Shown in pieces: positions 1 through 49,373 of a DNA stretch of 49,373 nucleotides (position 1 is its first letter; the number at the start of each line of letters is the position of its first letter). A model generated the notes under the pieces. The model saw only the letters and a list, made by a program, of their open reading frames with translations. It ran no database searches and was not told the origin of the DNA. This DNA is from Deltaproteobacteria bacterium (GTDB lineage: Bacteria; Desulfobacterota_D; UBA1144; Nemesobacterales; Nemesobacteraceae), in contig JAJCZR010000009.1 of the NCBI GenBank assembly GCA_029262295.1, forward strand, positions 1 to 49,373, written 5' to 3'. Position numbers and translations under genes: made by a program.

Positions 1-973
1 CAATAAAACGAGCATCACTCATTTTATCGAGCTGCTTTGAAGTCGTGCCACTTGAAACCAACCCATGAAATCCACTTATAGCTCCGCATGCTATAGTTAC
101 AAAGATAAATGGGAATAAAGGAACTCCTGTATCAGTATTTAAATTCAGTGCGGGTGCCTGCATCTGCGGATGTGCAACAAATAATCCTGCAATTATTATT
201 ACAAGACCTACTACCAACTGATGGCTGTTAATAAAATCTCTTGGTTGAAGAAGTGTCCACACAGGAAGCACAGATGCAATAAATGAGTAGATCAAAAGCA
301 GGATTATCCAGGTGACTGTCTCACTTCCCATCACTGCCGGTATATGTATTGGAAGGAATGTGCCTACCCAAACCATGAAATATAAAAGGATTAACGCTAT
401 TACAGAAGGCCATAAAAGAGATACCCCTTTTTTATAAAATAGATATCCGATCAATACAGCAACAATTATCTCAAAATTTACGGGAAGCACACTGGCAGGA
501 AACTTTGTAAAAAGAGTGGCAATTGCAAAGGCAAACACTGCTATCACAAAAAATATTAAGAAATAAACTATCAGTAGAAAAAGAATTCGGGCTCTGGGGC
601 TTATAATTGAAGCTGCAAGATCACCAATTGTTCTACCTTTATTACGTGCTGAAATGACAAGGGCACTAAAGTCATGAACTGCACCCATAAATATTGTTCC
701 GACCACAACCCATATTATTGCAGGCACCCATCCCCAAAACACAGCTATGGCTGGACCTATTATTGGAGCCGCCCCTGCAATAGATGCAAAGTGATGTCCG
801 AATAATACTTCTTTTTTTGATGGCACATAGTCGACACCATCATTTAGTTCATGAGCTGGAGTTACTTCATGGTCATCAAGTTTGAAAATTTTCCTGGCAA
901 GAAATTTTGAGTAAAACCTGTAAGCAAGAATGTAAGAAACAATTACAATTATGGCAACAACGGCAGCGTTCAT
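1..973 (-). CDS. cstA: Carbon starvation protein CstA family permease, C-terminus off the left edge
   Basis: This is the first 324 residues of a polytopic inner-membrane protein; the reading frame stays open to base 1, so the rest lies outside the window. It starts MNAAVVAIIV and contains the CstA-family landmarks FGHHFASIAGAAPIIGPA (about residues 62-79), then WGWVPAIIWVVVGTIFMGAVHD and a long run of hydrophobic helices. CstA proteins take up pyruvate or peptides under carbon limitation. The ATG is preceded by CGGAG at a normal distance. It follows the lipoprotein gene at 1009-1506 by 35 bases on the same strand and may be co-transcribed with it. The family assignment is firm; the substrate is inferred from the family. 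Confidence 0.9.
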   Translation of the reverse strand, partial: MNAAVVAIIVIVSYILAYRFYSKFLARKIFKLDDHEVTPAHELNDGVDYVPSKKEVLFGHHFASIAGAAPIIGPAIAVFWGWVPAIIWVVVGTIFMGAVHDFSALVISARNKGRTIGDLAASIISPRARILFLLIVYFLIFFVIAVFAFAIATLFTKFPASVLPVNFEIIVAVLIGYLFYKKGVSLLWPSVIALILLYFMVWVGTFLPIHIPAVMGSETVTWIILLLIYSFIASVLPVWTLLQPRDFINSHQLVVGLVIIIAGLFVAHPQMQAPALNLNTDTGVPLFPFIFVTIACGAISGFHGLVSSGTTSKQLDKMSDARFI

Positions 974-1008
974 AAATTAAACTCCGAGAAATAAGGGTTT
1001 AATTATAC

Positions 1009-1506
1009 TCAAAATTCTTTTTCAAGTTGAGGGATAATGTCTACATGGTGACCTACCATTTTCCATTCACCATTTTCTTTTCTGAATACGCTTGATGCCC
1101 TCAGAGCCACTTCTTTATTTATTCCCGAAGTTTCAGAGTCTGCACTTATTACAAGCTGATATGTGTACGCAGAATTATCGATAACATTAATTGTGATGTC
1201 TTTCGGGGCAACTTTCCCTCCAAGTTTAAGAGCGACCTGTGATTTCCAGTCGGCATAAAAGTTATCCCAACCAACCTGATATTCACCATTAGCTCCCATG
1301 TACACTATATCTTCACTTTGCGACCATACATCTTTTGCCTTCTCGGCATCACCTGTAAACATTGCGTTTAAAGATTCATAAAAGCCTAAAAGTGCTTTTT
1401 CTACTTTTGCTCTTTCTTGATCTACCTCTTTTGGATTATTACTCAGACTCGCACATGAAGTTAATGTAAAAACAAGAACCAAGATCAACGATAAGTTTTT
1501 TAACAT
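1009..1506 (-). CDS. Lipoprotein with SnoaL/NTF2-like domain
   Basis: 165 residues. The N-terminus is a type II signal peptide ending in the lipobox LTSC, with the lipidated Cys at residue 18. The mature part (about residues 32-160) resembles NTF2/SnoaL-like cone folds of the DUF4440 kind: an N-terminal helix with FYESLNAMFTGD, a central region with VYMGANGEYQVGWDNFYADW, and a final strand pair with RKENGEWKMVGHHVD. These domains often bind small ligands, but no catalytic residues can be assigned here. The ATG has GGAG eight bases upstream. Its position just before cstA suggests co-transcription, not necessarily shared function. Confidence 0.75.
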   Translation of the reverse strand: MLKNLSLILVLVFTLTSCASLSNNPKEVDQERAKVEKALLGFYESLNAMFTGDAEKAKDVWSQSEDIVYMGANGEYQVGWDNFYADWKSQVALKLGGKVAPKDITINVIDNSAYTYQLVISADSETSGINKEVALRASSVFRKENGEWKMVGHHVDIIPQLEKEF

Positions 1507-1585
1507 TTTATTTTCTCCATCTTTATACTGAAATTATTTTTCAATTATAATAAACTAACTTCAACTTAAAAAACAGGAGACCTAA

Positions 1586-2050
1586 ATGAAAGATAGAATC
1601 TATTACCTGCTGCCAGTTTTCTTTCTTTTAATACTTAACATTTCATGTGAATCAGATTCTCAGGCACAAGAGTTTCCTGAATGTTTTAGCGGCACATATT
1701 TAAATATTGAGGGAAGCGACACTCAAAGTCTTTTTACATTTACAGCTGATGGAAATTTAATTGGTGTAAGTTCGGCAGAGAAAATACTTAATTTTAGCAC
1801 TGAGCTTGGCTCTTGGGTTGCAACAAGTAGTGACACAGCCAAAGCAGTTTTTTTAGACTTTTCATTTGGTAATGCTGGGGAATTAGTAAATATAGCAAGA
1901 GTTGATCTTGATATAACTTTTATCGGGGATAACTGTGAAGAGACTGAAGGGAATTTTGAAATAAGGTTTTTTGAAGATAATGAAGATCCATTAGACATTT
2001 CCGCTGACACAGGCGAGGCAATTTCTGATACTTTTACGGGAAGAAAATAG
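1586..2050 (+). CDS. Lipoprotein of unknown function
   Basis: 154 residues with a type II signal peptide: positively charged start, hydrophobic core LLPVFFLLIL, lipobox NISC with Cys at residue 21. The mature protein is rich in Thr, Asp, Glu and Phe and looks like a small beta-sandwich (CFSGTYLNIEG, LFTFTADGNL, ELGSWVATSSD), a pattern common in Gram-negative lipoproteins that measure or bind surface ligands. I do not recognise the family. An AGGAG sits seven bases before the ATG. The gene is divergent from the lipoprotein at 1009-1506 and converges with the lipocalin gene downstream. Confidence 0.7.
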   Translation: MKDRIYYLLPVFFLLILNISCESDSQAQEFPECFSGTYLNIEGSDTQSLFTFTADGNLIGVSSAEKILNFSTELGSWVATSSDTAKAVFLDFSFGNAGELVNIARVDLDITFIGDNCEETEGNFEIRFFEDNEDPLDISADTGEAISDTFTGRK

Positions 2051-2063
2051 TGGTGGAATAATT

Positions 2064-2603
2064 TTAATTTTGCTTTGTAAACTGAAACTTGTCAGTGTTA
2101 TAGCCATTTTGTTTGAGTTTCAAAAAAGCCTCTTGTAGCATGTCTTCGGTAAGGTTTTTCTCACGGGCTAGGATCCAGCCATATTTACGTTCTGAGTGAC
2201 CAATTACTGCATATTCATAATTATCTCCAATACCAATTATCCAGTAATCTCCCCAAAATAAATACCAGCCAAATATATTAAAAAAGCTTACTTTTAATTT
2301 AGCGTTTGAATCGCTATCAACTACTTTTGCTATACCTTTCGCTTTGACTATGTTGCCTTTATTGTCCAGGCATCTGTTTATAACATTTATTCTTCCATCT
2401 TGTCTTAACTCATAATTTGCTGTGGTATTGCTATCGTATTTTTTCTGGAAACTGTTTGGTATTTTGGCAATTTCATACCAAGTTCCAACATACTTTGATA
2501 GGTCAATTTTGGTTACTGTTTTAACCTCATCTGTATTCTGAGCCATTGAAAAAGATCCAAAAAACAACATTAATAAAACTAATTTTATAATTTTAATGTT
2601 CAT
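2064..2603 (-). CDS. blc: Bacterial lipocalin (Blc family)
   Basis: 179 residues with a Sec signal peptide (MNIKIIKLVLLMLFFGSFSMA) that lacks a lipobox Cys, unlike E. coli Blc, which is a lipoprotein. The first lipocalin motif is clear: YVGTWYEIAKIPNSFQKKY at about residues 39-57, with the invariant GTW. Later strands include NYELRQDGRINVINRC, SFFNIFGWYLFWGDYWII and YGWILAREKNL, matching the Blc/ApoD group. Such proteins bind lipids or lysophospholipids at the cell envelope, which is knowledge of the family. The start overlaps the end of the small membrane protein gene upstream by 11 bases, suggesting translational coupling. Confidence 0.88.
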   Translation of the reverse strand: MNIKIIKLVLLMLFFGSFSMAQNTDEVKTVTKIDLSKYVGTWYEIAKIPNSFQKKYDSNTTANYELRQDGRINVINRCLDNKGNIVKAKGIAKVVDSDSNAKLKVSFFNIFGWYLFWGDYWIIGIGDNYEYAVIGHSERKYGWILAREKNLTEDMLQEAFLKLKQNGYNTDKFQFTKQN

Positions 2604-2877
2604 TCCTTTTACCGTTAAATGAGTTTACTGACTTTACTTTAAATCCAAAAAATAAAATTAGAATTGTTAAGATTAAAAAAAAGATACTAACCGGAAGCCA
2701 GAAGATTGAATCTGCATCAAGCATGTGCGGCATCTCGGGATTAAAACATTTGCCTTCGCTTGAGAACTCTGTCGGACAGCTCGCATATAATGTTTGATAA
2801 AAGATAAAATTAATTATTGATAATGAAGATGTTGTAAAAATTAATATCCAGAACGAAATTTTTTTCCAAGTCTTCAT
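2593..2877 (-). CDS. Small two-helix membrane protein
   Basis: 94 residues with two predicted membrane helices (about residues 7-29 and 59-80) joined by a loop carrying two Cys (ASCPTEF and GKCFNPEM) that could form an extracytoplasmic disulfide. The C-terminal tail is basic and probably cytoplasmic. I recognise no family. It lies eight bases downstream of the ABC-F gene and overlaps the lipocalin gene, so it is probably in one transcript with both. Confidence 0.6.
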   Translation of the reverse strand: MKTWKKISFWILIFTTSSLSIINFIFYQTLYASCPTEFSSEGKCFNPEMPHMLDADSIFWLPVSIFFLILTILILFFGFKVKSVNSFNGKRNEH

Positions 2878-2885
2878 ATTAAATA

Positions 2886-4769
2886 TTAAGAACTCATATA
2901 CTCTGTTACTTCATCCCACCTTTTATACATTACTTTTAGTTTCAAGTTTAACTCATTGAAATCATTGTTTTTTTGTGTCGCATATTCTTCATCATCATAG
3001 AACCCGGGTTCTTCAAATAGATTAACAAGCTCTTCTTTTTCTTTTTCAAAATTAAAGATCTTTTCTTCTAGTTCTTTCAGTGCTTTTCCAAGCTGGTTTT
3101 CAGTAAGGTCTTTCCAGTTACCCATATTTTCAAGCCCTTTTTCTTTTAACTCTCGGTATAGCTTATTTCTTTCTTCAGCGCTTATTTTCTTTTCAGAAAC
3201 ACGGTTTTTATCCTCATTCTCATCACTTTCTGAGCTAAGTTCTTGAGCTCTATCCTCACCTTTATACTTCTTAATAAATTCAGAATAGTTACCCAAATGA
3301 GTTTTTACATCTTTGCTTTCAACATACCAAACCTTGTTAACAAGCTGATCAATGAAGTATCTATCGTGGCTTATGACAATAAAGCTCCCACTAAAATTTC
3401 TGAGTGCATTTAAAAGAACTTCTTTCGACTGAATATCTAGATGGTTAGTAGGCTCATCGAGAATGAGAAAATTTGAAGGTGAAACAAGCATCTTGGATAA
3501 AGCAACCCTGCTCTTTTCGCCCCCGGAAAGTACTTTAACTTTCTTTTCTAAGTCCTCTGAATTAAACAAAAAAGAACCGAGAATGCCCCTTATTTCAGTT
3601 TCTGTCATATCAGGGGCAACATCTGAAAATTCTTCATAAACATTGTTGTCTAGATTAAGTGTATCACTCTGGTTTTGGGCATAATAAGAAAGTTCCACAT
3701 TGTGCCCAAGTTTATGCTCTCCTTCGAACTGCTCAAACTCATTAATTATTTTAGCAAGGGTAGTTTTTCCTTCACCATTTTTTCCGGCGAGTGCAATTTT
3801 ATCCCCTCTTTCAATTTTTAGCGGGCCTGCATTATTAAAAACTGTATTAACACCCATTTCAGTGTTGTACTGTTTTGCAAACTTTGAGATCTCATAAACA
3901 ATCTTCCCGGATCTCCCAGCCTCCGGGAATTTAAGGTTTATAGACTTCCTCATAGTCTCTGGTTCCTCAATCGTATCCATTTTCTCAAGCATTTTTATCC
4001 TGCTTTGCACCTGGGTGGCCTTTGTGTTTTTATAGCGAAAACGCTCAATAAACCTTTCTATTTGCTCTATTTTTTTTTGTTGGTTCTTATAAGTAGAAAG
4101 TTGAATTTCTTTTATATTTTCTTTTTCAAGAAGATATTTTGAATAGTTACCAGTAAACTCCGTGATCTTGCCATTATGAAGTTCTGCAACCGTGTTCACC
4201 ATCCTGTCGAGCAAATACTTATCATGTGAAACAATCACAACTGTGCCACTAAAATTATTCAGATAATCTTCAAGCCATTCAATACTTTCAATATCAAGGT
4301 GGTTTGTAGGTTCATCCAAAAGTAGCAGGCCCGGCTCCATAAGAAGAATCTTTGCAAGTTCAATCCTCATTTTCCAGCCACCCGAAAGATTTACAGCTTT
4401 TTCATTCATCATTTGAATTGAAAAGCCAAGTCCCATCAATATCTTTTCTGCTTTATATTTATAACTTTCAATTACTTCACCTGGGCCAAGATTGTGCTTT
4501 AGTGCTTTAACAGTTTCATCAACTGCTGTTTTTTCTTGTAGATCATAGCTTAGTTCCTGAGGCAGGTATCCAACTATAAGATTTTTTGGAACATTTACTT
4601 TTCCTTTCTCTGGATTTAGTGTTCCGTTTACAACTTCGAGAAGAGTTGTTTTCCCTGTGCCATTAGGCCCTACAAGCCCATACTTTTTATTTTTTTTGAT
4701 AGCCCAATTGAGATCATCGAAGATTTTTTTGCCTTTGAACGACTGTGAAATATTCGTAAGATTTATCAT
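2886..4769 (-). CDS. ABC-F family ATPase (Uup/YheS-like)
   Basis: 627 residues, two ABC cassettes and no membrane segments: a soluble ribosome-associated ABC-F protein. Cassette 1 has Walker A GPNGTGKTT (34-42), signature LSGGWKMRIELA and Walker B LLLLDEPTNHLD. The linker that contacts the tRNA in ABC-F proteins is the Arg/Lys-rich stretch around IERFIERFRYKNTKATQVQSR. Cassette 2 has Walker A GKNGEGKTT, signature LSGGEKSRVALSK and Walker B FLILDEPTNHLD. A charged C-terminal extension with coiled-coil character (about residues 530-627) fits Uup or YheS more than EttA. ABC-F proteins resolve stalled ribosomes or confer ribosome-protection resistance; which applies here cannot be read from the sequence. 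Confidence 0.9.
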   Translation of the reverse strand: MINLTNISQSFKGKKIFDDLNWAIKKNKKYGLVGPNGTGKTTLLEVVNGTLNPEKGKVNVPKNLIVGYLPQELSYDLQEKTAVDETVKALKHNLGPGEVIESYKYKAEKILMGLGFSIQMMNEKAVNLSGGWKMRIELAKILLMEPGLLLLDEPTNHLDIESIEWLEDYLNNFSGTVVIVSHDKYLLDRMVNTVAELHNGKITEFTGNYSKYLLEKENIKEIQLSTYKNQQKKIEQIERFIERFRYKNTKATQVQSRIKMLEKMDTIEEPETMRKSINLKFPEAGRSGKIVYEISKFAKQYNTEMGVNTVFNNAGPLKIERGDKIALAGKNGEGKTTLAKIINEFEQFEGEHKLGHNVELSYYAQNQSDTLNLDNNVYEEFSDVAPDMTETEIRGILGSFLFNSEDLEKKVKVLSGGEKSRVALSKMLVSPSNFLILDEPTNHLDIQSKEVLLNALRNFSGSFIVISHDRYFIDQLVNKVWYVESKDVKTHLGNYSEFIKKYKGEDRAQELSSESDENEDKNRVSEKKISAEERNKLYRELKEKGLENMGNWKDLTENQLGKALKELEEKIFNFEKEKEELVNLFEEPGFYDDEEYATQKNNDFNELNLKLKVMYKRWDEVTEYMSS

Positions 4770-4837
4770 TTTTATAAAAATTTATATGTATAACAAATAT
4801 TGTTTATACTACAAAACTATATCAAAACGCCAATATT

Positions 4838-6019
4838 ATGAAAAGATTAAATACTGCACCCAAAAATCAATTGATCTGCAAAATATTTGATTCTATCACA
4901 AAACTCAATAGGGATGAATATAATCACATACAACCTCCTGATAATCCTTTTTTGGAATATGAATTTTTATATGCACTCGAAGAGTCTGAAAGCATAGGGC
5001 TTGGGACAGGATGGGATCCGAGATATATTGTGCTTTTTGATGAAGGTAAAATAATTGCATCACTTACCTTTTTTATAAAAACAGACTCTTATGGTGAATA
5101 CATTTTCGACTGGGAATGGGCAAGGGCCTATTATGATGCTGGTCTTTCCTACTATCCAAAAGCAGTTGTTGGTGTTCCTTTCACCCCAACAAACGGACAA
5201 AAAATTATTGTTGATGAGAGTTGCGATTTTGATGTTTGTGCTTCAGTATTAATTGAAAAACTAATTGAATACTCAAACTCTTTTTCTCTCTCATCTATTC
5301 ACTTCCTTTTTATTACTGAAAGAGAAAAAAGTGTTCTGGAAAAATTTAATTTCCTCGTGCGCCTCACCCACCAATACCACTGGCATAATAATGATTATAA
5401 AACATTTGATGACTTCCTTTCCGACCTGAGATCCGGCAAAAGAAAACAGATACGAAAAGAAAGAAAAAGAATTTATGAGCAAAACATAAAAATTGAACTT
5501 ATAGAAAATGGTGCCCTTACTGATGAGCACCTGGATGTGATCTGGCGATTCTACATAAATACCAACTCAAAAAAATGGGGAAACGCTTATCTAAATAAAA
5601 GGTTTTTTGATATTATTTTTGATCTTTACAAAGAACGAACTCTTTTAGTGATGGCAAAGTCGGACGAGACCTGGCTTGGCGGCACAATCAACTTTTTTAA
5701 AAACAAAAAACTCTACGGAAGATATTGGGGCTGTGAGTTAGAAGTGGAATTCCTTCATTTTGAATGCTGTTACTATAAGTTGATCGAGTTTGCCATTGAA
5801 AACAAAATTGAGATATTTGAAGCGGGTGCCCAGGGTGAGCATAAGTTCCTTCGGGGTTTTTCTGCCGTCCCAATTTACAGTTGTCACTACTTCTTTAATA
5901 CAGGTGCATACAACTCAATTTCTAATTTTCTTGAAAGAGAGAGAATTTACTACCAAAACATGATAAACAGCTACAATAAGAAGTCACCTTTAAAGCATCT
6001 TTATGGTGGAAAAAGGTAA
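4838..6019 (+). CDS. COG3146 (DUF482) GNAT-fold N-acyltransferase
   Basis: 393 residues, close to the usual family length of about 380. Family hallmarks are DWEWARAYYDAGLSYYPKAVVGVPFTP (about 93-119), HWHNNDYKTFDDFLSDLRSGKRKQIRKERK (about 181-210) and the C-terminal FEAGAQGEHKFLRGFSAVPIYSCHY. The fold is a tandem GNAT domain related to FemABX-type peptidoglycan and lipid acyltransferases. Substrate is unknown; the protein is cytoplasmic. The ATG has no obvious ribosome-binding site. An upstream overlapping frame that reaches into the ABC-F gene was rejected because the family begins near this start. Confidence 0.87.
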   Translation: MKRLNTAPKNQLICKIFDSITKLNRDEYNHIQPPDNPFLEYEFLYALEESESIGLGTGWDPRYIVLFDEGKIIASLTFFIKTDSYGEYIFDWEWARAYYDAGLSYYPKAVVGVPFTPTNGQKIIVDESCDFDVCASVLIEKLIEYSNSFSLSSIHFLFITEREKSVLEKFNFLVRLTHQYHWHNNDYKTFDDFLSDLRSGKRKQIRKERKRIYEQNIKIELIENGALTDEHLDVIWRFYINTNSKKWGNAYLNKRFFDIIFDLYKERTLLVMAKSDETWLGGTINFFKNKKLYGRYWGCELEVEFLHFECCYYKLIEFAIENKIEIFEAGAQGEHKFLRGFSAVPIYSCHYFFNTGAYNSISNFLERERIYYQNMINSYNKKSPLKHLYGGKR

Positions 6020-6035
6020 AAAAATTGTATATTAT
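6007..6035 (+). promoter_or_regulatory. Putative clpS promoter, probable leaderless start
   Basis: A -35-like TGGAAA (6007-6012), 17-base spacer and -10 TATTAT (6030-6035) lie directly before clpS. Only eight bases separate the -10 box from the ATG at 6044, and there is no Shine-Dalgarno sequence, so transcription would begin at or one or two bases before the start codon. The -35 overlaps the end of the upstream gene. Confidence 0.4.
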
Positions 6036-6043
6036 ATTGCAAA

Positions 6044-6379
6044 ATGTCGGAAGATAGATCATTAACTAACACCAACGACACAGAAACGCTCAGTGAAGAG
6101 ATAGTTAGTGTTAAAAAGCCCGACATGTATAAGGTGGTACTGCTTAACGATGATTATACGCCCAGGGATTTTGTGGTCTGGGTGTTGACAACAGTGTTTT
6201 TTAAAAACCAACAGGAAAGCACAAGAATTATGCTCGAAGCACATACTAAAGGTAAAAGTGTTATAGCAAGTTACACGTATGATATTGCAAAAACCAAGCT
6301 CGTGCAGGTTGAAAATTTGGCAGAAAAATATGAACATCCGTTAAAGTGTATTCTTGAAGTTGAGAGTGGGGATAATTAG
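6044..6379 (+). CDS. clpS: ATP-dependent Clp protease adaptor ClpS
   Basis: 111 residues, the usual ClpS size. The N-end-rule binding fold shows YKVVLLNDDYTPRDFVVWVL (about 29-48), with the conserved NDD/T substrate-pocket segment. A middle helix with EAHTKGKSVIASYTYDIAKTK and a final strand KCILEVE complete it. ClpS delivers substrates with destabilising N-terminal residues to ClpA and shields others. The unstructured N-terminal arm needed for handing over substrates is present (residues 1-27). clpA starts four bases after the clpS stop, the standard arrangement. Confidence 0.95.
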   Translation: MSEDRSLTNTNDTETLSEEIVSVKKPDMYKVVLLNDDYTPRDFVVWVLTTVFFKNQQESTRIMLEAHTKGKSVIASYTYDIAKTKLVQVENLAEKYEHPLKCILEVESGDN

Positions 6380-6382
6380 TTT

Positions 6383-8635
6383 ATGACTATTTCTGAAGAA
6401 CTCGAAAAAACGCTCTACCGGGCATACGAACAGGCTAAACTCAGAAAGCATGAGTTTATTACTCCTGAACACATACTGCTTGAACTCGCACGGGATAAAA
6501 TTGCATCAGAAATTCTTGTAGGATGTGATGTTGATCTTGAACTCTTAACAAATGATCTCGAACAGTACTTTAAGGAAAACCTACCCCCTATTGATTCAAA
6601 ATATCTTGCTGACCCTCTTTACTCAGCGGGAAGCAAATACATTCTAAGAATAGCATCAATGCATGCGGAATCAGCTGATAAAGAAGAAATAGACGGCGGG
6701 AATATCCTTGTGGCCCTCTTCAGGGTACCCGAATCCCATGCAGTTTATTTTCTAAATCAACAAGGACTTACCAGATACACAGTGGTTAAGTTTCTTTCAC
6801 ATGGAAGAATTGATAATAATATGGACGGCGAAGGTTTTGATACAAAAAAACTTCCAAAATCAGACTCTGAAAAAAAAGACTCAAAGAGCCAGAACCCTTT
6901 AGAACTTTATTGCACTAACCTGGTCAATAAAGCAGCCAAGGGAAAGATAGATCCTTTGATAGGAAGGGAAAACGAGCTTTCAAGAACTGTTCATATTCTT
7001 AGCAGACGCCGTAAAAACAATCCTGTGCTTGTTGGTGATGCTGGGGTTGGAAAAACGGCAATAGCAGAAGGACTTGCACTAAAGATAGTTGATGGAGAAG
7101 TGCCATCTTCAATGAAAAAAATGAATGTATATTCACTTGATATGGGCACTCTTACAGCAGGAACAAAATACAGAGGGGATTTTGAGGAAAGGTTAAAAGC
7201 TATAATAAACGAAGTGAAAGGTGATCCCGACAAAATTCTTTTCATCGATGAAATACATACTGTGATCGGAGCGGGAGCTGTATCAGGTGGAAGCCTTGAT
7301 GCATCCAACATGCTTAAACCGGCACTAGCAAATGGCGAGATAAAATGTATCGGCACTACAACACTAAAAGAATATAGAATGATATTTGAAAAAGACCATG
7401 CGTTGGCCAGAAGGTTTCAAAGAATAGATATTCATGAGCCTTCAATTGAAGACTGCAATAAAATACTTTTCGGGCTTAAAAAGCATTATGAAGAGTTTCA
7501 CAATGTTAAATATTCCGCAAGAGCAATAAAAGCTGCAGTTGAGCTATCCGCGAAATATATTACAGACAGAAGGCTTCCCGATAAGGCAATTGATATTATT
7601 GATGAAGCTGGCGCCACTGTTAAACTCCGCCATGATGACGGGCTTCCGAAACAGGTAAAAGTCTCAGACATAGAGCAGCTTGTATCAAAGATAGCAAAAA
7701 TACCATCAAAGTCAGTGAAAGTTGAAGATAGAAACCTTCTTTCAAACCTATCTCCTGATCTGAAAAAGTTTATTTACGGACAGGATGAAGCAGTTGAAAA
7801 GCTTGTTACAACAATTCAGATGTCGAGAGCTGGTCTTAATGAACCTGAAAAACCAGTTGGCTCTTTTATGTTTTCAGGCCCCACAGGTGTGGGAAAAACA
7901 GAACTTAGTAAAAAATTAGCTGAAACCATGGGAATAGAATTTCTAAGGTTTGATATGAGTGAATATATGGAGAAGCATACTGTCTCAAGGTTAATTGGTT
8001 CTCCTCCAGGATATGTAGGATTTGATCAGGGAGGCCAGCTGACTGAAGCAATTTATGCAAGCCCTCACTGTGTGCTCCTTCTCGATGAAATAGAAAAAGC
8101 ACATGAAGATATTTATAACATTCTCCTTCAGATAATGGATCATGCCACTCTCACAGACTCAAATGGAAGAAAAGTGGATTTTCGCCAGGTTATCCTGATA
8201 CTCACAACCAATACTGGATCCATGGAAAGTATGAAAAGAAACGTCGGTTTTAATAAAAGCGAATTTGATGACAAAAGCACTGAGGCAATTGAAAGATACT
8301 TCTCACCTGAATTCAGAAACAGGCTTAATGCTATAATTAAATTTAATCCCCTTGACATAAAAGTTGTTGAGATGATTGTTGAAAAGATGATTGGTGATCT
8401 TCAAGAAAGGCTTAAATCAAAGAAAGTGACGATTGAGCTTATGCCTAAAGCAAGAAAATTTATTGCTGAAAAAGGATATGATCCTCAGCTTGGGGCAAGG
8501 CCAATTCAAAGAATGATTGACTCTGAGATTGCTGAAAAACTCTCAAAAGAAATACTTTTTGGCACTCTTTCGAGTGGTGGTAATGCAAAAATCACACTTA
8601 AAGATAATGAACTTGAATTTATATATTCCAAATAA
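6383..8635 (+). CDS. clpA: ATP-dependent Clp protease ATP-binding subunit ClpA
   Basis: 750 residues. Order: N-terminal Clp_N repeats (about 1-145), D1 AAA+ module with Walker A GDAGVGKT (218-225) and Walker B KILFIDEIHT, then D2 with Walker A GPTGVGKT (499-506), Walker B CVLLLDEIEKAH and sensor EFRNRLNAII. No ClpB-type middle coiled coil is present, which separates it from the disaggregase. The tripeptide VGF (around residue 620) sits where ClpA carries its IGF/IGL ClpP-docking loop, so it should partner ClpP; clpP is not in the window. ClpA unfolds substrates delivered by ClpS, encoded immediately upstream. Confidence 0.96.
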   Translation: MTISEELEKTLYRAYEQAKLRKHEFITPEHILLELARDKIASEILVGCDVDLELLTNDLEQYFKENLPPIDSKYLADPLYSAGSKYILRIASMHAESADKEEIDGGNILVALFRVPESHAVYFLNQQGLTRYTVVKFLSHGRIDNNMDGEGFDTKKLPKSDSEKKDSKSQNPLELYCTNLVNKAAKGKIDPLIGRENELSRTVHILSRRRKNNPVLVGDAGVGKTAIAEGLALKIVDGEVPSSMKKMNVYSLDMGTLTAGTKYRGDFEERLKAIINEVKGDPDKILFIDEIHTVIGAGAVSGGSLDASNMLKPALANGEIKCIGTTTLKEYRMIFEKDHALARRFQRIDIHEPSIEDCNKILFGLKKHYEEFHNVKYSARAIKAAVELSAKYITDRRLPDKAIDIIDEAGATVKLRHDDGLPKQVKVSDIEQLVSKIAKIPSKSVKVEDRNLLSNLSPDLKKFIYGQDEAVEKLVTTIQMSRAGLNEPEKPVGSFMFSGPTGVGKTELSKKLAETMGIEFLRFDMSEYMEKHTVSRLIGSPPGYVGFDQGGQLTEAIYASPHCVLLLDEIEKAHEDIYNILLQIMDHATLTDSNGRKVDFRQVILILTTNTGSMESMKRNVGFNKSEFDDKSTEAIERYFSPEFRNRLNAIIKFNPLDIKVVEMIVEKMIGDLQERLKSKKVTIELMPKARKFIAEKGYDPQLGARPIQRMIDSEIAEKLSKEILFGTLSSGGNAKITLKDNELEFIYSK

Positions 8636-8664
8636 AATTTAATTAATATCACAATTTAATAAAA

Positions 8665-9663
8665 ATGCCATCTCAAAGTAAATTCTGGATACAAAATCCA
8701 ACATCCGACCTCGTATTCTATGGGTTTGGATGGTTAGTAATTTTCTCTCTTCTTCTGATTTTTCCTAACAATTACACCACTATTATTCTTATTGTACTTA
8801 TGTTTAATTATGTACACAGACATTATACTTTTGCTTTAGTATATGGAGAAAAAGAAGAGTTTAGAAAGCATAAAAGCATATATATTGGTCTTCCGATATT
8901 AGCTGTAATAGTTACTTTTATATTTGTTTACCTGGATAGTTTTAAAATACTCCTGACAATATCTCTTCTTTGGACTATTTATCACACTGTTGCCCAAAAA
9001 TATGGAATAACCCGCATTTACTCCCGCAAAACCAATTATGGTGACGCCAAAACAGAGATGTGGATTATTTATTCGTGGATAATATTTATTTTTTTCTACA
9101 TGTTAGTTTCCGAGAAAGGAACACTTGTAAAATATAAGGCCGGCAAATTTGTTTTAACTTATTTAGGAGACCATATTGGCATTTTAGAAAACATAGCCAT
9201 TATTGCATTTATAGTAAGTATTTTCTTTACAATTAAATATATATACATGGAGTACAAAAACAGGCACCAGATAAGTATTCCAAAAAATATCTACGTTTTA
9301 TCCATATTGCTTCTTTACGCAACATTTCTTCATTCAGTTGTAGTAGGTTTTGTTGTATTGGGTTTTTCACACGCCCTTGAATACATTGTTTTTGTTAATT
9401 TTTTTGTTGATAAAAAGTATAAAAAGAAAACAGGCACAACATCACTGTTAGCAAAAGCAAGTAAAAAACTTTGGCTTTATAGCGGATTATTTGCAATAAT
9501 TGTAGTTGCACTTTCACTTACTGGAAGGCATTTAGATAGACAAGCGCTTTCAATCTATATTGTAGGTTCTTCATTTTTACATTTTACTTATGATGGTTTA
9601 ATCTGGAAAGTGAGAAGGCCTGAAGTTGGAAAACCTCTTGAAATAAAATACAAAGCAACATAA
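8665..9663 (+). CDS. Polytopic membrane protein with conserved-looking His motifs, unknown function
   Basis: 332 residues with about eight hydrophobic segments. I do not recognise a named family. Short His-containing motifs sit near membrane borders: NYVHRHYTFALVYGE (about 49-63), WTIYHTVAQKYGITRIYSRK (about 106-125), GFSHALEYIVF (about 235-245) and a C-terminal HFTYDGLIWKVRRPE (about 309-323). Several His facing one side of a helical bundle are typical of membrane metalloenzymes such as desaturase-like proteins, but the canonical HxxHH boxes are absent. It lies 29 bases after clpA with no terminator visible and precedes the thioesterase gene by 14 bases, suggesting a transcript linked to fatty-acyl metabolism. 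That link is inferred. Confidence 0.6.
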   Translation: MPSQSKFWIQNPTSDLVFYGFGWLVIFSLLLIFPNNYTTIILIVLMFNYVHRHYTFALVYGEKEEFRKHKSIYIGLPILAVIVTFIFVYLDSFKILLTISLLWTIYHTVAQKYGITRIYSRKTNYGDAKTEMWIIYSWIIFIFFYMLVSEKGTLVKYKAGKFVLTYLGDHIGILENIAIIAFIVSIFFTIKYIYMEYKNRHQISIPKNIYVLSILLLYATFLHSVVVGFVVLGFSHALEYIVFVNFFVDKKYKKKTGTTSLLAKASKKLWLYSGLFAIIVVALSLTGRHLDRQALSIYIVGSSFLHFTYDGLIWKVRRPEVGKPLEIKYKAT

Positions 9664-9677
9664 GGTAAAACTTTCAA

Positions 9678-10667
9678 ATGCCGTATATAAAAGAAACTAA
9701 AAACCAAATGATTCAGTTTGTATTTCCTGAGTATGCAAATACTCATGGAAACCTTCATGGCGGGCGCCTTATGGACTGGATAATGCTTATAGGGAGCATA
9801 ACTTCTTCAAGAGTTGCAAAAGGTACTACAGTTCTTGGTGCAACAGATAGTATAGACTTTTTAAACCCTGTTCACATTGGGGAAATAGTTGTAATGGATA
9901 GTTGGGTTGAATATGTTGGCGGGAAATCCCTTGAGGTAGTTGTCAGGGTTTATGCCGAAAACGTGGAAACCGGGGAGAAAAAATTTATTACGCTTTCTCA
10001 TCTTGGTTTTGTTGCCATAGATAAAGAGGCAAACCCTCGTGATATTACTTTTCAGCTGACTCCATCTGATGAAAAGGAAGAAAAAATTATTGAAAATGCC
10101 AGAAAGCGAAAGGAAAGAAGGATTCCTGAAATTGAGAAAAGAAAAGAAAAGGTGATAAATGTTGTTGATGAAACCGAAAAAACAAGGCTCAACTTAAAGA
10201 CAACAAGGCTTGTTCTTCCAGAAGATGCGTTTTATGGAAATTTCATGTCGGTTGGAAAACTTTTAAAATATATAGATGAAAGTGCAGCTATTTTAGCTAA
10301 AAGATTTACAAAGGGAGTGCTTGTAACCGGGTCACTCGACAACCTGTTTTTTTATTCTCCTATAAGGGTGGGAGAAGTAATAGAGTTTAAGGCAGGGATC
10401 ACGTATGTTGGTAAAAGTTCTTTGGAAACAGCAATTAAAGTTGAATCTGAGGACCTTGAGACAGGTAAGTTTTCACACACATGCACTGCTTTTTTAACCT
10501 ATGTTAATATTGGCAAAGAAGGTAAGGCAGCTTCTGTTCCTGAATTTCACCCGGAGACGCCTTATGAAATCAGGGAATGGAAAGAGGCAGAGAAAAGAAA
10601 AGATATAAGAAAAAAAAGACTTAAAGAGATAAAAAAAATGGCAGCGGAGTGGCTAAAAGAAACTTAA
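9678..10667 (+). CDS. Acyl-CoA thioesterase with two hotdog domains
   Basis: 329 residues: two 4HBT hotdog domains (about 1-125 and 165-290) plus a Lys/Arg-rich C-terminal tail, the architecture of BACH/ACOT7-like enzymes that hydrolyse acyl-CoA to fatty acid and CoA. Domain 1 has the active-site loop NTHGNLHGGRLMDW; the acidic residue that normally follows in the helix is replaced by Met (WIML). Domain 2 has lost the HGG (it reads SVGKLL) but keeps the acid in KYIDESAA. Each domain would therefore complete the other's site, as known for mammalian ACOT7 with an Asn from one domain and an Asp from the other. The protein is cytoplasmic. Confidence 0.85.
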   Translation: MPYIKETKNQMIQFVFPEYANTHGNLHGGRLMDWIMLIGSITSSRVAKGTTVLGATDSIDFLNPVHIGEIVVMDSWVEYVGGKSLEVVVRVYAENVETGEKKFITLSHLGFVAIDKEANPRDITFQLTPSDEKEEKIIENARKRKERRIPEIEKRKEKVINVVDETEKTRLNLKTTRLVLPEDAFYGNFMSVGKLLKYIDESAAILAKRFTKGVLVTGSLDNLFFYSPIRVGEVIEFKAGITYVGKSSLETAIKVESEDLETGKFSHTCTAFLTYVNIGKEGKAASVPEFHPETPYEIREWKEAEKRKDIRKKRLKEIKKMAAEWLKET

Positions 10668-10671
10668 GAGC

Positions 10672-10700
10672 TGGAAAATTTACAAAACAGATTATATAAT
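10672..10700 (+). promoter_or_regulatory. Putative promoter of the 72-residue Cys protein, probable leaderless start
   Basis: TGGAAA (10672-10677), 17-base spacer and a perfect TATAAT (10695-10700). The ATG follows eight bases after the -10 box (10709), with no ribosome-binding site between, the same geometry as at clpS. Confidence 0.45.
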
Positions 10701-10708
10701 AAAATGTT

Positions 10709-10927
10709 ATGAATAAGTATGGTAAGACAAAGTATAAATACAAACTTAGGGATGAAGTTGAAGTTGAAGAAGACAACAACCAGCTTATCTGCCCAGTTTG
10801 CGCTGGCGAAGTATGGAGGGGTTTCTCAACACATCTGGGTAAAGTCTATACGTGTCTTGGCTATCCCGATGAATGCACTTTCATAGCCAGAAGAGAATCA
10901 ATAATTGAGCTTGAAGAAGATTATTAA
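10709..10927 (+). CDS. Small Cys-containing protein, zinc-ribbon-like
   Basis: 72 residues. A charged N-terminal part (KYKYKLRDEVEVEEDNN) is followed by CPVCAGEV, then YTCLGYPDECTF, so the four Cys could hold one zinc in a degenerate ribbon. The middle part WRGFSTHLGKVYTC recalls the small topoisomerase-type C4 zinc fingers that bind DNA. No partner gene is evident; the gene stands between the thioesterase and the Lon-like protease and seems to have its own promoter. The frame is supported by the good -10 box; function unknown. Confidence 0.6.
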   Translation: MNKYGKTKYKYKLRDEVEVEEDNNQLICPVCAGEVWRGFSTHLGKVYTCLGYPDECTFIARRESIIELEEDY

Positions 10928-10971
10928 CCTTTAAAACTTTTCCAAGAAACCTCCAAAATTTCATAATTAGG

Positions 10972-11012
10972 TAAAATAGTTATTCAATCTGTATATGGAT
11001 TAACCTATTTTA
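10972..11012. promoter_or_regulatory. Inverted repeat upstream of the Lon-like protease gene
   Basis: TAAAATAG (10972-10979) and its exact complement CTATTTTA (11005-11012) are separated by 25 bases and end about 38 bases before the ATG at 11050. They could be an operator or a weak hairpin; they do not match the CIRCE heat-shock element. A TATAAA overlapping the right arm could be a -10 box but lacks a convincing -35. In so AT-rich a sequence this may be chance. Confidence 0.25.
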
Positions 11013-11049
11013 TAAAATCAAACTCTCAATAAGCTAAAAAAGGAGAATA

Positions 11050-13485
11050 ATGAAAAAAGCCAGCAGACTAAGTGCTAAAGATATTTTTAAAAAATGTAAC
11101 CTCGGTTTTCTCAAGATCAAAAATTCAAAACAGCTAACTCCATGTAGAGAAATTGTTGGACAAAAAAGAGCCATTGATTCAATAATACTTGGATTGAATA
11201 TCAACAAGATGGGATACAATATATATCTTTCAGGGCAACCAGGAGTAGGAAAAAAGACTGTAATAAAATCCCTTTTATCTGAAATAGCCAAAAATAAAGA
11301 AGTTCCAAATGATTGGTGCTATGTCTACAACTTTCAAAACCCGAAAGAACCTAAGGCCATAACACTAATACCCGGTAGGGGAAAAACATTTAGTAAGGAT
11401 ATGGATCAGTTCATTGAAGTTTTGGAAACAAGTATTCCCAAAACTTTTGAGAGTAAGGATTTTGATGATGAAAAAGTAAGACTTGCCGATTACTTTAACA
11501 AGAAAAAAGAAGAACTCTTTAATAAACTAAGGAATTTTGCCAAAAAGAACGATATTCAAATACAGTTTGCCCCTACAGGAATAGTTACCCTCCCAATGTT
11601 AAAAGGTAAACCAGTATCACATGAACAGTTTGAATCACTTGATGAAAAAACCAGAAACTCACTTAAAGCTAAAAAAGATAAAGTCGACAATGAAGTTGCA
11701 GCAATTCTAAAACAAACAAGAATGATCGACAAAGAGTATGTCGAAAAGGTGAGCGAGCTTGAAAATAAGGTTGCACTTTTTGCCGTTAATGATTTGATGG
11801 AAAATCTGATGGAGAAATATAAGGATATTCCGGAAATAAAAGAATATTTAGAACATGTTGAAAATGATATTGTCAGCAATATTGAGAAATTTTTACCAAA
11901 AAAACAACAAGCAACATTCCTGGGGGCCCCAGGCGGTGCACAAGGAGTTCAATCAAAAAACCCTTTAAATGAATATAAAGTAAATGTAATTATTGATAAT
12001 TCCCAAACAAAAGGTGCTCCTGTAGTATTTGAGCCTCAGCCTAATTACATAAACCTTTTTGGTTCTATTGAAAGAGAAGTGAGAATGGGCGCAATGGTTA
12101 CAGACTTTACACTCATACGAGATGGCTCGATATTTAAGGCAAACGGTGGCTATCTTGTTGTTGAGGTACTTGACCTATTCAAATTTCCCTTTGTATGGGA
12201 CACACTTAAAAAGATTGTTGAAAATGGTGAGTTAAGGGTAGAAGATGCCTACCAGAATTATGGTTACTCAAACATTGTGGGTATGCGACCTGAACCCATA
12301 AAGATTGATATTAAGGTAATAATGACAGGGCCTCCACATGTTTTTCAGATGCTTCAAAATTACGATATTGATTTTAAAAGATTGTTTAAAATCAAAGCAG
12401 ATTTTGATTCAGTAATTAAGAAAAGTGAAAAGACCCTACATGAATACAGCTGTGCTTTAAAATCAATTTGCGACAATGAAGATCTCATGGATTTTGAGAG
12501 ATCAGCCCTTGAGGCAACCATTGAGCACTCAACAAGATTAGCTGGTAATCAGGAAAAGCTTTCAACTCAGTTTGGAATAATTATTAAAGTTATGGTTGAA
12601 AGCAACTACTGGGCTAGACAAGATGGATCAAAAATGGTGAGAAGGACACATGTCGAAAAAGCTATAAATGAAAAGAAATTCAGATCTAATCTTTATGAAG
12701 AAAAAACAAAAGAACTTATCACCGATGGAACATTTATGGTCGACACTGAAGGGGCCGTGATTGGACAGATAAATGGACTTTCTGTCTACAATATGGGCGA
12801 TTACTCCTTTGGCAGGCCCAACAGAATTACTTGTGAGACATATATGGGAGTGGAAGGAGTTGTAAATATTGAGAGAAAAGCCAAACTTAGCGGAAATATT
12901 CATGACAAAGGTGTGTTAATTTTAAATGGTTATCTGGGTACAAAATTTGCTCAGGAAAAACCTTTAAGCTTATCCGCAAGCATAGGTTTTGAACAAAGCT
13001 ACAGCATGATTGATGGCGACAGTGCTTCTGCAGCAGAACTTATAACGGTTATGTCGAGCCTCGCAGAAGTACCTATAAAACAAAATTTTGCCATTACAGG
13101 TTCAGTAAACCAGAAAGGTGAAATACAACCTATAGGCGGAGTTAATCAAAAAGTAGAAGGTTTTTTTGATATATGTAAGGCAAAAGGACTTACCGGGGAT
13201 CAAGGGGTTTTAATACCACATCAAAATGTAAAAAACCTTATGCTTAATGGGGAAGTCTTAGAAGCTGTAAAGAAAAAGAAATTTAATCTATATGCAATTA
13301 AAACTATAGATGAAGGTGTTGAAATTTTAACCGGAATGGAATCTGGGGGAAAACTAAAAGATGATAAATTCAAAGAAAATACTTTCAATTACCTTGTTAA
13401 CAAAAAACTAAGAGAACTTGCCTTTGGTAACAGGAAATTCGGCCGTAAGATGACTGATGATGATAGTGCCACTCAGGTTCGCTGA
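11050..13485 (+). CDS. Lon-like ATP-dependent protease (AAA_32/LonB type)
   Basis: 811 residues. The N-terminal AAA-type region has the P-loop GQPGVGKK (62-69) and a large insertion with coiled coil (about 150-290). A later ATPase part includes NGGYLVVEVLDLF and IMTGPPHVFQ, followed by a helical lid. The C-terminal Lon proteolytic domain has Ser658 in DGDSASAAEL and Lys701 in VNQKVEGFF; the 43-residue spacing equals that of the Ser679/Lys722 dyad of E. coli Lon, so the site looks intact. In the P-loop the usual Ser/Thr after the Lys is Lys. No membrane segments are visible, so it is cytosolic, unlike archaeal LonB. A strong AGGAG lies before the ATG. radA starts five bases after the stop and also carries a Lon-fold domain. 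Confidence 0.9.
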   Translation: MKKASRLSAKDIFKKCNLGFLKIKNSKQLTPCREIVGQKRAIDSIILGLNINKMGYNIYLSGQPGVGKKTVIKSLLSEIAKNKEVPNDWCYVYNFQNPKEPKAITLIPGRGKTFSKDMDQFIEVLETSIPKTFESKDFDDEKVRLADYFNKKKEELFNKLRNFAKKNDIQIQFAPTGIVTLPMLKGKPVSHEQFESLDEKTRNSLKAKKDKVDNEVAAILKQTRMIDKEYVEKVSELENKVALFAVNDLMENLMEKYKDIPEIKEYLEHVENDIVSNIEKFLPKKQQATFLGAPGGAQGVQSKNPLNEYKVNVIIDNSQTKGAPVVFEPQPNYINLFGSIEREVRMGAMVTDFTLIRDGSIFKANGGYLVVEVLDLFKFPFVWDTLKKIVENGELRVEDAYQNYGYSNIVGMRPEPIKIDIKVIMTGPPHVFQMLQNYDIDFKRLFKIKADFDSVIKKSEKTLHEYSCALKSICDNEDLMDFERSALEATIEHSTRLAGNQEKLSTQFGIIIKVMVESNYWARQDGSKMVRRTHVEKAINEKKFRSNLYEEKTKELITDGTFMVDTEGAVIGQINGLSVYNMGDYSFGRPNRITCETYMGVEGVVNIERKAKLSGNIHDKGVLILNGYLGTKFAQEKPLSLSASIGFEQSYSMIDGDSASAAELITVMSSLAEVPIKQNFAITGSVNQKGEIQPIGGVNQKVEGFFDICKAKGLTGDQGVLIPHQNVKNLMLNGEVLEAVKKKKFNLYAIKTIDEGVEILTGMESGGKLKDDKFKENTFNYLVNKKLRELAFGNRKFGRKMTDDDSATQVR

Positions 13486-13490
13486 CATTA

Positions 13491-14843
13491 ATGAAGAAAA
13501 GAAAAACTAATACTAAGTTTGTATGCCAATCATGCGGTTTTGTTGTACAAAAATGGTTTGGAAAATGCCCTGAGTGTGAAAGCTGGAACAGTTTTGTAGA
13601 AGAGGTTGAAGAAAGCTCAAGAAAACTTGTATCCGTATCCAACACAAAGCCTATTCTTTTAAATGAAGCAGATAATGTAACAAACAAAAGAGTAACAACT
13701 AATTTTAAAGAACTTGATAGGGTATTAGGTGGAGGATTTGTCCCTGGATCTGTAGTACTTTTAGGAGGTGATCCAGGAATTGGAAAATCCACACTTGCAC
13801 TTCAAATACTTGGTGGAATTAGTAGTAAGGTCTTATACATAAGTGGGGAAGAGTCGGTAAGCCAGATAAATCTTCGATCAAAAAGGGTAAAAATAAAAAA
13901 TGAAAATTTGTATCTGCTCTCTGAAACTAATCTTGAAAACATCATTGATAAAACAAAAGAGCTTTCACCTTCTATTGTAATTATTGATTCAATACAAACT
14001 GTATTTTCTACGGAATTTTCTTCATCACCCGGATCGGTAAGTCAGATAAGGGAATGTGGCGCGAGGCTTGTTAATCACTCAAAGAATTTCGACACTACTT
14101 TTTTGATAATTGGACATGTTACGAAAGAAGGAAGCATCGCGGGGCCAAAAGTCCTTGAACATCTGGTTGATACAGTACTTTATTTTGAAGGAGGGAAAGG
14201 CCACTCTTACCGGATACTCCGGGCATGGAAAAATAGATTTGGTGCAACAAATGAGATTGGGGTATTTGAAATGCTTCATAATGGGCTCTCAGAAGTAGCT
14301 AATCCGTCTGAAGCTTTTATTTCAGAACGCCCGGAAAATGTGCCTGGCTCTATAATATCTCCAAGTATTGAAGGGACAAGACCAATACTTATTGAGATAC
14401 AATCACTTGTTACTGCTTCAAGCCTTGGAATGCCCAGGAGAACAACAATGGGCCTTGATTCTAACCGCGTTGCAATTCTGATTGCAGTTTTAGAAAAAAT
14501 TGCGGGAATTAAAATATCAGATCAGGATATTTTTATGAACATTGCTGGAGGGGTAAGTATTGAAGAACCAGCAATTGATCTTGGAATATGCCTTTCACTT
14601 TTTTCATCTTTTACGGGAAAACCTGTTGATCCCGAGCTTGTTGTATTTGGAGAGATAGGTCTTTCAGGGGAAATTAGAGCGGTCTCACAAGCAGATATAA
14701 GGATAAAAGAAGCTTCAAAACTTGGGTTCAAAAAGTTTTTGATGCCAAAAAACAATTTGGATAAATCAATTTATGAGTTAGATGAAAAAATATCAATTAC
14801 AGGAATAAAAAATATAAACGAAGCAATCGAATATGTTGCTTAA
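13491..14843 (+). CDS. radA: DNA repair protein RadA
   Basis: 450 residues, the typical length. N-terminal C4 zinc finger CQSCG...CPECESW (about 10-30), RecA-like ATPase with Walker A GGDPGIGKST (92-101), the RadA-specific KNRFG (247-251), and a C-terminal Lon-protease-like domain without the catalytic dyad (SIEEPAIDLGICLSL region). RadA is a DnaB-type helicase that helps branch migration during recombination and repair. It is the middle gene of lon-like/radA/murI; murI overlaps its end. Confidence 0.97.
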   Translation: MKKRKTNTKFVCQSCGFVVQKWFGKCPECESWNSFVEEVEESSRKLVSVSNTKPILLNEADNVTNKRVTTNFKELDRVLGGGFVPGSVVLLGGDPGIGKSTLALQILGGISSKVLYISGEESVSQINLRSKRVKIKNENLYLLSETNLENIIDKTKELSPSIVIIDSIQTVFSTEFSSSPGSVSQIRECGARLVNHSKNFDTTFLIIGHVTKEGSIAGPKVLEHLVDTVLYFEGGKGHSYRILRAWKNRFGATNEIGVFEMLHNGLSEVANPSEAFISERPENVPGSIISPSIEGTRPILIEIQSLVTASSLGMPRRTTMGLDSNRVAILIAVLEKIAGIKISDQDIFMNIAGGVSIEEPAIDLGICLSLFSSFTGKPVDPELVVFGEIGLSGEIRAVSQADIRIKEASKLGFKKFLMPKNNLDKSIYELDEKISITGIKNINEAIEYVA

Positions 14844-15669
14844 TAGTAAAATGGAAAACAATATTTTAAAAGATAAATCAATTGGTATTTTTGATTCAGG
14901 TATTGGAGGGCTTACAGTTGCCAAAGAAATTATTAAGCATCTTCCCTCTGAGAATATCATTTATTTAGGTGACACAGCCAGAGTGCCATATGGTACTAAA
15001 TCCAAAAATACAGTAATAAAATATGCAGATAGCAACTCAGAATTTTTGCTGTCAAAGGGAATTAAGTTACTAGTTGTTGCTTGTAACACAGCTTCAGCTC
15101 ATGCGATCAAATCGCTTGAAGAAAAGCTATCAATACCTGTTGTGGGTGTAATAAAACCAGGAGCTAAAAAGGCCGTTGAATCAACCCAAAATGGAAATAT
15201 AGGTGTAATCGGCACACCCTCTACTATCAATAGCGGGGCTTATCAGAGGGAAATTAAAAAGATTAATCCTGAGGTTAAAGTATTTTCAAAAGCCTGCCCA
15301 CTTTTTGTACCCCTGGCCGAAGAAGGATGGTTTGACAATGATATTGCAAAGAGCGTAGCAGTGAAATATCTATCTGAGCTTAAAGAGCATAAAATTGATA
15401 CACTTATACTCGGGTGCACACATTATCCAATATTAAAAAAAACAATTGAAAAAGTTATGGGTGAGGATGTTTTGCTTATTGATTCAGCCGAGCAGATTTC
15501 TTTGAAAGTTGCTTCTATTATAAATAGGAATGGAACTGTAAAAAAAGAGAGTTCTAATATTAGCAAAAGAATATATTATCTGACTGACAATTCAGACACT
15601 TTCATTTCTGTAGCAAACAGGTTTCTTGGTGAGGATATAACTGAAGTAAAGATTGTTGATATTGTTTAA
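14833..15669 (+). CDS. murI: Glutamate racemase MurI
   Basis: Interconverts L- and D-glutamate, providing D-Glu for peptidoglycan. Up to 278 residues. The motif IGIFDSGIGGLTV opens the fold; the two catalytic Cys are in VVACNTASAHA and LGCTHYPIL. Two starts are possible: ATG at 14833, overlapping radA by 11 bases, or ATG at 14851 (MENNILKD), which gives 272 residues. Neither has a strong ribosome site. A short hairpin follows the stop, between convergent murI and etfA. Confidence 0.95.
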   Translation: MLLNSKMENNILKDKSIGIFDSGIGGLTVAKEIIKHLPSENIIYLGDTARVPYGTKSKNTVIKYADSNSEFLLSKGIKLLVVACNTASAHAIKSLEEKLSIPVVGVIKPGAKKAVESTQNGNIGVIGTPSTINSGAYQREIKKINPEVKVFSKACPLFVPLAEEGWFDNDIAKSVAVKYLSELKEHKIDTLILGCTHYPILKKTIEKVMGEDVLLIDSAEQISLKVASIINRNGTVKKESSNISKRIYYLTDNSDTFISVANRFLGEDITEVKIVDIV

Positions 15670-15672
15670 TAA

Positions 15673-15711
15673 GGGCGAAATAGTTCCGCCCCTATGATTT
15701 ATGATTTTTTT
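15673..15711. terminator. Possible terminator between convergent murI and etfA
   Basis: GGGCG (15673-15677) can pair with CGCCC (15687-15691) across a nine-base loop, in the 40-base gap between the two convergent genes. A run of seven T follows on the plus strand (15705-15711) but 13 bases from the stem, so efficiency is doubtful. Confidence 0.4.
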
Positions 15712-16702
15712 ATTCTGCTAAAGCTTTTTTAAGCTCTTCGTTTAGTGGCGGAAGCACATCAAATAGATCACCACATATACCGTAATCCGACTTTTGAAAA
15801 ATTGGGGCATCGGGATCTTTATTTATTGAAACAATTACCTTTGATGAACCCATTCCCGAGAAATGCTGAACGGCCCCGGAAATTGCCACAGCAATATAAA
15901 GAACCGGAGAAACTGCTTTTCCTGTCTGTCCAACCTGCATATTGTAAGGACAGTAACCAGCATCCACAGCAGCCCTTGTTGCTCCTGCAGCAGCACCAAG
16001 AAGGTCTGCAAGGTTATAAATGTGTTCGAAATTTTCTTCGCTTCCTAGCCCTCTTCCACCTGAAACTACTCTTTCAGCCTCAGTGAGTTCTGGCCTGTCT
16101 GATTCTTTAGTTTCAATATTAACTACTTTAATCTTTATATCGTCTGCACTTATATCAATTGATTCATTTACCACTTCGCCACTCCCGCCGCTTTCTTGCT
16201 CTTTAAAAGCATTCGGCCTGACAGTGGCCATCATTGTATCACTGTCATGAAACTCCTGAGTGGAAATCGCGCGGCTTGAATGGGAATATCTTTCAATTTT
16301 AAGTCTATTATCATCTGTGAGACCAATGCCCACACAGTCCATAGCAAGGCCTGCACCAACTCTTGATGCAACCCTTGGAATATAGTCTTCAGAAAAAGAA
16401 GTGTTTCCCGCTAATACAATTTTGGGACTGTGTTTTTTTATAAGTTCAGAAAGTGCTTTTATATAACCATCGGGGTTAAAATCCTTTAAATTTTCGTTAT
16501 CAACCACATACACTTTTTCAGCACCATATTTTCCAAGCTCAGATGCTTTATCAGCTGCTCCTGAACCTAAAACAACTCCACAAACAGGGCCGCCTATCTT
16601 GTCGGCCAAACTTCTTTTTGCTTCTGTAATTGCTTCAAATGTTACCTTTCTAATACTTCCATCTATTTTTTGATCTGCTACTACCCAAATTTCACTACTC
16701 AT
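15710..16702 (-). CDS. etfA: Electron transfer flavoprotein subunit alpha
   Basis: 330 residues. The C-terminal FAD-binding domain shows VVSGGRGLGSEENF, GATRAAVDAGYCPYNMQVGQTGKAVSPVLYIAVAISGAVQHFSGM and INKDPDAPIFQKSDYGICGD, which bind FAD as in all EtfA proteins. ETF accepts electrons from acyl-CoA and related dehydrogenases and passes them to ETF:quinone oxidoreductase. It lies 48 bases after etfB with GAGGAGG before its ATG. With the acyl-CoA thioesterase upstream it indicates fatty- or organic-acid oxidation. The residues do not by themselves tell whether it belongs to a bifurcating system. Confidence 0.96.
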   Translation of the reverse strand: MSSEIWVVADQKIDGSIRKVTFEAITEAKRSLADKIGGPVCGVVLGSGAADKASELGKYGAEKVYVVDNENLKDFNPDGYIKALSELIKKHSPKIVLAGNTSFSEDYIPRVASRVGAGLAMDCVGIGLTDDNRLKIERYSHSSRAISTQEFHDSDTMMATVRPNAFKEQESGGSGEVVNESIDISADDIKIKVVNIETKESDRPELTEAERVVSGGRGLGSEENFEHIYNLADLLGAAAGATRAAVDAGYCPYNMQVGQTGKAVSPVLYIAVAISGAVQHFSGMGSSKVIVSINKDPDAPIFQKSDYGICGDLFDVLPPLNEELKKALAE

Positions 16703-16750
16703 ATTAATTTTGCCTCCTCTTATTCATCAAAAATACTCAAAGGGTTTATT

Positions 16751-17590
16751 CTAAAGAACCTTGGCATCTTCCTTCAATAGCTTAACAAGTTCTTTTGCAG
16801 AAGCAGCTATCTCATCACCTTTTACCATAGGGTCATCATCACCTTTAATAATTTTTAGTTTTCTTTCAACTTCTGGCACTACAAGATTAACAGTTTTCAC
16901 CTTTGCACCATTTTTGCTAAGTGCATCACTGGAAATTCCCAATGAATCAAAGTCAATATCACCAGCTGTGATTGTTGTCATAGGTTTTTTCTTTGCTTTC
17001 ATAATATTAGGTAGGGATGCATAACGTGGTTCGTTCATTGCATCAGGGCAGGTAATAAGTGCTGGCATTGGAGCTTCAACAACCACGCTTCCACCATCTA
17101 TCTCTTTTTGACACTTAACTATTTTTTGATCTGGATTTACATCCATGACTTTACTTACAAGTGACAAATGTGGCACTCCTAATTCCTCTGCAAGTTGCAC
17201 TCCGACCTGCACTGATTCTTCATCAATAATTTTCATACCTGTGAAAATAAGATCAACACCTTCAATCTTTTTTATCTCACTTGCTACTATCTTTGATATT
17301 GTATAGGAATCAGTATTTGCAAAACCTTCATCTTCAATATGAACTGCACTGTCGGCACCCATTGCAAGAGCTTGCCTTATACTTTCGGCCACCCTGGTCG
17401 GTCCGGCACTCACAATAATTACTTCTCCACCGAATTTTTCCTTTGTTTGTATCGCCTCTTCTACTGCAAATTCATCGTAAGGATTCATAATCCACTTGAT
17501 GTCTTCTGTATCAATAGTATCACCACTGGCACTTACTTTTATCTTAGCCTCGGTGTCTTGCGTTTGTGTAATAAATACAACAATTTTCAC
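16751..17590 (-). CDS. etfB: Electron transfer flavoprotein subunit beta
   Basis: 279 residues. N-terminal MKIVVFITQTQDTE, the AMP-binding region with VIIVSAGPTRVAESIRQALAMGADSAVHI (about 56-84), then DLIFTGMKIIDEESVQVGVQLAEELGVPHL, the ETF-beta signature near KCQKEIDGGSVVVEAPMPALITC and PNIMKAKKKP. The start is GTG at 17590; it is preceded by AGGAGG ten bases upstream and matches the family's start. First gene of etfB-etfA, transcribed from a promoter about 170 bases upstream. Confidence 0.96.
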   Translation of the reverse strand: MKIVVFITQTQDTEAKIKVSASGDTIDTEDIKWIMNPYDEFAVEEAIQTKEKFGGEVIIVSAGPTRVAESIRQALAMGADSAVHIEDEGFANTDSYTISKIVASEIKKIEGVDLIFTGMKIIDEESVQVGVQLAEELGVPHLSLVSKVMDVNPDQKIVKCQKEIDGGSVVVEAPMPALITCPDAMNEPRYASLPNIMKAKKKPMTTITAGDIDFDSLGISSDALSKNGAKVKTVNLVVPEVERKLKIIKGDDDPMVKGDEIAASAKELVKLLKEDAKVL

Positions 17591-17754
17591 TTTGAATATA
17601 CCTCCTGAGATTTATGAGAAAATCATAGCTCTGAAAAGAAAAAAATTTAATTTAAAACTTTGGCAATTTTAAGTAAAAGTGGTAATTTTCAAGAGCTCGT
17701 TTCTGGCCTACAACTGAAAAAACACTTTATTTTAGGATGGTTGTAAGCTAGCAA

Positions 17755-17782
17755 AGTATAAATATTGTAAACTTCTTGTCAA
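17755..17782 (-). promoter_or_regulatory. Sigma-70-type promoter of etfBA
   Basis: On the minus strand: -35 TTGACA (17782-17777), 16-base spacer, -10 TATACT (17760-17755). It would start a message near 17748 with a 5' untranslated region of about 158 bases before the etfB GTG. I see no known riboswitch in that leader. Confidence 0.6.
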
Positions 17783-17823
17783 GATCGAAACTGAGGGTTT
17801 TCGATTCATTTTCAAAGATCAAT

Positions 17824-18684
17824 ATGAATAAAAACATTCTTCTTCTTGTTTTCACAATAATCTCATGGGGCTACTCATGGGTATTGATGAAGCAGGCCCT
17901 CAATTATATGGACCCTTTCACTTTTGTGGCACTGAGAAACACTCTTGGAGCTTTATGCCTTCTGCCTTTCATATACAAAAGGGGATCATTTAATTTTTCA
18001 GAAATAAAAAATATTAATTACGCCATCATAGGAATTTTGCAAACCTTTGTAATGTTTGCACTTATCATCTACGGAATGAAATTTGTAACTGCCGGAAAGA
18101 CTTCAGTTGTTCTTTATACAATGCCAGTATGGACAAGTGTGTTCTTGCATTTCTTTTTAAAGGAAAAACTCGGCAGAAGAAAATGGATAGGGGTTTTATT
18201 CGGCATTATCGGAATACTTTGTATCTTGGGATGGGACACTCTTTCAAAGCAAAATCTGGAGATAATATTCGGCGAGATTCTTATACTTCTGGCCGCCGTT
18301 TCCTGGGCAGCCGCAAATATCTGGCACAGAAAGAAACTCTCAAATCACAACCCTTTTGTTGTTAATGGTTACCAACTCACAATTGGATCAATACTTCTTA
18401 TAATCTTGTCTGTTTCAACAGAAGGATTTTTTATTGTTGACTGGAATTACTACTCAATATTTATAATTCTTTTCACCGGGATTATTGCTGCCGCTATTAA
18501 CTTTTCAATATGGTTTCATCTTATTAAAAAACTTGATATAAATGTAACAACCTTTTCATCTTTGATGGTACCTGTGTTTGGATTATTATTTGACTGGATG
18601 ATACTCGGAACCAAAATTGATATTGGATTAATTATTGGCGGGGTTTTTATACTTCTTGGGATTTATAAGATCTCGAAGAAGTAA
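17824..18684 (+). CDS. EamA/DMT-superfamily exporter
   Basis: 286 residues and ten hydrophobic helices in two homologous halves. The first half opens ILLLVFTIISWGYSWVLMKQAL with the EamA PFTFVALRN motif; the second repeat begins EIFGEILILLAAVSWAAANIW. DMT permeases export amino acids or metabolites; the substrate is unknown. A longer frame from TTG 17776 was rejected because it runs into the divergent etfB promoter and adds 16 residues before the natural first helix. It converges with the lipoprotein gene at 18691. Confidence 0.88.
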   Translation: MNKNILLLVFTIISWGYSWVLMKQALNYMDPFTFVALRNTLGALCLLPFIYKRGSFNFSEIKNINYAIIGILQTFVMFALIIYGMKFVTAGKTSVVLYTMPVWTSVFLHFFLKEKLGRRKWIGVLFGIIGILCILGWDTLSKQNLEIIFGEILILLAAVSWAAANIWHRKKLSNHNPFVVNGYQLTIGSILLIILSVSTEGFFIVDWNYYSIFIILFTGIIAAAINFSIWFHLIKKLDINVTTFSSLMVPVFGLLFDWMILGTKIDIGLIIGGVFILLGIYKISKK

Positions 18685-18690
18685 AATTGG

Positions 18691-19173
18691 TTATAAGCTT
18701 TCACTAGAAGTTGCTTTTTCTATACCCTTGTCTAATAAATTTTGGATTTTGTCACTATTAAAATTATGACCAACAATTAAAAACTTTTTGCCAACTAATG
18801 GTTTGTGGAATGTGAGTTTTTCCGTACCTTTACCTTTCTCATACTCTGTATCATAAATTAAAACTACAAATATCCCAGATACATCACTCATATTTACATT
18901 AGACTGTACATTCCAAGTTTTAAGTGAGTAACTATTAAGATTTCCCATTGCCTTCATAACTAACTTTTTTATATTAGAAAATTTTTTTTGATCAGTATTC
19001 TTCCAGAATAATTCTGAATAATATTTCTCAGAAATAAAATTACTATTGTTTATTCTGTCCTCAAACATTGATTCAGCTACTTTTTCAGCTTCCCCTTTAC
19101 CATTGATAAGACCACAAGAAGTGGACAGCATAAAAGGAAAAATTAAAATCGTGATACAAATTATATTTTTCAT
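18691..19173 (-). CDS. Lipoprotein of unknown function
   Basis: 160 residues with a lipoprotein signal, lipobox STSC, Cys at residue 20. The mature part is a small alpha/beta domain (AESMFEDRINNSNFISEKYYSELF, then YSLKTWNVQSNVNMSDVSGIFVVLIYDTEYEKG) with the look of a DUF4019/NTF2-like envelope domain, but I cannot assign a family. It is isolated: convergent with the EamA gene and 58 bases from suhB on the same strand. Confidence 0.65.
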   Translation of the reverse strand: MKNIICITILIFPFMLSTSCGLINGKGEAEKVAESMFEDRINNSNFISEKYYSELFWKNTDQKKFSNIKKLVMKAMGNLNSYSLKTWNVQSNVNMSDVSGIFVVLIYDTEYEKGKGTEKLTFHKPLVGKKFLIVGHNFNSDKIQNLLDKGIEKATSSESL

Positions 19174-19231
19174 CTTAATAATAGTTAATTCATACTTAAG
19201 GATTAAATTATAATTAAACTCATGTAGTAAA

Positions 19232-20014
19232 TCAATAACTCAACAACCTATCCATTTTCTTATGAATTAAACTATTTGAAGCTAAGAGCTCTCCACCATA
19301 AATTGAAAACTCAGCACCATCATATTTAGTAATTTTTCCACCAGCTTCTTCAACAATTAAACTACCGGCTGCCACATCCCATGCTTTAAGTCCACATTCC
19401 CAAAATGCATCATAACGTCCGCAGGCTACATAACAAAGATCGAGTGCGGCAGACCCATCCCTTCTTATTCCTCTCACTTTTTCATTAATTTTTTTTAAGA
19501 TCAAAAAGTGTTTTTCTTTTATCTCCTCATTGTGATAATAAAAAGTTCCACAAACAACAAAACTATCTTCTATCAGCTCCGTATCAGAAACTTTTATGTT
19601 CTCACCATTTAGCTTTGCACCCTTCCCTTTTTCTGCGCTAAACATTTCATCTCGCACAGGTTCATAAATCACTCCGAGTACAACTTCATTTTGATATTCA
19701 AGAGCTATTGAGACACAAAAAAAAGGGAAATCGTTTGAATAATTCATAGTGCCATCAAGCGGGTCAACAATCCATTTATATTGGGAACCACTATTTTCAT
19801 GATTACCACCTTCTTCTGCCAGGATTGAATGTTCCGGGAAGTTTTCTCTTAATTTACTGGTTATCAGATCTTCACATTCTGTATCAATTTTTGTAACAAT
19901 ATCATTTTTACCTTTCACATCTTTAAAACTGATATCTTTTAACTTACCAAGATTATCAAGCTGGATCTTTCCTGCACTCCTGGCGGCTGCCATTGCCACT
20001 TCAATAAAACTCAT
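19232..20014 (-). CDS. suhB: Inositol monophosphatase family protein (SuhB-like)
   Basis: 260 residues. All metal-binding motifs of the Li+-sensitive Mg2+ phosphatases are present: ILAEEGG, WIVDPLDGTMNYSNDFPFFCVSIAL, and the C-terminal WDVAAGSLIVEEAGGKI. These enzymes dephosphorylate inositol-1-phosphate or related sugar phosphates, and SuhB also binds Nus factors in E. coli. Soluble, cytoplasmic. GGGAG precedes the ATG by seven bases. Confidence 0.93.
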   Translation of the reverse strand: MSFIEVAMAAARSAGKIQLDNLGKLKDISFKDVKGKNDIVTKIDTECEDLITSKLRENFPEHSILAEEGGNHENSGSQYKWIVDPLDGTMNYSNDFPFFCVSIALEYQNEVVLGVIYEPVRDEMFSAEKGKGAKLNGENIKVSDTELIEDSFVVCGTFYYHNEEIKEKHFLILKKINEKVRGIRRDGSAALDLCYVACGRYDAFWECGLKAWDVAAGSLIVEEAGGKITKYDGAEFSIYGGELLASNSLIHKKMDRLLSY

Positions 20015-20103
20015 TCACTAACTCCCAATATTTTCAGATTATGATTTGTATTTGAACCAATTTTTTATATTCTACTTTCTAAAATGTATAAGGCTATAAA
20101 GAG

Positions 20104-20484
20104 ATGATTAAGATTCTGATTATTTGTATTGGCGGCTCACTTGGTGCCAGCCTTCGTTATTTGGTCTCATTAAAAATTAATGAAAGCCATAATACGAGTT
20201 TTCCTTTTGGAACACTGGTTGTAAATATTACTGGTTGTTTTTTAATTGGATTTTTGTGGCATATGTCTGACCACATGAATATCTCGGAAAATCTGAGGCT
20301 TTTTATATTTGTGGGGCTTTTAGGGGCTTTCACCACTTTTTCCACATTTGGATTTGAGAGCCATAATCTTTTTTCCAACAGCAACAATAATCTTGGAATA
20401 CTTTACATTGCTGCAAGTAACCTTTTTGGTATTGCTTTTGTGTTTTTTGGATTGATCTTGAGCAGAAATATATTTAGAGTTTAA
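20104..20484 (+). CDS. crcB: Fluoride ion channel CrcB/Fluc
   Basis: 126 residues, four membrane helices. Signature segments: GGSLGASLRYLVS, FPFGTLVVNITGCFLIGFL (the pore Asn) and VGLLGAFTTFSTFGFE, whose Phe residues line the fluoride path. A single crcB gene implies a dual-topology homodimer. Fluc lets fluoride leave the cell. The 89 bases before it show no fluoride riboswitch that I can recognise. rpiB begins four bases after the stop. Confidence 0.95.
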   Translation: MIKILIICIGGSLGASLRYLVSLKINESHNTSFPFGTLVVNITGCFLIGFLWHMSDHMNISENLRLFIFVGLLGAFTTFSTFGFESHNLFSNSNNNLGILYIAASNLFGIAFVFFGLILSRNIFRV

Positions 20485-20488
20485 TATA

Positions 20489-20932
20489 ATGAGAATAGCA
20501 GTTGGAAGTGACGAAAAAACAAATTTGACTGACTTTATTGTAAATGAGCTTAAAGCCAGAGGAATGGATGTGGAGCTTTATGGCCCACTTTCAGACAACA
20601 GCCTGGAATGGGTTGATGTTGCAGAACAGGTAGCTAACAATGTTGCAAAAAAAAAAGCTGATCAGGGAATACTTTTTTGCTGGACTGGCACCGGAGTAAC
20701 TATTGCTGCAAATAAAGTGCCTGGTATAAGGGCAGCCCTTTGTACTGATAGTGGCACAGCCGAAGGTGCAAGAAAATGGAATGATGCAAATATACTTACT
20801 ATGAGTTTAAGATTAACCTCTGAAACAGTTGCAAAAGAAATTCTTGATTCGTGGTTTTCGGCAAAACCCGATCCTTCCGAAAAGATTAATATTGAGAAGA
20901 TCGGCAAGATAGAATCAAAACACTCTTCTTAA
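20489..20932 (+). CDS. RpiB/LacA/LacB-family sugar-phosphate isomerase, divergent active site
   Basis: 147 residues, the RpiB length and fold: MRIAVGSDEK, then DVAEQVANNVAKKKADQGILFC and TGTGVTIAANKVPGIRAALC, and the C-terminal NDANIL. RpiB interconverts ribose- and ribulose-5-phosphate. The catalytic Cys is kept (Cys64), but the following Gly is Trp65, the ring-opening His before NDAN is Trp97 (KWNDAN), and the family DH near the N-terminus is Asp8-Glu9. The fold is certain; the substrate is not, because the ring-opening His is missing. Confidence 0.85.
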   Translation: MRIAVGSDEKTNLTDFIVNELKARGMDVELYGPLSDNSLEWVDVAEQVANNVAKKKADQGILFCWTGTGVTIAANKVPGIRAALCTDSGTAEGARKWNDANILTMSLRLTSETVAKEILDSWFSAKPDPSEKINIEKIGKIESKHSS

Positions 20933-20970
20933 ATTCAAATCAGATATAATAAAAGTTTTTGGTAAATAAA

Positions 20971-21990
20971 ATGAGTAAAGATAAATACAATATTGCGATT
21001 GTTGGAGCGACCGGAGCAGTTGGTCAGGAAATGATGGAAATTTTGGATGAAAGAAATTTTCCAATTGACGAACTTCGCCTGATAGCATCGGAAAGATCAG
21101 CCGGAAAAAAATTCACTTTTAAAGATAATGAGTTGGAAGTAAAAAAGCTCGACCACAGCTGTTTTGAAGGAATTGATATTGCACTTTTTTCTGCCGGATC
21201 AGATAGAAGTAAAGAATTTGCAGATTCCGCTGTAAAAGCAGGAGCAATCGTAGTTGATAACAGCTCCGCATTTAGAATGGATGAGGATGTCCCTTTGATA
21301 ATACCGGAGATAAATCCTGATGCATTAAAAAAACATAAAGGAATAATAGCAAACCCCAACTGCACTACCGCAGTTTCTCTCATGGCTTTAAAACCTCTTT
21401 ATAATCTATCCAGAATAAAGAGGGTTGTAGCCACAAGTTTTCAGTCTGTATCGGGTGCGGGAGCTGGAGGTATTTACGAACTTGAAGACCAGATCTCGAA
21501 ATGGCCTGATTCAAAATCATATGAAAATCGCACATTCCCTTACCAAATTGCATTCAATGTGATTCCTCATATAGATTCTTTTCTGGATAACAATTATACA
21601 AAAGAGGAAATGAAACTTCATAACGAAACTAAAAAAATACTTGCCGATGATGCAATCTTACTTACTGCCACAACTGTAAGAGTGCCAGTTTTCAGGGCAC
21701 ATTCTGTCGCACTAAACATTGAGACAGAAGAGAAAATTGAACTTGATGAAGCAAAAGAAGCAATCAGTAACTTCCCAGGGGTAACACTTGTAGATGATCC
21801 TGGTAACCTTAAATATCCAATGCCTATTCACGCTTCGAGAAAGGACGACTGTTTAGTTGGAAGGCTCAGGGAAGATTACACGGTGAGAAATGGTTTAAGC
21901 CTTTGGGTTTCAGGAGATCAACTCAGAAAAGGAGCTGCACTTAATGCAGTGCAAATAGCAGAGCTTTTGGTTAAAAACTATGTCAAATAA
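20971..21990 (+). CDS. asd: Aspartate-semialdehyde dehydrogenase
   Basis: 339 residues. NADPH-binding IVGATGAVGQEM at the N-terminus, catalytic Cys131 in ANPNCTT, SVSGAGAGGIYEL and HASRKDDCLVGRLRED with the active-site residues. Makes aspartate semialdehyde from aspartyl phosphate, the branch point to lysine/diaminopimelate, threonine and methionine. The ATG at 20971 is chosen over a TTG 12 bases upstream: the protein then begins MSKDKYNIAIVG like homologues. There is no Shine-Dalgarno; a TATAAT at 20945-20950 implies a very short leader. dapA follows two genes later. Confidence 0.96.
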   Translation: MSKDKYNIAIVGATGAVGQEMMEILDERNFPIDELRLIASERSAGKKFTFKDNELEVKKLDHSCFEGIDIALFSAGSDRSKEFADSAVKAGAIVVDNSSAFRMDEDVPLIIPEINPDALKKHKGIIANPNCTTAVSLMALKPLYNLSRIKRVVATSFQSVSGAGAGGIYELEDQISKWPDSKSYENRTFPYQIAFNVIPHIDSFLDNNYTKEEMKLHNETKKILADDAILLTATTVRVPVFRAHSVALNIETEEKIELDEAKEAISNFPGVTLVDDPGNLKYPMPIHASRKDDCLVGRLREDYTVRNGLSLWVSGDQLRKGAALNAVQIAELLVKNYVK

Positions 21991-22528
21991 GAGCCTACTG
22001 AAAAGTATTATCACTTTTCTCAATCTTGACGGAGAAAAAAAAGAAAGGAGCTATATACCTGAATCTTTAAAAGAGGATATTCTGAGTGATCTTGAAGGTG
22101 ATGATTCTCTTTTGATATGTATTGAATCGCTGAGTTCAACTTACATGCCTAAAAACTGGTTCGATAGAAACACCTTTTTTAATACTTATTTCATCGTTAC
22201 AAGAAAAAGAGTTGTTATCGCAAAGAGTTCTTCGGAACTCAAAATATTCAGGGATATAGATTTGGACCAGATCCAAAAATACAAGTTTAGCAAAGCAAAA
22301 AGAGGGCATAACATTCTTGCATTAGACTGTTTTGATTCAAAAGACAAGATAGTTATTCATAAAACACTCACAGATGAAGTTGAGGAGCTCAAAAAGATAT
22401 TTGAAGAACAATATAAAGAAATCGGGGGCACTTCGGAAAAGGATTTCATATTTTGCATGCACTGCGGAGTGAAAATACCTTTGGCCAGTAAATTCTGTTC
22501 AAGCTGCGGCAAAAAAGTTAAAGTTTAA
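21980..22528 (+). CDS. PH-like domain protein with C-terminal zinc ribbon
   Basis: 182 residues. The middle (about 55-140) resembles bacterial PH domains: NTYFIVTRKRVVIAKSSSELKIF, RDIDLDQIQKYKFS and the final helix DEVEELKKIFEEQ. The C-terminus is a rubredoxin-like zinc ribbon, FCMHCGVKIPLASKFCSSCGKK (about 157-178). No signal peptide. The combination is widespread in bacteria but without an assigned role. The start overlaps the end of asd by 11 bases, so it is translationally coupled; dapA follows after 36 bases. Confidence 0.7.
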   Translation: MSNKSLLKSIITFLNLDGEKKERSYIPESLKEDILSDLEGDDSLLICIESLSSTYMPKNWFDRNTFFNTYFIVTRKRVVIAKSSSELKIFRDIDLDQIQKYKFSKAKRGHNILALDCFDSKDKIVIHKTLTDEVEELKKIFEEQYKEIGGTSEKDFIFCMHCGVKIPLASKFCSSCGKKVKV

Positions 22529-22564
22529 ACCTGTTATTTTTTATTATTTTTCGGAGGAAGTTTA

Positions 22565-23440
22565 ATGATTCACGGCTCAATTGTTGCGATAGTTACTCCA
22601 TTTATAAATGGAGAAGTGGATTATGATAAACTTGGTGAACTGATAGAATTTCAGATTGAAAACGGCACACATGGGATTGTGCCTGTAGGTACCACAGGTG
22701 AGTCACCTACCCTTTCTCACGAAGAACACCGTGAAGTTATCAAATTTACTATAGAGCAAGTTAATAAAAGAATACCTGTCATAGCTGGCACCGGGTCCAA
22801 CAGCACAAGGGAAGCAATTAACCTTACAAGATTTGCAAAAGGAGCTGGTGCAGATGCAGCTTTGGTTGTGTCCCCATACTACAACAAGCCCACTCAGGAC
22901 GGCCTTTTCAATCATTTCAAAACAATTGCTGATGAAGTTGATATAGATATTGTTCTTTACAATGTTCCTGGAAGAACAGTTGTGAATATTAATCCCGAAA
23001 CTATTGCAAAACTCACAGGAGAATGTGCAAATATTGTTGGAGTTAAAGATGCAACAGGATCACTTGAAAATGTAAGTAAGATTATACATCTGTGTGGAGA
23101 GGGTTTTATAGTTTTATCAGGTGATGATGCCGTGAACTTTCCAATACTTACTGTTGGAGGAAATGGGTTTATTAGTGTCACGGCTAACATTGTTCCTAAA
23201 GATGTTGCTGATCTTTACAATCTTTTTGCTGAAAATAATATTGAAGGTGCAAAAAATCTTCATTACAAACTTCTCCCTTTAAACGAGCTTTTGTTTGTGG
23301 AATCAAACCCAATTCCGGTGAAAGCGGCATTAAACCTTATGGGGAAAATCAATTCTGAGATCAAACCACCACTTTATGAAATGTCGGCCTCCAATAAAGA
23401 CAGACTTAAAAAAGCAATGAAAGAGTATGGTCTAATATAA
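22565..23440 (+). CDS. dapA: 4-hydroxy-tetrahydrodipicolinate synthase
   Basis: 291 residues, TIM barrel. Schiff-base Lys161 in GVKDATG, the catalytic Tyr in LYNVPGRT, and the Thr pair in GTTGESPTLSHEEH. Condenses pyruvate with aspartate semialdehyde in lysine/diaminopimelate synthesis. A strong CGGAGG lies upstream of the ATG. Two genes after asd; together they give the first committed steps of the pathway. dapB and later genes are not in the window. Confidence 0.97.
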   Translation: MIHGSIVAIVTPFINGEVDYDKLGELIEFQIENGTHGIVPVGTTGESPTLSHEEHREVIKFTIEQVNKRIPVIAGTGSNSTREAINLTRFAKGAGADAALVVSPYYNKPTQDGLFNHFKTIADEVDIDIVLYNVPGRTVVNINPETIAKLTGECANIVGVKDATGSLENVSKIIHLCGEGFIVLSGDDAVNFPILTVGGNGFISVTANIVPKDVADLYNLFAENNIEGAKNLHYKLLPLNELLFVESNPIPVKAALNLMGKINSEIKPPLYEMSASNKDRLKKAMKEYGLI

Positions 23441-23441
23441 A

Positions 23442-24038
23442 TTGGGCTTTTTAGATTATTCAATCGAAAAAAAATTTTGGGATAAGAATATGTATCCTGC
23501 CGGGGTTGATGAAGCTGGGAGAGGACCACTTGCAGGCCCTGTTGTCGCAGCGGCTGTAATGCTTCAAAAGGAATTTCAAATACCAGGGCTTAATGATTCC
23601 AAGAAACTTTCACATACAAAAAGAGAAAAGCTTTTTGATGAAATAAAAGAGAAAGCTTTATATGTTGGGATTGGAATAGTTGATAATAATGAAATAGATA
23701 GAATAAACATACTTCAGGCAGCATTGAGGGCGATGGAGATTGCCGTAGAAAATCTAAAGGTCTCACCAGATTTTCTTTTAATTGATGGAAACCAAAAGAC
23801 TTCATTAATAATACCCCAGAAAGCAATAATCAAGGGTGATTCAAAATCCACTTCAATAGCAGCAGCTTCTATCATTGCTAAAGTAACAAGAGATAGAATA
23901 ATGAGTGAGTTTGATTCACAATATCCTGAATATAATTTTACAAAGCATAAGGGATATCCTACAAAAGAGCACTATGAAATGATTAAAAAGTATGGTCCAT
24001 GCCCTATTCACAGAAAAACTTTTAAAGGTGTTTTGTAA
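23442..24038 (+). CDS. rnhB: Ribonuclease HII
   Basis: 198 residues with TTG start, one base after the dapA stop. Motifs: AGVDEAGRGPLAGPVVAAAV (two catalytic acids), LLIDGN, GDSKSTSIAAASIIAKVTRDR and HKGYPTKEH. Cleaves RNA of RNA-DNA hybrids and removes single ribonucleotides. The alternative ATG at 23490 would remove the N-terminal helix FLDYSIEKKFWDKN, which homologues have just before the first motif, so the TTG is preferred. dapA to rnhB is probably one transcript. Confidence 0.94.
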   Translation: MGFLDYSIEKKFWDKNMYPAGVDEAGRGPLAGPVVAAAVMLQKEFQIPGLNDSKKLSHTKREKLFDEIKEKALYVGIGIVDNNEIDRINILQAALRAMEIAVENLKVSPDFLLIDGNQKTSLIIPQKAIIKGDSKSTSIAAASIIAKVTRDRIMSEFDSQYPEYNFTKHKGYPTKEHYEMIKKYGPCPIHRKTFKGVL

Positions 24039-24056
24039 ATTTATTTTCATAATAGC

Positions 24057-24085
24057 TTGACTTTTTACTTCAGGTGAACTAATTT
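24057..24085 (+). promoter_or_regulatory. Promoter of the MerR-like gene, probable leaderless start
   Basis: TTGACT (24057-24062), 17-base spacer, TAATTT (24080-24085). The ATG at 24094 is eight bases beyond the -10 box, and no ribosome-binding site is present. Confidence 0.5.
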
Positions 24086-24093
24086 TTAATTTA

Positions 24094-24441
24094 ATGCAGC
24101 AAAAAGCATACAATTTTTCTCTTCCCGATAAGATTTATTTTAGAATTGGAGAAGTAAGTGAGTTTACAGGGATAAAACCTTACGTACTTCGCTATTGGGA
24201 AAGTGAATTCGATCAAATAAAGCCGGTTAGAAGAAAATCTCAGAGGCTTTACGATAGAGATACAATCCATCTCATTATGAGAATAAAGGATATGCTCTAT
24301 GAGCAAAATTTCACAATTGCAGGAGCCAAAAAACAGCTTTATGATGAACAAAATGGAAACAACCCATTTTCCGTTCAAAACGATAAACAGTTTTTGCGTG
24401 AAATGCTTAATGAGTTAAGGCATATAAAGAATTCAATCTAA
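24094..24441 (+). CDS. MerR-like helix-turn-helix regulator
   Basis: 115 residues. The winged helix-turn-helix of MerR proteins is complete: RIGEVSEFTGIKPYVLRYWESEFDQIKPVRRKSQRLYDRDTIHLIMRIKDMLYEQNFTIAGAKKQL (about 22-87). There is no C-terminal effector domain; a short tail follows. Short MerR-like proteins of this kind are typical next to a tRNA-Pro gene in deltaproteobacteria, and here the tRNA-Pro lies 206 bases downstream. Its DNA target is unknown. Confidence 0.9.
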   Translation: MQQKAYNFSLPDKIYFRIGEVSEFTGIKPYVLRYWESEFDQIKPVRRKSQRLYDRDTIHLIMRIKDMLYEQNFTIAGAKKQLYDEQNGNNPFSVQNDKQFLREMLNELRHIKNSI

Positions 24442-24484
24442 ATAAAGCTTTTATCACTCTTCCTCACAAAAAATTAAGTTTTTC

Positions 24485-24505
24485 ATCTCAACTCAACTTT
24501 GAGAT
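24485..24505 (+). terminator. Weak hairpin downstream of the MerR-like gene
   Basis: ATCTCAA (24485-24491) and TTGAGAT (24499-24505) form a seven-pair stem with a seven-base loop, 44 bases after the stop codon. Only a short T-rich stretch follows, so termination is uncertain. The 206-base gap to the tRNA holds nothing else that I can support. Confidence 0.3.
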
Positions 24506-24647
24506 TTATTAAAGATCACAAATTTCTATATCCAATTCACAAGCTTCTTTATTGTTTTGAATACTCCTTTTTAATCATATACACTACTACAACTTTAAAA
24601 CGGTAAACTTATCTAAAATCACTTGGTTTATCATGAGTTTCTCTGCT

Positions 24648-24724
24648 CGGGGTGTGGCGCAGTCTGGTAGCGCACTGGTCTGGGGGACCAGGGGTCGGAG
24701 GTTCAAGTCCTCTCACCCCGACCA
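24648..24724 (+). tRNA. tRNA-Pro, anticodon GGG
   Basis: A complete cloverleaf: acceptor CGGGGTG pairs perfectly with CACCCCG, D arm GCGC-GCGC, anticodon stem CTGGT/ACCAG enclosing loop CTGGGGG (anticodon GGG), and T arm with GTTCAAGTC. The discriminator A and CCA (24722-24724) are encoded. Reads CCC/CCU proline codons. surE starts nine bases after the CCA, so the two probably share a transcript. Confidence 0.97.
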
Positions 24725-24733
24725 TTTCTTAAT

Positions 24734-25492
24734 ATGAAAAAAAGAATTCTTATATCTAATGACGATGGAATAAACTCTCAGGGTTTATTGACTTTAGCTG
24801 ACAAACTTAAAGAACTAGGTGAAGTTATTGTCGTGGCACCAGACAGAGATCAAAGTGCTGCAGGACACTCTTTAAGTTTATTCAGACCTCTTCGAATTGA
24901 GAGATTTAATGGTAATAAATTTGCTGTTGATGGCACTCCCACGGATTGCATAAATCTTGCCGTAAATGGGTTATTAAAAGACCAAAAACCCGATCTTGTT
25001 GTTTCAGGTATTAACCTTTCTGCCAATATGGGAGACGACATTACATATTCTGGGACAGTAAGCGCTGCCATGGAGTCTACACTTCTTAAAATTCCTTCAA
25101 TTGCAGTATCACTTGATGCAAGGAAAGATTTTTTATTTGGCACTGCTACTCACTATTCAAAGTTAATTGCAGAATATGTGCTTGAGAATGGTCTTCCTGA
25201 AGACACTCTTCTGAATGTTAATGTACCAAATATCCCACTTGAAGATGTAAGAGGAATAAAAATCACACGACAGGGAAAGAGGATTTACGAAGAACCTATT
25301 GTTGAAAAAATTGATCCTAGGGGAAGAGAATATTTCTGGATAGGTGGCAATGTGCTTGATTATCTCAAGATTGAGAACTCGGATATAGTATGCGTAAAAG
25401 AAGGATATGTTTCTATTACACCCGTAAAACTTGATTTCACAGACTATAGCTACATGCACAAACTGAACGAAGATCTAAAAGACTATGCTTAA
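24734..25492 (+). CDS. surE: 5'/3'-nucleotidase SurE
   Basis: 252 residues. Metal-binding SNDDGINSQG (Asp10, Asp11), VVAPDRDQSAAGHSLSLF, VDGTPTDCINLAVNG and SGIN-N-SGTVSAAMESTL. SurE is a stationary-phase survival phosphatase that hydrolyses nucleoside monophosphates and short polyphosphates. The tRNA-Pro/surE neighbourhood is also seen in deltaproteobacteria such as Geobacter, to my knowledge. The stop overlaps the start of the next gene by eight bases. Confidence 0.96.
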   Translation: MKKRILISNDDGINSQGLLTLADKLKELGEVIVVAPDRDQSAAGHSLSLFRPLRIERFNGNKFAVDGTPTDCINLAVNGLLKDQKPDLVVSGINLSANMGDDITYSGTVSAAMESTLLKIPSIAVSLDARKDFLFGTATHYSKLIAEYVLENGLPEDTLLNVNVPNIPLEDVRGIKITRQGKRIYEEPIVEKIDPRGREYFWIGGNVLDYLKIENSDIVCVKEGYVSITPVKLDFTDYSYMHKLNEDLKDYA

Positions 25493-26063
25493 GAGACTTT
25501 ATGAATGGGTACTAAAACTTGGGGAAAGAAAGGGCGGAACTTATGCTCTTTCATCTGTATCATTTATTGAAGCCTCAATCTTTCCAATTCCTCCTGATCC
25601 GCTGCTTATAGCCCTTTGTCTTGGTAAACCTTCAAAATCTTTATACTTCGGAGTTATATGTTCAATTTTTTCTGTCTTGGGAGCAATTGCTGGCTATTTT
25701 ATTGGTTGGGGCATCTGGGAACTTGTAGATACATTCTTTTTTAATCACGTAATTACCACTGAAGCCTTTGAGTATGTTAATAGAAAGTATGCCGAAAATG
25801 CATTTCTTGCAATACTTGGAGCTGCTTTTACGCCAATTCCGTTCAAAGTATTTACCGTGACAGCCGGGGTATTTAAAATCAATCTTTTTATATTTGTAAT
25901 TGCATGTGCAATAGGAAGATCAGCCCGTTTTATGCTCCTTTCAGTTTTGATACTTATCTTTGGTCAAAAGATAAAAGTATTTATTGACAAGTATTTTAAT
26001 GCTCTTGCTATACTCTTCTTTATTATGCTTGTTTTAGGCTTTTTCATATTAAAAAAACTTTAG
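25485..26063 (+). CDS. YqaA/DedA-like (VTT-domain) membrane protein
   Basis: 192 residues. The VTT/SNARE-associated fold is seen as SVSFIEASIFPIPPDPLLIAL (about 24-44), the reentrant Gly-rich part GAIAGYFIGWGIWELVD, and AAFTPIPFKVFTVTAGVFKI (about 111-130), with the Arg in AIGRSARF. DedA proteins act as polyprenyl- or phospholipid flippases; the YqaA branch is less studied. Overlaps surE by eight bases. Confidence 0.85.
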   Translation: MLKRLYEWVLKLGERKGGTYALSSVSFIEASIFPIPPDPLLIALCLGKPSKSLYFGVICSIFSVLGAIAGYFIGWGIWELVDTFFFNHVITTEAFEYVNRKYAENAFLAILGAAFTPIPFKVFTVTAGVFKINLFIFVIACAIGRSARFMLLSVLILIFGQKIKVFIDKYFNALAILFFIMLVLGFFILKKL

Positions 26064-26096
26064 TTCTAGATAGGGCGTAATTATTATTAAAGTTGT

Positions 26097-26125
26097 TAGA
26101 AAACAAAAATCTACTAATGTATATT
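26097..26125 (+). promoter_or_regulatory. Putative tonB promoter, probable leaderless start
   Basis: TAGAAA (26097-26102), 17-base spacer, TATATT (26120-26125), with an overlapping TATTAT at 26122-26127. The GTG start is at 26135, seven to nine bases beyond the -10 box, without a ribosome site. Confidence 0.35.
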
Positions 26126-26134
26126 ATTTAGGCC

Positions 26135-27121
26135 GTGAATGTGAACAATCATACAAAGAAGAAGAAAAAAGATTTACTTCCCATATTTTTTCTCATCTCA
26201 ATTATCTTGCACCTGATATTATTCCTTGCGCTCAGCAACTCAGATATTCTTGATGATCTTCGGAAACTTGTTAAAAAAGAGGAAAAGAAAGAAGAAAGAG
26301 AAGAGTTTATTGAAATATCCGAGATACCTGTAAAAAAAGAGACTGAACCTCCAAAAGAAACCAAAAGACTTGCTGACAAATCCCATAAGACAGATAAAGA
26401 AACAACAAAAGATGATATTACAAAACTTGCCAAATCTAAACCAGTTAAAAGACCAGAGATAACACCTCCAGTAAAAGTTAAAAAACCAACGCCCAAAAAA
26501 GTTGCTAAACCCAAAAAAATAAAAAAACCTGAGGAAAAGGTCGAGCCCAAAAAAGTAGAAAAGAAAAAAAAGAAGTATGATGTTAGAGACGATATCTTAA
26601 GAAACAACAAGCAGGCATCACTTCCAAAACAAAAGTTTGATAATCTAAAAGAGGAAAGCCAGAAAACAACAGAGGCAAAAAAAGCCACTCCAAGATCAAA
26701 TAGCCAAAACTCTCCGAATATTCCGTTCGACTATAATACAGAAGAAAATCTTTTAGGGTCAAAAAGTGTAAATAAAAAGGAAGCGGTAGTTGATCTAAAT
26801 ACAACGCAATATAAATATACTTCTTACTTCGTAAAACTAAGGGAGAAGATATATCAGGTTTGGAATTACCCCGATGAATCTCGTTTTAATAGGGAATCTG
26901 GCAATCTAAGAATTGTTTTTACCATAAGAAGTGATGGCCAACTTGAAGACGTAAGGTTACTTAGCTCATCTGGATATCAGAGGCTTGATAATGAAGTGCT
27001 TCGAACCATAAAAGTTGCATCACCTTTTTACCCTTTTCCAAGAAGTTGGGAAGAGGAAAAGTTGAAGATACCAGCCACTTTTGATTATAGGCTTGATTCT
27101 AGATCGAGGTTTATTAGATAA
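26135..27121 (+). CDS. tonB: TonB family protein
   Basis: 328 residues. A single membrane anchor (about 15-35), then a long periplasmic linker of Lys, Pro and Glu (about 40-190), and the C-terminal TonB domain: YFVKLREKIYQVWNYPDE (about 224-241) and GNLRIVFTIRSDGQLEDVRLLSSSGYQRLDNEVLRTI. It would carry proton-motive energy from ExbB/ExbD to outer-membrane receptors or to another envelope machine. exbB and exbD are not adjacent. The start is GTG, with another GTG two codons later. The linker codons produce poly-A tracts. Confidence 0.88.
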   Translation: MNVNNHTKKKKKDLLPIFFLISIILHLILFLALSNSDILDDLRKLVKKEEKKEEREEFIEISEIPVKKETEPPKETKRLADKSHKTDKETTKDDITKLAKSKPVKRPEITPPVKVKKPTPKKVAKPKKIKKPEEKVEPKKVEKKKKKYDVRDDILRNNKQASLPKQKFDNLKEESQKTTEAKKATPRSNSQNSPNIPFDYNTEENLLGSKSVNKKEAVVDLNTTQYKYTSYFVKLREKIYQVWNYPDESRFNRESGNLRIVFTIRSDGQLEDVRLLSSSGYQRLDNEVLRTIKVASPFYPFPRSWEEEKLKIPATFDYRLDSRSRFIR

Positions 27122-27126
27122 AATTA

Positions 27127-28161
27127 TTAAATTATTACCCTTTTATTGCCTTTTGATTCTATGACTTCTCCAATCTTAAAGGCCTTCTCTCCAATTTTTT
27201 CTAAGTGACTAATAACACTCTCTGAATCGGATTTCGATACTATTAATACAAGACCAATCCCGCAGTTAAAAGTCCTGTACATCTCTTTTTTATCTATATT
27301 TCCTGTGTCCATGATGAGTTTCATTATAGGTGGAAAATCAAATGAACTACTATCAATTTCAGTTGATAGATTATCAGGAATAACTCTTGGAATATTATCA
27401 ATAAGACCGCCGCCAGTAATATGAGAGATTGCATGAATATCAAAATTTGAAGTTATTTCGAGAGCAGTTTTTACATATATCCGTGTTGGTGTGAGAAGTT
27501 CAGCACCTAAATTATTTTTAAACCCGTGAGGTTTATCACTTAAATTAAAGCTGCCTATATCAAAAAGCACTTTTCTTGCAAGGGAAAACCCGTTTGAGTG
27601 AAGTCCACTTGAAGAAATACCAATTAATACATCACCTGATCTTACCTTCTGACCATCAATATATTTCTTCTGATCTACAAGGCCCACGGCAAAACCTGCA
27701 AGATCAAACTCACTATCTTGATAAAACCCTGGCATTTCAGCTGTTTCTCCTCCAGTCAAAACGCACCCAGCTTCAATGCAGCCTTCTGCTATGCCTTTAA
27801 CTATCTGGGCACCCTGCTGTGCACTAAGATTAGATGTGGCAAAGTAATCGAGAAAAAAAAGAGGTTTTGCACCACAGGTGATAAGATCATTCACGCTCAT
27901 AGCGACAAGATCAATGCCAACTGTATCGAACTTGCCTGTCATAAAAGCGATTTTAAGCTTTGTGCCAACGCCGTCAGTAGCAGAGATAAGTAAAGGTTTA
28001 TTTATACCCTCAAGATCAAGAGAAAAAGCCCCCGAGAAACCTCCGAGTGATCCAACGGCATTTTTATTCTGGGTAGATTTAATTAAAGGTTTTATAAGGT
28101 CGACAAACCTGTTGCCTTCATCAATATCTACCCCGGAACTTTTATATGTGATTTTGGTCAC
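27127..28161 (-). CDS. purM: Phosphoribosylformylglycinamidine cyclo-ligase
   Basis: 344 residues, GTG start. Signature segments: LISATDGVGTKLKIA, DLVAMSVNDLITCGAKPLFFLDY, GCVLTGGETAEMPGFY, and HAISHITGGGLIDNIPRVIP. Makes aminoimidazole ribotide in purine synthesis. It follows the cyclophilin gene by 11 bases and converges with tonB, the stops being five bases apart. Confidence 0.97.
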   Translation of the reverse strand: MTKITYKSSGVDIDEGNRFVDLIKPLIKSTQNKNAVGSLGGFSGAFSLDLEGINKPLLISATDGVGTKLKIAFMTGKFDTVGIDLVAMSVNDLITCGAKPLFFLDYFATSNLSAQQGAQIVKGIAEGCIEAGCVLTGGETAEMPGFYQDSEFDLAGFAVGLVDQKKYIDGQKVRSGDVLIGISSSGLHSNGFSLARKVLFDIGSFNLSDKPHGFKNNLGAELLTPTRIYVKTALEITSNFDIHAISHITGGGLIDNIPRVIPDNLSTEIDSSSFDFPPIMKLIMDTGNIDKKEMYRTFNCGIGLVLIVSKSDSESVISHLEKIGEKAFKIGEVIESKGNKRVII

Positions 28162-28172
28162 AAAAAAGCCTT

Positions 28173-28847
28173 TTACTCCACAACTTTTGTTGAAGTGATA
28201 GTAACTGCTTCTTCTGGAACATCTCTGAATGGGCCTGATGTGCCGGTTTTTAAAGCTGCAATTTTATCAACTACATCCATACCTTCAACCACTTTTCCGA
28301 ACACTGCATAACCAAAATCCCTGGATCCATTATTAAGAAAGTCATTGTCAGCAAGGTTAATAAAAAACTGTGAAGTTGCGCTGTCTACAACACTTGTCCT
28401 TGCCATTGCAACTGTGCCGCGATTGTTAGTTACGCCGTTATCCGCTTCGTTTTTGATTGGGTCTTTTGTTGGTTTTTGGTTCATACCATCTTCAAAACCC
28501 CCACCCTGAACCATGAAGCCTGGAATGACTCTATGAAAAATTGTGTCATCATAAAAACCTTCATTCACATAAACAAGAAAGTTTTCAACTGTAATTGGTG
28601 CTTTTTCCTTATCAAGTTCAAGCTTTATATCGCCATGATTTGTTGAAATTAATACCATTGGGTTCTCTCCTTTTTCATCATTTTCAGTTTTGGCTTCTGT
28701 CTCTTCGGTTGCACTATCTTGTGCCGCCGCTTCAGACTGTGCTTCAGTAGTTTCTGTTTTTATTTCGCTTTTTTGCTCAGGTGCCTGATTACAGGAAATA
28801 ACCAAACCCACACACATAAAAAGAGATGATAATAAAATATTTCTCAT
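28173..28847 (-). CDS. Lipoprotein cyclophilin-type peptidyl-prolyl isomerase
   Basis: 224 residues. Lipobox VISC with Cys19, a low-complexity Glu/Thr/Ala linker (20-62), then a complete cyclophilin domain with [48 protein letters not shown] and the [15 protein letters not shown] strand. It should act on proline bonds in proteins at the periplasmic face. GGAGG lies before the ATG. Divergent from the LLM gene, same operon as purM. Confidence 0.93.
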
Positions 28848-28930
28848 ATTTTTCCTCCAGTTAAAATAGTATTTATCTAAAATTACACGAATATATTAAA
28901 GACAATTAATCTAATTACAAGGAAAGTGAC

Positions 28931-29863
28931 ATGGGTAAAGTTGATTTTGGGGTTATGCTCCGGCAGCAAAAAATAGATTTTAATGATATTAAAGAAACTG
29001 CAAAGCTTTGTGACGATCTTGGATACCATTCTATATGGTTTTATGACCATGTATTAGGCCAGGGATTAGTGGATATAGACATTTATGAACCCTGGACACT
29101 AATGTCTGCTTTATCGACTGTTACATCGAATATAAAGCTTGGCACTATGGTTATTTGTAATGGGTTTCGCCACCCTCCCCTATTGGCTAAGATGGCTTCC
29201 ACTTTAGATGTGATAAGTAATGGAAGAGTTGAATTTGCAATAGGTGCCGGGTGGTTTGAGCAGGAATTTGATGCTTATGGCTATGAATTTCCAGACACTA
29301 AAACAAGAATTGAGATGCTAAGGGAATCCGTATCAATTTTAAAATCAATGTGGACTGAAGAAAAAGCAAGTTTTAATGGAAAGTACTACAAAATAAATGA
29401 AGCACTTTGTAACCCTAAACCGGTTCAGAAACCACATATTCCAATATCAATTGGCGGCTCCGGGGAAAAGTATTTATTAAAACTTGTTGCTGAACTTGCA
29501 GATGAGTGGAACAGCCCTGCATCCACTGCTATTGATTTTGATCACAAATACTCAGTGCTCAAAAAACATTGCGATATCACCGGCAGAGATATAAAAGATA
29601 TTAATATCTCGCAACAAACTGTTTGTGTTTTAGTAGAAGACAGATCAGATCTTGAAGAAAAAATGGTTAAAGCCCAAAGACGTTATGGCTTTTTTGGCGA
29701 GATAGAAAAGTTTGGAATTATTGGTACTCCCGATGATTGTATCAAGAAGATTTATTCAGATATGGAGAAAGGCATCACTAAATACACAATATTCTTTTCA
29801 GATGTAATGAAACCTGAAACTATTAAGCTTTTTGCAAAAGAAGTAATGGGAGAATTTAAGTAG
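28931..29863 (+). CDS. LLM-class flavin/F420-type oxidoreductase
   Basis: 310 residues, TIM-barrel of the luciferase-like monooxygenase family: YHSIWFYDHVLGQG, LGTMVICNGFRHPPLLAKMASTLDVISNGRVEFAIGAGWFEQEFDAYG, KPHIPISIGGSGEKYLLKLVAELADEWN. The cofactor (FMN or F420) and substrate are unknown; no F420 genes are in the window. The tail overlaps the end of gldC on the opposite strand by eight bases. Confidence 0.87.
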   Translation: MGKVDFGVMLRQQKIDFNDIKETAKLCDDLGYHSIWFYDHVLGQGLVDIDIYEPWTLMSALSTVTSNIKLGTMVICNGFRHPPLLAKMASTLDVISNGRVEFAIGAGWFEQEFDAYGYEFPDTKTRIEMLRESVSILKSMWTEEKASFNGKYYKINEALCNPKPVQKPHIPISIGGSGEKYLLKLVAELADEWNSPASTAIDFDHKYSVLKKHCDITGRDIKDINISQQTVCVLVEDRSDLEEKMVKAQRRYGFFGEIEKFGIIGTPDDCIKKIYSDMEKGITKYTIFFSDVMKPETIKLFAKEVMGEFK

Positions 29864-30206
29864 CTGGAGGATTTGTTGTCATCTCTTGCACAGAATCAGC
29901 AAAGTCATTTGCATATTCTCTCATCTTTTTAGCAAGTTCCTGATTATTAGTCGCTTTTTCATATGTATCAGCCATCTTCATCATAGTATAGAAATAAAGT
30001 GCATTCATCTCAGGTATTTCCATATTCTTTGTCCAAAGATCAATGTTTAAAGAGTTTTTTTCCTCTTTGTCCCACATAGAAAGCAGCATTGCCTCACATT
30101 TTTTCAACTGGTTCGTTTCAGATTCAGTAGCTTCCCACAGTATTTCCTCGGGAACATTATCATCACCTAATTTTACTTTTATATTTATTTCTGCTTCACG
30201 CGACAT
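29856..30206 (-). CDS. gldC: GldC-family protein
   Basis: 116 residues. It matches the gliding-motility-associated GldC pattern: NIKVKLGDDNVPEEILWEATE, AMLLSMWDKEEKNSLNIDLWTKNM and MMKMADTYEKATNN. The start is set at ATG 30206: the GGAG seven bases before it is the ribosome site, whereas an upstream TTG in frame would place that GGAG inside the coding region. In Bacteroidota GldC is an accessory of gliding and type IX secretion; without the other gld genes, a role in gliding is not implied. It sits just downstream of the act operon terminator. Confidence 0.82.
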   Translation of the reverse strand: MSREAEINIKVKLGDDNVPEEILWEATESETNQLKKCEAMLLSMWDKEEKNSLNIDLWTKNMEIPEMNALYFYTMMKMADTYEKATNNQELAKKMREYANDFADSVQEMTTNPPAT

Positions 30207-30220
30207 TAAATTCTCCAAAT

Positions 30221-30269
30221 AAAAAAAGATATAACAGCATAGTAACTTACCGTTATATCGTTATATCTT
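30221..30269 (-). terminator. Rho-independent-type terminator of the act operon
   Basis: A perfect ten-pair inverted repeat, AAGATATAAC (30269-30260 in minus reading) and GTTATATCTT (30235-30226), is followed by a run of T on the minus strand, giving stem plus U-tract. The loop is 24 bases and the stem AT-rich. It lies between the last act-linked gene and gldC. Confidence 0.55.
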
Positions 30270-30284
30270 ATGTTAAAATTAATC

Positions 30285-30440
30285 TTAAGGTGACCAGGGA
30301 AGTCTACTCATATAAGGAGCAATCTTCGGTCCAAAAAAAGCAACAGTGGCAATCAAACCAACAAAGGTAGCAACACCAAGAGCCACATTTGCAGCAACTA
30401 TCATTGCAATCTTATCTAGTTTTTCTTTATTCAAATTCAT
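30285..30440 (-). CDS. 51-residue single-helix membrane protein coupled to actF
   Basis: A 51-residue frame starting ATG at 30440 and ending TAA at 30285, too short for usual calls. It has a polar N-terminus (MNLNKEKLDK), one strong hydrophobic helix (about 12-37, AMIVAANVALGVATFVGLIA then VAFFG) and a tail PKIAPYMSRLPWSP. It overlaps the actF stop as TAATG, and GGAGG stands before its ATG, so translation is very likely. It is the last gene before the terminator of the act operon. Cryo-EM maps of ACIII contain small helices not assigned to ActA-F, as I recall, so it may be an extra ACIII subunit; this is inference. Confidence 0.7.
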   Translation of the reverse strand: MNLNKEKLDKIAMIVAANVALGVATFVGLIATVAFFGPKIAPYMSRLPWSP

Positions 30441-31618
30441 TAGTGGCCTCCATAAGCATTTTTCCCTTCAAAGAAAGGGTCACCATATGGTATTAAAGGA
30501 TACCTGTTTGCAAAAATCAAAAAAGTTGCAAGAAAGGCAGATACAAAACCAAGTGTAATCAAGAAATGGGAAAGACCAAAAGAAAGCCCCTCACTCAAAG
30601 ATGGAACAATAAGCATAAATTTATCCATCCAAAGCCCTGCAACCGAAACAGCTGATATAAAAACTACTATTGGTGTAAAGATTTTGTTTGTTCTCGGTAG
30701 TAATGCAACAAATGGAAATATGAAACAACATGTAAGTACTGCCCATGAAAAACTTTTAAATGGTTCTTCTGCAACCCTTTTAATAACAAATCCTGTTTCC
30801 TCAGGCATGTTTGCATACCAAATCGGAAGAAACTGTGAAAACATGGCATATACCCAGAAGAGAGAAAGCCCTTGAAGAATCTTTGCCATATCCCAGTAAT
30901 GATGATCGGTAAGATATTCATTAAGGCCTAAATAACGTTTTAGGGCAACCGAAATAATGATTGTAAGGCCAATTGCAGCTACAAGGCTTCCCATAAAATA
31001 ATATGGGCCAAAAAGTGTGCTAAACCAGTGTGGGTCAAGCGACATCATGAAGTCCCAGGAAAAAAAGCTAAAAACGATTGCGTAAACAATGATTATCGCA
31101 GGAGCAAGTTTTTTGAGCGTATCCATTTTATCTTTACCATCAAGATCCTGACTAAGAGATGTTTTAAGATAGAAGTAATTCATTACGACAATTATGGCCA
31201 GGCCAATTAAGTTTCTTGCCATAACAAAGTTCATATTAAGCCAGATATCTTTTGGGTGATGATAATGCTGCGTTGCGTAAGGGAATAGTACATCTTTACC
31301 TATAAAAAGAACAATAAGTAATACGAAAGAAATAATAGTAAAACAAGCAAAACCTTCACTTATTCTCAGAAGTGATCTTCCCCATCTGGCATTTGTAATT
31401 CTAAGAATACAGGAAAATACAAGCCCACCCTGTGCTACTCCAGTCCAGAAAATAAAGTTAACAAGGTATACCTGCCAGACTTCCTCTTTGTTCTCTCCAT
31501 TTGTTCCTATTGCAAAAAATCCTAAACCAACAACAGCAAGGGCAACAAAAAGCAGAATTACCCACTTAGGTATCTGATTTCTTTTATCAAGTATTTCCTG
31601 TTTAACAGCCTGGTCCAT
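30440..31618 (-). CDS. actF: Alternative complex III subunit ActF (NrfD-like)
   Basis: 392 residues, about ten membrane helices. Like ActC it belongs to the NrfD/PsrC family: VYLVNFIFWTGVAQGGLVFSCIL, WGRSLLRISEG, FSFFSWDFMMSLDPHWFSTLFGPYYFMGSL, LFWVYAMFSQFLPIWYANMPEETGF. ActF and ActC form the membrane core of the quinol:acceptor oxidoreductase. Four bases separate its start from the actE stop. Confidence 0.94.
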   Translation of the reverse strand: MDQAVKQEILDKRNQIPKWVILLFVALAVVGLGFFAIGTNGENKEEVWQVYLVNFIFWTGVAQGGLVFSCILRITNARWGRSLLRISEGFACFTIISFVLLIVLFIGKDVLFPYATQHYHHPKDIWLNMNFVMARNLIGLAIIVVMNYFYLKTSLSQDLDGKDKMDTLKKLAPAIIIVYAIVFSFFSWDFMMSLDPHWFSTLFGPYYFMGSLVAAIGLTIIISVALKRYLGLNEYLTDHHYWDMAKILQGLSLFWVYAMFSQFLPIWYANMPEETGFVIKRVAEEPFKSFSWAVLTCCFIFPFVALLPRTNKIFTPIVVFISAVSVAGLWMDKFMLIVPSLSEGLSFGLSHFLITLGFVSAFLATFLIFANRYPLIPYGDPFFEGKNAYGGH

Positions 31619-31622
31619 TTCC

Positions 31623-32171
31623 TTATTGATTCTCCTCGTTTGTATTAACTGCGCCTGTATTTGTGTTGCCCTGCAGCTTCCTTACATAATTAACAACATG
31701 CCATGCGCCTTCACTTGAGATATTTTCACTATATGCCGGCATTAATACTTTTCCACCAAACCGGATATATGCGTAAAGAAAACCATCTGTCCTGGCAACT
31801 GTGGCAGGCCCTGCAAGGTTTACAGGATAAAAACCCAACCCTTTTTTAATAATTATTCCATCACCTTTCCCCTCGGGTCCGTGGCAAACCACGCAGTTGT
31901 AATCAAACAACTGCTTACCTGTTGAGAGTGAATCGTTAGTTGAGGAAATTGGATTTTGAGTGATTTTTTCAATTTCTTCCCTGTCCGACAAAACAACTTT
32001 TTCACCATCTGTAGAAACAGAGTCTTGCGGAAAAACAACAGGAAGTTCATAAGGCTGAATAGAATCCTGAGACCACATGTCCCACGACCATGGAAGCCCG
32101 GCAAACGACACACTTCCAAAAATTAAAAGACCAATGATTGAGAATGTTATTGTTTTTCTGGATCTATACAA
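31623..32171 (-). CDS. actE: Alternative complex III subunit ActE, monoheme cytochrome c
   Basis: 182 residues. Signal or anchor helix (8-24), followed by the ActE segment WSWDMWSQDSIQPYE. A single heme site CVVCHGPEGKGDG (93-97 for CxxCH) and Met144 in VLMPAYS as the likely sixth ligand. The start is TTG at 32171, supported by GGAGG ten bases before it. It passes electrons to the periplasmic acceptor or to an oxidase. Confidence 0.93.
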   Translation of the reverse strand: MYRSRKTITFSIIGLLIFGSVSFAGLPWSWDMWSQDSIQPYELPVVFPQDSVSTDGEKVVLSDREEIEKITQNPISSTNDSLSTGKQLFDYNCVVCHGPEGKGDGIIIKKGLGFYPVNLAGPATVARTDGFLYAYIRFGGKVLMPAYSENISSEGAWHVVNYVRKLQGNTNTGAVNTNEENQ

Positions 32172-32201
32172 AATCTTTCAACCTCCGAGCTCGACGCAAA
32201 A

Positions 32202-32708
32202 CTAAGCCTTATCAAATTTTATTTCTTCAGCACCTGTGGAGTTAAGTATTTCTTCCACTTTATCAATATTATCTCGCGGGCACACAACCATAATTCCAAA
32301 TTTATCGTCAGTAAACCTTTCATCATATAACGTTACAGGGGCCCTGTTTCTCAGAAGAGAGTTGATTATCAAACCCATAAATGTAAATAAAGCGCCAAAA
32401 AGTATTGTAAGTTCAAACACAATTACTATGTATGGCGGAATAGAAACAATAGGTTTTGCACTTACTGCTATCGGATAAGCAAGTGAAGTAAGAATAGTAA
32501 AAGCAAACCCGCATGTTGCACCAAACAAACCACCAAAAAGAGTAAAGAACCTGATTGGACTTTCCGGCAGATCAATTGCTTCCTCTATTTCATGGTTAGG
32601 AGCAGGGGAAAACACCTTTAAATCTCCGTAACCCGCCCTCTTTAATTTATGAACAGCATCTATTACCAAATCAACGTATGAATATATTCCAAGTACACCC
32701 TGGTTCAT
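32202..32708 (-). CDS. actD: Alternative complex III subunit ActD
   Basis: 168 residues, DUF3341 family. N-terminal soluble domain MNQGVLGIYSYVDLVIDAVHKLKRAGY with APNHEIEEAI, two membrane helices (about 55-80 and 93-118), and a C-terminal domain LYDERFTDDKFGIMVVC. Anchors the complex. Between actC and actE. Confidence 0.93.
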   Translation of the reverse strand: MNQGVLGIYSYVDLVIDAVHKLKRAGYGDLKVFSPAPNHEIEEAIDLPESPIRFFTLFGGLFGATCGFAFTILTSLAYPIAVSAKPIVSIPPYIVIVFELTILFGALFTFMGLIINSLLRNRAPVTLYDERFTDDKFGIMVVCPRDNIDKVEEILNSTGAEEIKFDKA

Positions 32709-32711
32709 GAC

Positions 32712-34055
32712 TTAATGTCCCCCTTTTTTTGGTACTGGAAGAGTTTCTTTAATTTCAGCTATTGATATTGATGGAAGCGTTTTTACAAATATTAGAAAGA
32801 ACATAAAGAACCATGCAAAGCTTCCAATTGTTATCCCGGCTTCAACAAAAGATATTTTATATACACCCCAGGCGCCAGGATCAAATTCATGGGAAAGTGA
32901 GATAACAATAATATTAAATCTCTCAAACCACATTCCTACATTTATAAGAATAGAGATAATAAATAGTGCTTTAATGTTGCGTCTTACCTTTTTAAACCAT
33001 AAGGCTATTGGCACAATGCAGTTGCATATAACCATAGTCCAGTAAAAAAGGGCGTAGTCACCTGTGGCCCTGTAAACAAACTGGCCCCATTCATAAGGGC
33101 TTCCACTATACCAGGCCATTATAAACTCGGTGCCGTATGCATAACCTACAATACAGGAAGTAAGTATTATAAGCTTTGACATCCCATCATAGTTATCAAG
33201 GGTTATATAGTCTTCAAGACTAAATATTTTTCTAATTGGAATAGTGAGTGTAATAACCATTGCAAGACCGGAGAAAATGGCCCCTGCAACAAAATATGGA
33301 GGGAATATAGTTGTATGCCAACCTGGCACATTGCCCATGGCAAAATCCCATGATACCACGCTGTGTACAGATAAAACAAGTGGTGTGGCCAGGGCTGCAA
33401 AAAACAGATATGCCCTTGTGTAGTGAAGCCATTCCCAGTTGGATCCTTTCCAGCCAAAAGAAAGAATAGTGTAAATAATTTTTCTTGGAGTTTCTTTTAC
33501 TTTATCCCTTACTGCCGCAATATCCGGGATCATACCAATAAGAAAGAAAACAGAACTTACAGTAAGATAGGTTGTTACAGCAAAAACGTCCCAAACAAGC
33601 GGTGATTTAAAATTAACCCAAAGCTCTCTTGAGTTAGGGTAAGGAATAAGCCAAAGAAAGTTCCAGGGCCTTCCAAGGTGAATAATAGGAAATAGACCTG
33701 CAGTCAATACAGCAAAAACCGTCATACCTTCAGCTATCCTGTAAATTGACATTCGAAAACGGGCCCTGAATAAAAACAGTATCGCCGAAATAAGGGTTCC
33801 TGAGTGGGCAATACCAACCCAGAATACGAAGTCTGTTATGTAGACACCCCAGAATACAGGGTGGCGATAACCGGCAACTCCAAGACCAGTGGTAACCTGA
33901 TAAATAAAACACGAGGCCCCAAGGCCGACAAACATCAATGTAGGAATAAAAAGTGCCCACCACTTTGCAGATGGTTTATCAAGCATTCTGATAACATCTT
34001 CCGTTACCCTTGCGTAGGTTATAGGATTTTTGGGTGGATCAATAAGAGTGTTCAT
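32712..34055 (-). CDS. actC: Alternative complex III subunit ActC (NrfD-like)
   Basis: 447 residues with about ten helices. Family motifs: WGVYITDFVFWVGIAHSGTLISAILFLFRARFRMSIYRIAEGMTVFAV, HLGRPWNFLWLIPYPN, HSVVSWDFAMGNVPGWHTTIFPPYFVAGAI and WFERFNIIVISLSHE. Likely holds the quinol-binding site near ActB. The start overlaps the actB stop as TAATG. Confidence 0.96.
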   Translation of the reverse strand: MNTLIDPPKNPITYARVTEDVIRMLDKPSAKWWALFIPTLMFVGLGASCFIYQVTTGLGVAGYRHPVFWGVYITDFVFWVGIAHSGTLISAILFLFRARFRMSIYRIAEGMTVFAVLTAGLFPIIHLGRPWNFLWLIPYPNSRELWVNFKSPLVWDVFAVTTYLTVSSVFFLIGMIPDIAAVRDKVKETPRKIIYTILSFGWKGSNWEWLHYTRAYLFFAALATPLVLSVHSVVSWDFAMGNVPGWHTTIFPPYFVAGAIFSGLAMVITLTIPIRKIFSLEDYITLDNYDGMSKLIILTSCIVGYAYGTEFIMAWYSGSPYEWGQFVYRATGDYALFYWTMVICNCIVPIALWFKKVRRNIKALFIISILINVGMWFERFNIIVISLSHEFDPGAWGVYKISFVEAGITIGSFAWFFMFFLIFVKTLPSISIAEIKETLPVPKKGGH

Positions 34056-37000
34056 TATACTTTTTCCTGTTTAACTTTTTTAAGATAAGTGATTCCGGGC
34101 TTTGCATTAATCTCTTCAAGCACTGCATAACCTCTTTTATCATGTGAAAGTTTTGCCACTTTGCTATCTTCATCAATAAGGTTTCCAAAAACAATTGCAT
34201 CACTCGGACAAACCTGCTCGCACGCAGTTTTGAATTCACCTTCTTTTACCAGTCTGTTTTCATCTTTAGCTAAATCTTTTGCATAGGTAATTCTTTGTAC
34301 ACAGAAAGTACATTTTTCCATTACCCCTTTTGACCTTACCGTTACATCAGGGTTTAACTGCCAGTTAAGTGGCGCAGGAATTTTATACTCAAACCAGTTA
34401 AATCTTCTTACCTTGTAAATACAGTTATTTGCGCAATACCTTGTACCAACACACCTGTTGTAAACCATGCCATTTAGGCCTTCAGGATTATGATAGGTTG
34501 CATAAACAGGGCAAACCGGCTCGCACGGGGCATTCCCGCAATGCTGACAGAGCATAGGGATAAACCTTGTATCAAGACTTCCGTCTTCATTTTTTTCAAA
34601 AAACCTTTCAATTCGAATCCAGCCCATCTCACGTCTTTTCGCAACTTCTGATTTTCCAACAAATGGAATATTGTTTTCAGCATAACAGGCAGTCACACAA
34701 GCTCCGCAACCAGTGCATTTATTGAGGTCAATATTCATAGCCCATCTGTATTTTGCATACTTTTTTTCTGGATAAAAATCAGGATGTTCTTCATGTGATT
34801 CGTGATGGTCATCATTATGGCTCAACTTTTCAAGTGAAATTGCCTGTGCAATTCTTCTATCTTCCTGGCTAAGTGAATATTGTGTTCTTACTAAAAGATC
34901 TTCATTACCTGTTTTTACAAGATTTACTTTAGTCGACAACCATGCAAAACCCTTTGAAAGATCATCAAAAGAGGAAGGAAGTATATTAAGAGGATTAACA
35001 CCTCTATCTTTAGCATATCTACCGTAGCTTTTATGACCTTGCCCAAATGGAACTGCAACTGTGTCAGGCCTTATTCCTTCATAAACAAATACCTGGGTTT
35101 CAATAGAACCCAGTGGTGATTCAATTTTAACGAATGACCCTGTTTTTAAACCAAGTTTGGAAGCGGTATCTGGATGAACCTCCACCCATGAATCCCAAAC
35201 AGAAGTTGTAAGCGCTTCGGGAAGTTCCTGAAGCCAGGGTTTATTAGCACCCCTTCCATCAAGAAATCTGTAAGAGGGATAAGTAATAAAATAATAATCT
35301 CCATCTTCACTGAAAACAGGTGGTTTAAAAACAATTGAGTCTAATTTCGGAGAAAGTGTAACGATCTGTTCTGGCTGATCAACTGTAACAACTCCGTTTA
35401 TAAGTGCTTTTTCCCAAAACTCATCAAAACGCATTCTGGGTTCAACATATTCACCAACTTTTTTCCAGGCGCTTTGAAGATACTCAAGATAAGTATTTTC
35501 AGTAAATGTGTCTTTTAATGATTCATTTGATTTGGTTGAACTAATTAAAATATCGCCTGCTGACTTTGTATTGAAAATTTGGTTCATTACAGGCTGAACA
35601 ATGCTTATAATACTTTTTCTTGGTTGATAATCACCCCAGCTTTCAAATGACGAACTTTCTGGAAGAACCAGCTTTGCATGCTCTGATGTTTCATCAGTAA
35701 AAGAAGATAAAGAAACTATATATCCAACATTAGCAAGCGCTTCTCGCACATTTAGCTCAGAAGGCAAAGTGAAGAGCGGGTTAACATTGTGCACTATGAG
35801 AAGCTCAACATTTCCTGCCCTCATATCGTCAACAAGGTTTTTTATTTCTCCATAGCTGCTTGTATTTGAAATTGAGAGGGTGTCTGAAAAATCAACAGTT
35901 TTACCAATATTTCCGCATATGTAATTAAGAATATTTACTGCAACATGAGTCTCGGTTGCGTTTGAAGCAGTATTTGCAACACCACCACCAATTGCAAGGC
36001 TCTTGTTTGTTGCAAATTCTTTTGCAATTTTCTCTATTAATTCTGGTTTTACTTCTGTAAGTTCAGATACAACTTTAGGTGTAAAGCTTGATACTTTTGC
36101 TGAAACATTGCCCGGAGAAACTTTTCCCCAACCTTTATTTATAATTACATTTGCTATTCCTAAAGCCAAATACTGTTCAGTTCCGGGTTTAATGTCGACC
36201 CACTTGTCTGCACTAGCCGCAGTCATGGATGATCTTGGCTCAACATGAACTATCTTTCCGGTTTTACCATCTTTAACTTCTTTTAGTTTTGAAAATCCAG
36301 CTGTATTATTAACAGGTGAAAGCCAGGTTTCAAGGTAATCAGCACCAAATGAAAGCAAGTAATCTGCTTCCTCAATTTTATAGGAAGGAATCTCCGCTTT
36401 TCCAAAAGTTATCTCATTTGCCTTCTTGATTGGTTCATGAGAAAAAGTTTCATACATGTAGTGCTTTCCACCACCTGTAGCTTTAAGCCAGTCTTTAACC
36501 AAACTTCCATAAGTGCCGGAGATATTATTGCTAAGATAAACAATTTTATCCCCTTTCCCTTCAGACTTTAGCTTTGAAACCCTATCCGCAAGTTCTTTAA
36601 GACCTGCTTCCCATCCGACAGGCTCCATTCTTTTAACTTCATTGTTGTATCTAAAAGGGGATCTTACTCTGTCTGGATTGTAAAGACCCTGCAGGGAAGC
36701 CTGACCCATTGCACAGGTTTTCCCTTTACTTATTGGGCTGTTTGGGTTTCCTTCAACTTTTATTGCCCTTCCTTCTCTGTTTTTAACTATAATTCCACAT
36801 CCTGCAGAACATTCTCTGCAAGTTGAACTATAAAATTTAGGAATTCCAGGAATTACATTTTCAGGAGGGATGACATAAGGAATTATTTGTTCAACAGGAT
36901 CAGAGCAGCTGGAAGCAACGGCCGCAGTGCCACCTGCAACACCAATTATTTTAAGAAAATCTCTTCTCTTTATACCGCTCTTCTTCTCTTTTTGAGACAT
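34055..37000 (-). CDS. actB: Alternative complex III subunit ActB, Tat-exported iron-sulfur protein
   Basis: 981 residues. The N-terminus is a Tat signal (KRRDFLKIIG, 11-20) ending in a lipobox-like VASSC with Cys32, so it may be lipid-anchored on the periplasmic side. A molybdopterin-oxidoreductase-like domain follows (about 55-720), starting CRECSAGCGIIVKNREGRAIKVEGNP; in ACIII this domain is known to carry no Mo cofactor. The C-terminal ferredoxin part (about 750-980) has CTGCGACVTACYAENNIPF, CQHCGNAPCEPVCPVYATYHN, CVGTRYCANNC and CTFCVQRITYAK...CEQVCPSD, for several FeS clusters that connect quinol oxidation to the heme subunits. Confidence 0.96.
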   Translation of the reverse strand: MSQKEKKSGIKRRDFLKIIGVAGGTAAVASSCSDPVEQIIPYVIPPENVIPGIPKFYSSTCRECSAGCGIIVKNREGRAIKVEGNPNSPISKGKTCAMGQASLQGLYNPDRVRSPFRYNNEVKRMEPVGWEAGLKELADRVSKLKSEGKGDKIVYLSNNISGTYGSLVKDWLKATGGGKHYMYETFSHEPIKKANEITFGKAEIPSYKIEEADYLLSFGADYLETWLSPVNNTAGFSKLKEVKDGKTGKIVHVEPRSSMTAASADKWVDIKPGTEQYLALGIANVIINKGWGKVSPGNVSAKVSSFTPKVVSELTEVKPELIEKIAKEFATNKSLAIGGGVANTASNATETHVAVNILNYICGNIGKTVDFSDTLSISNTSSYGEIKNLVDDMRAGNVELLIVHNVNPLFTLPSELNVREALANVGYIVSLSSFTDETSEHAKLVLPESSSFESWGDYQPRKSIISIVQPVMNQIFNTKSAGDILISSTKSNESLKDTFTENTYLEYLQSAWKKVGEYVEPRMRFDEFWEKALINGVVTVDQPEQIVTLSPKLDSIVFKPPVFSEDGDYYFITYPSYRFLDGRGANKPWLQELPEALTTSVWDSWVEVHPDTASKLGLKTGSFVKIESPLGSIETQVFVYEGIRPDTVAVPFGQGHKSYGRYAKDRGVNPLNILPSSFDDLSKGFAWLSTKVNLVKTGNEDLLVRTQYSLSQEDRRIAQAISLEKLSHNDDHHESHEEHPDFYPEKKYAKYRWAMNIDLNKCTGCGACVTACYAENNIPFVGKSEVAKRREMGWIRIERFFEKNEDGSLDTRFIPMLCQHCGNAPCEPVCPVYATYHNPEGLNGMVYNRCVGTRYCANNCIYKVRRFNWFEYKIPAPLNWQLNPDVTVRSKGVMEKCTFCVQRITYAKDLAKDENRLVKEGEFKTACEQVCPSDAIVFGNLIDEDSKVAKLSHDKRGYAVLEEINAKPGITYLKKVKQEKV

Positions 37001-37015
37001 TAATGATCCTCCAAA

Positions 37016-37591
37016 CTAATAATGGCAGGTAAGACAATCCCGAAGTTCATCAAGATGTTGTTCGTTATCCGCATTTTGCTTATGACAACTAAGACAAAAA
37101 CCCATTCTCAGACTTTTTGCTTTGTATACAACATCCATCTCCGCCACCTCTCCATGACAGGTTGTACATTCAAAACCTTTTTTAATATGTCTTTTGTGAT
37201 TAAATCTTACATAGTCTGGCATTGTTGTTACTTTTATCCAGGGAATAGGTTCTTTTCTTTGCCAGTAACCTACAACTTTTGAAATTTCGTTTTTTAAATT
37301 TATTGTCTGGCCACCCTCTGTTGTATATTCAACATCCCTACCTTTCACCTGAGAGTGACATCCTATACATTTTTGTACAGATGGAATTCCAGGATTTGGT
37401 GAAATAGCCACATAGCTATGGCATGTTTCACAAGGAATCTCATTTTCACCTGCATGAATTTTATGACTGAATAAAATGGGCTGGCTTGGGCCTTTATCAT
37501 CACTTTGAGCTTTATCAGTGTAAAAATAGCCGCCTAAAACTACACCGATTGCTAGCAAAAAGAGGGGTAAAAATTTCAGTTTTTTGGTCAT
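37016..37591 (-). CDS. actA: Alternative complex III subunit ActA, pentaheme cytochrome c
   Basis: 191 residues. One N-terminal membrane helix (7-23), then five CxxCH sites: CETCH (54-58), CIGCH (75-79), CTTCH (142-146), CLSCH (166-170) and CLTCH (186-190), the number known for ActA. Hemes form the exit wire toward ActE. First structural gene of the operon. Its ATG overlaps the TGA of a short upstream frame (ATGA). Confidence 0.95.
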   Translation of the reverse strand: MTKKLKFLPLFLLAIGVVLGGYFYTDKAQSDDKGPSQPILFSHKIHAGENEIPCETCHSYVAISPNPGIPSVQKCIGCHSQVKGRDVEYTTEGGQTINLKNEISKVVGYWQRKEPIPWIKVTTMPDYVRFNHKRHIKKGFECTTCHGEVAEMDVVYKAKSLRMGFCLSCHKQNADNEQHLDELRDCLTCHY

Positions 37592-37635
37592 ATTATAAAA
37601 ACCCTGGAGAAACTGCTGTATTCTCGGGAAAGCAT
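37588..37635 (-). CDS. Putative 15-residue leader ORF coupled to actA
   Basis: ATG at 37635, 15 codons, TGA at 37590-37588 overlapping the actA ATG in an ATGA junction. The product would be MLSREYSSFSRVFII. Ahead of it stands GAGGGGGAG, the best ribosome-binding site near actA, seven bases before the leader ATG; actA itself has only a modest AGGG. The predicted transcription start is about 22 bases before the leader ATG, so the leader would be the first thing translated. Not verified as a protein. Confidence 0.5.
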   Translation of the reverse strand: MLSREYSSFSRVFII

Positions 37636-37664
37636 TAACAAGCTCCCCCTCAAATCGGTAACTA

Positions 37665-37692
37665 TTTATATCATGATAAGGTTTTCTGTCAA
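37665..37692 (-). promoter_or_regulatory. Sigma-70-type promoter of the act operon
   Basis: Minus strand: -35 TTGACA (37692-37687), 16-base spacer, -10 TATAAA (37670-37665). Expected start near 37658, just ahead of the leader ribosome site. The remaining bases to the bioD stop (37838) hold no other feature I can support. Confidence 0.65.
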
Positions 37693-37837
37693 GTAAAAAC
37701 GGGCAATCTCAATTGTGGACTTAAAAGGTCTAAATTATTATATAATTTGCGTAATCCCTATAACTATTTGTAAACATTGAACAATTAACTTTTTCGTTTA
37801 ATTATGGGAAATAAAATCACTAACCTTAATTTATTTT

Positions 37838-38575
37838 TCACAAAGTATTAACAAATTTTTCATAAATAAAACTTCCACCAAAAATAGATGAAAAATAGTT
37901 CTCAAGACAAGATTTTATTGTCTTTATTTTTTCATCATCAAAATAAATTTTGCCAAAATGAGGTATAACACCCAGCAGGTTCAATTTGTATAAATCATTA
38001 AAAACATCAAGATTTGTTAAAGATGCTATATCAGGACTCGTTTGAAACCCATTTATTATGAGCCCGAGAAAGCTGATGTTTTTTTGCCTTAAATATTCCA
38101 CTGATAAAAGAGTATGGTTGATTGTCCCCAAGCTTGGCCTTGTAACAAGAATTACCGGGGTATCAAGATCAGATGCAAGATCAGCAATCAAGTAGTCTTT
38201 CAAAATTGGCACGTAGAGACCGCCAGCCCCTTCAACCAAAGTAATGTCGTATCTTGAAATATATTCTTTACAATGAGTGATTATTAAATCCAAGGGTATG
38301 TCACAACCCTCAATCTTAGCTGCAGAGTATGGTGAAAGTGGTTTTTGCAAACGGAAAGGACAAACTTCATTAAGATCAAATTTTTCATCCAAAATTTTAT
38401 AAATAAACTCAACATCAAGAAATGGTTCTGATTCAGTACCAGTTTGGAAAGGCTTTATTACCCCAACTTTTTTTCCTAAACTTTTCAAATGAGATGCTAA
38501 AAGTGAAGTTACAACAGTTTTACCAACAGATGTATCAGTGCCACTAATAAATATTGCTTTGGGTAAATTTTCCAT
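37838..38575 (-). CDS. bioD: Dethiobiotin synthetase
   Basis: 245 residues from ATG 38575; a TTG two codons upstream is less likely. P-loop ISGTDTSVGKTVV (about 11-23), KPFQTGTESEP, and VEGAGGLYVPI for the diaminopelargonate site. Forms the ureido ring of dethiobiotin using ATP and CO2. No other bio gene is near. Starts 14 bases after the bcp stop on the same strand. Confidence 0.93.
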   Translation of the reverse strand: MENLPKAIFISGTDTSVGKTVVTSLLASHLKSLGKKVGVIKPFQTGTESEPFLDVEFIYKILDEKFDLNEVCPFRLQKPLSPYSAAKIEGCDIPLDLIITHCKEYISRYDITLVEGAGGLYVPILKDYLIADLASDLDTPVILVTRPSLGTINHTLLSVEYLRQKNISFLGLIINGFQTSPDIASLTNLDVFNDLYKLNLLGVIPHFGKIYFDDEKIKTIKSCLENYFSSIFGGSFIYEKFVNTL

Positions 38576-38589
38576 AATCAATTATGGAT

Positions 38590-39048
38590 TTAAAAGCCTA
38601 GTTCCTTTACCTTCTCACTTACTTCTTCACTGTGTTTCTTTGTATTAACCTTTTTCCAGATGTGCTTTATCTCGCCGCCTTTATCAATAAGGAATGTCAC
38701 TCTTTTAGCTGTTCCAAAAGCACTTTTTACACCATACAGGTTTATAATCTTTTTACTCTTATCACTTATAAGCGGAAAATTAAGTTCATACTTAGCTTTG
38801 AAATTTTCATGTGCTTTTACTCCATCTGTACTGACTCCAAGCACCTGCACACCCAGTTTTTCAAGTTCGTCCTTTCCATCTCTCAAAGAGCATGCCTCTT
38901 TTGTACACCCGGGTGTATTATCTTTTGGGTAAAAATAAAGTGCAACAATCTTATCTTTATAAAAATCGCTTAACCTGATTTTATCTCCACCATAAGTTTC
39001 CGATTCAAAATCAGGTGCTTTGTCACCGACATTTAATACGTCAGACAT
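38590..39048 (-). CDS. bcp: Thiol peroxidase, BCP/PrxQ-type peroxiredoxin
   Basis: 152 residues. KAPDFESETYGG, then the active site YFYPKDNTPGCTKEACSLRD with peroxidatic Cys48 and resolving Cys53, the five-residue spacing of atypical 2-Cys PrxQ. VLGVSTDGVKAHENFKAKYELNFPLISD follows. Reduces hydroperoxides with thioredoxin. Cytoplasmic. Confidence 0.95.
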   Translation of the reverse strand: MSDVLNVGDKAPDFESETYGGDKIRLSDFYKDKIVALYFYPKDNTPGCTKEACSLRDGKDELEKLGVQVLGVSTDGVKAHENFKAKYELNFPLISDKSKKIINLYGVKSAFGTAKRVTFLIDKGGEIKHIWKKVNTKKHSEEVSEKVKELGF

Positions 39049-39107
39049 TTAAAAACCCCCGGAATAGCTATTATTTAATTGGCCTTGCAAAAAAGGACTC
39101 TTTTGAT

Positions 39108-39138
39108 TGTCATTCCCAAATGTTTTTATCGGGAATCT
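39108..39138. repeat. TGTCATTCCC-type palindromic repeat copy
   Basis: TGTCATTCCC at 39108-39117 and GGGAATCT at 39131-39138 form the two arms (ATTCCC/GGGAAT) around a 13-base loop. The motif resembles dispersed palindromic repeats seen in many bacteria and matches the longer element at 44798. It lies between sufT and bcp; the rest of that 155-base gap is AT-rich without a gene. It may serve as terminator or attenuator. Confidence 0.5.
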
Positions 39139-39203
39139 ATTAATTTTATAATAAGAATAATTAATTGGAGAAAAAATCAAATAAAGTATTTACAGAATTT
39201 GTG

Positions 39204-39524
39204 TTAAAACATACCAAGACTTTCTTTTGCTGCCTCACTCATCTTACTTGGGTCCCATGGCGGTTCCCATACTATCTCTATATTTACTTCGTCAACGCCT
39301 TCCAGCTCTTCTACTAAATATTTTGATTCAGAAACTATTTGCCCGGCTGCCGGGCATCCGGGAGATGTCATAGACATATCAATATCAACCTTACTTCCTT
39401 CAACCTTGATCTTATAAACAAGGCCAAGGTTTACAATATCAATAGGTATCTCAGGATCATAAATCTCACTTAGAATTCCAAGAACATCTTCTTCAGTTAC
39501 TTTTTTTGTTTCATTTTCAGACAT
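39204..39524 (-). CDS. sufT: SufT/MIP18-family (DUF59) iron-sulfur protein
   Basis: 106 residues. VLGILSEIYDPEIPIDIVNLGLVYKIKVE, MTSPGCPAAGQIVSE with its Cys and the C-terminal WEPPWDPSKMSEAAKESLGMF are the full DUF59 signature. Such proteins help mature or repair FeS clusters. A FeS-rich ActB gene is in the window, but so are many others; direct service to ACIII is not shown. Nine bases after the small gene upstream. Confidence 0.9.
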   Translation of the reverse strand: MSENETKKVTEEDVLGILSEIYDPEIPIDIVNLGLVYKIKVEGSKVDIDMSMTSPGCPAAGQIVSESKYLVEELEGVDEVNIEIVWEPPWDPSKMSEAAKESLGMF

Positions 39525-39532
39525 ATTAATAA

Positions 39533-39712
39533 TTACTCACTTTCTCTAATTGATATATTTTCAAAATCTATAGTTTTGTATAAAAACACCTTTTCCGTTC
39601 TCACCTCGGGGGGTTGGATCAGTGTATCCAAATCCACTTTATCACTTTTAGTATTCCCCGCAGGAGTATCTTCCATTTTAAAAAGCTTATTTATCATATC
39701 TCCTAAACCCAT
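39533..39712 (-). CDS. 59-residue protein with amphipathic N-terminus
   Basis: Start at ATG 39712 because GGAGG lies seven bases before it; a longer frame adds eight residues without one. N-terminal MGLGDMINKLFKMED is amphipathic and recalls the membrane-targeting helix of SepF, and VFLYKTIDFENISI resembles the first strand of a SepF-like core, but the rest of the fold is absent. I cannot assign a family. Encoded just before sufT, very likely co-transcribed. Confidence 0.6.
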   Translation of the reverse strand: MGLGDMINKLFKMEDTPAGNTKSDKVDLDTLIQPPEVRTEKVFLYKTIDFENISIRESE

Positions 39713-39740
39713 TTTATAACCTCCAGATATTAACAAATAA

Positions 39741-39767
39741 ATTATAATGCGAAATCAGTCTAAACAA
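39741..39767 (-). promoter_or_regulatory. Putative promoter of the 59-residue gene and sufT
   Basis: Minus strand: TTGTTT (39767-39762), 15-base spacer, perfect TATAAT (39746-39741), about 30 bases before the ATG at 39712. The spacer is short. Confidence 0.35.
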
Positions 39768-39772
39768 AAGCT

Positions 39773-40099
39773 TTATTCTTTATTATAAGTTTCTTTATTG
39801 ATTTTGTCTGCTGTAAGTTTGGCATCATACATTGAAACTCCGGTAAGAAAAAGAATTGCTATAGAATAACCAAAGACTATAATCATGGTGTTTGAATCAA
39901 TCGTTTCTAAATTGTCAAAACCACTTTGCTTCATGATTGAGTATGGCTTACTCATCAACATATAAACTGCAATAAATAGTCCGGATATGATAAAACCTTT
40001 TTTAAACTGGCCATTATAAATTTGACCAAGACCTGGGAACAAAAAAGAAAGGAAAAGTGCAAGATATGGTCTTTTTATATTTTCTTTGCCTTCATTCAT
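39773..40099 (-). CDS. Small TM2-like membrane protein
   Basis: 108 residues with three or four hydrophobic stretches. YLALFLSFLFPGLGQIYNGQFKKGFII (about 12-38) is the TM2-type FPGxGQxYxG motif common in small bacterial membrane proteins of unknown role. Begins five bases after the trpC stop, so it is the last gene of the riboflavin-tryptophan operon. Confidence 0.7.
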   Translation of the reverse strand: MNEGKENIKRPYLALFLSFLFPGLGQIYNGQFKKGFIISGLFIAVYMLMSKPYSIMKQSGFDNLETIDSNTMIIVFGYSIAILFLTGVSMYDAKLTADKINKETYNKE

Positions 40100-40103
40100 A
40101 TTA

Positions 40104-40874
40104 CTATAAAAGCTGCTTAAGCTTTTCTCCTGGTTTGTCTGCTCTCATAAAACTCTCACCTATCAAAAAAGTTTCTATCCCAAAAGCCGATAGTTGATCA
40201 ATATCATTACGGGAAGAAATTCCACTTTCTGCAATTACAATTTTATTGTCTGGAATTTCCCTTGAAAGGTTTTTGGTTACGTCTAATGAAACATTAAATG
40301 TCTTAAGATCCCTGTTATTTATTCCTATTATTTTGGAGTTTGCTTTAAGTGCAATATCAAGCTCATCTTCAGTATGTACTTCTACTATTGCGCTCATCCC
40401 TAAAGAGCGGGTGATATTTAAAAACTCTTTTATCTGCACAAACTCTAGTGCAGCAACAATCAAAAGAATAAGGTCAGCTCCATAATATCTTGCTTCATAT
40501 ATTTGATACGGGTCAATTGTAAAGTCTTTTCTCAAAAGTGGGATTGAACATATTTTTTTTATATCACTTAGATATGAAAGCTCCCCCTGAAAAAATTTTT
40601 TATCTGTAAGAACAGAAAGTGCAAACGCTCCTGCTGATTCATAATCTTTTGCTATTTCGAGATAATTAAAATCTTTCCTTATAACTCCTTTAGATGGAGA
40701 TGCTTTTTTTATTTCAGCAATTATCTTCACTCCACTCATACTTTGATGTTTATCAATTACATCAATTGGCGGTTCTAAATTCTTTATTTTAGTTTCAAGA
40801 TCGCCAAGAGGCAGCTTCTTTTTGCTAATCTTTAGTTCTTCTTTCTTATGAGCGATTATGTCGTCAAGGATCAT
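40104..40874 (-). CDS. trpC: Indole-3-glycerol-phosphate synthase
   Basis: 256 residues, TIM barrel. KIIAEIKKASPSKGVIRKDF, PLLRKDFTIDPYQIYEARYYGADLILLI, GINNRDLKTFNVSLD and AESGISSR match the TrpC active site. Closes the indole ring in tryptophan synthesis. Start overlaps trpD by four bases (ATGA). trpA, trpB, trpE, trpG and trpF are not in the window. Confidence 0.96.
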   Translation of the reverse strand: MILDDIIAHKKEELKISKKKLPLGDLETKIKNLEPPIDVIDKHQSMSGVKIIAEIKKASPSKGVIRKDFNYLEIAKDYESAGAFALSVLTDKKFFQGELSYLSDIKKICSIPLLRKDFTIDPYQIYEARYYGADLILLIVAALEFVQIKEFLNITRSLGMSAIVEVHTEDELDIALKANSKIIGINNRDLKTFNVSLDVTKNLSREIPDNKIVIAESGISSRNDIDQLSAFGIETFLIGESFMRADKPGEKLKQLL

Positions 40875-41899
40875 TTAGTTGAATTTGCCTTTGTAAATTC
40901 AGATAGTTTTTCTAGTTTTTTATGGGCGTTACCATTTAAAATCGAGTTTGAAGCAATTCCCATTGCTTCTTTCAGGTTTTCTGCACTACCCGCCACAAGA
41001 ATTGCAGCTGCAGCATTTAATACTGCCACATCTCGTTTAGGCCCGATTTCATCACCTTTTAAAATAGAAAGTGTGATCTCCGCATTTTCTTTTGCACTCA
41101 CGCCGCCTTTAAGATCAGAAAGTTGTGCTGGATTAATTCCAAGTTCAATTGGATCAATCTGATGTGTTTTTACAACACCTTCTTTAAGCTCAGCCACACT
41201 TGTTTTTCCGGTAATAGTGATCTCGTCCATTGAATCAGCTCCGTGAACAACCATTGCCCTTTTTGAACCAAGGTTTCGAAGCACTTTTGCAATAGGTTTT
41301 AGAAGTGATTCAGAATATACACCAACTAACTGGTGCTCAACGGAAGCCGGATTTACAAGTGGCCCAATCACATTAAAAATAGTGCGGATACCAATCTCTT
41401 TTCTGGTTTTGGCAACGTATTTCATTGCTGAGTGATAGACAGGTGCAAACATAAACACTATTCCAGTTTCATTTAAACATTGCTCGGCAGCTTCGGGGGT
41501 AATGTTTATATTTACTCCAAGCTCTTCAAGTACATCAGCACTTCCCACCAGGCTTGAAACCGATCTGTTGCCATGTTTGGCAACAGGGACCCCTGCCCCG
41601 GCTGTAATAAATGCAGCAGTTGTGGAAATATTAAAAGTACCGTTACTGTCACCACCCGTACCGCACATATCAACCACATTTTTAAGGTTGGTTTTTATCT
41701 TTTTTGCCTTGCTAATAAGTGATCTGGCAACACCTGTAATTTCAGGGATTGTTTCACCTTTCATTCTAAGGGCAACAAGAAAAGCACTTATCTCAGCATC
41801 ACTAAGCTCTCCCTGCATCATTAGATTCACAACATTCGTGATCTCTTCTTCTTCAAGATCTATTCTCTCTACAAGTTTTGCAAGGGATTCTTTAATCAT
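40871..41899 (-). CDS. trpD: Anthranilate phosphoribosyltransferase
   Basis: 342 residues. The phosphoribosyl site is DMCGTGGDSNGTFNISTTAAFITAGAGVPVAKHGNRSVSS; further on VYHSAMKYVAKTRKEIGIRTIFNVIGPLVNPA and VHGADSMDE. Transfers phosphoribose to anthranilate. It overlaps nusB by eight bases and trpC by four: tight coupling. Confidence 0.97.
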   Translation of the reverse strand: MIKESLAKLVERIDLEEEEITNVVNLMMQGELSDAEISAFLVALRMKGETIPEITGVARSLISKAKKIKTNLKNVVDMCGTGGDSNGTFNISTTAAFITAGAGVPVAKHGNRSVSSLVGSADVLEELGVNINITPEAAEQCLNETGIVFMFAPVYHSAMKYVAKTRKEIGIRTIFNVIGPLVNPASVEHQLVGVYSESLLKPIAKVLRNLGSKRAMVVHGADSMDEITITGKTSVAELKEGVVKTHQIDPIELGINPAQLSDLKGGVSAKENAEITLSILKGDEIGPKRDVAVLNAAAAILVAGSAENLKEAMGIASNSILNGNAHKKLEKLSEFTKANSTK

Positions 41900-42344
41900 G
41901 ATTTAGCTCACCTTTTTCATTTGCTGTTTTGATTTTGTCGAGCATACCATTTATGAAAGAGCCCGAATCTTCTGCTCCAAATTTCTTTGCAATTTCAATA
42001 GCCTCGTTAATGGTAACAGCAGGCGGAATAGTCCTCAAGTAGACCATTTCGTATATTGAAATTCTTAAAATATTTTTGTCTATTTTTGATATTCTGTAAA
42101 TTTTCCAGTTTTGGGAATAATTTTCTATAAGTTTATCAATTGCATCGATATGCTGGCATGTACCACTTGAAAGGAGCACTGCAAAATCAGTTATTTCTTC
42201 AGAAATTTCTTCATCAAGTGTTGAGGAAAAAAGCTCAAACTCACTTTTAAAATCAAACTCACAAAGCTTCTCAGACCTTATTTTGGTATCATATTGATAA
42301 AGAAATTGAAGAGCAGTTTCCCTTGATATTCTTCTTTTTTTCAT
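41892..42344 (-). CDS. nusB: Transcription antitermination factor NusB
   Basis: 150 residues. Arg-rich start SRETALQFLYQYD, a NusB-specific helix SYENWKIYRISKIDKNILRISIYEM-like region (about 84-108) and the final NEAIEIAKKFGAEDSGSFINGMLDKI. Binds boxA RNA and NusE during rRNA transcription. ribH-nusB is a widespread pair; here trpDC follow. Confidence 0.94.
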   Translation of the reverse strand: MKKRRISRETALQFLYQYDTKIRSEKLCEFDFKSEFELFSSTLDEEISEEITDFAVLLSSGTCQHIDAIDKLIENYSQNWKIYRISKIDKNILRISIYEMVYLRTIPPAVTINEAIEIAKKFGAEDSGSFINGMLDKIKTANEKGELNHD

Positions 42345-42353
42345 AAGAAGAGG

Positions 42354-42818
42354 TTAGAGCTGTTTTGAAAGGTCTGCCATCTCTATTGCAGATAGAGCAG
42401 CCTCACTACCCCTGTTGCCAGCTTTCACGCCAGCCCTTTCAATAGCCTGTTCAGTTGTCTCTGTTGTGATTATCCCGGAAGTAACAGGCACTCCTGTTTC
42501 AAGAGCAATACCGGATATATCTTTTGTCACCTGAGATGCAAGAAAATCAAAATGAGAGGTTTGTCCCCTGATAATTGCACCTATCGCAATCACGGCACTA
42601 TATTTTTTGGAAAGGGCCGCTTTTTTTACTGCATAAGGAATTTCAAAAGAGCCGGGCACTCTTATTACATCGATATTTGCCTCTTTTACACTGTGCCTTA
42701 AAAGAGTATGTACGGCTCCATTTATCATAGGGGTCGTAATTAAATCATTTACCCTGCTTGCAACAATAGCAAACTTGTGTTGCTTTGCATCGAGTTTTCC
42801 TTCAATTACATTAGGCAT
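42354..42818 (-). CDS. ribH: 6,7-dimethyl-8-ribityllumazine synthase
   Basis: 154 residues. VPGSFEIPYAVKKAA, AIGAIIRGQTSHFDFLASQ with the catalytic His, and GVPVTSGIITTETTEQAIERAGVKAGNRGSEAA for the phosphate site. Joins the RibB product and the pyrimidine to make lumazine, the precursor of riboflavin. Nine bases after ribBA-like stop. Confidence 0.96.
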   Translation of the reverse strand: MPNVIEGKLDAKQHKFAIVASRVNDLITTPMINGAVHTLLRHSVKEANIDVIRVPGSFEIPYAVKKAALSKKYSAVIAIGAIIRGQTSHFDFLASQVTKDISGIALETGVPVTSGIITTETTEQAIERAGVKAGNRGSEAALSAIEMADLSKQL

Positions 42819-42827
42819 AATCGCTCC

Positions 42828-44036
42828 TTATTTATCAACAACAGATAAGACATTTCCATAATCATCTCTTTTATCAGTTGCCGAACTTTCTTTATTGTAA
42901 GAAGATGTATCAATTGCAACCCTGGTTACTATCTTTAATCCAAACCCTTCAAGTCCTTTTACTTTTGTAGGGCTATTAGTAAGCAAGTTAATATTCCTTA
43001 CACCCAGATCCCTTAGTATCTGAGCCCCTATACCATAATTCCTTAACTCAGATATTGAACTGCTTTCATTTGAGGGTTTGGGATTACCTTTTTTAAGATT
43101 TTTATCTTTATACTCGTTAATCACATTTACTAAACCGTTATTTTGATTCTCTTGCCTTATATAAAGTAAAACGCCGCAACCATTTTTTTCTATTTGCTTC
43201 ATTGATTCAATCAAATACGCCCTGCTGTTATTATAAGACGATTCAAAGATATCGCCCATAATGTAATCTGAGTGAACCCTCACAAGAATATCTTCAGAAG
43301 AGTTTATTTCCCCTTTCACAAAAGCTATATGTTGTTCTGAATCAATATCATTTTCGTAAACTATGGCATTAAACACACCGTTTTGAGTGGGCACCTCAGC
43401 TTCTGCCACTCTTGATACAAAACTTTCATTTTGAAGCCTATATCTTATAAGGTCGGCAATAGTTGTAATCTTTATTTTATGTTTTTTCGAGAATTCCAAA
43501 AGGTCTTCAAGCCTTGCCATATCACCATCATCTTTCATTATCTCACAGATAACTGATGCAGGTTTTAGCCCGGCAATCTTTGAAATATCTACAGATCCTT
43601 CAGTATGCCCTGCCCTAACAAGCACCCCGCCTTTTCTTGCAATAAGGGGAAACACATGCCCTGGGCGAATAAAGTCTTCCGGCTTTGATTCATCAGATAT
43701 AGCCTGTTTAACAGTTGATGCCCTGTCATAAGCTGAAATTCCTGTTGTAACATCTTTTTTGGCATCTATTGGAATTGTAAAAGCTGTGTGTTCTAGCACC
43801 TCGTTATATTCAGGCATCATTGGCTGAAGTGCGAGACGGTCTGCATCATCTTTTGTTAGAGAAAGGCAGATCAAGCCTCTTCCATGTGTTGCCATAAAAT
43901 TTATTATCTCTGGTGTTGCATGTTCAGCTGCTACAACAAAGTCGCCTTCATTTTCCCTGTCTTCATCATCAACAAGAATAACAAGTTTTCCATTCTTAAT
44001 ATCTTCTATTACTTCTTCTACTGGTCTAATTTTCAT
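42828..44036 (-). CDS. ribB: RibBX-type 3,4-dihydroxy-2-butanone-4-phosphate synthase with degenerate GTP cyclohydrolase II domain
   Basis: 402 residues, RibBA layout. The N-terminal RibB half is intact: VDDEDRENEGDFVVAAEH, the GRGL loop and RAGHTEGSVDI. The C-terminal half has the cyclohydrolase II fold (VRVHSDYIMGDIFESS..., LRNYGIGAQILRDLGVRNINLLTN, KVKGLEGFGL), but the three zinc Cys of the GDxFGSxRCDC region are missing (around residue 260 it reads YIMGDIFESSYNNS), and the EGRGIGL motif with its catalytic Arg reads ENQNNGL. The second half therefore should not hydrolyse GTP. The pattern is that of RibBX proteins known from Proteobacteria. First gene of the operon. Confidence 0.92.
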   Translation of the reverse strand: MKIRPVEEVIEDIKNGKLVILVDDEDRENEGDFVVAAEHATPEIINFMATHGRGLICLSLTKDDADRLALQPMMPEYNEVLEHTAFTIPIDAKKDVTTGISAYDRASTVKQAISDESKPEDFIRPGHVFPLIARKGGVLVRAGHTEGSVDISKIAGLKPASVICEIMKDDGDMARLEDLLEFSKKHKIKITTIADLIRYRLQNESFVSRVAEAEVPTQNGVFNAIVYENDIDSEQHIAFVKGEINSSEDILVRVHSDYIMGDIFESSYNNSRAYLIESMKQIEKNGCGVLLYIRQENQNNGLVNVINEYKDKNLKKGNPKPSNESSSISELRNYGIGAQILRDLGVRNINLLTNSPTKVKGLEGFGLKIVTRVAIDTSSYNKESSATDKRDDYGNVLSVVDK

Positions 44037-44082
44037 AATTTACAACCTTATTATTGGAAAGTATAACAAAGAAAGACATTTT

Positions 44083-44110
44083 AATATATTTAAGAGGGTC
44101 TTTTTGTCAA
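44083..44110 (-). promoter_or_regulatory. Sigma-70-type promoter of the riboflavin-nusB-trp operon
   Basis: Minus strand: -35 TTGACA (44110-44105), 16-base spacer, -10 TATATT (44088-44083). Predicted start near 44076 leaves a 40-base leader before the ATG at 44036, too short for an FMN riboswitch. Confidence 0.6.
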
Positions 44111-44166
44111 AAATTCTAATCCTAATATACCAAATAATTCTATATTGTTAAGATTGAATGATTATC

Positions 44167-44194
44167 TTGACTTTTATAGCTATGGAGGTACTTT
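44167..44194 (+). promoter_or_regulatory. Putative promoter of the acidic mini-protein and gloA
   Basis: TTGACT (44167-44172), 16-base spacer, TACTTT (44189-44194). It fits a start near 44201, before the ribosome site GGAG at 44214-44217. The -10 is poor. Confidence 0.35.
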
Positions 44195-44225
44195 TTGTCT
44201 AGCTTAACCAACCGGAGAACCTCCA

Positions 44226-44387
44226 ATGATTAACCCCTATACCAAAAAAGAAGAAGATTTTGATTATTTTGACGAAGACTTGGAAGATGAAATCGACGAG
44301 CTCTTTGAAGAACTTGAAGAACTTTATTACGATGAATTAGAAGACGATGATGAAGATTTTGAGGAAGAAGAGCGAATCCTTCATTAA
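44226..44387 (+). CDS. 53-residue highly acidic protein
   Basis: ATG 44226 to TAA 44385-44387. 28 of 53 residues are Asp or Glu; the rest are largely Leu, Phe and Tyr at intervals, suggesting one amphipathic acidic helix. GGAG lies eight bases before the ATG, and gloA begins 20 bases after the stop, also on the plus strand. The clean ribosome site and promoter support a real gene. No family recognised; acidic mini-proteins often mimic DNA or bind a basic partner, but nothing in the sequence shows a target. Confidence 0.6.
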   Translation: MINPYTKKEEDFDYFDEDLEDEIDELFEELEELYYDELEDDDEDFEEEERILH

Positions 44388-44407
44388 AATATTCTTGAGG
44401 TAGATAT

Positions 44408-44791
44408 ATGCAATATTTACACACAATGATAAGAGTTGGTGACCTTGATAAATCAATAAAGTTTTACACAGAAGTAGTAGGACTCACTCATCACAGAACC
44501 ACTGAATACCCTGATGGCAAATTTACCCTCGCATTTCTTGGCTATGGTGGAGATTCAGAACCTTTTTTGGAACTCACTTACAACTGGGATACAACCGAAT
44601 ATACTCATGGCGAAGGTTATGGGCACATGGCTTTTGGCGTTCCAGATATATATGCTACTTGTGATAAGATAGAAACAGCAGGTGGAAAAGTTACAAGACC
44701 TCCCGGCCCAATGAAACACGGAACCACCGTAATCGCCTTTGTTGAAGACCCTGATTCTTATAAAGTTGAGTTGATCGAGAGAAAGGATTAA
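44408..44791 (+). CDS. gloA: Lactoylglutathione lyase (glyoxalase I)
   Basis: 127 residues. Metal ligands are all present: His5 (YLHTMIRV), Glu55 (FLELTYNW), His73 (GYGHMAFGV) and Glu121 (KVELIER). RPPGPMKHGTT is the substrate-loop segment. The lack of insertions marks the Ni-dependent bacterial type. Detoxifies methylglyoxal with glutathione or a similar thiol. GAGG stands before the ATG. Confidence 0.95.
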   Translation: MQYLHTMIRVGDLDKSIKFYTEVVGLTHHRTTEYPDGKFTLAFLGYGGDSEPFLELTYNWDTTEYTHGEGYGHMAFGVPDIYATCDKIETAGGKVTRPPGPMKHGTTVIAFVEDPDSYKVELIERKD

Positions 44792-44797
44792 CGGCAT

Positions 44798-44971
44798 GTC
44801 ATCCCAGACTCGATCTTGGATCCAGTATTTTGACTCTAATTTATTATTACATCTTAGAATTCACTAGATAAATACAATAGTATTAATAAGCTATTAGTTT
44901 TTCTTTTTCATCATTCTGGATTCCAAATTAAACTTGTGCTGAACTAGATTCAGTATTTGGAATGACAATGA
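44798..44971. repeat. Imperfect palindromic repeat with TGTCATTCC-type ends
   Basis: Starts TGTCATCCCAGACTCG and ends TTTGGAATGACAATGA, so the outer 10-12 bases are imperfect inverted repeats; inside, TCATTCTGGATTCCAAAT (44911-44928) pairs in part with ATTTGGAATGACAATGA (44955-44971), including the exact ATTCCAAAT/ATTTGGAAT. The same end occurs at 39108. It fills the gap between the convergent gloA and surface-protein genes and has no coding frame. It resembles MITE-like or Rickettsia-type palindromic elements, and may also stop both transcripts. Confidence 0.5.
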
Positions 44972-44993
44972 AGGATAGTCGATTTTCTAATCA

Positions 44994-47834
44994 CTATTTT
45001 CCAACTACTAATCTTCTTCTGAAAAACATTGCTGCAAACCCAACAATGGCTGGAATAAGCATTACAAAAAAGTTGCTTAGTGCATTTGTCTTACTTGTAT
45101 TAGTAGGAGCTATTGAGCACCCTCCACCATCTCCATCACATTCATCAAGTTCATTTAGCAATATATCTATGAACTCTGAAAACTCTTCATTTGAGTTATC
45201 CGATCTTACTTCTATCTCTGCAACCGCAATTCCTTGTGCATCTTCATCATCAAGACATAGTCCTAAATCAAGATCTAGTTCTGATGGAAACTCATCTACA
45301 ACACAAATTATATCAGCGTCGTCCAAAGACACATTTGCCGTTTCACTTTCGTCAACAAACACGCAGTCACCCACATTAGGAATTAAGTTTGCAAAAAGTA
45401 ATTTTACTTCAGGTGGAATATTAACAAGTATTTGTCCACCACCTGAAATTCCACTTCCTATTCTTATCTCCACTCTTGTTCCATCACCATCTGTTCCTTC
45501 ATTAATAATTTCTATTATATTGTTGTCATCATTCTCTTCATCACACTCACCAGGCTCTCCACTTCCTTCAAAACCATCGTCACAGGCGCAGGTCCTGCCG
45601 GATTCGTCATCAGGTCCGTCTATAATATCTGTGCAAATTGCGTTATCATCACATGGATTGTTTTCGCATGCATCTATTTCTTCATCTGGAATTGGATCAC
45701 ATGTAACTCCATCTGAATTAAGAGCAAATCCTTCATTACATCCGCAAGTTCTTCCATCTTCAACATCTAAGGCAGGAGCAGGTAAATCTGTGCATGTTCC
45801 GTTTACTGAGTCACACGGATTATTAACACAAGCATCTATATCCATGTCACAAGTGTCACCTTCTAATCCAGTTCCTGAGCAATCACAGGTAAATGCATTG
45901 GCTCCATCATCAGTACAAGTTCCACCATTACATGGGTTTGGTGAACAATCATCCAAGTCATTAAATGTAGCCGTGCACGTATCAGTGCAGCTATCTGGAG
46001 TGTCATCATCACTCAGGTCGCCCACTGGATTGATTACTCCGCTTGAATCACAATCACCACTAAAACCGGCAAATTCAGAACCTGGATCCTCGGCTGCATC
46101 AAAATCTACATCGCCTCCAAACTCCTCCTGGATAGTGCATGTTGGCCCATTTGTTTCATCGCAATTAATTCCATTTCCTGTGACTGTGCCCTGACCATCA
46201 CCTTCAACATTTACATTCACATCACATTGAAGAGTGTTTGTGAATACACAATCCAGAAATTCATCAGTTGAAACAATAGTCGCATCAACTGTGCCTGCCA
46301 TATTATCTATTAGCGGGGCGGAACCAATTGTTGAAGCACCACAATCTATATCAAGTGCAAAATTGCCCGGAATATCTTCAGTAATTCTTATATCACCTGT
46401 TGGGATAATAGTGGTATCCATATCCGTATCATCCAGAGTAAATTCATTAAGCAGCAAATCGGAATCTGTAATTATTGATACATCAAAATCAAAACCCATA
46501 CCTCCGGTAGGTTCAGTAAGCTTAGTGACCTTGGCTGTTGTAGTTGGTTGATCCTCATATGATCCTATATCACATATAACAGCAATCCTGGGAAAAGATC
46601 TTTGATCTAAATTATTTACTGGATCAGCCTCACAGGTTGTAGAATCTCCATTATTTATTGCTGGACTTCCTGATAACAGAGCATGAGTTTCGGTAGGGCC
46701 ACCATTATTTTGAAGCGGGCCCAGGTTAGGATCAGATCCAACAATATTATTATTATCACCATTTGCTAAACCGCAGGAAGTATCATCACCTTCGCTGTCT
46801 TCAATAAGATTATTTCCGCCATCGTTAACAGTTCCACCACTACTAGCAATTGATCCACTACCGGTATTATCACAATCACCGCCACTTACTCCGTTTGTTG
46901 TGCTATTTGCCACTATAGTATTGGTAATATTTAAAGTGCCACTAAAAACAAGAATTCCTCCACCATTTGTAGATTCATTATCTGTTATGGTTGAATTTGT
47001 AACAGTTACGGTTGAACCACTTATTGAAAATCCTCCACCGCCATCAACAGAAGTATTGCCTGAAATCGTACTGTTTGTAATTGTAATCACTGCACCCGAT
47101 GCGTTTGCTATTGCACCGCCATTATCATTTCCGCCTCCGTCAATAGTTGTATTTCCAGAAAGAGTGCTACTATCTATTGTTACTGTCCCACCAAAACTGA
47201 AAATTGCTCCTCCATCACCGGCTGCAGTATTATTAGAAATAGTGCTGTTGTTAATAACCAGAATTGGATCAGGGTCACCAAGTCCCAAATTGTCAATTGC
47301 TCCTGAATCACCTGCTGATTGATTATCTGTTATGACACTATCGTTAATTGTCAAAGAACCTTCATTTAAAAAAGCGCCTCCTCGTCCAGAAGAGCTGCCG
47401 CCTGTAACGGTTGTGTTGTTGATAGTCAGAATTCCTATATCTTCAATTTCAAAAATTCTAAAAAGATCCGAACTATCTCTTTCTATTGTGCTTCCATTCC
47501 CATTAATAGTGATATTTGTAGTTATTAAAGGAAGACCATTATTACCATTGTCTACAGCAGTAAGGGTTTGAGTACTGCTTGCTGGAAGATTTATTACATC
47601 ATCGCCGTTACCATCATCACAGCCATTGCCCATTGAAATATCATCATTTGCAGAGTTAATTGCTTCAATTAGTGTGCAGTCAACACCATCTACATCAATA
47701 CTGGCAGCGAAAGATGAGTTAACTGAGAAAAAAAAGGAGAGAATTAATACAGCAAGTAGATACTTACAACTTGCCCAAATTATATTTTTTTTATTAAAAT
47801 TATCCGGTGTGAACTTTTTTGTTTCAACTAGCAT
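44994..47834 (-). CDS. Secreted surface protein: beta-helix, EGF-like repeats, C-terminal Cys sorting tail
   Basis: 946 residues from ATG 47834, which has GAGGGG before it; a TTG four codons upstream lies inside that site. Long signal peptide (cleavage near residue 43, SFA-AS). Residues about 45-425 form a right-handed parallel beta-helix of short N-T-I/V repeats (INNSTISNNTA, ITNSTISGN), the polymorphic outer-membrane-like pattern ending RSFPRIAVICDIGSYE. A beta-rich domain follows (PTGGMGFDFDV), then a Cys-rich stretch with three EGF-like modules (about 635-755), a domain shared with the next gene (about 780-900), and GGGCSIA (45109-45129), a hydrophobic helix and an RRR tail. The tail is the tripartite layout of MYXO-CTERM-like sorting signals: Gly-Cys motif, one helix, basic end. 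Confidence 0.85.
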   Translation of the reverse strand: MLVETKKFTPDNFNKKNIIWASCKYLLAVLILSFFFSVNSSFAASIDVDGVDCTLIEAINSANDDISMGNGCDDGNGDDVINLPASSTQTLTAVDNGNNGLPLITTNITINGNGSTIERDSSDLFRIFEIEDIGILTINNTTVTGGSSSGRGGAFLNEGSLTINDSVITDNQSAGDSGAIDNLGLGDPDPILVINNSTISNNTAAGDGGAIFSFGGTVTIDSSTLSGNTTIDGGGNDNGGAIANASGAVITITNSTISGNTSVDGGGGFSISGSTVTVTNSTITDNESTNGGGILVFSGTLNITNTIVANSTTNGVSGGDCDNTGSGSIASSGGTVNDGGNNLIEDSEGDDTSCGLANGDNNNIVGSDPNLGPLQNNGGPTETHALLSGSPAINNGDSTTCEADPVNNLDQRSFPRIAVICDIGSYEDQPTTTAKVTKLTEPTGGMGFDFDVSIITDSDLLLNEFTLDDTDMDTTIIPTGDIRITEDIPGNFALDIDCGASTIGSAPLIDNMAGTVDATIVSTDEFLDCVFTNTLQCDVNVNVEGDGQGTVTGNGINCDETNGPTCTIQEEFGGDVDFDAAEDPGSEFAGFSGDCDSSGVINPVGDLSDDDTPDSCTDTCTATFNDLDDCSPNPCNGGTCTDDGANAFTCDCSGTGLEGDTCDMDIDACVNNPCDSVNGTCTDLPAPALDVEDGRTCGCNEGFALNSDGVTCDPIPDEEIDACENNPCDDNAICTDIIDGPDDESGRTCACDDGFEGSGEPGECDEENDDNNIIEIINEGTDGDGTRVEIRIGSGISGGGQILVNIPPEVKLLFANLIPNVGDCVFVDESETANVSLDDADIICVVDEFPSELDLDLGLCLDDEDAQGIAVAEIEVRSDNSNEEFSEFIDILLNELDECDGDGGGCSIAPTNTSKTNALSNFFVMLIPAIVGFAAMFFRRRLVVGK
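45130..45490 (-). other. Shared C-terminal domain preceding the sorting tail, copy 1
   Basis: About 115 residues. Features in common with copy 2 at 48110-48440: GGGQILVNIPPEVKLLF, a Gly-Asp-Cys turn, a central Cys, FPSELDLDLGLC, GIAVAEIEV, EEFSEFIDILLNELDEC. Five Cys occur in matching places. No family known to me. Confidence 0.65.
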
Positions 47835-47907
47835 ACAACCCCTCAAAAAAATGTACTACGAATTAAAGGTTAATATTATCATAAAACCGCTTATCAGTCA
47901 GCTAAAT

Positions 47908-49373
47908 TCATTTTATCGTTTGCAACTTAAAAAAACTTTGGACTCTATGAATTCTTCTTATAAGCAAATAAGAAATACTAAACATTAGAGGAACAAGCAT
48001 TATCAAAAAGTTGCTTAGCGCACTTGTTCTATTTGTATCCCCCCCAGAAGCTATTGAACATCCTCCACCATCTCCATCATCACTATCAGAATCAGTATTG
48101 TCATCAGAATCTGGCTCGCACTCTTCCAAAGCATTTAGGACAATTTGAATAATATTATCAAATTCTTCCCCGGGCATGTTATCAAGGGCAACTTCCACTT
48201 CTGCATTTGCAATGCCAGAAAAGTTATCCTGCCTGCAAAGTCCGATTAATAAATCCAAGTCTTCCGGAAATTGATTTATTTCACAGGAAACATCAATATC
48301 AACAAGATTTGTATTCTGAGCCGGCTCAAATATCTCACAACTTCCTATATCCGGACTTAACTCAGTAAAAAGCGGTAATACTTCTTCCGGAAGGTCAACA
48401 AGTATCTCCCCGCCTCCACCAACATATTGATTAATACCAATCGGAACGATTACTCCTTCATCATCACTTTGCCCGTCACCAATTACAACATCATCTGAAT
48501 CACTGTCGTCATCATCGTCGTCGTCACCTTCCATATCGTCATCATCATCGCCAGGCGGACCATCATCATTATTATCCACCGGATCACATGCATCACCAAT
48601 ACCGTCCATATCACTATCCTGCTGACCGGAATTGGAGTTTGTCGGACAGTTGTCACACACATCCCCTAACCCATCACCATCAGCATCACTCTGCGCAGGA
48701 TTAGTAATTGTTGGACAATTATCCCCATTATCACAAATTCCATCATTATCAGCGTCAGGACCATCATTAGATGGGTCTGCAGAACCACCGGATGGGGCAT
48801 TTGCACAATCAAAACAAGAATCTGCATCGCCATCAAACATCGAGCACTGAATATCATCACAATCTACAAAAGCATTGCCATCATCACTCACACCATTAGT
48901 GCAATCTTCGGGACAGGAAAGGCTTCCCGCGCAATCACCGTCATTGCAGTCAATAGTGCCGTCGCCATCATTATCGCCTAAATCACTGCAATCATTTTCA
49001 GGCATTTCACATGTTATTCCGCCCGGGCCTTCTTCACCTTCACATTGAGGGTCGGCACAATCAAAATCACCATCCACATCATTATCTTCTCCATCATTGC
49101 AAATAGTTTCTCCACCCGGTTCACATACTTCTCCATTTGGCCCAGTCTCACCCGCGCAATCAGAATCTTCACAATCCGTATCACCATCAGTGTCATTATC
49201 CACATCGTCATTACATACTTCACCTGCTGCAGATGCAGGCACAACTGCCAAGGCTACAGGATCAACACCTGTTTCCCCTTCACCGGAATCATTAAAATCA
49301 CTTACTACACTTCTGTTGCTACCATCAATACTAAATAAAGCTCCATTCTTATTAGTTCCGGAATCCTGATCAA
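47908..49373 (-). CDS. Secreted surface protein with Ca-binding repeats and C-terminal Cys sorting tail, 5' end outside the window
   Basis: The frame is open to the right edge, so 487 C-terminal residues are seen. It begins in a beta-propeller-like tile (GTNKNGALFSIDGSNRSVV, then GVDPVALAVVP). Next come four repeats of the type CNDDVDNDTDGDTDCEDSDC, then thrombospondin type-3 repeats (DNDGICDNGDNCP, DADGDGLGDVCDNCP, DSDMDGIGDACDP) that should bind Ca2+, an Asp run, a domain shared with the upstream-read paralogue (from GGGGEILVDLPEEVLPLF to ALEECEPD), and a GGGCSIASGG motif, one helix and RRIHR. The first visible internal TTG is not the true start. Confidence 0.8.
   Translation of the reverse strand, partial: DQDSGTNKNGALFSIDGSNRSVVSDFNDSGEGETGVDPVALAVVPASAAGEVCNDDVDNDTDGDTDCEDSDCAGETGPNGEVCEPGGETICNDGEDNDVDGDFDCADPQCEGEEGPGGITCEMPENDCSDLGDNDGDGTIDCNDGDCAGSLSCPEDCTNGVSDDGNAFVDCDDIQCSMFDGDADSCFDCANAPSGGSADPSNDGPDADNDGICDNGDNCPTITNPAQSDADGDGLGDVCDNCPTNSNSGQQDSDMDGIGDACDPVDNNDDGPPGDDDDDMEGDDDDDDDSDSDDVVIGDGQSDDEGVIVPIGINQYVGGGGEILVDLPEEVLPLFTELSPDIGSCEIFEPAQNTNLVDIDVSCEINQFPEDLDLLIGLCRQDNFSGIANAEVEVALDNMPGEEFDNIIQIVLNALEECEPDSDDNTDSDSDDGDGGGCSIASGGDTNRTSALSNFLIMLVPLMFSISYLLIRRIHRVQSFFKLQTIK
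48110..48440 (-). other. Shared C-terminal domain preceding the sorting tail, copy 2
   Basis: Aligns with copy 1 throughout: GGGEILVDLPEEVLPLF, DIGSC, FPEDLDLLIGLC, GIANAEVEV, EEFDNIIQIVLNALEEC. Gly, Pro, Leu and Cys positions agree; the linker before GGGCSIA is Asp/Ser-rich in this copy. Confidence 0.65.

Follow-up and report, generated by a model that had tools for sequence, protein, structure and literature searches.

A probable Cys-type C-terminal sorting tail in Candidatus Dadabacteria, its Nitrospirota counterpart and a candidate myxosortase-like CPBP protease

Exported proteins with unrelated cargo in Candidatus Dadabacteria end in a common tripartite tail composed of the motif GGGC[SA][IV][AG], a transmembrane helix and an Arg-rich end. 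This tail and a Nitrospirota counterpart are probably Cys-type C-terminal sorting signals processed by a myxosortase-like protease of the CPBP family. The tail was recognized at the end of two neighboring genes, P0001 and P0002, and the window, a stretch of 49,373 nucleotides, is contig C9 of a 2.2-Mb Candidatus Dadabacteria genome in 83 contigs (the host genome).

Anatomy of the Two Neighboring Genes

The features of the two genes, all on the minus strand, are as follows.

44994..47846, minus strand: ORF of P0001, a surface protein of 950 amino acids, likely ATG at 47834
47700-47834, minus strand: signal peptide of P0001, judged by eye
45138..45494, minus strand: four-Cys domain of P0001, from alignments
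44997..45137, minus strand: sorting tail of P0001 (DGDGGGCSIA, helix, basic end)
45108-45128, minus strand: GGGCSIA of P0001
45021-45083, minus strand: hydrophobic transmembrane helix of P0001
44997-45020, minus strand: basic end of P0001, RRRLVVGK
47908..49371, minus strand: ORF of P0002, at least 487 amino acids, 5' end truncated at the contig edge
48118..48468, minus strand: four-Cys domain of P0002, from alignments
48070..48117, minus strand: acidic linker of P0002, between domain and tail
47911..48069, minus strand: sorting tail of P0002 (GGGCSIA, helix, basic end)
48049-48069, minus strand: GGGCSIA of P0002
47959-48021, minus strand: hydrophobic transmembrane helix of P0002
47911-47958, minus strand: basic end of P0002

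Read from the N to the C terminus, P0001 is composed of a beta-helix-like region, a choice-of-anchor Q region (NF041518, 72 bits), EGF repeats (PF00008), the four-Cys domain and the sorting tail, and P0002 of acidic double-disulfide repeats (NF033662, 54 bits), thrombospondin-type-3-like repeats, the four-Cys domain and the sorting tail. A first-pass annotation of this DNA had described unrelated N-terminal parts joined to a common C-terminal order, and both observations hold, with a domain of ~118 residues, a linker, GGGCSIA, a helix and a basic end in each gene and 46% identity over the common C-terminal part (domain and tail). The acidic linker reported for both genes is long in P0002 and is merely DGD in P0001. 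The DNA of the tails is alike as had been noted, the stretch AAAAAGTTGCTTAG occurring exactly twice, at 45067 and 48005, where no occurrence is expected.

Tail-bearing Genes of the Host Genome

A profile built from both copies has 18 matches in the host genome, 16 of them beyond P0001 and P0002 (best 4e-62), which places the likeness of the pair far above chance and rules out the possibility that the profile finds only these two proteins. The genome carries 17 tail genes, of which ten also encode the domain and seven do not. The tail-alone proteins are mutually unrelated and include choice-of-anchor I, DUF4331 and DUF11 with a lactonase-type propeller, among others, and the carriers with an intact 5' end have an apparent Sec signal peptide at the start (by eye). 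The first-pass proposal of a dedicated C-terminal sorting tail is strengthened by this spread over 17 genes with unrelated cargo and by the co-occurrence of the tail with a candidate CPBP-type protease described below.

A count of eleven domain genes was rejected in favor of ten because the copies on contigs C6 and C26 share an exact 109-base overlap and belong to a single gene that the assembly has divided. The two halves lie at G000:C6:1 and G000:C26:1, contig C35 also begins within a domain gene, and the repeated module therefore seems to break the assembly.

The Four-Cys Domain Is Not Required for the Tail

Alignments of the copies show four invariant Cys residues in the shared domain, which probably form two disulfides. 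The domain has no match in Pfam, NCBIfam or the PDB sequences, and an AF2 model of domain plus tail from a two-row alignment is poor (pLDDT 48.6) with hints of strands and a C-terminal helix. A relationship to DUF11 was considered and rejected, as the hhalign score of 16.1 was equalled or exceeded by several of 60 column-shuffled controls and Pfam gave no match. A first contig scan using the two-row alignment as the query found nothing, and a search of 396 genomes from the phylum of a Nitrospirota species, a set without a positive control, found no domain.

The first-pass annotation suggested that the domain contributes to the signal for export or anchoring, and a related reading is that domain and tail are one export module with the four-Cys domain as a type II secretion passport. 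The precedent is VesB of Vibrio cholerae, in which an Ig fold together with GlyGly-CTERM sends beta-lactamase to full secretion (PMC13393428), and in all ten complete host domain genes and the one in genome G020 the domain is placed directly upstream of the tail. However, seven of the 17 host tail proteins and nearly all those in relatives are without the domain, which has no confident fold and occurs in merely 2 of 58 Dadabacteria genomes, the host and G020 (one copy). A second G020 match (E = 0.004) proved spurious, lying in a small YlxP-like gene that adjoins infB.

The tails have also been exchanged. The C33 domain is 78-85% identical to the C35 and C26 domains and the C33 tail is 80-82% identical to the tails of P0001 (C9a) and C69, whereas the domains of P0001 and C69 are just 41% identical to that of C33. 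At the DNA level the C33 tail region is 81% identical to C69 over 179 bp. Judged from these identities, the tails recombine as units and have been swapped between domain subfamilies. The distribution of the domain and the exchange of the tails rule it out as an obligate sorting signal, and the domain is therefore not taken as part of the signal. A single export module is thus an unlikely account. The shared domain is more likely a cargo-side module that has multiplied in the host genome through paralogy and recombination and on which sorting does not depend, and it may serve in adhesion or as a stalk; by analogy with the VesB Ig fold it could be an export domain beside the tail, which is less likely.

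Distribution of the Tail and of a Candidate CPBP Protease in Dadabacteria

The phylum was sampled with 58 Dadabacteria genomes, including 14 reduced genomes of ~1 Mb from one family, and the tail was found in 38. It has the features of Cys-type tripartite signals, with a Cys motif at the C terminus, a single hydrophobic helix and, after it, a basic cluster. Among 28 tail loci picked by the profile the Cys is present in all 28, and in 27 the match ends no more than 10 residues from the stop codon.

Tail genes are clustered in some of these genomes. In G015 (C73:14916-27781) five lie within ~13 kb on one strand, forming an array of putative surface proteins, and in locus L199 (G040) two convergent neighbors, 214-1641 on the plus strand and 1709-3118 on the minus strand, each end in a tail.

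The host genome has two CPBP proteins, one of 202 amino acids at C78:3002-3610 and one on C65. The C78 protein scores 73.7 bits against CPBP PF02517 (cut-off 22.4, E = 2e-20) and 68 bits against the myxosortase core (Mrt core, cut-off 100), a model that the C65 protein fails to match. Orthologues of the C78 protease are present as a single copy per genome in 33 of the 58 genomes, the G042 copy being a fragment at a contig edge, and the catalytic motifs EExxFR, FxxxH and FHxxxN are invariant. The AF2 model of the C78 protease has a pLDDT of 94.1; Foldseek of this model against the PDB returned nothing below E = 0.001 and the PDB sequences gave no match, so that the CPBP membership rests on sequence. 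Contig C78 of the host also carries a tail gene, 2.8 kb upstream of the protease gene.

The first-pass annotation had expected a cognate processing enzyme elsewhere in the genome, for which the C78 protease is a CPBP-type candidate. Tail and protease occur together in 30 of the 58 genomes, the tail only in 8, the protease only in 3 and neither in 17 (Fisher p = 4e-6 with genomes treated as independent despite kinship). Thus the protease is present in 30 of the 38 tail genomes and absent from 17 of the 20 tail-less genomes. Much of the association comes from one lineage because all 14 reduced genomes are without both. The type II secretin GspD follows a related division, with matches in 43 of the 44 genomes outside the reduced family, the weaker of which may be other secretins, and in 0 of the 14 inside. 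The tail-only genomes are mostly fragmented bins, but G033 (280 contigs) is 96% complete and has ten tails and no detected protease. The protease is likewise missing from the bins G037, G038 and G041.

Three further observations concern the protease loci. In the order members G016, G018, G025, G027, G034, G036 and G039 the contig with the protease gene also holds a tail gene at a distance of ~15-18 kb, in what looks like conserved synteny. The Dadabacteria proteases have a conserved Cys (residue 149 in L021 3002-3610, G000:C78) in the loop after FxxxH, which is absent from the Nitrospirota relatives read. The gene at L021 1455-2972 (G000:C78), which precedes the protease gene by 29 bp, encodes an FG-GAP-type exported protein with a lipobox-like N terminus, LFTVLSC.

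The Nitrospirota Counterpart

The next-closest proteases are from Nitrospirota and form their own group in the tree (support 93/96), separate from the Dadabacteria group (93/93). At 20 of 30 Nitrospirota loci (19 by profile and L146 by eye) the protease gene is directly adjoined by a gene with a GGGGGCS[IV]G tail. Myxococcota loci fetched with the same query had no match to this tail profile. In three Nitrospirota loci, L139 5731-10469, L143 5598-10152 and L153 5004-10270, tail genes flank the protease gene on both sides in a three-gene cassette. The gene adjacency in Nitrospirota provides independent support, at the level of gene order, for the pairing of tail and protease.

These observations bear on a rival explanation in which the tail is a plain membrane anchor, its helix is left uncut and the common C termini stem from gene duplication. 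A hydrophobic helix followed by Arg could alone anchor a protein, and the paralogy and DNA similarity are clear. A plain anchor would not be expected, however, to keep the Cys in every tail found by the profile, to adjoin an Mrt-like protease gene in another phylum or to co-occur with that protease, and we regard this explanation as improbable.

Comparison with Known Sorting Systems

Neither the tails nor the tested proteases reach the cut-off of any NCBIfam model (June 2026); the 2024 survey by Haft (J Bacteriol 206:e00173-23) may mention the lineages. Among the nearest known systems is MYXO-CTERM of Myxococcota with MrtX, MrtC and MrtP. In M. xanthus the CPBP protease MrtX cleaves MYXO-CTERM in a manner dependent on the motif's Cys residues and is needed for surface location, and lipidation has been proposed (PMC11980579). 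The tails share with MYXO-CTERM an invariant-Cys motif, one helix and an Arg-rich end, and the systems share many unrelated exported carriers per genome, a CPBP-family protease and type II secretion in the genome (PMC11980579). The differences are the phyla, the motif, which is of the GCGC type in MYXO-CTERM and GGGC[SA][IV][AG] here, and the protease, which here has ~200 amino acids, forms its own lineage and scores 47-74 bits against Mrt_core (NF040914, cut-off 100). All proteases fall under the cut-offs of the MrtS, MrtP, MrtC, MrtJ and MrtX models, and the best tail score against MYXO-CTERM (TIGR03901) is 13.3 bits with a cut-off of 20.

The nearest scoring model for the tails is JDVT-CTERM (NF033191, cut-off 27 bits), which also has a glycine-rich Cys motif, with at most 14.6 bits for Dadabacteria tails and 19.3 bits for one Nitrospirota tail within an overall range of 7-19. 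An enzyme-plus-target gene arrangement is reported for MrtJ and JDVT-CTERM (PMC11980579), and the Nitrospirota loci resemble it as two-gene pairs. The proteases reach 32-47 of the 75 bits required by MrtJ (NF033192), however, and the Dadabacteria protease, unlike MrtJ, would serve many scattered targets. The best-scoring model for the Nitrospirota proteases is MrtS of the Synerg-CTERM system (NF040589) at 65-70 bits, but this is under the cut-off of 130 and the tails have no match to Synerg-CTERM. GlyGly-CTERM has in common a glycine-rich tripartite C-terminal tail, surface proteins and type II secretion, and in VesB an Ig fold beside the tail acts as an export signal (PMC13393428), whereas the GlyGly-CTERM enzyme is a serine rhomboid, no rhombosortase is present here and the motif here contains an invariant Cys. 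The comparison supports tail and protease as a variant, not yet named, of Cys-type C-terminal sorting systems already described.

Cleavage of the tail by another membrane protease of the host, either the sole rhomboid (C62) or the other CPBP protein, on C65, is very improbable: although both are encoded in the genome and GlpG cuts a GlyGly-CTERM protein in the absence of rhombosortase (PMC13393428), the rhomboid scores 23.1 bits against rhombosortase TIGR03902 (cut-off 84) and is not a rhombosortase, the C65 protein fails the Mrt core model and no exosortase was found in the host genome.

Proposed Mechanism and Implications

The anatomy of the tail and the class of the enzyme match MYXO-CTERM/MrtX, and the following steps are modelled on that system because of this match. 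For a Cys-type signal processed by the myxosortase-like CPBP protease, we infer by analogy that the tailed precursor would be exported by Sec, its tail helix would hold it in the inner membrane, the invariant Cys would probably be lipidated, the helix would be cut off by the single-copy protease (C78:3002-3610 in the host) and the product would be transferred by type II secretion, leaving the proteins anchored on the cell surface.

If this reading is true, it would supply two phyla, Nitrospirota and the uncultured Candidatus Dadabacteria, with a Cys-type sorting signal and a matching enzyme, and it would explain by what means as many as 17 large exported proteins per genome may get to the cell surface. 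The compact enzyme-plus-target pairs of Nitrospirota would offer a small system for cleavage tests and for finding the enzyme presumed to attach a lipid to the Cys in every such system.
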